NCBI GenBank assembly: GCA_022821775.1 | Contig: JAJECY010000296.1 | Location: forward strand, 1 to 35,102 | Direction: 5' to 3' | Source of the DNA: Acidobacteriota bacterium | GTDB lineage: Bacteria > Acidobacteriota > Terriglobia > Versatilivoradales > Versatilivoraceae | Length of the DNA: 35,102 nucleotides | Shown: positions 1-35,102 of the stretch, piece after piece | How the letters are laid out: every line of letters begins with the position of its first letter | How positions within the stretch are numbered: position 1 is the stretch's first letter | Notes under the pieces: model-generated | Database searches by the model: none | Told to the model about the DNA's origin: nothing | What the model saw: the letters and a program-made list of their open reading frames with translations, nothing else | Position numbers and translations under genes: made by a program

Positions 1-58
1 CCTGCCGGACCAGTGGAACGAGTACCTGGAGATCAACGCCAACTGGTATCAGAAGTGA
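1..58 (+). CDS. C-terminal end of a ferredoxin (partial)
   Basis: Only the last 18 codons and a TGA stop (56-58) are inside the window. The reading frame gives LPDQWNEYLEINANWYQK, which differs from the C-terminus of the complete ferredoxin at 150-410 at only two positions. The two genes are therefore tandem paralogs of the same 7Fe-ferredoxin type, about 90 bp apart and on the same strand. The iron-sulfur ligands lie outside the window, so the type is inferred from the shared C-terminus alone. Confidence 0.8.
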   Translation, partial: LPDQWNEYLEINANWYQK

Positions 59-149
59 GTGGTTGCGCTTACTGACGGAATGGGGATGGTTACCGCTCCA
101 ACGTTATGAACCTCATGCTCCCAGAGCTCAAGGAAGGAGGAAATCGATA

Positions 150-410
150 ATGGCTTACGTGATTGCCGAGCCCTGTATCGGAACCAAGGACACAGCCTGT
201 GTGGATGTCTGTCCGGTGGATTGCATTCACCCCAAGACCGACGAGGACGAGTTTGAGGGCGCCCAGCAGCTTTACATCGATCCGGACGAATGTATCGACT
301 GCAACGCCTGCGTCCCGGCCTGTCCGGTGGAGGCCATTTTCGCCGAAGACGACCTTCCCGAACAGTGGGCCGAGTACCTGGAGATCAACGCCAACTGGTA
401 CCAGAAGTAA
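150..410 (+). CDS. 7Fe (3Fe-4S/4Fe-4S) ferredoxin
   Basis: Small cytoplasmic electron carrier of 86 residues. Cysteines are at 9, 17, 21, 25, 48, 51, 54 and 58. The first motif (C9-x7-C17-x3-C21-P) and the second (C48-x2-C51-x2-C54-x3-C58-P) match the seven-iron ferredoxins of the Azotobacter FdI/Thermus type, with C9, C17 and C58 expected on the 3Fe-4S cluster and C21, C48, C51 and C54 on the 4Fe-4S cluster. The ATG at 150 is chosen because a strong Shine-Dalgarno (AAGGAGG, about 133-140) precedes it; the upstream in-frame TTG at 63 would add residues foreign to the family. It follows a nearly identical paralog whose end is at 58. The redox partner is not evident from the neighbours. Confidence 0.93.
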   Translation: MAYVIAEPCIGTKDTACVDVCPVDCIHPKTDEDEFEGAQQLYIDPDECIDCNACVPACPVEAIFAEDDLPEQWAEYLEINANWYQK

Positions 411-426
411 GCCGATCCTCCAGGGC

Positions 427-1401
427 TTACAGGCCGGGGTAAAGGGTAGTGCTCAGGTACTTGAGGCCGCTGTCGCAGGCCAGGAACGCGATGGTGGCCC
501 CTTGCTCCTCCTTTCGAAGCAGTTGAATGGCTCCGGCCAGGTTGGCTCCTGACGAAAAGCCTCCGAAGATCCCTTCCTCTGCAGCCAACATCCTGGCTGC
601 CGCAATCGCCTCTTCATCGGTGACCTGAAGGTATCCGCTCGCCAGACTTCGATCCACCAGCGGAAGATCGGGAAAGCTGTAACCACCGCCCTGAATCTGG
701 TGGTTGGAACGCTCGACCGGCTTGCCGGCCAGCACGGCGGCTCCGGCCGGCTCCACGATGTAGGCCCGGATCGCGGGATTCCGCCCCCTCAGATAGCGGG
801 TCACGCCGCTGAAGCATCCGCCCGAGCCCACGAAATCCAGGAACACGTCGACACTGCCGCCGGACTGCTCCCAGAGTTCGGGACCCGTGTAGCGTTGGTG
901 AGCCAGCGCGCTGGCCGCCAGTTCGAATTGGTTGGCGCGGAAGGCTTTCCGTTCTTGCACCAGTTGGCCGGTCCTCCGTTCCACCAGGGCCAGGTCCTCC
1001 CCGGAGACCTGGTTGGGAGGGGAGCCCGCAGCCTGGTCCACCAGCACCACCTCGGCGCCCAGGGCCCGCATCATCCGCGCTCTCTCCGGGGTGTTTCCGC
1101 GCGACATGACGGCCACGAACGGATGACCCAGCGCCCGGCACACGATGGCCAGGCCGGTGCCGGTGTTCCCGCTGGTGAGCTCCACCACCGCTTGGCCCGG
1201 ATGAAGCGAGCCGTCCCGCCGAGCCTCTCGAATCATCTCCAGCGCAACCCGATCCTTCTTGCTGAATCCCGGGTTGAAGTACTCCAGCTTGGCCAGCAAC
1301 CGTCCCTGAAGCCCCAGGATGCCAGACGTGCGCCTGAGCTCGACCAGAGGCGTATTGCCGATGGTTTCGGTGATGGAGGGGCTGGGTGAACGTTTTGTCA
1401 T
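427..1401 (-). CDS. PLP-dependent cysteine synthase family protein
   Basis: A 324-residue fold-type II PLP enzyme of the cysteine synthase/cystathionine beta-synthase family, which normally condenses O-acetylserine (or a related activated serine) with sulfide. The PLP lysine is K49 in NPGFSKKDR, the substrate/cofactor loop is SGNTG at 77-81, and the C-terminal SSGAN and CDSGLKYLST segments match the usual SSGAN and PDSGERYLST. Length is normal for CysK/CysM. CDSG in place of PDSG and FGGFSSGAN in place of the usual G-I-SSGAN mark it as a divergent member, so the acceptor could be something other than sulfide. It lies 23 bp downstream of the GNAT gene on the same strand, probably as one transcript, and converges with the ferredoxin gene. 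Confidence 0.88.
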   Translation of the reverse strand: MTKRSPSPSITETIGNTPLVELRRTSGILGLQGRLLAKLEYFNPGFSKKDRVALEMIREARRDGSLHPGQAVVELTSGNTGTGLAIVCRALGHPFVAVMSRGNTPERARMMRALGAEVVLVDQAAGSPPNQVSGEDLALVERRTGQLVQERKAFRANQFELAASALAHQRYTGPELWEQSGGSVDVFLDFVGSGGCFSGVTRYLRGRNPAIRAYIVEPAGAAVLAGKPVERSNHQIQGGGYSFPDLPLVDRSLASGYLQVTDEEAIAAARMLAAEEGIFGGFSSGANLAGAIQLLRKEEQGATIAFLACDSGLKYLSTTLYPGL

Positions 1402-1424
1402 TCGGGGAAGGTGAGGGGGCCGGG

Positions 1425-2366
1425 TCAGACGTGGTCGATCTTGCAGATTCGGTCGGCGGTTTCCAGGTGCTTCTCCCCGATCGTCAATCCGGCGTCCAGG
1501 GACTTGACCATGGTGACGGATTGGGTTCGGGGTTGAAGGTCAAACAGGGACCGAATGGCGGGGTCGTCGGGCAGCCAGCCTCCAACACCGGTCTTCCCCT
1601 TTTGTGCCGCCAGGTCGATGATCATCCTGAACAGCAGGCGGAGTGAGTCGGACCGGTCCCGCCTGACCGCGAAATCGCTGATCTGCCAGTCCCCGTCCGT
1701 CTCGGTGACCCGCGCGTAGCCCTGGGTCCGCGCCTCCGGGTCTTTCAGCCAATAGAATGCGTCCCGGGGTTGCTTGAGCAGGGTGTATTTCCAGTACTCG
1801 AGCGAGCGCGCCACTGCCAGAGGGTAAGCTCCATGGTAGGCACCGTAGATGTCTTGAAGCTCCGGCAAGGCCTGGGAGGCTGAGAATCGCTGCAGGGTCC
1901 AGGCCCGCTCCCCGGTAGCGAGGGGAGCCGGACGGATCGCTGTCCGGGCGATCCAGGAGGGGCAGCGCAGGTATCCCTGCCTGGCGTAGTAGTCCGGATC
2001 GATGTCGGAGAAGAGAGAACCGAGTTGCGCGCCCTGCTTCACCTGGTCTTGCTCCGCCCAATCCATCACCGCGGCTGCGAAGCCCCGACGCCGGTATTCG
2101 GGTCGGGTGTGAACCGATCCGATGGAAAAGCCCTCCAACTCCCGGCCGTCGAGGTAATAGCTCAAGGGAAAGCAGCCCAGAGAAGCCACCACCTTGTCGC
2201 CGAGGCATCCGGCGTACCATTGAGCCCGCTGGTGCTTGGGAGACTCCAAACGAAGTCGAAGATGTTCTTCCAGCGAGGAAGCCATGGGCCAGAACTCGTA
2301 GACATTCGCATAGCACTGCAACCGCTCCTCGCAAGAGGCGCGACGGATCTCCAGTTGTGCGGCCAT
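1425..2366 (-). CDS. GNAT-family N-acetyltransferase
   Basis: A 313-residue protein with an N-terminal GNAT fold. The acetyl-CoA pyrophosphate-binding motif A is at residues 82-101, including VHTRPEYRRRGFA (the Q/RxxGxG/A loop appears as R-R-R-G-F-A). A motif-B-like element with the YARQGY tyrosine follows near 127-132. The C-terminal half (about 145-313) has a second domain-like stretch rich in W/Y/R that I do not recognise, so this is longer than a single-domain GNAT and somewhat Eis-like in layout. The ATG at 2366 has an AGGGAG Shine-Dalgarno about six bases upstream. The substrate is unknown. The gene is followed after 23 bp by the cysteine synthase homolog, suggesting co-transcription and possibly a role in amino-acid or thiol metabolism, which is inference. 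Confidence 0.8.
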   Translation of the reverse strand: MAAQLEIRRASCEERLQCYANVYEFWPMASSLEEHLRLRLESPKHQRAQWYAGCLGDKVVASLGCFPLSYYLDGRELEGFSIGSVHTRPEYRRRGFAAAVMDWAEQDQVKQGAQLGSLFSDIDPDYYARQGYLRCPSWIARTAIRPAPLATGERAWTLQRFSASQALPELQDIYGAYHGAYPLAVARSLEYWKYTLLKQPRDAFYWLKDPEARTQGYARVTETDGDWQISDFAVRRDRSDSLRLLFRMIIDLAAQKGKTGVGGWLPDDPAIRSLFDLQPRTQSVTMVKSLDAGLTIGEKHLETADRICKIDHV

Positions 2367-2922
2367 GGTGTCTCCCTGTCGGAGGCCGGTGACACAACGG
2401 ACATTGCCGGCTCCACCCTTAATCTACTACGAAAGGGATGTTCCGCCCAATCAGTTGTGTGTGGGACCCATTTGGGAGGGGAGAGAAAAAGAGTCATCCA
2501 CCAAGGGGCACGAAGGACAACGAAGGGCCAGGAAGAAATACATGAAGTGGAACGACGAACCACGAATGGACACGAATGAACACCAATGAACTGATGATGA
2601 ATTGAGCATCTCCATGAAACAACCGAGAGCGGACTTGCCCCGCGAGTAAACGCTCCGCTGGCTTCCCCCGGAAAAGCTCCCGCCGCCCGGCCAATGGGGT
2701 AAACGGCTCAACCACAAAAAGCACAAAAGGCACAAAACAAGGCCCCAGTCTTGCCCCATCCAGTTTTTGTGCTCGTTTTGGCTATTCAGGCACAGAGCGG
2801 ACCTGCCCCTCGAATTCCCTGTCCCCTCCCCCGATCCATAAAACCCTTGCCTGCGCAATGTTGCGAAAGGCTCTCCTTTCTATCGATATTCGCAATTCCC
2901 GGCAGGGGGCACTCGGCCCTTA
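2367..2922. repeat. Repeat-rich spacer with 10-mer and 9-mer arrays
   Basis: This spacer holds no credible gene. From about 2495 to 2592 it carries degenerate short-period repeats (CACGAAGGACAACGAAGG, then three 10-mers ACACGAATGG/ACACGAATGA/ACACCAATGA). At about 2711-2745 there is a 9-mer array (CACAAAAAG, CACAAAAGG, CACAAAACA), and at 2763-2782 a partial inverted copy (TTTTTGTGCTCGTTTTGG). A 19-bp direct repeat, GAGCGGAC[T/C]TGCCCC[G/T]CGA, occurs at 2627-2645 and 2795-2813. The low-complexity translations on both strands are not protein-like. This is interpreted as remnants of small intergenic repeat elements. Confidence 0.65.
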
Positions 2923-2952
2923 TTGACAAGCTTTTTGGGAGAGCGATATGGT
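2923..2952 (+). promoter_or_regulatory. Sigma70-like promoter for the FG-GAP protein gene
   Basis: A perfect -35 hexamer TTGACA (2923-2928) is separated by 18 bp from TATGGT (2947-2952). It lies about 120 bp upstream of the ATG at 3076 and is correctly oriented. Called from sequence match only. Confidence 0.6.
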
Positions 2953-3075
2953 TGGGCCGTCTATGGATCGACATCGTCAAACCTTTCCGGAGGCCCCTCG
3001 TTCAGGATTTCGGGAGAGGTGAGATCCGTACGGGAACCGTCGTTTGGAATCGAACTGGAGCGTGAGGTATCGGTC

Positions 3076-5919
3076 ATGATGAAGCCATTGGTGATGCTGA
3101 GCCCGGTCGTTTTGCTGGTGCTCTCCCCTCTGGGGATGGCTGGGGGTTCGGATGAGTCCGGTGACAGAGGCGCTGCCGGCAAGGGACGCTTCAGGGTCGT
3201 CCACCAGGGATTCGAGGCGTTCTCCAAGGGCGAATTCGAGCATGCCGGTCAGAATATCTATGTTTCCCGCGGCGGGCGCATCCAGCTCATTCACCGCTGG
3301 GACCTCAACAACGACGGTTACTACGAGTTTGTCTTCAGCAATACCCATAACGTGATGGTGGGTGGGGTGGATGCGCTGGGATACCTGCAGACGGGTCGCG
3401 GATTTCGTTCCGCCATCTCGCCCGTCCACCGCTCCATTGCCCTCTACGACCTTTGGCTCCAGGAGGAGAAGAGTCGAGACCGGGTGGTCCGCTTTCCGGT
3501 CGAGCGTCCCGGAGCGGTGCGATTTCACGATCTGGACCGGGACGGCTGGACGGACGTTCTTTTTGCCTCGTCGGGGGCCGGAGACACCGTCTCGACCGAC
3601 AGCCTGGTCTACTGGGGCGATGCTACCGGGTATCGGACGCTGAGACGGGTGGCGCTGCCCACGGTCGGAGCCCGGGACCTGGCGGTCGGAGACTTGAACC
3701 GGGACGGCTACACCGACATCGTTTTCGCCAATTCCGGCAGCCGCAAGCCCCCGAAAATCAACGAGGGATCCTATATCTACTGGGGTTCGGGCGACCGCTA
3801 CGGGACGCACCACCGGAGCGCGGTGCCGACGCGGTCGGCAGTCGGCTGCGCCTTGGGCGACGTGAACGGAGACGGCCACCTGGATCTGATCTTCGCCACC
3901 TCGGAACAGGACGGGGGCGGGCTGTGGCTTTATCCGGGCTCGCCCCAAGGACCGGATCTGAAGTCCCCGGTCCAGGTTCCGGTCCCCGACCTGCAGTCGG
4001 TGCGTGTCGGGGAGGTCGAGGGACTGGGCGGGGTCGTGCTGGCCCTGTCCAGGAAACACGTGAGGTTGTTTGCCTGGGATTCGGGAAGGCTGGAGGAGAA
4101 AAAGACCCTGGCCCTGGGAGGCGCCCGGGCGGTTCTGGCCGATCTGGATCTGGATCGACGGACCGACCTGGTGGTGGCAAGCGGCGACCGCTCCGCCGTC
4201 TTGTGGGGGAAGTCGGACTGGTCGACCGAAGAGGCTCTGTGGTTGCCCACCCTGGAGGCCACCGACGTGGCGGTGGCCGATCTCAATGGCGACGGCCGGC
4301 CCGAGATCGCCTTTGCCAACCAGTTGAAGGGAACCCACGGGGATCTGGATGTGGACTCCTATGTTTACTGGGGAGAACCCTGGGGCTACGGGCCGGAAAG
4401 CCGCACCGATCTCCAGACCTTTGGCGCCACCGCCGTAGCCGCCGGCGACATCGACCGGGACGGCCGGCTGGACCTTCTCTTCGGAAACTCGGGCAGCGGC
4501 ATCCAGGGTGGAAAGGGTGAAGAGATCTACGTCTACTGGGGACGACCCCACCGCGGCTACAGTCCCGCCGCCATGACGGCCTATCCTTGCGTGATGGGGA
4601 TGGCCACCCTGATGGCGGATCTGGATGACGACGATCACGCCGAGCTGCTGGTGGCCAATTCCGGCCGCCACTACAGTGGGGAAGCGGGGGCCAGCTACAT
4701 TTACCGGGGCGGACCCTCCGGCCCGGCCCTGCAGGGCCGACTGGAAGTTCCCGCTCAGGAGGTGGGCTCCTGGTCGGTGGCCGACCTCAACCGGGACGGC
4801 TTCCTGGATGTCCTGGCTTGCGACTTCGATTCCCTGGCCATCGCCTGGGGTTCGGCAACGGGCGTTTCCACCGATCCCCAACGCGTCGTGGGAGTGGCCA
4901 AGGCCACCCAGAACTGCCGCCTGGTGGACTTCAACCGGGATGGCTGGCTGGACGTTCTGGTGGCCGACGTGCAGGGCTTGAGGAGCCGGGTGTTGTTGGG
5001 GGACGGACGGGGATTTTCGCTGGATCGGTCGGCCTGGCTGGAGGCGGCTTATGTCGCCAACAGCGAGTTTGCCGATCTGGACGGGGACGGCTGGCTCGAT
5101 ATGATGCTCACCCGGTCCTACAACTCCCTGGACCGCAACGATTCCTGGGTCAGGGTCTACCCCGGCGGCCCCGATGGATTCGCTCCAACGCACCGATTCG
5201 AGTTCGCCACCTCGGGCGCTTTCGATCTGGCCGTGGCCGACCTCGACCGCGACGGCGACCTGGATATCGCCGTTTCGCAGTACTCTTCCCGCGACCGGCG
5301 CAATTTACCCGTCTATCTTTTCTGGAACGATGGCGCCGGCCGATTTTCTTCCGGGAGACGGACGGATCTGCCGGCGGAGAGCTCTTCCGGGCTGCTGGCC
5401 GCGGATTTCGACGAAGACGGACACCCGGACCTGCTGGTCTTCAACCACAAAACCACCTACAAGGAAGACAATCATACCAACGAGAGCTTCGTCTACTGGG
5501 GGTCTCCCCGGGGCTACCACACCCGCAATCGCAGCTATCTGCCGGCCCACGGACCCCACTTCATGCAGAACGTGGACATTGGAAACCTGTCCAGCCGCGA
5601 GGCCGCGGAATCCTACCTGTCGGCTCCTATTGAGCTGACTCCGCGGTCCCGGAAGCTGGTTCTTTCCTTCCAGGCGGAAACTCCCCTGGGTTCGGGGGTC
5701 AGCTTCGGAGTGCGTGCGGCCGCAACCCCGGACGGTCTGGCGGACGCGGGGTGGCGGGAACTCGGACCTGGCGGAGGGTTCACTACCGGGAAGGGAGACC
5801 GCTGGCTGCAGTACAGGGCGACGCTGAAAGCGGGGCGGGGACATGCCACGCCTTACCTGACCCGCGTGGCCATCGAGGCAGCGGCGAATGGAGAGCGGCG
5901 AGTGGAGAGTGAAGAGTGA
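3076..5919 (+). CDS. Secreted FG-GAP/VCBS repeat beta-propeller protein
   Basis: About 947 residues from the ATG at 3076, which follows a TGAGGT ribosome site and opens a clear Sec signal peptide (MMKPLVMLSPVVLLVLSPLG, then AGG). Longer in-frame starts upstream would bury the signal and overlap the promoter. The body has 13 calcium-loop repeats of the D-x-[DN]-x-D-G-x-x-[DE] kind followed by hydrophobic strands, for example DLNRDGYTDIVFANSG, DVNGDGHLDLIFATS and DLDRDGDLDIAVSQ. This is the integrin-alpha FG-GAP/VCBS propeller signature; several repeats also share a SYVYWG-type strand. The last roughly 100 residues form a different, beta-rich module (SAPIELTPRSRKLVLSF through RWLQYRATLKAG). No enzymatic motif is seen; a cell-surface or extracellular binding role is inferred. 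The final codons (ERRVESEE) are contributed by the heptad repeat element at 5901. Confidence 0.85.
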   Translation: MMKPLVMLSPVVLLVLSPLGMAGGSDESGDRGAAGKGRFRVVHQGFEAFSKGEFEHAGQNIYVSRGGRIQLIHRWDLNNDGYYEFVFSNTHNVMVGGVDALGYLQTGRGFRSAISPVHRSIALYDLWLQEEKSRDRVVRFPVERPGAVRFHDLDRDGWTDVLFASSGAGDTVSTDSLVYWGDATGYRTLRRVALPTVGARDLAVGDLNRDGYTDIVFANSGSRKPPKINEGSYIYWGSGDRYGTHHRSAVPTRSAVGCALGDVNGDGHLDLIFATSEQDGGGLWLYPGSPQGPDLKSPVQVPVPDLQSVRVGEVEGLGGVVLALSRKHVRLFAWDSGRLEEKKTLALGGARAVLADLDLDRRTDLVVASGDRSAVLWGKSDWSTEEALWLPTLEATDVAVADLNGDGRPEIAFANQLKGTHGDLDVDSYVYWGEPWGYGPESRTDLQTFGATAVAAGDIDRDGRLDLLFGNSGSGIQGGKGEEIYVYWGRPHRGYSPAAMTAYPCVMGMATLMADLDDDDHAELLVANSGRHYSGEAGASYIYRGGPSGPALQGRLEVPAQEVGSWSVADLNRDGFLDVLACDFDSLAIAWGSATGVSTDPQRVVGVAKATQNCRLVDFNRDGWLDVLVADVQGLRSRVLLGDGRGFSLDRSAWLEAAYVANSEFADLDGDGWLDMMLTRSYNSLDRNDSWVRVYPGGPDGFAPTHRFEFATSGAFDLAVADLDRDGDLDIAVSQYSSRDRRNLPVYLFWNDGAGRFSSGRRTDLPAESSSGLLAADFDEDGHPDLLVFNHKTTYKEDNHTNESFVYWGSPRGYHTRNRSYLPAHGPHFMQNVDIGNLSSREAAESYLSAPIELTPRSRKLVLSFQAETPLGSGVSFGVRAAATPDGLADAGWRELGPGGGFTTGKGDRWLQYRATLKAGRGHATPYLTRVAIEAAANGERRVESEE

Positions 5920-6048
5920 AGAGTGGAGAGTGAAGGTATCCGGGAGTACGTAACCGCTTGGTGACCTGGCTGGACTTCTTGAGGAATCGTGCTGCGACCG
6001 AAAAGATGCTTTACGTGTCGATCAGATCACTCTCCACTCTCCACTCTT
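5901..6048. repeat. Heptad-armed repeat element, copy A
   Basis: The left arm (5901-5935) is five exact heptads of the form AGTG[GA]AG. The right arm (6028-6048) is its reverse-complement style (CACTCTC, CACTCTC, CACTCTT). Between them is a 92-bp core. Bases 5960-6019 of the core align without gaps to the core of copy B at 29262-29427 (opposite orientation) at about 40 of 60 positions by my hand count. The left arm contains the stop codon of the upstream FG-GAP gene, so the element probably inserted at or over its 3' end. The rest of the spacer to 6115 shows nothing further. Confidence 0.6.
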
Positions 6049-6115
6049 AGCCCTGCCGCGCCGCCGTCCCACATGACGGAACGGCTGATCCAGGACGAAA
6101 CAGGGGTGTTTTGGC

Positions 6116-6838
6116 TTATCGGTAGGATGATTCCAGGTTGGAAAAGACCAGCCGGCCGGCGGAATCCCGGTAGCTGACGATATCCGGCTTCACCCCACCC
6201 GCGGATGAGTCCGGCAGGTCCCGGCCGTAAAGCTGGGTGATCTTGTGGACGTAGTCCCGAGTCTCCCGGTAGGGAGGGATGCCGCCATGCTTGCGGACGG
6301 CGTGTTCACCGGCGTTGTAAGCCGCCAGCACCAGGGAAAGGCTGCCGGGAAAGCTATCCCGCAGAAACTTGAGATAGCGTACTCCCCCTTCAATATTCTG
6401 GGCGGGATCGTAGGCGTCCGCTACCCCGAACCGCTTGGCGGTCGCCGGCAGCAACTGCATGACTCCCAAGGCTCCCCTGGGGGAAACCGCCGCTGGATTG
6501 TAGTTGGACTCCACCCTGGCCACCGCGCTGACCAGCTCGGGATCCATCCCGTGCTTTCGAGCGATGCGATCGATGAGTCGTCCGATCCCGGCAGGAGGCT
6601 GCCCCCGTCGGCGGGTCCTCGGTGATGCGCCTGCCTGGGGCATCGCGGCTGAACCGGGCGGGGCTATGGCAGTGTTTCGAGTATTGGAGAATATGCGGCG
6701 TCCGTCGGGTCCGGTGAAGCTGTCGATCTGCCCGTCGATCGGGATCGGGCACACGACCAGGGTGAACAGGCAGACGGCCGAAGCCATGTTCCGGTTCAGG
6801 TTCCAACCGGGGATGTCGATTTTCGTGGGGGTAACCAT
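6116..6838 (-). CDS. Lytic murein transglycosylase (SLT family)
   Basis: About 240 residues from the ATG at 6838 (a TTG at 6865 and an ATG at 6787 are alternatives; none has a strong ribosome site). A hydrophobic segment (MASAVCLFTLVVCPIPIDGQ) acts as signal peptide or anchor. The SLT domain cleaves peptidoglycan in the periplasm: the catalytic glutamate is E110 in RVESNYNPAAVSPRGALGVMQ, followed by the LAAYNAGE and IPPYRETRDYV motifs of family 1 transglycosylases. Before and after the domain are two short look-alike motifs, DGRRIFSN and AGRLVFSN, each resembling the small strand unit often seen at the N-terminus of such proteins. The gene lies about 190 bp downstream of alaS on the same strand and is probably transcribed separately. 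Confidence 0.9.
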   Translation of the reverse strand: MVTPTKIDIPGWNLNRNMASAVCLFTLVVCPIPIDGQIDSFTGPDGRRIFSNTRNTAIAPPGSAAMPQAGASPRTRRRGQPPAGIGRLIDRIARKHGMDPELVSAVARVESNYNPAAVSPRGALGVMQLLPATAKRFGVADAYDPAQNIEGGVRYLKFLRDSFPGSLSLVLAAYNAGEHAVRKHGGIPPYRETRDYVHKITQLYGRDLPDSSAGGVKPDIVSYRDSAGRLVFSNLESSYR

Positions 6839-7027
6839 GGGAACGGGAGCTGGATGATGGGACAACGTTCTCTCTCTCAGGAATTGTAGATGGTTCGGAA
6901 CCGGAAAAAGTCTAATGGTTCCTGCAAGGACCAGTGACCGGCGGTGTCTTCCCGGCCAGCCCCAACCCTGCGGATTGATTGGCGCGACTGAAGAGTGGAC
7001 GGGTCAACCCGCCCCTGATGTTCTGTC

Positions 7028-9670
7028 TCACAAGACATGCCTCTCTACGTAGCCGGCGACGGCCTCCAACGCCAAGGGCAGCTTGCTCGGGTCCTTGCCC
7101 CCGGCTTCGGCCATGTCCGGCCTGCCGCCCCCGCCGCCGCCGACCACCGAGGCGATTTCCTTGACCATTCTGCCCGCGTGCAGACGGGAAGTCAGGTCGG
7201 AGGTGATGGCCGCCACCAGGGAGACCTTGCCGGAACCCGAAGTGGCCAGCACCACCACGCCGCGTCCAATCCGTGACTTCAACTCGTCAGCCAGATTGCG
7301 CAGCGAGGCATTGTCCAGCCGGTCCACCACCGAAGTCAAGACTTTAACGTCATTGACGCTCCTGGCGGAATGCAGCAGTTGGCCGACGCGGTCCTGGGCC
7401 AGCCGGTAGCGCATTTCCTGGAGTTCCTTCTCCAGAGACCTGATGGATGCCTGGTACTTGCGGACCGACCCCACCAGTTCGGGCCGAGTTCCCTTGGAAA
7501 GTCCCTCCAATTGGCCGAGCAGTTCTTCATCCTCGCGAAAGCGCCGAAGCGCTCCGGTACCCGTAATGGCTTCAATGCGGCGGACGCCTGCCGCGATCCC
7601 GCTCTCGCTGACGATTTTGAACAATCCGATATCGCCGGTGCGGGAGACGTGGGTGCCACCGCAAAGCTCCTTGCTGAATCCGTTCACCGACACCACCCTC
7701 ACCCGTTCTCCGTATTTCTCTCCGAAAAGAGCCATGGCTCCTTCCGAAACCGCCTGGTTCAAGTCCTGGACCAGGGTGGTGACCGGCAGGTTGTCCATCA
7801 CCTTGCGGTTCACCAGGTCCTCGATCTCGACAAGGTTCTCCGGCGAAAGGGCCGCATAGTGGGTGAAGTCGAAGCGCAAGCGATCGGGAGCCACCAGCGA
7901 GCCGGACTGCTTGACGTGAAACCCGACCAGTAGGCGAAGGGCGGCATGGAGCAAGTGGGTGGCGGTGTGGTTTTTCCTGATGGAATCCCGGCGCATCCCG
8001 TCCACCCGGGCCTCGACCCTGTCGCCCACCTGCAAGGCTCCCCGGGCGCACCTGACCAGGTGGGCCGAGTAGCCGGGAGGGGCGGGATAGGTGTCCTGCA
8101 CGACGGCCTCGGTCTCTCCGCCCTGCAAGACCCCGGCGTCTCCAACCTGGCCTCCAGTCTCGGCGTAGAAGGGGGTCCGGTCCAGGAAGACCTCTCCCAC
8201 CTGGCCGGCCGGCAGCAAGGCGGTCTGCTTCCCTTGGATCAGGATGCCCCTGATGATCGCTTCGTCGGTGTCAAGCCGGGTGTGGCCCAGGAATCGGGTC
8301 TTCTCCGCGGTGGGAGGAGGCGCCGAGCCGGTGGCGGCGGCCGTTTCCTTCCAACTGGCACGTCCCCTCTCGCGCTGAGCCGTCAGCCGCCGGTTGAAAC
8401 CTTCTTCGTCCAGGATCAGTCCGTTTTCGTCCGCGATCTCCTGCATCAGGTCCAAGGGCAGGCCGTAGGTGTCATAGAATTTGAACATGACCTCACCCGG
8501 CAGCCTGCGCCCCCGGCTCCCGGACGGCTCCAGTCGGTTCAGCACATCACTGAGCTGGTCCAATGCAATCCGCAGCGTGGAGGAGAAGCGCTGCTCCTCG
8601 TGGCGCACCACCCTGGACACGTACTCCCGCGTAGAGGCCAGCTCCGGATAGGCATCCTGCATGAGATCCGCCACCCGGTCGGCAATACGGTGCAGAAATT
8701 CGTCCTCGATTCCGATCAGCCTTCCGTGCCGGATGGCGCGGCGCATGATTTTGCGCAGAACATAGCCGCGGCCGTCATTGGAGGGAACGACCCCGTCGCT
8801 GACCAGGAAAGCCGCCGCCCTGGCATGATCTGCGATCACCCGCATGGAAACGTCGGCGGACTTCTCGCTGCCGTAGTCCCGTCCGGCGATTTCGGCCGCG
8901 TACCGCGTCAGCGGCTTCAGCAGGTCGGTGTCGTAGTTGCTGCGCTTCCCCTGGAGCACTGCCGTCATGCGCTCCAGCCCCATGCCGGTGTCCACCGAGG
9001 GCTTGGGCAAGGGAACCAGCTTCCCCGAGCTCTGCCGGTCGAACTCCATGAACACCAGGTTCCAGATTTCGACGAAGCGGCCGCACTCGCAGGGAAAACT
9101 GCATTTCTTGCATCCGGCTTCGAAGCCGGCCGGTCCCTGGTCGAAGTGAATCTCGGAGCAGGGTCCACAGGGGCCGGTATCTCCCATGGCCCAGAAGTTG
9201 TCCTTCTCTCCCAGGCGAAAGATGCGGTCGGACCCAACCCCGACCTCCCGGTTCCAGATCCGGTGCGCTTCATCATCGTCGCGGTAGACCGTGATCCAGA
9301 GTTGCTCCGGATCGAGCCCGTATACCTCGGTCACCAGCTTCCACGCCAGGGGGATGGCTTCCGACTTGAAGTAGTCGCCGAAGGAAAAGTTTCCCAGCAT
9401 TTCGAAGAAGGTGTGGTGCCTGTCGGTTTTTCCCACGTTCTCGAAGTCGTTGTGCTTTCCACCTGCCCGAACGCATTTCTGGGAGGTGGTGGCCCGTAGG
9501 TAGTCCCGCGATTCGCGCCCCAGGAAAACGTCCTTGAACTGGTTCATGCCTGCGTTGGTGAACAGCAGTGTGGGGTCGTCGGCGGGGACCAGCGAGGAAC
9601 TCCTGACGATACGGTGCCCTCTCTGACGAAAATATTCCAGGAACTGCCTGCGGGTTTCGTTTCCAGTCAC
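7028..9670 (-). CDS. alaS: Alanine-tRNA ligase
   Basis: About 880 residues, normal for bacterial AlaRS, which charges tRNA-Ala in the cytoplasm and edits mischarged Ser/Gly. The GTG at 9670 is chosen because it begins the canonical MTGNETRRQFLEYFRQRGH N-terminus and has AGGAAA upstream; the ATG at 9727 would add 19 non-conserved residues and overlap recX. The aminoacylation core has SSSLVPADDPTLLFTNAGMNQFKD. The editing-domain zinc ligands are H568-TAT-H572 and the C670-GGTH motif. The C-Ala domain ends with the glycine run at 844-849 (GGGGGGRPDMAEAGGKD). An insert near residues 187-196 carries four cysteines (C-x2-C-x3-C-x-C) just before the RFVEIWNLVFMEF motif. It is the last gene of the ilvE-recX-alaS run. 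Confidence 0.97.
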   Translation of the reverse strand: MTGNETRRQFLEYFRQRGHRIVRSSSLVPADDPTLLFTNAGMNQFKDVFLGRESRDYLRATTSQKCVRAGGKHNDFENVGKTDRHHTFFEMLGNFSFGDYFKSEAIPLAWKLVTEVYGLDPEQLWITVYRDDDEAHRIWNREVGVGSDRIFRLGEKDNFWAMGDTGPCGPCSEIHFDQGPAGFEAGCKKCSFPCECGRFVEIWNLVFMEFDRQSSGKLVPLPKPSVDTGMGLERMTAVLQGKRSNYDTDLLKPLTRYAAEIAGRDYGSEKSADVSMRVIADHARAAAFLVSDGVVPSNDGRGYVLRKIMRRAIRHGRLIGIEDEFLHRIADRVADLMQDAYPELASTREYVSRVVRHEEQRFSSTLRIALDQLSDVLNRLEPSGSRGRRLPGEVMFKFYDTYGLPLDLMQEIADENGLILDEEGFNRRLTAQRERGRASWKETAAATGSAPPPTAEKTRFLGHTRLDTDEAIIRGILIQGKQTALLPAGQVGEVFLDRTPFYAETGGQVGDAGVLQGGETEAVVQDTYPAPPGYSAHLVRCARGALQVGDRVEARVDGMRRDSIRKNHTATHLLHAALRLLVGFHVKQSGSLVAPDRLRFDFTHYAALSPENLVEIEDLVNRKVMDNLPVTTLVQDLNQAVSEGAMALFGEKYGERVRVVSVNGFSKELCGGTHVSRTGDIGLFKIVSESGIAAGVRRIEAITGTGALRRFREDEELLGQLEGLSKGTRPELVGSVRKYQASIRSLEKELQEMRYRLAQDRVGQLLHSARSVNDVKVLTSVVDRLDNASLRNLADELKSRIGRGVVVLATSGSGKVSLVAAITSDLTSRLHAGRMVKEIASVVGGGGGGRPDMAEAGGKDPSKLPLALEAVAGYVERHVL

Positions 9671-9714
9671 GACTTCGGTTTCCTGTGCGTCGACCTGGCC
9701 TGGCGGAGGGCTGC

Positions 9715-10278
9715 TCAATCCCCCCATTCGACGGGTCGATGGAATCGCTTCCTGAACTCCCGGCGCACGGCCTCCGCAGGGAAGCCCCGGCCGAGCAGGT
9801 AATTATAGAGCCTGGCCAGTCTTTTTTCATCCAATGGCTCGGGTACGGTGGTCAGCTTGCGTTCCAGACTGCGGCGCAGATGGTCCAGTTCCTCTTCCGG
9901 AGGGAACATCTCGTCCAGGACCTGGTTGACCAGGTCCCGGGGCAGCCCGCGAGCAGCCATCTCTCTTTGCAGCCTCGACCGGCCACTGTCGCCGCGGCGG
10001 AGGCGCGCCGCCGCAAGGGTCTCGATGCACTGGCGGTCGTCCAGGTAGCCGCGCGCCTTCAGACGGCCAAGGACACTTGCCACCGCGGGCGCATCATCGG
10101 TCCTGGCCAGCAGCTTGGCTTCCAGCTCCCGGGTGGAGTGGGCCTTCCGGCCCAGGGCCCGGAGCGCCCATTGGAAAAGGGACTCTGAATCGTGGGGTCG
10201 GGGCTCCTGGCTCACGGAGCGCTGTGGGGGATTGGGGTTGTCGGAGTCATACGAAGGCCAGCCAATCGGGGTGGTCAT
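9715..10278 (-). CDS. recX: Regulatory protein RecX
   Basis: About 187 residues, all-helical three-helix repeats typical of RecX, which binds the RecA filament and inhibits recombinase activity. Family signatures are [23 protein letters not shown] near the start, [19 protein letters not shown] in the middle, and the [22 protein letters not shown]-terminal helix pair. The ATG at 10278 is preferred: it has GAAGG nine bases upstream and overlaps the end of ilvE by 32 bp, which suggests translational coupling. A GTG at 10215 is a shorter alternative. alaS follows after a 44-bp gap. The recX-alaS neighbourhood is conserved in many bacteria; recA itself is not in this window. Confidence 0.85.
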
Positions 10279-11167
10279 CGCTCTTGCCTTCAACGATCTG
10301 AAAGAATCGTTGCTGGATTTTGGCGGTGACCGGCCCCCGCCGGCCGCTGCCGACGCTGATCCTGTCCACGCTGCGGATCGGCGTGACCTCTGCGGCGGTT
10401 CCCGTAAAGAACAACTCGTCTGCCAGGTAGAGAAGTTCGCGGGCGATGCCCTGCTCCCGAACTTCAATGTCGAGGTCGCGGCAGATCTCGATCACTGCGC
10501 GCCGAGTGATTCCGGGGAGAACGGAAGAGGCCAGCGCGGGCGTCAGGACCACGCCCTCCTTGATGACAAAGATGTTCTCGCCGCTGCCTTCGCTGACGTA
10601 GCCGGCGGTGTCCAGGGCGATACCCTCCGAGTAGCCGCCCTGCATGGCCTCCATCTTGATGAGCTGGGAGTTCATGTAGTTGGCTCCCGCCTTGGCCAGG
10701 GTAGGGAGCGTATTGGGGGCGATGCGGTTCCAGGAGGAGACGCAGACGTCCACGCCCTGCTCCAAGGCTTCCTTGCCGAGATACTGACCCCACTCCCAGA
10801 CGGCGATGACGACCTCCAGGGGGCAGCCCAGGGGATTGACCCCGATCTCGCCGTAGCCTCTGAGAATGATGGGACGGATGTAGCATTCCTTGAGCTTGTT
10901 TTCCCGAATGGTGTCCAGGATGGCCAGGCAGAGATCCTCGGCGGAATAGGGGATCTGCATTCGATAGAGCTTGGCTGAATTCAGAAGACGCTCCACGTGA
11001 CTATCCAGGCAAAACACCGCCGACCCCTTGACCGTGTGGTAACAGCGAATGCCTTCGAATACGGCGGATCCGTAATTCACCACGTGGGAAAGAACATGGA
11101 TCTTGGCATCGTCCCAGGGGACGAAATGTCCGTTGAACCAGATCTTTTGCGACTTGGGGATGGGCAA
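10247..11167 (-). CDS. ilvE: Branched-chain amino acid aminotransferase
   Basis: About 306 residues, fold-type IV PLP aminotransferase that interconverts Leu/Ile/Val and their 2-oxo acids using glutamate/2-oxoglutarate. The PLP lysine is K159 in [12 protein letters not shown], the same index as in E. coli IlvE. Other landmarks are [16 protein letters not shown] near the N-terminus, [15 protein letters not shown], and [12 protein letters not shown] around the cofactor phosphate. The start is a TTG at 11167: AAGGAG lies six bases upstream and the product then begins [13 protein letters not shown], as expected for the family. The long frame upstream is not family-like. First gene of the ilvE-recX-alaS operon, with its own promoter at 11245-11275. 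Confidence 0.94.
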
Positions 11168-11244
11168 CTCGGCTCCTTGAATTGGACTGCCGTCGGGTGT
11201 CGGGAAGGGTGCGGTTTTCGGGGAACCTCCCCCGAAGAGCGAGC

Positions 11245-11275
11245 AGTATAGCACAGCGCCGGAGTTTCTCGGCAA
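11245..11275 (-). promoter_or_regulatory. Extended -10 promoter for ilvE-recX-alaS
   Basis: On the minus strand TTGCCG (11270-11275) precedes TATACT (11245-11250) with a 19-bp spacer, and the -10 box carries an upstream TGC extension that can offset the long spacer. It lies 78 bp upstream of the TTG start of ilvE. Confidence 0.5.
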
Positions 11276-11387
11276 CCGCCAAAAGATGGCCCGATGGACC
11301 CGGACACACGGTCTGACGGGTCATTGTCGTGGGGTGAGAAGTGCGGGCGCGAACGAGCTTCCGGCCGCATCCCGGGGGAGCGTTCGG

Positions 11388-14300
11388 CTACTCGAGCAGC
11401 AGCTTGACATCGGTTTCGAATTGCCGGTAGTCGGTGAAACGGGTGACGTTTCGAGTGTGGACCCGGGCACTCTGCAGGATGCCGATGGACATGTGGAACT
11501 GAGCCAGGACCGGAAGCCAGTGTTGGCTCTCCCCGATGTGGACCTGGTCATAGGCGATGCTCACCTCCGAGGTCTTGACCGGGAAATCCTCGGGGAGATC
11601 CACCGTCTCTTTGATCAGTTTGACCACTTGGTAGGAGTTGACGTCGATCCAGCACAGTCCCCGGTAACCCACCCGCAGCGGATTGCCCTGGTAGGTCACT
11701 TGAAGAGCGGAGGTCTCCTGCGGAATCCGAAAGGCCACCCGCACGGTCCGACGGCCCGCGATCTCCTCGGCGCCCTCCAGGCGGAAGGAGGTCCTGCTCA
11801 GAGGCGTGAACACGTTTTGGATAGCGGCGGCGAATTGACCGATGGAATAAGCGCCCTCCTGGCTGCCCGATGCCTTTTGCCCCTCCACGGGTTGATAGGT
11901 CTCTTGTCCATTCGCGAACAGGAGGTCCTCCTGGAACCGGTCCTTCTTCTGCCAACCCTGGAACAGCCGCTCGAATCGCTCTGTCCGGCGGCGACAGACG
12001 AAGTCGGGCAGGTTCCCGAAGGTTGCGTCCAACCTGCGGCGGACGGCATCCAGAAAATCCGGCCATTCGGCGTCGGTCGGCACCCCGCCGGGTTGACCGG
12101 TGGCAAGAGTGGGCGCAACGGTGCCGCTGACGGTAAACTCCTCGGAACCGTTATCCATCATGAACTCGGGGCGATGGTAGGCGGACGGGGTGTCGGCGGG
12201 CTGCATTTTCCTGGTCTCGGCCTGTTGGGAATCGAAGGGCAATTGGGTGCTGTCGTCAAAGAGGGCCCCGGCAAAACGCGTTTTGCCGATCTTGATACTG
12301 CCGGCAAGGGGGATAAAAAGATTGGCCTCCCTTCCATCGACCAGAGCAGCTTGGGTCATTCTTGCGCCCCGAAGGTCGGCCTCCCTCAGGTCGCTGCCGA
12401 ACAGGACTGCTTCCGAAAGGTCGGCCACCTGCAGATTGGCCTTTTTCAAGCGGGCATCCTTCAGGATGGCTCCCTGCAAAATGGCGCCCAGCAAGTCGGC
12501 GCCTTCCAGGTTGGCTTGGGTCAGGCTGGCATCTGTCAGATCTGCCCCTTGCAGTCGTGCACCGTCCAGCTTGGCATTGATCAGTTCGGCGCCCGTCAGT
12601 TTGGCGCCCCGAAGATCGGCCCCTCTCAAGTCGGCCTCCCAGAGCCTGGCTTGGGTCAGGTCGGCTCTCAGCAGCACCGCGTCCCGCAGGTCGGCCTTGC
12701 GCAGGTCCATGCCGCTCAGGTTGGCTCCAAAGAGGTTCTTTCCCGTCAAGGTGTGCGACGGCAGTTGGTTTCCCCGCAGGTCGCCGCATTCTCCGGGATG
12801 ATCGGGGTTGTATCCCAGCTCTCCCTGGTCGTTGGCGCAGGCCAGGATATCGCCGCGGAATCGGAAGGCGACTGCATTAGCGCCGTTACCGGAAGACCGT
12901 GGGATTTCCAGGCTGTCCCTGATCCTATTCAGGTCCAGGCCGACGACCGGTTCCGAATCGGAGGTTGTTTCGACACGAGTTTCAGCGGTATTGAGCGGCG
13001 CCGGCACATCCGCGGACGCCGCCACTTCCGAGCCCTGCTTCACCACGAAATCGGTCTCTGTGATGGTGGCTCGGCCGCTGCCTGATTCCTCGGTGGTAAT
13101 CTCGAATCGGTAGTTGCCCGGGCTCAAGGATTGGGTGGACAGTTTGAAGCCCACCGCAACCTGACCGGGCGCCCGCTCTTCCAGGTGGTTCCGGTCCAGC
13201 GCGATCGGCGGAAAGTCGACGGCCTCACCCGTGTCCTTGACGGCCTGGACGCGAGCCGTGAGATTGCCGTCCTCCAGCTCGGAGGCGTTATAGAGCTTGT
13301 AGAAGGCGGCAAGAGGTTGGGGTGGAGTAATCTCGTTGCTGATCGCCGGCTTCACCCGGAACCCTCGGTGAAACAGCCAGCGGGCCTCCGGGACCTGCAT
13401 TCCGGCCACGGATGGGGAAAAGGGCTCCAGGTCCTGGCTCAAGACCAGGCCGCTGGTCATGAGCGCGTCCGGGGGCAGGGCCGGAATCCACAAGGACTCC
13501 TCGGCCGTCCCCAATTGGCCTCGGCGGTCGGCGGCCACCAGCTTGATGCGGTACTTGCCCGGCTTCAGCTTGAGAAATCCCTGCACGGCTGATTCCGCCT
13601 TCCCGTTTGCCAGCGGGAGAGTCTGGCCGAAAAGCGATTCCGCCTGCCCGTCCTCAGAAAAGGCAACTCCCATCAGGCGAAGATCATTCCCCGGCAACCA
13701 GCTCTTGGGGGTATTCTCGACCTTTCCGGGGGAAACCTTGGCCGTGATCAGGACCAGAGCCTGCTCGGATTCCTGGTAGAAGAAGTTGGCCTTGAAATCC
13801 AGGTTTAGATCCTGGTGCCGGTCGGAGGCCTGCAGTCCGCGGAGCGCGGTCTTTTCCAGGGTTCCCATGGTATCCCGGTCCTTCGGCAGGGGCACCTCGA
13901 CCATGCGGCGGAGAGATCCCAGTCCGGCGTTGAGGTTCTCCCGGGCCGCGACCTTGACCTGGTACCGCCCCGCTGGAACCTCCAGCACGACCTTGGAGGT
14001 CAGACCCGATTTCAGCAGAGCCTGGTAGCTGCTGTCGCCGAGCTTGAAGTTCCAGGCCTTCTCGTCGCCGCCGACATACTCCTCCTTGGCATCGAAGGCG
14101 ACCACCGCCAGGTTGATCCGATTGAACCGCTTGCCCTCTTCGACCAGGAAAGGAAGATCCTCAAAGCCCAGGCGGGTCACGATCTCCAACCGGTAGGTGT
14201 CTCCATCCAGGCGGGAGCTGTGGTAGGACATTCGCAACGGAATTTCCCTCAGATCGGTGGGCGCCCGCATGGCTTCCAGCATTTCCTTCTTCTTCTGTTC

Positions 14301-15701
14301 TTCGGGGGACAATCGCTCCTTGGGGGCAAAGAAGCCCTTGCGGTGAGTGACCCGGACTCCGGGCCGCGAGACTTTCACTCGAAGCCTGTAGTAGCGCCCG
14401 TCGGGCTTCTTGGGAGGGGTGGCGTAGCTCAGGACGTAGTAGGAAAACTGCTGGTCCACCACCTTGCTCAGACCCGACCCCAGGTCGTTGTTGTCTTTGA
14501 AAGAGATGCCTCCCGTAGCCATGGCCAGGTAATCGAGGGCCATGCCCTTTTGCCTGCGGTCCTCGGTGACCAGCAAGGCCTTTTCAAGCCGGAGATTGCT
14601 GTTTTCGGTGAAAGTTTCGCTGACGTCGTACATGGAGCTGGTTTCCAGCCCGGTGATCCGGATGGTGTTGAAGATGATGCCGGTCGTCAGCGCCCGGTCG
14701 ACCAGGCGCTCCAGGTCATAGCGAAGCGCCCGGTGCAGGAAGCCTGCCGAGAGCAGCACCATGGATTTCTGCGCCTCCACCGGTCCGAGAGAGCGGATAT
14801 GCCCCCGCAGAACGTCCAGCAAGCGCCGGGTGCGGCCCGTTTTAAGGGACAGGTGCTGGGACGCCTGAGTGCGTACAAAGGCTTCCAGGGCCTGCTGGTT
14901 TGGATCGATTACGGTCGCGCCGACCCCGACTCGCTGTCTCTCGCTCAACGCGTTGGCCGAGGCTTCGCCAATCCCGCAGTCTTCGGCTTCGGACATGGCC
15001 ACGTCGAAGGCCCGGCTGCCCGGCGAGGACGAAATGACATGGATTTCCTCGGCTTGAGAATCGGTCATTCTGAGACATCCCGCTCGGTTCATGGCCGAGG
15101 TGAAGTCCAGCTTTTTGTGGAGTCTGTCAATCTCCGCCAATAGCAGTTCCCTGTCCTGGGTGTAGGGAACGAAATGGCCGCGGGAGGCGGTCAGGATAGA
15201 GATGTAGTTTTCAGCTCTCAACCCCCTGTCCACAAATCCGCGAACGGCCTGGATGGTGCGCTGGAGGGTTCCCATTGGCGGGTAGGTGAGATCGTCGATG
15301 ACCAGGCTCAGCAGGCGGGGCTTTGGGAGAGCCTCCTCAGGCGCCGGATCTTCCGCTCCTATCGCGCTGCCCCAGGTCAGGGAATCTTGCGAGCCCTGGT
15401 AGATTTCCTGGGAAAACGACTGGATGGTCTGCTCCTTGCGGTTTTCGAGGACTTCGAAGTCGTCGACGGTCAGATCGGTGACGGGGTTCCCGTCCCGGTC
15501 GGTGACGATGGCGTTGACCACCACCACTTCGACCGGCACCTTGAGGGTGAACCCGGAGGAGGACTGGCCGCGGATGTTTTCGGTTTCCCGGGCCTCGGAA
15601 GCCGCGGCCACCGGGACCGGCGCCAGGGCCACTGCCAACCAACCGGCAACCAGGATTCCCGACAGAATTGCACCAGGGAGATGGGACCTTCCGAGAGACA
15701 T
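11388..15701 (-). CDS. Secreted VWFA-related acidobacterial protein fused to pentapeptide repeats
   Basis: About 1437 residues from the ATG at 15701, which has AGGTGC at good spacing (a GTG at 15710 is nine bases further up). A signal peptide covers residues 1 to about 34. Residues 45 to about 460 form the VWFA-related acidobacterial domain (VEVVVVNAIVTDRDGNPV, TVDDFEVLEN, YYVLSYATP, RKGFFAP); the metal site reads VIDDLTYPP, so the usual DxSxS is not intact. Beta-rich unrecognised modules follow to about 900. Residues about 985-1130 (DNA 12320-12746) are pentapeptide repeats A[DN]Lxx that predict a right-handed beta-helix. Residues 1215-1437 form a domain beginning FLDAVRRRLDATFGNLPDFVCRR, frequent in acidobacterial exported proteins. 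Function unknown; extracytoplasmic binding or scaffold is inferred. The order VWFA, pentapeptide, LPDFVC domain in one chain seems unusual. Confidence 0.85.
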   Translation of the reverse strand: MSLGRSHLPGAILSGILVAGWLAVALAPVPVAAASEARETENIRGQSSSGFTLKVPVEVVVVNAIVTDRDGNPVTDLTVDDFEVLENRKEQTIQSFSQEIYQGSQDSLTWGSAIGAEDPAPEEALPKPRLLSLVIDDLTYPPMGTLQRTIQAVRGFVDRGLRAENYISILTASRGHFVPYTQDRELLLAEIDRLHKKLDFTSAMNRAGCLRMTDSQAEEIHVISSSPGSRAFDVAMSEAEDCGIGEASANALSERQRVGVGATVIDPNQQALEAFVRTQASQHLSLKTGRTRRLLDVLRGHIRSLGPVEAQKSMVLLSAGFLHRALRYDLERLVDRALTTGIIFNTIRITGLETSSMYDVSETFTENSNLRLEKALLVTEDRRQKGMALDYLAMATGGISFKDNNDLGSGLSKVVDQQFSYYVLSYATPPKKPDGRYYRLRVKVSRPGVRVTHRKGFFAPKERLSPEEQKKKEMLEAMRAPTDLREIPLRMSYHSSRLDGDTYRLEIVTRLGFEDLPFLVEEGKRFNRINLAVVAFDAKEEYVGGDEKAWNFKLGDSSYQALLKSGLTSKVVLEVPAGRYQVKVAARENLNAGLGSLRRMVEVPLPKDRDTMGTLEKTALRGLQASDRHQDLNLDFKANFFYQESEQALVLITAKVSPGKVENTPKSWLPGNDLRLMGVAFSEDGQAESLFGQTLPLANGKAESAVQGFLKLKPGKYRIKLVAADRRGQLGTAEESLWIPALPPDALMTSGLVLSQDLEPFSPSVAGMQVPEARWLFHRGFRVKPAISNEITPPQPLAAFYKLYNASELEDGNLTARVQAVKDTGEAVDFPPIALDRNHLEERAPGQVAVGFKLSTQSLSPGNYRFEITTEESGSGRATITETDFVVKQGSEVAASADVPAPLNTAETRVETTSDSEPVVGLDLNRIRDSLEIPRSSGNGANAVAFRFRGDILACANDQGELGYNPDHPGECGDLRGNQLPSHTLTGKNLFGANLSGMDLRKADLRDAVLLRADLTQARLWEADLRGADLRGAKLTGAELINAKLDGARLQGADLTDASLTQANLEGADLLGAILQGAILKDARLKKANLQVADLSEAVLFGSDLREADLRGARMTQAALVDGREANLFIPLAGSIKIGKTRFAGALFDDSTQLPFDSQQAETRKMQPADTPSAYHRPEFMMDNGSEEFTVSGTVAPTLATGQPGGVPTDAEWPDFLDAVRRRLDATFGNLPDFVCRRRTERFERLFQGWQKKDRFQEDLLFANGQETYQPVEGQKASGSQEGAYSIGQFAAAIQNVFTPLSRTSFRLEGAEEIAGRRTVRVAFRIPQETSALQVTYQGNPLRVGYRGLCWIDVNSYQVVKLIKETVDLPEDFPVKTSEVSIAYDQVHIGESQHWLPVLAQFHMSIGILQSARVHTRNVTRFTDYRQFETDVKLLLE

Positions 15702-15751
15702 GGTCTGCACCTGTTTTTGGAGGATTGTTGCACACCGGAAAACGGTAACTC

Positions 15752-15780
15752 ATTATGGAACGATCGCCCCTCGCGGGCAA
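15752..15780 (-). promoter_or_regulatory. Promoter for the VWFA/pentapeptide gene
   Basis: Minus-strand TTGCCC (15775-15780), 17-bp spacer, CATAAT (15752-15757), about 50 bp upstream of the ATG at 15701. It is back to back with the leuS promoter in the 223-bp divergent spacer. Confidence 0.45.
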
Positions 15781-15814
15781 CCCCATTTTGCCGAGCCCTG
15801 AACCTGGCCCGAGC

Positions 15815-15844
15815 TTGACCCTCGTTTCGGCGCTCTGCTAACAT
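15815..15844 (+). promoter_or_regulatory. Promoter for leuS-lptE-holA
   Basis: TTGACC (15815-15820), 18-bp spacer, TAACAT (15839-15844), 80 bp upstream of the leuS ATG at 15925. Orientation and distance fit. Confidence 0.5.
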
Positions 15845-15924
15845 CGCCGCAAGTTGGGTGGAACGGCTGAAACTCAAGCCAGGCAAAGGATTTCGGGCAT
15901 TTCCCCCTGCAGTGGCGCGCGAAC

Positions 15925-18534
15925 ATGACTCCCAAATACACCCCCGACACTATCGAGGCCAAGTGGGCCGACCGCTGGGAACGGGACGGGCTCTATCGGA
16001 CCGCTCCGCCCGACGGCCGTCCCAAGAGGTACGTGCTGGATTTCTTTCCCTATCCCTCGGGGGACGGACTCAGCGTGGGCCACTGCCGAAACTACGTTCC
16101 CACCGACGTGTTGAGCCGCTACTACCGCATGCGGGGTGAGAACGTGCTCCATCCCATGGGCTGGGATGCCTTCGGTCTTCCGGCGGAAAACGCGGCCATC
16201 CGCCTGAAGACCAATCCCGCCAAGCTCATCGCCCGCTTTGCCGCCAACTACAAGCGGCAGATGCGGCTGCTGGGAATCTCCTTCGACTGGAGCCGCGAGA
16301 TCAACTCCTCGCAGCCCGAATACTATCGTTGGACCCAGTGGGTCTTTCTGCAGCTCTACCATTCCTGGTACGACCCGCGGCTGCAGAAAGCCTGTCCCAT
16401 CTTCGGCCTGGAACAGGAACTGGCGAAGCAGGGTAGCGACGGCATTCCCGGAGCTCCGGCCATGACCGCCGAGGCCTGGAGACAATTGCCGGCCGCCGGG
16501 CGAAAGGACTACCTGAGCCACTTTCGGCTGGCCTACCGAGAGGCATCCTCCGTGAACTGGGACCCGGTGGAGAAGACGGTGCTGGCCAACGAAGAGGTGG
16601 TGGACGGCCGCGGCTGGCGAAGCGGAGCCCTGGTCGAGAAGAAACGGCTGTTGCAGTGGTTCTTTCGCATCACGGCCTACGCCGACAGGCTGTTGGCCGA
16701 CCTGGAGGGCCTGGACTGGCCGGAGAGCATCAAGCTGATGCAGCGCAACTGGATCGGACGCAGCCGGGGTGCCGAAGTCAGTTTCGCCACCGCCGCCGGG
16801 CCGCTGACCGTGTTCACCACCCGTCCCGATACGCTTTGGGGCGCCACGTTCATGGTGCTGGCGCCGGAGCACCCTCTGGTACACGCCCTCACCGCTCCTT
16901 CATTGGCTAAAGAGGTCGAGACCTATCTACAGCAGGTCCGGGGCAAGAGCGATCTGGATCGGACGGCCCAAGGGCGGGCCAAGACGGGTGTGTTTCTGGG
17001 ATCCCACGCCACCAATCCGGTCAACGGCGAAGCCGTCCCGATCTGGGTGGCGGACTATGTGCTGATGGGGTATGGAACCGGCGCCATCATGTCGGTCCCG
17101 GCCCACGACCAGAGAGACTTCGAGTTCGCCCGCCGGCACGGCCTCGAGATCCGGGTGGTGATCCAGCCCGTGGGCCGGGATGAACCGCTGCAGTCCGACA
17201 CCATGGAAGAGGCCTGGACGGGTGAGGGAGTCATGAGCCGGTCCGGCTCCTTCGACGGCACCCCCACCGCTGAGGCCGTCGACCGGGTTACCGACTGGTT
17301 GGAGGAGACCTATCGCGGCAGATCCAGTGTCCATTACAAGCTGCGGGACTGGGGGATCAGCCGCCAGCGGTATTGGGGTACTCCCATCCCCATCGTTCAC
17401 ACCTCCGACGGCGAGGTTCCCGTGGCCGCCGGCGATCTTCCGGTGCGGCTGCCGGAAGTCCGTCATTATGAGCCCACCGGCAGCGGAGAGTCGCCCCTGG
17501 CAGCCATTCCCGAGTTCGTCCAGGTGTCCCTGCCCGGAGGCCTCCGGGGCCGCCGTGAGACCGATACCATGGGAACCTTCGCCTGCTCCTCCTGGTACTT
17601 TCTGAGATTCGTGAGCCCCGGCAACGCTCAGGCCGCCTTTGACCGCAAGGAAGTGGACTACTGGCTGCCGGTGGACATGTACGTGGGAGGGGCCGAGCAC
17701 GCGGTCATGCACCTGCTTTACGCCCGTTTCTGGACCAAGGCGCTCTGTGATCTGGGTCACCTGCCGTTTGCCGAGCCCTTCAAGTCTCTGCGCAATCAGG
17801 GGATGATCCTGGGGCAGGACGGAGAAAAGATGTCCAAGAGCAGGGGAAACGTCGTCACGCCGGATGAAATGGTGGAGGCCTGGGGCGCCGATGCCCTGCG
17901 TGCCTACGAGATGTTCATCAGCGATTTCGAAATGTCCACGCCCTGGAACACCAACGGCCTCTCCGGGACCTTTCGCTGGCTGCGCCGTGCCTGGGAGGTG
18001 ATTCTGCGGCCTCCTCCCCGGGAGGCCTCCTCCTCGCGGACCAGCAAGCAGGACCGGGATCTGCGCCGCTGGACCCACAAGACCCTGCTCAAGGTCGCCA
18101 GCGACATCGAGGGGTTTCGCTTCAACACCGTGATCTCCTCGCTCATGGAGTTCACCAATGCTCTTCATGAGGCAGCCAGGAGGCAGGTTGGCAGGGAGGC
18201 CTTTGTGGAGGCCACCGATGCGCTGCTCCTGATGCTGGCGCCGGTGGCCCCCTTTATGGCGGAGGAGCTCTGGGCCTTGAAGGGGCGTCCCTACTCGATT
18301 CACCAGCAGTCCTGGCCCCGGGCCGACCGCCTGCTGGCGGTCGAGGAGGAGATCACGCTGGTGTTGCAGGTCAACGGCAAGGTGCGGGGGCGACTGAGTC
18401 TTCCGGCCGACCTGACGGAAGCACAGGCTCGGGAGGCAGCCTTGAGCCAGGAGTCGGTGCAGCGCCATTTGAACGGCAAGATGCCAAAACGGCTGATCTA
18501 TGTTCCGGGGAAGCTGGTTAACGTCGTGGTTTAA
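15925..18534 (+). CDS. leuS: Leucine-tRNA ligase
   Basis: 869 residues, class I synthetase that charges tRNA-Leu and edits in the inserted CP1 domain. The family start is clear at MTPKYTPDTIEAKWADRWE. The HIGH-type signature is S50-V-G-H53 within YPSGDGLSVGHCRNYVPTD, so the first histidine of the usual H-x-G-H is a serine. The KMSKS loop is intact at 635-639. The editing site has TTRPDTLWGATFMVLAPEHPLV. A middle segment reads VNWDPVEKTVLANEEVVDG where many bacterial enzymes have VNWCPxxxTVLANEQV; from memory the D-P-V form is closer to mitochondrial and Chloroflexi-type LeuRS. First gene of an operon with lptE and holA. No frameshift or truncation is seen. Confidence 0.96.
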   Translation: MTPKYTPDTIEAKWADRWERDGLYRTAPPDGRPKRYVLDFFPYPSGDGLSVGHCRNYVPTDVLSRYYRMRGENVLHPMGWDAFGLPAENAAIRLKTNPAKLIARFAANYKRQMRLLGISFDWSREINSSQPEYYRWTQWVFLQLYHSWYDPRLQKACPIFGLEQELAKQGSDGIPGAPAMTAEAWRQLPAAGRKDYLSHFRLAYREASSVNWDPVEKTVLANEEVVDGRGWRSGALVEKKRLLQWFFRITAYADRLLADLEGLDWPESIKLMQRNWIGRSRGAEVSFATAAGPLTVFTTRPDTLWGATFMVLAPEHPLVHALTAPSLAKEVETYLQQVRGKSDLDRTAQGRAKTGVFLGSHATNPVNGEAVPIWVADYVLMGYGTGAIMSVPAHDQRDFEFARRHGLEIRVVIQPVGRDEPLQSDTMEEAWTGEGVMSRSGSFDGTPTAEAVDRVTDWLEETYRGRSSVHYKLRDWGISRQRYWGTPIPIVHTSDGEVPVAAGDLPVRLPEVRHYEPTGSGESPLAAIPEFVQVSLPGGLRGRRETDTMGTFACSSWYFLRFVSPGNAQAAFDRKEVDYWLPVDMYVGGAEHAVMHLLYARFWTKALCDLGHLPFAEPFKSLRNQGMILGQDGEKMSKSRGNVVTPDEMVEAWGADALRAYEMFISDFEMSTPWNTNGLSGTFRWLRRAWEVILRPPPREASSSRTSKQDRDLRRWTHKTLLKVASDIEGFRFNTVISSLMEFTNALHEAARRQVGREAFVEATDALLLMLAPVAPFMAEELWALKGRPYSIHQQSWPRADRLLAVEEEITLVLQVNGKVRGRLSLPADLTEAQAREAALSQESVQRHLNGKMPKRLIYVPGKLVNVVV

Positions 18535-18577
18535 GGGGAAACGATCGCGGCAGAGGTCCTGGCGCGCGCCCGCCGGG

Positions 18578-19090
18578 ATGTTTTCGGGGGTGGCGGCCTG
18601 GCTGCTGAGCGGGTTGCTGGCGGCCGGCTGCGGCTACCGCCTGGCCGGAAAAGCCACGGCCATCCCCGAGTCGGTCGATTCCATCGCTGTTCCCATTTTC
18701 ACCAATCGGACGACCAAGTATCGGCTGGAGCAGCGCCTGACCTCGGCGGTGGTGGACGAGCTGACGTCACGCACCCGGTACCGCATCTCTTCCGATCCCG
18801 CTTCGGCCGCGGCCGTGCTGACCGGAGTCGTCACCGGATTCACCTCGACGCCGGTGATCTTCTCGGGCAGGGCGGGGTCTACCTTTCTGGTGACGGTGCG
18901 CCTGCGGGTGGAGTTGAAGGACTCCAGGTCCAAAAAGCTTCTATTCGAGAATCGAAACTATTTCTTCCGGGAAGAGTTTGAAATCAGTCGGGCTTCCCCG
19001 GATTTTTTCCCCGAGGAAGGACCCGCTCTGGATCGGCTGGCCAAGGCCTTTTCGCGCGATCTGGTCGGCACGATCCTGGAATCATTCTGA
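18578..19090 (+). CDS. lptE: LPS-assembly lipoprotein LptE
   Basis: About 170 residues from the ATG at 18578, which directly opens a lipoprotein signal (MFSGVAAWLLSGLLAAGC) with the lipidated cysteine at 18. An in-frame ATG at 18500 would overlap leuS by 35 bp and add a very basic 26-residue leader; neither has a strong ribosome site. The mature part begins GYRLAGKATAIPESVDSIAVPIFTNRT, the usual LptE opening, followed by TSAVVDELTSRTRYRI and a beta-rich region. LptE plugs the LptD barrel in the outer membrane and helps deliver lipopolysaccharide, so the gene implies a Gram-negative, LPS-bearing envelope. Its place between leuS and holA matches the E. coli order. Confidence 0.85.
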   Translation: MFSGVAAWLLSGLLAAGCGYRLAGKATAIPESVDSIAVPIFTNRTTKYRLEQRLTSAVVDELTSRTRYRISSDPASAAAVLTGVVTGFTSTPVIFSGRAGSTFLVTVRLRVELKDSRSKKLLFENRNYFFREEFEISRASPDFFPEEGPALDRLAKAFSRDLVGTILESF

Positions 19091-19095
19091 CAGAC

Positions 19096-20109
19096 ATGTC
19101 CTTTGCCCAGTTTCAGGCACACCTCCGGAAAGGGAAGTTCAGTCCGGCCTATTTCATTTTCGGTCCCGACGCCTACCTGAGAGATGCGGCCAGAAAGGCC
19201 CTCTTGGAGGCCTTGACCAAGGCCTGGGGGGGCGAACCGCCAGGTACGAGTATCGATCTGGACCAGACCCGGCTGGATCAGCTCCTGGCCTCGGCCCTGA
19301 CTCCCTCGCTGTTTGCGCCCAGGCAGGTGATGCACATCCGGGGTGTCATGAAGCTGCGAGACCGGCAGGTGAAGGAACTGGCCGACTACCTGGCCCGTCC
19401 CAGCCCGGCAACCGTCCTGGTGTTCCTGGCTGGGGAACTGGGCCGCGATGACCGCAGGAAAAAGATATTCAAGACGCTGCAGGCGGGCAGTCGGTTGGTG
19501 GACCTGGCCGTCCTGAGCGAGGCTCAGACCCGAAGCTGGATCGCCAAGGCTCTCGGAAAGCGGGGGCACGGCATCCAGCAGGAAGCGGTGGAGTGCCTGG
19601 TCGAACTCCAGGGGACCGATTTGGGCCGGTTGCACCTGGAGGTGGAAAAGCTGGCGCTGCTCGCCGGGGAGGGGAAGACCGTCACCCTGGAAATGGTCCA
19701 GGAGTTGGCTGGATATTGCCGGGACCACACGGTTTTCGACTTTCTGGATGCGGTATTGGCCCAGGACCGCCGGCAAGCGCTGCGGTTGTGCTGCGAATTG
19801 TCGGCTCAGCCTGCAGGAATGCTGTCCATGGTCGCGCTGCTGGGGCGGCGGCTGCGCAGCCTGCTTCAAATCCAGGAGATCTCGCCAACCATGAAGCCGG
19901 GGGATATGGCACGTCAGATCGGGGCCAATCCCTATTTCCTGAAGCGGCTGCTGGACCCCGCCAAGCGCTTTCGTCGTCAAGCCCTGGTTACCGCCATCGA
20001 TCGATTGGCATCCGTCGATGACGGGATCAAGCGGTCCAGTCCCGACACCCGTCTCCGCCTGGAGCGCCTGGTTGCGGACCTGAGCGCCCGCTCCGCCGAC
20101 CTCCGGTGA
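19096..20109 (+). CDS. holA: DNA polymerase III delta subunit
   Basis: 337 residues. HolA is the clamp-loader subunit that opens the beta sliding clamp. The N-terminal segment SPAYFIFGPDAYLRDAARKALLEAL is the family signature, followed by LFAPRQVMHIRGV, a weak AAA+-like domain and the C-terminal collar helices (SMVALLGRRLRSLLQIQE, ANPYFLKRLLDPAKRF, DDGIKRSSPDTRLRLERLV). No Walker A is expected and none is seen. The ATG at 19096 lies 5 bp after the lptE stop, so the two are almost certainly translated from one message. Downstream is a palindromic repeat element rather than nadD. Confidence 0.93.
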   Translation: MSFAQFQAHLRKGKFSPAYFIFGPDAYLRDAARKALLEALTKAWGGEPPGTSIDLDQTRLDQLLASALTPSLFAPRQVMHIRGVMKLRDRQVKELADYLARPSPATVLVFLAGELGRDDRRKKIFKTLQAGSRLVDLAVLSEAQTRSWIAKALGKRGHGIQQEAVECLVELQGTDLGRLHLEVEKLALLAGEGKTVTLEMVQELAGYCRDHTVFDFLDAVLAQDRRQALRLCCELSAQPAGMLSMVALLGRRLRSLLQIQEISPTMKPGDMARQIGANPYFLKRLLDPAKRFRRQALVTAIDRLASVDDGIKRSSPDTRLRLERLVADLSARSADLR

Positions 20110-20199
20110 GAAGTGCCCGGTGACGGTTTCAAGGGAAGACCGCCAAACGCGAAGACCGATGGACCTCCATTGCCGCGACGGCATCACGGGATGAAGGCA

Positions 20200-20353
20200 C
20201 CCCCGGGAACGCGGGCGTCCCGCCCGCAACCTTATTCCTGCGATAGCCTCGCAACCAAGGCACGTCCTTGCAAGGCTCGCCAAACCTGGCTTTGCGGGGT
20301 TCTGTTCCGTGGTGTCACTGTTGATGCGGGCGAGACGCCCGCGCTCCCGGGGG
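20200..20353. repeat. 31-bp inverted-repeat element (MITE-like)
   Basis: The left arm 20200-20230 and the reverse complement of the right arm 20323-20353 match at 28 of 31 bases by hand count. The arms centre on GCGGGCGTCCCGCCCGC and its partner GCGGGCGAGACGCCCGC, so each arm is itself palindromic. The inner 92 bp holds smaller hairpins (CAAGGCACGTCCTTG and GCCAAACCTGGC). The element occupies most of the 290-bp spacer between holA and the convergent gene ending at 20400. Similar GC-rich palindromes are widespread in environmental bacterial genomes and are often mistranslated as small proteins. Confidence 0.7.
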
Positions 20354-20399
20354 GCGCCGCCTCCCAGCCCTCTTGCTCGTCAAGCAAGTCGGTCGGCCA

Positions 20400-20798
20400 T
20401 CAATTTCCCGGATCGGACCGGTCGGTTTTCCGGAAGATCTCCTCGGCGGATTGCAGTCCTTCCCAGGCGGAGGGGAAGCCGGCGTAGAAGGCCATCTGCA
20501 ACATGGTCTCCCGGATCTCGTCGCGAGTGGCGCCGTTGCGCAGAGCCATCTCGACATTGAGCTCGAGTCCCCGGGTCCTTCCCAGCGCGGTCAGGCCGGC
20601 AATGGTGACCAGGCTCCGGGTGCGCAGGTCGAGCTTGGACCGCGTCCAGACCTGCCCGGCCAACACCCCCAATACGAATTGCTGGAAGTCGGGAGAAATC
20701 TGCCCCCAGACGTCCCGAAGCTGGCGGGCCCTGTCCTCTCCAGCCATTTCCACGAATTGCTCGAACCCTCGCTGCACCCTGTCTTGAGTCGGTTCCAT
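20400..20798 (-). CDS. Carboxymuconolactone decarboxylase/AhpD-like family protein
   Basis: 132 residues from the ATG at 20798, which has an excellent CAGGAGGA ribosome site; upstream in-frame codons lack one. The all-helical fold is recognisable from LDLRTRSLVTIAGLTALGRTRGLELNVEMALRNGATRDEIRETMLQMAFYAGFPSAWEGL split across residues 58-117, which matches 4-carboxymuconolactone decarboxylase (PcaC-like). There is no CxxC, so AhpD-type peroxidase chemistry is unlikely. The position that is usually histidine in the E-L-x-x-H segment reads asparagine/valine here (GLELNVEMAL), so classical decarboxylase chemistry is also doubtful. No aromatic-degradation genes are nearby. It is divergent from the ferrochelatase gene. 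Confidence 0.8.
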   Translation of the reverse strand: MEPTQDRVQRGFEQFVEMAGEDRARQLRDVWGQISPDFQQFVLGVLAGQVWTRSKLDLRTRSLVTIAGLTALGRTRGLELNVEMALRNGATRDEIRETMLQMAFYAGFPSAWEGLQSAEEIFRKTDRSDPGN

Positions 20799-21002
20799 GA
20801 TGAAAGTCCTCCTGGGTCGGTTTTCGAAATCCCTCGGCGTTTCCGGTTCCCCAAAGTCCGAGTCCTTATGATACAAGTCAACAGCCTTGCGGGACCTTGG
20901 AATCCGTTGCGGGAAGCCTGTTCTTCCGCAAATGAGAGCCACAGTTCAGTGCCATGGCCGATGGAGCTTGAAGCTGACAATGAGAGGGATCCGACAGCCA
21001 CT

Positions 21003-21968
21003 ATGACCAAGCAAGCCGTTCTGTTGATCGGGTTCGGGGGACCGACCCGAAGCGATGAAATTCGTCCTTTCCTGGAGAACGTCCTGCGCGGGCGCCGGGT
21101 GCCCCGGGAGCGGATCGAGGAAGTGGCCCACCACTACGAATTGATCGGAGGGCGATCGCCCTTCAACGAACTGACCTTTCGCCAAGCGGATGGACTGCGG
21201 GAGCTGCTGGAACGGGAGGGGCCTCCAATCCCCGTTTACGTGGGTATGCGCAACTGGCATCCTCTGTTGGCCGACGTCCTGGAACAAATGGCCGGAGATG
21301 GAGTGCGGCGGGCGGTCGGGGTCATCCTGGCGCCCCACCAGGGCGAGGCCAGTTGGGGACGCTATCAGGATGCGGTTCGGGAGGCCAGGGTCCTCGTAGA
21401 GGAAAAAATGGGCCGGCCGGCGCCGGCGGTGGACTATTGCCAGGCCTGGTTTGCCCATCCCGACTTTGTGGAGGCTGTCGCCGACCGCGTCCGGCAGCAG
21501 TGGAATCGGATCCCAAGCCGGGACCGGGTTCAGACTCGGCTGCTTTTTACGGCTCACAGCGTCCCCAGCCGCTTTGACAGCCCTTACGTGGACCAGCTTC
21601 GGGAATCCTGCCGGGCAGTAGCTTCACTCCTGAAGATTTCGGAATGGGAGCTGGTCTACCAGAGCCGGAGCGGTGGCCCGCGAGACCCCTGGCTGGAACC
21701 GGATGTCTGCGACGTCATCGAGAGCCTGGGCAAGAAAAAATGTCCCGGTGTCTTGCTGGCCCCCATCGGATTCGTATGCGATCACGTGGAGGTTCTCTAC
21801 GACCTGGACGTCGAGGCCCGGCAGGTTGCCCGCAAGTGGAAAATGGATTTCCACCGGGCTCAGACGGTCAACGATCATCCCCGCTTCATCCGGGCACTGG
21901 CCGACGTAGTCAGGCGGGCGCTGGAGGGAGGGGGGGCAACGCCACCTCCCGGGGATCACAACCCTTAA
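21003..21968 (+). CDS. Ferrochelatase, probably coproporphyrin III type
   Basis: 321 residues; inserts ferrous iron into a porphyrin in haem synthesis. The catalytic histidine is H185 in LFTAHSVPSRF and the acidic partner is E263 in PIGFVCDHVEVLYDLDVEA. From memory, several stretches resemble the coproporphyrin III ferrochelatases (CpfC) of Actinobacteria and Firmicutes more than protoporphyrin enzymes: VGMRNWHPLLADVL, QSRSGGPRDPWLEPD and IGFVCDHVEVLYDLD. The usual YPQYS segment reads LAPHQGEASWGRYQ. The ATG at 21003 gives the family N-terminus MTKQAVLLIGFGGP; a longer start near 20959 is possible and no clear ribosome site decides it. No other haem gene is in the window, so the porphyrin substrate is inferred. 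The symbol is left blank because hemH versus cpfC is unresolved. Confidence 0.88.
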   Translation: MTKQAVLLIGFGGPTRSDEIRPFLENVLRGRRVPRERIEEVAHHYELIGGRSPFNELTFRQADGLRELLEREGPPIPVYVGMRNWHPLLADVLEQMAGDGVRRAVGVILAPHQGEASWGRYQDAVREARVLVEEKMGRPAPAVDYCQAWFAHPDFVEAVADRVRQQWNRIPSRDRVQTRLLFTAHSVPSRFDSPYVDQLRESCRAVASLLKISEWELVYQSRSGGPRDPWLEPDVCDVIESLGKKKCPGVLLAPIGFVCDHVEVLYDLDVEARQVARKWKMDFHRAQTVNDHPRFIRALADVVRRALEGGGATPPPGDHNP

Positions 21969-22174
21969 CCGCGCTTTGTCTTGGCCTTGGACAGCCGGCC
22001 CTTGCCTGACTGCCTGCCGGAGGCAAGCTTGGCCGCTTCGGAGTGATGTTCGGTGGGTTCGGCCAGGGTCGCGGAGGCGGCCGGGGACTTCTTTCCTTCC
22101 TTGGCAATCGCCGCGAATTCCTGAGACAGCTTTTTCAGCTTGTCGACCTGGCTCTTGGTGAGATTGCTGCCCAT
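21965..22174 (-). CDS. Small basic Lys-rich protein, unknown function
   Basis: 69 residues, MGSNLTKSQVDKLKKLSQEF at the start, an amphipathic helix-like segment, then a low-complexity Ala/Lys/Ser tail ending SKAKTKRG. It converges with the ferrochelatase gene, overlapping its stop by 4 bp. Codon choice looks like the neighbours (G/C at third positions), and the alternative frames are less protein-like. No strong ribosome site is seen before the ATG at 22174. I do not recognise a family. The basic tail could suit nucleic-acid binding, which is only a composition argument. Confidence 0.45.
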   Translation of the reverse strand: MGSNLTKSQVDKLKKLSQEFAAIAKEGKKSPAASATLAEPTEHHSEAAKLASGRQSGKGRLSKAKTKRG

Positions 22175-22249
22175 GGTGCGAACAGGTGGGATTGCGGTTC
22201 TCCCATCAACCTTGCCGGGGATCCCTTCCGCTATCCCTGAACGAGGGGG

Positions 22250-23089
22250 TCACGCCGGGTCTTCGAGCTCAATCGCCTGAAACAGCCCTTCGGTCACCCA
22301 GCCGCGGAACCAGGAAAAGAGCTGCACCTCTCCAACCGAATGGCGCCCCCCTCTCAAGACCCCGCTCAATGCCTCTCCGAGGGGCACGCCATTGACAAGA
22401 GCATGCAGCAGCCGATAACCGGGACGGGACAGGTCGAGCCAGCGGAGTGCGAATTGGCGCCGATAGACCACCGCCCAATGATTCTTGCGCCGGGTGGCGG
22501 GCTTCGGATTGCCCTGGCGCACCGCCTCGAGGTAAGCCCCCACCGGGTAGCGAAGCGCCTGCACCGAAAGAGCGGCGACGGGCTTGAGACGGGCTGTTTC
22601 CCAGCATTCGGGGGGTACCGCGGCAATGGCCTCGGGGGTAAGAACAGGCGATTCCTCGGCATCGAACAGTCGGCTCATCAGCAGTTCAAAGCGAGCCAGC
22701 TCGTAGAGGAAGTCCTTCCGCACAATCCCGGGACTGCTCCGGATAAATTCGGGGAGACCATCTCCCAGGCGGTTCAAGGTATAGCTTTGGGAGGGATAGC
22801 GGTCGACATAGCCCCTGACCAGGTCGGAGAAGCGCTTCCGACCCAGAAAGTGCCGGAGCCCGGGATAGTCGGCCTCCAGGGCTTCCTGCAAACGGGCCAG
22901 GTACATGCCGCGGTAGATGCCGATTCGGTCGAATGAGTCGAGCGTGCGGGATGGCCGTATCAGGCGTGGAAACCGGCTCGGCGGCACCAGCTTGCGGGCC
23001 TCGGCGGAATCCACCGCCTGGCGGTCCGAGCCGGGATGCAGGATGACCGCCTGCATCCACTTCTGGGTGTTGCCCAGATCAGGTGCCAT
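22250..23089 (-). CDS. DUF2063 partner protein of the MNIO enzyme (BufC-like)
   Basis: 279 residues. The N-terminal half matches the DUF2063 putative DNA-binding family: FDRIGIYRGMYLARLQEALEADYPGL, then FLGRKRFSDLVRGYVDRYPSQSYTLNRLGDGLPEFI (residues about 53-118). In characterised MNIO systems this family supplies the element that recognises the precursor leader and forms a complex with the MNIO enzyme, rather than binding DNA. The ATG at 23089 overlaps the end of the MNIO gene by 11 bp, which points to coupled translation. It is the last gene of the cluster. Confidence 0.85.
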   Translation of the reverse strand: MAPDLGNTQKWMQAVILHPGSDRQAVDSAEARKLVPPSRFPRLIRPSRTLDSFDRIGIYRGMYLARLQEALEADYPGLRHFLGRKRFSDLVRGYVDRYPSQSYTLNRLGDGLPEFIRSSPGIVRKDFLYELARFELLMSRLFDAEESPVLTPEAIAAVPPECWETARLKPVAALSVQALRYPVGAYLEAVRQGNPKPATRRKNHWAVVYRRQFALRWLDLSRPGYRLLHALVNGVPLGEALSGVLRGGRHSVGEVQLFSWFRGWVTEGLFQAIELEDPA

Positions 23090-23939
23090 AGGCTCTCTGG
23101 TGGTCCGGCCCGGGAAGGCCGCGGTACCGGCGGGCCTTCAGGGCTTCGGCGTGAACCACCTCGAAGCTGGGAATGTTCTCGTCCCACTCCAGCAGGGTGG
23201 CCACGCCGCCGGTTCTCCGGCAGGAACGTCGATAGAGGGACCAGACTTCATCGATGACGTGATCGCTGTGGGTGTCCAGAATATGGGTCCCCTTGTGGGT
23301 GTGTCCGGCCAGGTGGTATTGAACGACGCGGTCGGCCGGGACCCGGTCGATGAAGGCTTCCGGGTCCAGGCCGTGGTTGAAGCAGCTCACATAGACGTTG
23401 TTCACGTCCAGAAGTATCCCGCAGTCGGCTTCCCGGGCCAGGGTGGAAAGAAAGTCCACTTCACTCCAGGTGGAGGTCCCGAACTCGAGGTAGGTGGAGG
23501 GGTTCTCCAGGACCAGGGGGCGCTCCAGGATCTCGGACACCGCCTTCACCCGTTCGATGGTGTAGCGCAAGGATTCGTCGGTGTAGGGCATCGGCAGCAG
23601 GTCGTGGACGTTGATCCCACTCACGCCGGTCCAGCAGAGATGGTCCGAGACCCAGTGGGCCCGGGTACGGTCGGCCAGGGCCTTCAGTTTTTTCAGATAG
23701 CCCAGATTCAAGGGGTCGGTGCTTCCCACCGACATGGAAACGCCGTGGAGCACGACCGGGTAGCGTTCCGCCACCTGGTCCAGCACGTAGAGTGGGCGCC
23801 CCCCCGTATCCATGTAGTTTTCCGAGAGGATCTCGAACCAGTCGATGGGTGGGTGGTTGGCCAGAATGTAGCTGTAGTGGACGGTACGGAGACCGATCCC
23901 GAACCCCAGGTCGGGTAAATTCCACCGATTCCTGCCCAT
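23079..23939 (-). CDS. MNIO (DUF692) multinuclear iron oxidase, RiPP maturase (BufB-like)
   Basis: 286 residues, TIM-barrel iron enzyme of the MbnB/TglH/BufB family, which oxidatively modifies cysteines (or other residues) of ribosomal peptides. Metal-site and core residues appear in the expected order: H65 (LHGVSMSVG), D99-H100 (SDHLCW), E145-N146 (LENPSTY), D178 with N180-N181 (LDVNNVYVS), H209 and H213 (YHLAGH), D222 and H224 (LDTHSDH), and E251-W-D253 (LEWDENIPSF). The ATG at 23939 is chosen for its GGGAGG ribosome site and the family N-terminus (LGFGIGLRTVHYSYIL); the open frame further upstream runs out of frame through the precursor gene and is not protein. Upstream is the Cys-rich precursor, downstream the DUF2063 partner. 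Confidence 0.93.
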   Translation of the reverse strand: MGRNRWNLPDLGFGIGLRTVHYSYILANHPPIDWFEILSENYMDTGGRPLYVLDQVAERYPVVLHGVSMSVGSTDPLNLGYLKKLKALADRTRAHWVSDHLCWTGVSGINVHDLLPMPYTDESLRYTIERVKAVSEILERPLVLENPSTYLEFGTSTWSEVDFLSTLAREADCGILLDVNNVYVSCFNHGLDPEAFIDRVPADRVVQYHLAGHTHKGTHILDTHSDHVIDEVWSLYRRSCRRTGGVATLLEWDENIPSFEVVHAEALKARRYRGLPGPDHQRAYGT

Positions 23940-23988
23940 AAGGGACCTCCCGGTCCAATCGGACGGACTCCGCCGGTCCCGTTTCCCG

Positions 23989-24028
23989 CCCGCGAAGTCG
24001 CGGGTTCCACCTAACGCTTCGGAAGCGT
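23989..24028 (-). promoter_or_regulatory. Two stem-loops between precursor and MNIO genes
   Basis: The 121-bp spacer between the precursor stop (24061) and the MNIO start (23939) contains two perfect hairpins: CCCGCG-AAGT-CGCGGG at 23989-24004 and ACGCTT-CGG-AAGCGT at 24014-24028. No U-tract follows either on the minus strand, so they are more likely transcript-stabilising or attenuating structures than full terminators. This would fit high expression of precursor over enzyme; the role is inference. Confidence 0.45.
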
Positions 24029-24060
24029 CGGGGAACCGGTCAGTCCTGGAGACTGTCAGG

Positions 24061-24435
24061 CTATTTCTTCTTTTCGACGCCGTGGAGGGGAACGGCGCAG
24101 CCGCCCTTGCCCTTGCAGGAATTCTTGCCGGCGCAGCCGTTGTCGCCGCTGCCGCAGCCGCCCTGGCCCTTGCACTCGTTCTGGCCCTTGCAGGAGTGCC
24201 TGACCGCGGTGGCGCAGCCGCCTTTGCCCTTGCAGGAATTCTTGCCGGCGCAGCCGTTGTCGCCGCTGGCGCAGCCGCCCTGGCCCTTGCACGCGTTACG
24301 ACCCTTGCAGACGTGCTTGGACTTCTTGTCGTCATCGGCCAACAACAGCGAGTCCGTTTGGCTGACCGCCTTGGAACCCGCCACCATGCCGGCCACGGCG
24401 GCTCCCATGACCTGAGTGAATTTCCTTCGATCCAT
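24061..24435 (-). CDS. Cys-rich RiPP precursor with Tat-like signal (bufferin-like)
   Basis: 124 residues from the ATG at 24435, which has AGAGGAG nine bases upstream. The N-terminus MDRRKFTQVMGAAVAGMVAG has the twin-arginine pattern R3-R4-x-F followed by a modest hydrophobic stretch and a likely SKA cleavage site at residues 21-23. The mature part contains 12 cysteines at 43, 49, 55, 62, 68, 74, 82, 88, 94, 101, 107 and 113, that is, two units of six with identical internal spacing (6, 6, 7, 6, 6) and a 39-residue period. Each unit contains NGCAGKNSCKGKGGC; the tail is VPLHGVEKKK. It sits just upstream of an MNIO enzyme and a DUF2063 protein, the composition of bufferin operons, in which cysteines are modified for copper or other metal binding. 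The metal and the modification here are not shown by sequence. Confidence 0.88.
   Translation of the reverse strand: MDRRKFTQVMGAAVAGMVAGSKAVSQTDSLLLADDDKKSKHVCKGRNACKGQGGCASGDNGCAGKNSCKGKGGCATAVRHSCKGQNECKGQGGCGSGDNGCAGKNSCKGKGGCAVPLHGVEKKK
24095..24310. repeat. 117-bp-period tandem duplication inside the precursor gene
   Basis: Two copies start with GCGCAGCCGCC at 24095 and 24212. Over the first 86 bp of each I count three differences, so the duplication of the six-cysteine unit is recent or kept homogeneous. Confidence 0.85.
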
Positions 24436-24750
24436 GGAAAATGTCTCCTCTAGGATAGGTTCGAACCTTGCCTTCCGAGTCATCCGGCCGGCAATGCCGA
24501 CCCCTCGCCCGGCAATTTCGAGAGAGCCTGAATATAGCCCACTCGTCCGCAAAAATCAAAACTCCCTCTCTGCCGGCCAAGAGGGAGTGGCCGTGGCCTC
24601 TGTAGGACTCCAAGGACCGGCGGGAAGGACGAGGACAGCGGATTTTCAGTCTGTTCCAGGCTGCCGCCTTTGGCCCATCGGGGCGCCGTCTCTATGGTAT
24701 AGTCGGTGGCGGTTGGCGGGCTTTCCGGTAGCCAAGCCCCGATTGGGAGG
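24436..24750. other. 315-bp divergent control region between precursor gene and mtnA
   Basis: No gene is seen. It holds the precursor promoter (24531-24559), a roughly 90-base leader with repeated CCGGCAAT segments, and near 24691-24703 a possible but poorly supported -10 (TATAGT) for mtnA without a matching -35. No classical metal-sensor operator palindrome was recognised. Confidence 0.5.
24531..24559 (-). promoter_or_regulatory. Strong sigma70-like promoter of the MNIO cluster
   Basis: Minus-strand TTGATT (24554-24559), exactly 17 bp, TATATT (24531-24536). This is one of the best consensus matches in the window and lies about 95 bp upstream of the precursor start, in an AT-richer pocket of the spacer. 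Confidence 0.6.
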
Positions 24751-25809
24751 ATGAAGATCGTGTTCGAGACCATTGCATGGAGCGACCAAGGCGTGGTCAT
24801 GATCGACCAGCGGAAGTTGCCGGCGGTCGAAGAATACCCGGTGTTCAAGACCTACGAGGAAGTGGCGCAGGCCATCAAGGACATGGTCATTCGAGGCGCG
24901 CCGGCGATTGGAGTCGCCGCTGCCATGGGAGTGGCGTTGGGGGCTCAGTCCATCAGGACCCATGAGCCGGACCGGTTTGAGAAGGCGTTTCAGTCCATAT
25001 GCGAGATCCTGGCGGCTACCCGGCCGACGGCCGTGAATCTGTTCTGGGCCATCGAACGGATGAAGGGGGTCTACCGGCGGCACAAGAGCCAGGGGCCCCT
25101 GACCGTGGCGGCCGCCCTCAAGGAGGAGGCCCTGCGCATGCACGACGAGGATATTCGACTCAACCGTCGCATGGGGAGCCACGGGGCCGCTCTCATCCAG
25201 GACGGGTCCCGGGTTCTGACCCATTGCAACGCCGGCGCCCTGGCGACGGCAGGCTACGGCACGGCTTTGGGTGTCATACGGGCTGCGGTCGAACAGGGCA
25301 AGAAGGTGGAGGTGCTGGCGGATGAAACGCGGCCTTTCCTGCAGGGAGCCCGTCTAACCGTTTGGGAGCTGCAAAAGGACGACATTCCGGTCACCCTGAT
25401 CACCGACAACATGGCGGGCTACTACATGAAACAGGGCCAGGTGACTTGCGTTGTCGTAGGAGCGGACCGGATCGCGGCCAACGGGGACGTCGCCAACAAG
25501 ATCGGCACCTATTCGGTAGCCGTGCTGGCCAGGGAGCATGAGATCCCTTTCTATGTGGCGGCGCCCCTCTCGACAGTGGACCTGGAGGTACCCACGGGCG
25601 ACGAGATCCCCATTGAGCAGCGTTCCCCGAGAGAAGTGACCCACCTGGGCGAAAGAGCCATTGCTCCCCCGGGGGCTCCCGCCGGAAATCCCGCCTTTGA
25701 CGTCACCCCGCACCGCTACGTGGCGGCCATCATCACCGACGCCGGTGTCGCCAGGCCTCCTTTTCTGGAGAATCTGAGCGCCTTGAAGGCCGGGGCGGAA
25801 CTTCCCTGA
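24751..25809 (+). CDS. mtnA: S-methyl-5-thioribose-1-phosphate isomerase
   Basis: About 352 residues. MtnA converts methylthioribose 1-phosphate to methylthioribulose 1-phosphate in the methionine salvage pathway. The catalytic cysteine is C159 ([16 protein letters not shown]) and the catalytic aspartate D239 ([21 protein letters not shown]), matching Bacillus C160/D240. [13 protein letters not shown] and [14 protein letters not shown] are further signatures that separate it from eIF2B subunits. Start: the ATG at 24751 directly abuts GGGAGG (24745-24750), which is too close; the GTG at 24760, in frame and nine bases from the same site, gives [11 protein letters not shown] and may be the true start. 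No other salvage gene is nearby. Confidence 0.94.
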
Positions 25810-25828
25810 AACAACCCCCGATTTAACT

Positions 25829-26050
25829 GGAGCCTTTTGCATAATTCCGCGGGCAACGGTTTTATGGAGGCTCGGAACAGGTTTTCATTAACATGGATGC
25901 ACAGGATGCACAGGATTTTTCAGGAAACGGTTAGCCTGTAATCCTGAGCATCCGCAAATCCGCACACGATCATTGCCGGAGCCGGCTTCTCGTGCAACAA
26001 CGTCCCCTATTCGCGACGTCCTCTACCTGCGGAATTTGGCAAAAGGCTCC
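25829..26050. repeat. 25-bp inverted-repeat element with internal 9-mer repeats
   Basis: The left arm begins GGAGCCTTTTGC at 25829; the reverse complement of the right arm (26026-26050) matches it at 22 of 25 bases. Inside, 25893-25920 has a 9-bp period (GGATGCACA twice, then GGATTTTTC), and near 25940-25962 there is a partial inverted counterpart (AATCCTGAGCATCCGCAAATCC). The element fills nearly the whole spacer between mtnA and the convergent thioesterase gene; no gene is present. Confidence 0.6.
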
Positions 26051-26064
26051 CGATACTGAAAGCC

Positions 26065-26478
26065 TCAGTCCAGGCCCTCGAATTCCTTGATCCTTTGCCG
26101 CATCGCCTCTGGGATGCGAACCGTGCGGCCCTTATTCCTGTCGTAACAGGCCTGCACCGACAGGCCGTCGGCAATCAAGCGCCCGGTCCGGCGCTCGGTC
26201 AGACGGTACTCGAAGGTGAAGCTGGAATTCCTGAGGGCGGAGACTCGGGTGGCGATGGCTATGGTTTCCCCCAGGAGTGCGGGGGAGCGGTAGTTGCACT
26301 CGGTCCGAACCATCACGAAACCCCAGTCATCGGCGGGAGGAAGGCCGAACAGGCGCTTCCAGTATCGGGTTCGAACGATCTCGAAATAGGTGAGGTAGAC
26401 CGCGTTATTGACGTGACCCAGAGCGTCCAGGTCTCGAAAGCGAATCTCCAGGTCGGTGGTGAAGCGAAAGGAGGACAT
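26065..26478 (-). CDS. Acyl-CoA thioesterase, hotdog fold (4HBT family)
   Basis: 137 residues, typical length. The hallmark is IRFRDLDALGHVNNAVYLTYFE (residues 12-33, two overlapping halves), with D18 the expected catalytic aspartate, as in 4-hydroxybenzoyl-CoA and YbgC-type thioesterases. The following strand has VRTECNYRSPALLGETI and the C-terminus FTFEYRLTERRTGRLIADG. It hydrolyses a fatty or aromatic acyl-CoA; the substrate cannot be told from sequence. It lies 93 bp downstream of the ygfZ-like gene on the same strand and may share the gatB transcript. No obvious ribosome site precedes the ATG at 26478. Confidence 0.88.
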   Translation of the reverse strand: MSSFRFTTDLEIRFRDLDALGHVNNAVYLTYFEIVRTRYWKRLFGLPPADDWGFVMVRTECNYRSPALLGETIAIATRVSALRNSSFTFEYRLTERRTGRLIADGLSVQACYDRNKGRTVRIPEAMRQRIKEFEGLD

Positions 26479-26571
26479 GGGTTGGTAATCGTCAGTTTGG
26501 GGGGAGGTGGTGAGAGTCCGGGAAGAGGTTGATCCCGCTTCCTGCCGAACGAGATTCCTTCCATGCCGCCA

Positions 26572-27651
26572 TCAGTCGAAGGGGAACGGGGTCACCTCGG
26601 CATCGGTCCGGCCCCCGCCGCTCTCCACTCCGACGGTTGTGCCGGGATCCCAGGACTCCTTGCGAACATAGGCCAGGGCGATGGCCCGCCGCAGCCTGGG
26701 AGAGTAGGCGCTGTCGGTAACCCAGCCCACCTCCCGTCCGTTGCGGTATAGCCTGTCTCCCCCGCGGGCCGGCCGCCCGGATGACAGAAGGAGGCCCATG
26801 AGCTTGCGGTTGACCTGCCCGCGGTAGGTGGCCCGGGCCACCACTTCCTGGCCGACATAACACCCCTTGCTGTAGCTGATGGCCTCTTCGAGGCCCGCCT
26901 CCAGCGGAATGCGTGCTTCGTCCATATCGATGCCATACCAGGCGATTCCCGCCTCCATTCGGTGGACGTTCCAGGCTTCAAGACCTACGGGTTGAAGGCC
27001 GGCCGGTTCTCCCGCCTGAAGGAGCAGGTTCCAGAGCTCAACCGATTGGCCTCCGGACACAATGAGGTCATAGCCTTCCGAGGCGGTTCGCCGCATCCGC
27101 GCACAGAGGGCCGACAGGTTCCCGACTCGAATGAGACGATGTTCGAAAGGGCTCCCGGGCAGAGATGTTTCCGGACACAAGTTGCCGATGGCCGCGGCCG
27201 CCTTGGGTCCCTGCAGCGAAAGAACGGCCAGGTCGTTCGACCGGTCGACGACCTCGACCTGGTCCGCAATGATGTACTTCCGCAAGAGGGCCAGGTCCTT
27301 CTCCACCAGGTCGGCGTCGACCATCAGCATCAGGGACTCCTCCAGGCAGAGCACTCGCATGTCGGTGAGGATTCGTCCCTGGGGAGTGAGCATGAGCGCA
27401 TAGCAACCCTGACCGGGTGACAGGCTCCGGATGTCGTTGGTAACCATTCCGTGCAGAAAGCGCGATCGATCCCTGCCCCTCAGTTCAACCACGGCCTGAA
27501 CCGACAGGTCGAGCAGACCGGCTTTTTCACCCAGGACGCGATACTCTTTTTCGAGCGAGGTGAAGCGCTCGGGAACCTCCCGGCCCCGAAATTCCACGAA
27601 GTCCGCTCCCGAGTCCCGTTGGGTATCAAACAGTGAAGATCGCTTCGGCAT
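26572..27651 (-). CDS. ygfZ: Folate-binding YgfZ/GcvT-like protein
   Basis: 359 residues. The diagnostic YgfZ motif K262-GCYVGQE269 is present (KGCYVGQEVVARATYRGQVNRKL), separating it from glycine-cleavage T protein. The N-terminal domain resembles GcvT (VVELRGRDRSRFLHGMVTNDI, GRILTDMRVL) and the C-terminal barrel ends with a typical SxRLRRAIALAYV segment. YgfZ/IBA57 proteins act with tetrahydrofolate in maturation or repair of some Fe-S enzymes. The protein keeps a GcvT-like N-terminal extension (SLFDTQRDSGADFVEFRGREVPERF), common in the acidobacterial/actinobacterial forms. The gene follows gatB by 16 bp on the same strand, so the two are probably co-transcribed; the functional link, if any, is not obvious. 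Confidence 0.88.
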   Translation of the reverse strand: MPKRSSLFDTQRDSGADFVEFRGREVPERFTSLEKEYRVLGEKAGLLDLSVQAVVELRGRDRSRFLHGMVTNDIRSLSPGQGCYALMLTPQGRILTDMRVLCLEESLMLMVDADLVEKDLALLRKYIIADQVEVVDRSNDLAVLSLQGPKAAAAIGNLCPETSLPGSPFEHRLIRVGNLSALCARMRRTASEGYDLIVSGGQSVELWNLLLQAGEPAGLQPVGLEAWNVHRMEAGIAWYGIDMDEARIPLEAGLEEAISYSKGCYVGQEVVARATYRGQVNRKLMGLLLSSGRPARGGDRLYRNGREVGWVTDSAYSPRLRRAIALAYVRKESWDPGTTVGVESGGGRTDAEVTPFPFD

Positions 27652-27667
27652 GGGCCTGAACTCCCGG

Positions 27668-29116
27668 TTAACCGTCCAACCTCGCCCTCAACAGTTCGTT
27701 GACCAACCGGGGATTGGCCTGCCCCCGGGTGGCCTTCATGACCTGGCCTACGAAGAAACCGAGGGTGGCCTTCTTGCCACCCTTGTACTGCTCATGGATT
27801 TTGGGATTGGCGACCAGGACGTCTTCAATTACGGTCTTGATCGCATCGGGATCGGTGATCTGTTTCAGACCTTTCTCCCGGATCACCTGCCTGGCCGGCT
27901 TCTTCTCCCGAAACATGGCCTCGAAAATATCCTTGGCCATCTTTCCGGAAACCTCTTTGCTGTCGATGCATCCGATCAATTCGGCCAATTGGACCGGGCT
28001 GATCGGAGAAGATTCGATGTCGAGATTGAATTCCTTGAGATCGCGCAACAGGTCTCCCATGATCCAATTGGAGGCAGCCTTGGGATTGCCGGATCGGGTA
28101 GCGGTCTCTTCGAAGAAATCGGCCAGGGCGCGGGTGGTGGTCAAGACTCCGGCGTCGTATGCCGGAATGGCGTACTCGGCCACGAACCGCTGCTTCTTTT
28201 CTTCGGGCAACTCCGGCATGCCGGCCCGAATTTCACCCTGCCAATCGGTGTCCACCACCAGCGGAGGCAGGTCGGGTTCGGGGAAGTAGCGGTAGTCGTG
28301 AGCCTCCTCCTTGCTGCGCATGGGGAAGGTGCGCTGCTCGGTAGTGCTCCAGAGGCGGGTTTCCTGGGTGACGGTTCCTCCCTGCTGCAAGAGACGGGTC
28401 TGGCGGCCGATCTCATATTCGAGCGCCTTCTGCAGGAAGCGAAAGCTGTTCAGGTTTTTCAGCTCGGTCTTGGTGCCAAGGGTGGGTGAGCCGGCGGGGC
28501 GAATCGACACGTTGGCGTCGCAACGGAGACTGCCCTCTTCCATGTTGCCGTCGCAGACCTGCAGGTATTCGAGAATGACCTTCAGGCGGGTCAGGTAGTC
28601 GTGGGCCTGGGCGGGTGAATAGATCTCGGGTTCGCTGACGATTTCAATCAGCGGCGTGCCGCTCCGATTCAGGTCGATATAGCTGTAGCGATCGGAATCG
28701 GCGAATCCGTCGTGGATGGACTTGCCGGCGTCTTCCTCCAGGTGGACCCGCTTGATCGCCACCCGATGGGGACGGCCGTCCTCTTCGAGGTCGAGGTGTC
28801 CGAATTCCGCCAGGGGTTTGTCGAATTGGGAAATCTGGTAGCCCTTGGGCAGATCGGGATAGAAATAGTTCTTGCGCGCAAAGATCGAAAGGGGATTGAC
28901 GCGGCAATTGAACGCCAGGGCCGCCTTGACGGCCATGACGACGACCTCGCGATTCAGCACCGGAAGGGCTCCCGGCAGACCGAGGCAAACCGGACAGGTA
29001 TTGGTATTGGGAGGGGCCCCGAATCGGGTCGAGCAGGGGCAGAAGATCTTGGTTCGGGTCAGTAGCTGGGCGTGTACCTCGAGGCCGATGACGGCTTCAT
29101 AGGTCATGTGGGTCAT
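27668..29116 (-). CDS. gatB: Asp/Glu-tRNA(Asn/Gln) amidotransferase subunit B
   Basis: 482 residues, full length. GatB phosphorylates the mischarged Glu-tRNA-Gln or Asp-tRNA-Asn so that ammonia from GatA can be added. The N-terminal signature [14 protein letters not shown] is followed by zinc-type cysteines C26, C28, C41 and C44 ([20 protein letters not shown]), [13 protein letters not shown], and [17 protein letters not shown]. The C-terminal helical and YqeY-like tail domains ([40 protein letters not shown]) are complete. The presence implies transamidation for Gln- or Asn-tRNA; gatA and gatC are not in the window. Start ATG is at 29116 or, three codons on, at 29107; neither has a clear ribosome site. 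Confidence 0.96.
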
Positions 29117-29261
29117 GAGATCTTGTGGGTGCGGTCAATGACGGGCTTCTGCGGGTTGAATGCTGCTCTGGCAAGAGGAGGGCGGCCGGGTAAACTGGTC
29201 TGAACCACCACTTTTTCACTCTGTATCAGCGGCCCCCTCGTACGGAACGGCGGCGTGGCCA

Positions 29262-29427
29262 GGTGGAAAGTGAATAGTGGCTAGTGGTTGGTGGATAGTT
29301 CTTGGATCCACGTGTGAAGAATCTTGGCGGTCTCGGCGCAACCCTTCAAAGAGTGCAACCAAGTCATCAGGCAATTGCCTGCTATCAGCACTGGCCACTG
29401 GCCACTAACCACTGATCACTAACCACT
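29262..29427. repeat. Heptad-armed repeat element, copy B (inverted relative to copy A)
   Basis: Read on the minus strand, the first arm (29427-29389) is heptads AGTGGTT, AGTGATC, AGTGGTT, AGTGGCC, AGTGGCC, and the second arm (29299-29262) is ACTATCC, ACCAACC, ACTAGCC, ACTATTC, ACTTTCC. The 89-bp core is related to that of copy A (5901-6048). One frame through the core gives DDLVALFEGLRRDRQDSSHVD, and the equivalent frame of copy A gives GDLAGLLEESCCDRKDALRVD, so the core may be a decayed coding segment. This element fills most of the 314-bp spacer between the protease gene and gatB; 29117-29261 and 29428-29430 show nothing else. Confidence 0.6.
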
Positions 29428-29430
29428 GGG

Positions 29431-31008
29431 CTAGTCTCCCTGCTTTCTGACCAGCAGGTCAGTATCTCCCGAATCACGGTTGATGAGAGCCTTGGCCTGA
29501 GGAAGCACCTCGAGCGCCTTGGCGAATTGGGGGTCGTTCTCCAGGGAAACCTTGTGAGCCTCGGCTTGACCCACCCGAGAGAGGAAATACTCGTAGCGCA
29601 TCTGGAACTTGATGAAGTCCAGGTTGTCCTTGAAGTCGCCTTCCTTGTAGGCCAGTTTCTGGTCAGTCAGATAGGTACGGAATTGCTGCAGAATTTCAGC
29701 CGTCGCCTGGAAATTCCGGTCCACGGTCGGATGGTCGGCGTTGTAGGCACGGATGAAGCTGAAGATCATTCCCCTGCTGGTGAGCAGCAGTTGGAATTCA
29801 TTGATCTTCTTGTTTTTGACCTGGAAATCCGGAGTGATGCCGCCTCCCCCGTATACCTCGCGGCCACTAGCGGTCTTGTAGACTTTTCTCTTCTCGGGAT
29901 CCTTGTTTCTGGCGTAGTAGTAGTCGATGTAGGATTGGTTGGCGTAATCTCTCTGGATGAGCCGTCCGCTGGGAGTGTGCCACTTGGCGGTGGTGAGGGA
30001 AACCCCCGAGCCGTTGTCCAGGGGATAGACCGTCTGAACCAGGCCCTTGCCAAAACTGACTTCGCCCACCAGCAGTCCGCGATCATGGTCCTGTATGGCG
30101 CCGGCCACGATTTCGGAAGCACTGGCGCTGCCGGTGTTGATGAGCACCACCAGGGGGAACAGAACTCCCCCGGATCCTCTGGGGGCTTCGTAGGACTGCT
30201 TGGCGCTCGGCGTGCGTCCGTCGGTAATCAAGACCTTCTGGCCCTTCTCCAGGAACTTGTCCGCCACCTGGATGGCGGCCTGCAGGTACCCTCCGGGGTT
30301 GGATCTCAGGTCGAAGATCAGACCCTGCAGATCCGTTCCCAGCTCTTCCAGGCTCTCCTGAACTTCCCGGTTGGTGGTCTCGTTAAAGGTGTTGAGCTTG
30401 ATGTAGCCGATGCCCGGGCGGAAGAAGAAGGCGAACGGAACACTGTGGTGGGGGATCTCATCGCGAACGATGGCCATATCGAGCAGTTTCGGGATTCCGG
30501 CCCGGTCTATGGAGATGTTGACCACTGTTCCCTTGGGGCCCCTCAGCCTTTCCACCACGGCCTGAATATCCAGTCCTTCGGTGGGACTGCCTTCAATCTT
30601 GGCGATGACGTCCCCGGAGCGAATGCCCAGGCGGTAGGCGGGCGTCCCGGGAATGGGCGTGATGACGGTGGGCTTGGCATTCCTCATGGAGATGATGATG
30701 CCCAGCCCATAGAAATTCCCCCGCTGGTCTTCCCGGAATTGGGCGAACTGCTTGGCGTCGAAGAAGTTCGAATGGGGGTCCAACGTCTTCAGCATGCTCC
30801 GCAAGGAGGCGTGAACGCTCTTCTCGACGTCGATTTCATCGGCGTAGTACTTTTCGGCCAGGTCGAGCACCTGGGAGTAGACGTTGACCAGGAGTTCACG
30901 TTCGCTGGACTGGGAGGTCGCTTGAACCGGCCTCCCCCAAAAACCTCCAATCAGGGAGGCGATAACGATTACGGTCGCGACCGTGGTCCAGGAACGAAGT
31001 CTTTGCAT
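29431..31008 (-). CDS. S41-family C-terminal processing peptidase
   Basis: 525 residues from the ATG at 31008, with AGAGGTGG close upstream; the long open frame further up is antisense to tatA/B. An N-terminal hydrophobic segment (TTVATVIVIASLIGGFWG) is a signal peptide or anchor, so it acts in the periplasm. The PDZ domain spans about 95-190 (GIRSGDVIAKIEGSPTEGL). The S41 catalytic pair is S296 (NTGSASASEIVAGA) and K321 (VSFGKGLVQ), 25 residues apart as in tail-specific proteases. The C-terminal region beyond about 430 is helical (KALEVLPQAKALIN). It probably trims or degrades exported proteins. It is divergent from tatA/B. Confidence 0.93.
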   Translation of the reverse strand: MQRLRSWTTVATVIVIASLIGGFWGRPVQATSQSSERELLVNVYSQVLDLAEKYYADEIDVEKSVHASLRSMLKTLDPHSNFFDAKQFAQFREDQRGNFYGLGIIISMRNAKPTVITPIPGTPAYRLGIRSGDVIAKIEGSPTEGLDIQAVVERLRGPKGTVVNISIDRAGIPKLLDMAIVRDEIPHHSVPFAFFFRPGIGYIKLNTFNETTNREVQESLEELGTDLQGLIFDLRSNPGGYLQAAIQVADKFLEKGQKVLITDGRTPSAKQSYEAPRGSGGVLFPLVVLINTGSASASEIVAGAIQDHDRGLLVGEVSFGKGLVQTVYPLDNGSGVSLTTAKWHTPSGRLIQRDYANQSYIDYYYARNKDPEKRKVYKTASGREVYGGGGITPDFQVKNKKINEFQLLLTSRGMIFSFIRAYNADHPTVDRNFQATAEILQQFRTYLTDQKLAYKEGDFKDNLDFIKFQMRYEYFLSRVGQAEAHKVSLENDPQFAKALEVLPQAKALINRDSGDTDLLVRKQGD

Positions 31009-31030
31009 ACCCACCTCTGAAGTTGGCCCA

Positions 31031-31059
31031 AATATAGCATCGGCCCGCGCTCGAAGTAA
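31031..31059 (-). promoter_or_regulatory. Promoter of the S41 peptidase gene
   Basis: Minus-strand TTACTT (31054-31059), 17 bp, TATATT (31031-31036), 23 bp upstream of the ATG at 31008. The -35 match is weak. Confidence 0.4.
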
Positions 31060-31096
31060 AGCCTCAAGCAGGAACGCGCAGAGCAGGGGCCCTGCC

Positions 31097-31125
31097 TTGA
31101 CTTGTACCCGTGCTCCCTTTATGAT
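31097..31125 (+). promoter_or_regulatory. Promoter of tatA/B-tatC
   Basis: TTGACT (31097-31102), 17-bp spacer, TATGAT (31120-31125), 22 bp upstream of the tatA/B ATG at 31147. A GGAGG ribosome site follows at 31137-31141. Confidence 0.6.
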
Positions 31126-31146
31126 TCGGGGTGTTTGGAGGAATGC

Positions 31147-31602
31147 ATGGGACCGCTCGGCGTACCCGAATTGATCATCATTTTCATCGTGGCTCTGCTG
31201 GTGTTCGGGCCGCGGAAGTTGCCTGAGCTGGGGAAATCTCTCGGCCGGGGGCTCTCCGAGTTCCGACGCGCCTCCAACGAGCTCAGAAACACACTGGAGG
31301 AAGAGGTTCGCGCGACTGAATACGAGCCTCCCCCTCCCCCACCCAAGCTGGAAAAGCCGGCGGAAGCCGCGGAAGCCGACCCTCAACCGTCCGTCGAGAC
31401 CGGAGAGGAATCTGCAGAGCAGGCCTCTTCCGAAGCCGAGGCCGGTGATGCCGCGGCGGAAGCCGTCTCCGCCCAGGCGAAAGCTGAAGCACCCTCCCCT
31501 CCTTCCGAAACCGACGCAGGCCAGGAGCCGGAGGCCGCCACAGCCTCCTCGCCCGGCTTGAGCTCGGAGCCCAAGCCCGAACCAAAGCCGGATGGACACT
31601 GA
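31147..31602 (+). CDS. Twin-arginine translocase TatA/TatB family subunit
   Basis: 151 residues from the ATG at 31147, which has GGAGG five bases upstream. The membrane helix and hinge are classical: MGPLGVPELIIIFIVALLVF then FGPRKLPELGKSLGRGLSEF, followed by an amphipathic helix to about residue 55. The remainder is a long low-complexity tail rich in Pro, Glu, Ala and Ser (EPPPPPPKLEKPAEAAEA and onwards) ending PKPEPKPDGH. The length and opening GPLGVPELI with E8 suggest TatB or a bifunctional TatA rather than a minimal TatA. It overlaps tatC by 11 bp, so the two are coupled. Only one TatA/B gene is visible here. Confidence 0.9.
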   Translation: MGPLGVPELIIIFIVALLVFGPRKLPELGKSLGRGLSEFRRASNELRNTLEEEVRATEYEPPPPPPKLEKPAEAAEADPQPSVETGEESAEQASSEAEAGDAAAEAVSAQAKAEAPSPPSETDAGQEPEAATASSPGLSSEPKPEPKPDGH

Positions 31603-32362
31603 CCCAAGGGACGATAACGAGCTTGCGGCGACCGGCAAGATGTCCTTTCTGGATCATCTGGACGAGTTGCGCCGGCGCATCATCGTCGCCATCGCCGCGG
31701 TGGGCATCGCTTTTGTCGCCTGCTGGATCTTTCACGAGAGAATCTTCGAATTCATGTCGGTTCCGATCACCCAACATCTGGGGGACCGCAAGCTGACCTA
31801 TCTGAAGCCCACCGAGCCCTTCATGATCTACATGAAGGCTTCGTTTTATGCCGGGATCTTTCTGGCTTCGCCGGTGGTTCTGTGGCAGGTCTGGCTGTTC
31901 ATCGCCCCCGGGCTCTATGCCCGGGAAAAACGATACGCCATACCCTTCCTGCTGTCGTCCAGCCTTCTCTTTATTCTGGGGGGGGTCTTTGCCTACACGG
32001 TCGGCCTTCCCATGACCTTGAACTTTCTCACCGATTTCGGCCACGCCTTTGAGGAGATCGTGACCGCAACCTTCTACTTCGAATTCGCCCTGGTGATCAT
32101 CCTGGGGTGCGCCATCATTTTCGAGATTCCGATCGTGATTTTCTTCATGTCGGTCATGGGAATCACCAATGCCCGATTCCTGTTGAAAAACCTTCGCTAC
32201 GCGGTCCTCATTATTTTCATCACAGCAGCCATCATCACGCCAACGCCTGACATCCCAACCTTGATGGTCTTCGCCGCGCCCATGCTCTTGCTGTACCTGG
32301 TGGGCATACTGGTAGCCTGGATCTTCGGCAAAAAGCGCCTGAGGGACGAAAATTCCGACTGA
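31592..32362 (+). CDS. tatC: Sec-independent protein translocase TatC
   Basis: 256 residues with six predicted membrane helices. TatC recognises twin-arginine signal peptides and forms the core of the Tat translocon. The N-terminal cytoplasmic segment MSFLDHLDELRRRI, the PTEPFMIYMKASFYAGIFLASP loop-helix region, the RYAIPFLLSSSLLFILGGVFAY helix and the C-terminal AAIITPTPDIPTLMVFAAPM motif match the family in order. The start codon lies within the last codons of the upstream tatA/B gene. Short hydrophilic tail (KKRLRDENSD). A Tat substrate candidate, the Cys-rich precursor, is about 7 kb away. Confidence 0.95.
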   Translation: MDTDPRDDNELAATGKMSFLDHLDELRRRIIVAIAAVGIAFVACWIFHERIFEFMSVPITQHLGDRKLTYLKPTEPFMIYMKASFYAGIFLASPVVLWQVWLFIAPGLYAREKRYAIPFLLSSSLLFILGGVFAYTVGLPMTLNFLTDFGHAFEEIVTATFYFEFALVIILGCAIIFEIPIVIFFMSVMGITNARFLLKNLRYAVLIIFITAAIITPTPDIPTLMVFAAPMLLLYLVGILVAWIFGKKRLRDENSD

Positions 32363-32435
32363 CGTTCCCGGGCTCCATGTCCCGATCCTGTGGTTGCGGC
32401 AGGCTTGAAAACCTCCCTCCGGTTGGTGACCCGCC

Positions 32436-33830
32436 ATGGCCGATACCCCCAGCGCAGATCGGAAGTCATTGAGAGGACGCTTGGTCAAGGGCAAGCCGAT
32501 CTTCCGGCGCCACCTCTACATCAGCTCCGCTCTCTTTCTGCTGGTGATCGGCGCCATCGCCGTTTCCCTGATCGATCTGGCCAACCGCTGGGCGGGCGAG
32601 CGGGTGGAGCTTGAAATGGAGGCAATGCGCGACGATTTGAAGGATCGGATCGAGGATCGAATGCGCCTGGTCGACCTGGAGCTGCCGGGCGACGGTCCCG
32701 CCGATGAGCTTCGCCGCCGGCAGCAGATGGAGCAGTACCTGGAGGAATTGTTGGCGGCCAATGACGAGGTCGTCTACGTTTTCGCACGGCATCCCCGGGG
32801 AGACCTGCTATGGCAGCGCTTGCAGATGGGCAGGGAACTGGAGCAGAGCCACTTTGCCGACCTCATTCTGTCCTCCAGGGCAAGACAGGAAATCGCTTCG
32901 GTCAGCAATCCCGGGGAGCGCATTACCGACTGGGTCGAACCGGTTGTTTCCCAGGGGCAATTCAGGCTGTTCATCCATTTCGGTTTCGACAACACCCTGA
33001 TTGCCGCCCGGGTGGCTGAAGACCGGAGCCGGATCAACCGGCGGATTCTTGTGGCCTCCTCAGTGGTGCTGGCGCTTCTGCTGCTGGTCCTGTTCTACGT
33101 GCGCTGGCTGCTCAAGCAGGCCCAGTTGATCGAGGCCGAAGCCCACACGGCCGATCGGCTGGCGGTGCTGGGGACGCTGGCCAGCGGGTTGGCCCATGAG
33201 ATCCGGAACCCCTTGAGCGCCATCAACCTGAATCTGCAGATGATCGAAGAGGAAGTCGCCCAGCCTCGGACCGATTCCGGCGAGATGACCCAACTCCTGG
33301 CCGGGGCCAAGTCCGAGATTCGGAGGCTGGAGCGCCTGGCGCGCAATTTTCTGGTCTACGCCAAACCGTTAAAGCCCGATCGACAGGTGGTTTCGCTGCC
33401 CCGGGTGCTGGACCAGGTGGTCCAGTTGGTGGCCAAGGAGTGCGACCGAGCAGGAATCGAGCTGGTCAGGCAGGATGGGCCGGGGTTGCTGGAGGTTCGG
33501 GGAGACCGGGACTTGCTGCAGCAGGCCCTCATGAACCTGCTGGTCAATGCCAGGGAAGCCGTTATGGCCGGGGGGGATGGACCGCGCCGGATCTCCATGG
33601 GGGCCAGGCGGGATTCGGACCGCTTGGCGGTGTGGGTTCGCGATAGCGGCGCCGGAGTCTCGCAGGAGGAAGCCGGCCGACTCTTTGACCTGTTTTATTC
33701 CAGCAAGCGTGGGGGAACGGGTTTGGGCCTGCCCATTGCCCAACGGATCGTGGAAGCCCACGGCGGTCGGTTGGAATGGAAGAATTGCGACGGGGGAGGA
33801 GCCGAGTTTTCCATCCTCCTCAAACTCTGA
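32436..33830 (+). CDS. Membrane sensor histidine kinase
   Basis: 464 residues. TM1 is at about 28-49 (LYISSALFLLVIGAIAVSLI) and TM2 at about 204-225 (ILVASSVVLALLLLVLFYV), enclosing a 150-residue periplasmic sensor domain without recognisable family. The HisKA box has H254 in SGLAHEIRNPLSAINLNL. The HATPase domain shows the N box (NLLVNAREAV), G1 (DSGAGV), F (LFDLFYSSK) and G2 (GGTGLGLPIA). This is a full NtrB-like catalytic unit. No response regulator follows; the next gene is the convergent groEL, so the partner is encoded elsewhere. The start ATG at 32436 has no strong ribosome site. Its distance from tatC (73 bp) allows read-through. Confidence 0.92.
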   Translation: MADTPSADRKSLRGRLVKGKPIFRRHLYISSALFLLVIGAIAVSLIDLANRWAGERVELEMEAMRDDLKDRIEDRMRLVDLELPGDGPADELRRRQQMEQYLEELLAANDEVVYVFARHPRGDLLWQRLQMGRELEQSHFADLILSSRARQEIASVSNPGERITDWVEPVVSQGQFRLFIHFGFDNTLIAARVAEDRSRINRRILVASSVVLALLLLVLFYVRWLLKQAQLIEAEAHTADRLAVLGTLASGLAHEIRNPLSAINLNLQMIEEEVAQPRTDSGEMTQLLAGAKSEIRRLERLARNFLVYAKPLKPDRQVVSLPRVLDQVVQLVAKECDRAGIELVRQDGPGLLEVRGDRDLLQQALMNLLVNAREAVMAGGDGPRRISMGARRDSDRLAVWVRDSGAGVSQEEAGRLFDLFYSSKRGGTGLGLPIAQRIVEAHGGRLEWKNCDGGGAEFSILLKL

Positions 33831-33864
33831 AAAAAAAGCCACCGGAGCGGGCTCCGGTGGCTTT
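33829..33864 (-). terminator. Intrinsic terminator of groEL
   Basis: A perfect 14-bp stem (AAAGCCACCGGAGC at 33835-33848, loop GG, GCTCCGGTGGCTTT at 33851-33864) is followed on the minus strand by a run of eight T. On the plus strand only a short T-run follows, so it may also act weakly on the kinase gene, whose stop at 33828-33830 abuts it. Confidence 0.85.
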
Positions 33865-33884
33865 GAGGTTGCCTGGTTCCAGAC

Positions 33885-35102
<1,218 letters not shown>

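Follow-up and report, generated by a model that had tools for sequence, protein, structure and literature searches.

An exported 1437-residue protein of Acidobacteria with a VWFA domain, a pentapeptide solenoid and a predicted LolA-like half-barrel in one chain

Results

Gene and protein

The window, the whole stretch of 35,102 nucleotides that was analysed, contains on its minus strand an uninterrupted open reading frame (11388-15710) that starts with the ATG codon at 15701 and ends with the stop codon at 11388-11390. The encoded protein, termed the giant (11391-15701), consists of 1437 amino acid residues, and all parts of it described below are encoded by the same strand. The assignment of this gene is based on the open frame, on end-to-end orthologues and on the dN/dS ratio, which is 0.27-0.34 for the whole gene when the window gene is compared with four congeneric copies. 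All modules of the protein are under purifying selection. The gene is rich in G+C, and plus-strand frames over it, such as that at 11286-13085, are interpreted as antisense shadows. The initial annotation placed a VWFA part, pentapeptide repeats and an LPDFVC domain in a single secreted chain, and this proposal is borne out by one open frame with a signal peptide that exceeds the cutoffs of both TIGR03436 and PF00805.

The signal peptide (residues 1-36, 15594-15701) is typical, has the sequence MSLGRSHLPGAILSGILVAGWLAVALAPVPVAAAS and lacks a lipobox cysteine, the first cysteine of the protein being residue 209. The mature protein contains six cysteines, all of which are invariant in the six orthologues. 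They form the pairs 209/242, 955/972 and 1236/1350, each of which is confined to one module, so that disulfide bonds are probably formed within the modules. The signal peptide and the three invariant cysteine pairs fit an exported, disulfide-bonded protein. Over approximately 14400-15300, the DNA and the copy in genome G005 (locus L101) share 99-99.7% identity, whereas the remaining gene is mostly 85-94% identical to this copy, a mosaic that suggests recombination. Elsewhere in the window, a gene for an FG-GAP repeat protein of 998 residues (2923-5919) adjoins an SLT transglycosylase gene (6116-6865).

N-terminal half

Residues 52-460 (14322-15548) are assigned to the acidobacterial VWFA domain TIGR03436, with a score of 169.4 bits against the curated NCBIfam cutoff of 81.25. 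The AlphaFold model of residues 41-1200 (mean pLDDT 74.8, pTM 0.52) shows a VWA fold, beta-sandwiches, disorder at approximately residues 892-966, a solenoid and a disordered linker, and its VWFA region is an alpha/beta fold with pLDDT mostly of 80-94. A beta-sandwich that regularly follows TIGR03436 is located at residues ~485-605 (13887-14249), as indicated by the model strands and by the profile alignment of the relatives, which reaches residue ~605. Two Ig-like or macroglobulin-like beta-sandwiches (residues 610-895, 13017-13874) are suggested by sequence comparison, the model and a fold search. The giant has two or three beta-sandwich domains. Because this beta-sandwich stretch of ~300 residues separates the VWFA part from the pentapeptides, the pentapeptide block is not directly beside the VWFA domain. 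What the initial annotation regarded as an insertion between the VWFA and C-terminal domains is better described as part of an exported cap-pentapeptide-LPDFVC module, and the giant resembles two fused modules rather than a VWFA protein with an added block.

The classical VWA metal site (MIDAS), which has DxSxS, T and D as ligands, is degenerate. D136 is kept, but DxSxS is replaced by DDLTY, and the third motif is SAG, SGG or SNG in the giants, in which the aspartate is replaced by alanine, glycine or asparagine, whereas most paralogues with TPR-like repeats keep SDG. None of the 38 aligned TIGR03436 relatives retains DxSxS. As judged from these alignments, the degeneracy noticed in the initial annotation is genuine and mostly family-wide. 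It was also read as hinting at a structural or binding role, but loss of DxSxS across the relatives compared gives no special hint about the role of the giant.

Pentapeptide solenoid

A cap with two cysteines (C955 and C972, 12777-12857), which is also found in separate pentapeptide-LPDFVC proteins, precedes 30 pentapeptide repeats in a single unbroken register (residues 973-1122, 12336-12785). The repeats are assigned to PF00805, a family of tandem A(D/N)LXX repeats that form a quadrilateral solenoid, with 119 bits against the Pfam cutoff of 20. The A-x-L rule fits 25 of the 30 repeats in the best register, against at most nine in 10,000 same-residue shuffles. The block of about 28 repeats previously placed at 12320-12746 is thus real, but slightly longer and offset. 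In the model of residues 41-1200, the solenoid is predicted in a regular pattern with pLDDT of 91-96 and superposes on the solved pentapeptide solenoid 4ycq with 0.6 Å over 137 columns. A flexible linker with pLDDT of ~30 follows (residues 1123-1200, 12102-12335).

Sharing of the pentapeptide fold with Qnr and MfpA might suggest that the giant mimics DNA and binds gyrase. However, the signal peptide places the protein outside the cytoplasm, and the best Qnr/MfpA model scores 47.6 bits against a cutoff of 360. In contrast to the acidic surface expected of a DNA mimic, the solenoid is nearly neutral (net charge of -2 over 137 residues). This role is rejected on the model scores and the charge, and is extremely improbable. 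The giant shares the repeat and the predicted solenoid with HetL, Alr5209, the Rfr fold and the synthetic beta1 solenoid, but differs from other pentapeptide repeat proteins in that its solenoid is exported, neutral, preceded by the two-cysteine cap and embedded in a chain of 1437 residues.

LPDFVC domain

The LPDFVC domain (residues 1205-1437, 11391-12089) matches no Pfam or NCBIfam family, and a sequence search of the PDB with its profile gives nothing meaningful. It was modelled with AlphaFold2 from 63 sequences (mean pLDDT 87.7, pTM 0.84). The first 15 PDB matches of this model in Foldseek all belong to the LolA superfamily or DUF1329, and include LolA, LolB, RseB, LprG, LprF, LppX and DUF1329 proteins. 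The E values are as low as 1e-5 and the probability is 1.00, with TM-scores of only 0.26-0.46 for these 15 matches and an identity of ~10%. Thus, the domain is predicted with high confidence to have a half-barrel fold like that of LolA, LolB, RseB and LprG. The model supports membership of the LolA superfamily by fold only and not of the LolA family, since PF03548 is absent from the Pfam hits of all 19 LPDFVC members. The LolA-like part of the giant shares the half-barrel with helices with this superfamily, but differs from it in having no match at the sequence level and in lying at the C-terminus of a multidomain protein. Because canonical LolA has a gene of its own at another place in these genomes, the possibility that the giant is the LolA of the cell is rejected. 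The domain is found in 101 of the 297 genomes sampled across the phylum (about a third), often in several copies (up to nine matches per genome, among at most nine candidates scored). For what the initial annotation called an acidobacterial exported-protein domain, a known type of fold can thus be predicted.

Nine PDB matches have E values of 0.001 or less, and these include RseB. An alternative is therefore an RseB-like sensor of envelope stress, in which the half-barrel would detect mislocalised lipids or lipoproteins and the remaining chain would relay this signal to a partner, a role compatible with the protein contacts that VWFA domains commonly mediate. However, no regulatory partner such as an anti-sigma factor or a protease adjoins either copy of the gene, the neighbours being leuS, ilvE, recX and alaS at one locus and PSCyt and DUF1501 genes at the other. 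Such a sensor is rather improbable.

Distribution, loci and duplication

The initial annotation regarded the architecture as unfamiliar, provided that it is neither widespread nor produced by misassembly. The whole-protein profile was searched against 12 genomes of the order, 299 of the class and 297 of the phylum. End-to-end matches are found only in two genera of one order, Candidatus Versatilivorator and a relative from ALOHA; the named records include Candidatus Versatilivorator vitaminiformans, the Terriglobia chromosome OX638355 and the ALOHA isolate. A wide distribution is not found in the 299 class and 297 phylum genomes, in which scoring was confined to the two best candidates of each genome, so that convergent fusions of very divergent sequence may have escaped detection. 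As far as the sequences of these genomes indicate, the combination of VWFA domain, pentapeptide rod and LolA-like cup in one chain is unseen elsewhere, and the gene is conserved in what appears to be a small, marine lineage of Acidobacteria. A literature search on TIGR03436, VWFA-related Acidobacteria and Versatilivorator found no description in the papers covered. One TIGR03436-type protein (L111, 9803-12076) comes from a record that bears the gammaproteobacterial name Woeseiaceae, which reflects either a mislabelled bin or transfer; the L114 record is likewise labelled Gemmatimonadetes.

Including the window gene, six end-to-end orthologues are present, with identities of 78-90% within the genus and 48-49% to the second genus of the family. 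With 312 contigs, the source genome is a draft, in which an assembly artefact might have joined two genes. However, the same join is present in five other complete genes from independent assemblies, at two loci and in the second genus, and one of these genes lies in a single-contig genome of 5.1 Mb. Misassembly is rejected, its probability being negligible.

Copy A, to which the window gene corresponds in position, is flanked by leuS on one side and by ilvE-recX-alaS on the other. Copy B is preceded by a PSCyt1/PSCyt2/PSD1 gene, a DUF1501 gene and a gene for 191 residues; the order is identical in the second genus, except that the 191-residue gene is absent. The ancestral-looking copy is directly downstream of the PSCyt/PSD1 and DUF1501 genes in both genera. 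The copy B genes form one well-supported branch, which indicates duplication within the genus; as judged from this tree, the giant gene has been duplicated and then retained. In the congeners G002, G004 and G006 only pieces of the gene are seen, which are either broken or located at the ends of contigs. Copy B of G006 (L053, 2275-6149) has a frame change at approximately residues 496-557 and lacks ~100 residues between ~735 and 875, and is a pseudogene or an assembly error. PSCyt proteins of another phylum are predicted to be periplasmic or cytoplasmic, not extracellular (PMC5615132). DUF1501 (PF07394) has 55 matches in the window genome and 48-56 in each member of the genus, compared with 0-9 in each of six further genomes from the class. 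Because DUF1501 genes number ~50 per genome, this neighbourhood, which is not that of the window gene, is weak evidence for function.

The presence of beta-sandwiches raises the possibility that the giant is a cell-surface or secreted adhesin or scaffold, in which the VWFA domain and beta-sandwiches bind cells or matrix, the pentapeptides form a stalk and the LolA-like domain serves as an anchor or cap. In the fold search, the string of beta-sandwiches also shows similarity to adhesins and macroglobulins, and sponge Acidobacteriota are rich in eukaryotic-like repeat proteins (PMC8163846). However, the giant shows no surface-sorting signal or transmembrane anchor, and the ALOHA relative, which its record name associates with open-ocean water, has the same protein, so that the protein does not depend on attachment to a host. 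In addition, LolA folds are typically periplasmic. An adhesin is possible but doubtful.

Origin of the modules

Ordinary TIGR03436 relatives of ~600 residues correspond to residues 1-605 of the giant and share its degenerate DxSxS, but end there, and the Ig-like part is carried by tandem partners or paralogues with TPR-like repeats. In five relatives (G007, G009, G010, G011 and G018), the end of the protein encoded by the next gene on the same strand matches residues 604-888, and this second protein carries TIGR03436 again in both relatives tested. The genus of the window has a paralogue of 1190-1234 residues in which the VWFA domain and this Ig-like region are followed by TPR-like repeats. 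In G001 this paralogue (L049, 4885-14042) lies between a GWxTD-domain gene and a large gene for an Oar/TonB-like outer-membrane barrel. Beyond this order, no TIGR03436 protein with pentapeptides and a LolA-like part was found.

A separate exported protein of 680-815 residues with the two-cysteine cap, pentapeptides and the LPDFVC domain is encoded in the same genomes. In the 703-residue protein G000:C292 of the window genome these parts are ordered as in the giant, but the VWFA/Ig half is absent. Because the cap-pentapeptide-LPDFVC module also exists as a separate protein, the giant seems to be composed of two fused modules, and it combines in one chain what is encoded by separate genes in relatives. 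Among ~75 LPDFVC frames, pentapeptides are found only in the giants and the separate pentapeptide proteins, and thus in this lineage alone. In the LPDFVC tree these two groups form different branches, which group with a pentapeptide-free pair (83/85 support). On this tree, a clade made up solely of giants and separate pentapeptide proteins is rejected (AU p of 0.003), so that the domain was joined with pentapeptides either twice, or once with subsequent loss.

Discussion

The giant has a new architecture, although its domains are of known kinds. For VMAP/vWA conflict systems, vWA proteins have been described that carry superstructure-forming repeats, including pentapeptide repeats (PMC7159879). 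These systems are NTP-dependent, whereas the giant has a signal peptide, a TIGR03436-type VWFA domain and a LolA-like domain.

From the architecture, the export signal, the conservation, the predicted folds and the lineage distribution, we infer a cellular location, a ligand class and a mode of action. We propose, with a probability of roughly 40%, that the giant is an exported envelope protein in which a single chain provides a head for binding, a spacer that is rigid and a cup for a hydrophobic ligand, and that it arose by fusion of a VWFA/beta-sandwich module with a cap-pentapeptide-LolA-like module. The N-terminal half would bind, with no need for a metal ion, to a fixed partner that is either periplasmic or located on the inner side of the outer membrane. 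The uninterrupted solenoid of ~7.5 turns would serve both as a stiff spacer and as a surface for docking. The flexible linker would allow the C-terminal cup to catch its ligand, which may be a lipid, a lipoprotein acyl chain or a similar molecule, near the partner of the N-terminal half. A more specific and rather speculative version of this proposal is that the giant is a tethered carrier, in which the VWFA/Ig head and the rigid rod set the LolA-type cup at a fixed distance in the envelope, so that a fixed machine rather than a diffusing chaperone would catch or hand over hydrophobic cargo. The match to LolA by fold only, the inclusion of sensors in the superfamily and the presence of LolA elsewhere in the genomes count against the proposal as a whole.

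The fold assignment of the LPDFVC domain, which depends on the model, is the main new result. The predicted fold gives a testable function, binding of a hydrophobic ligand, to an uncharacterised domain that about a third of the sampled Acidobacteria genomes encode. The giant also shows how new envelope proteins arise, in a lineage whose families of exported VWFA proteins are large, from the joining of modules that are kept apart or adjacent in its relatives.
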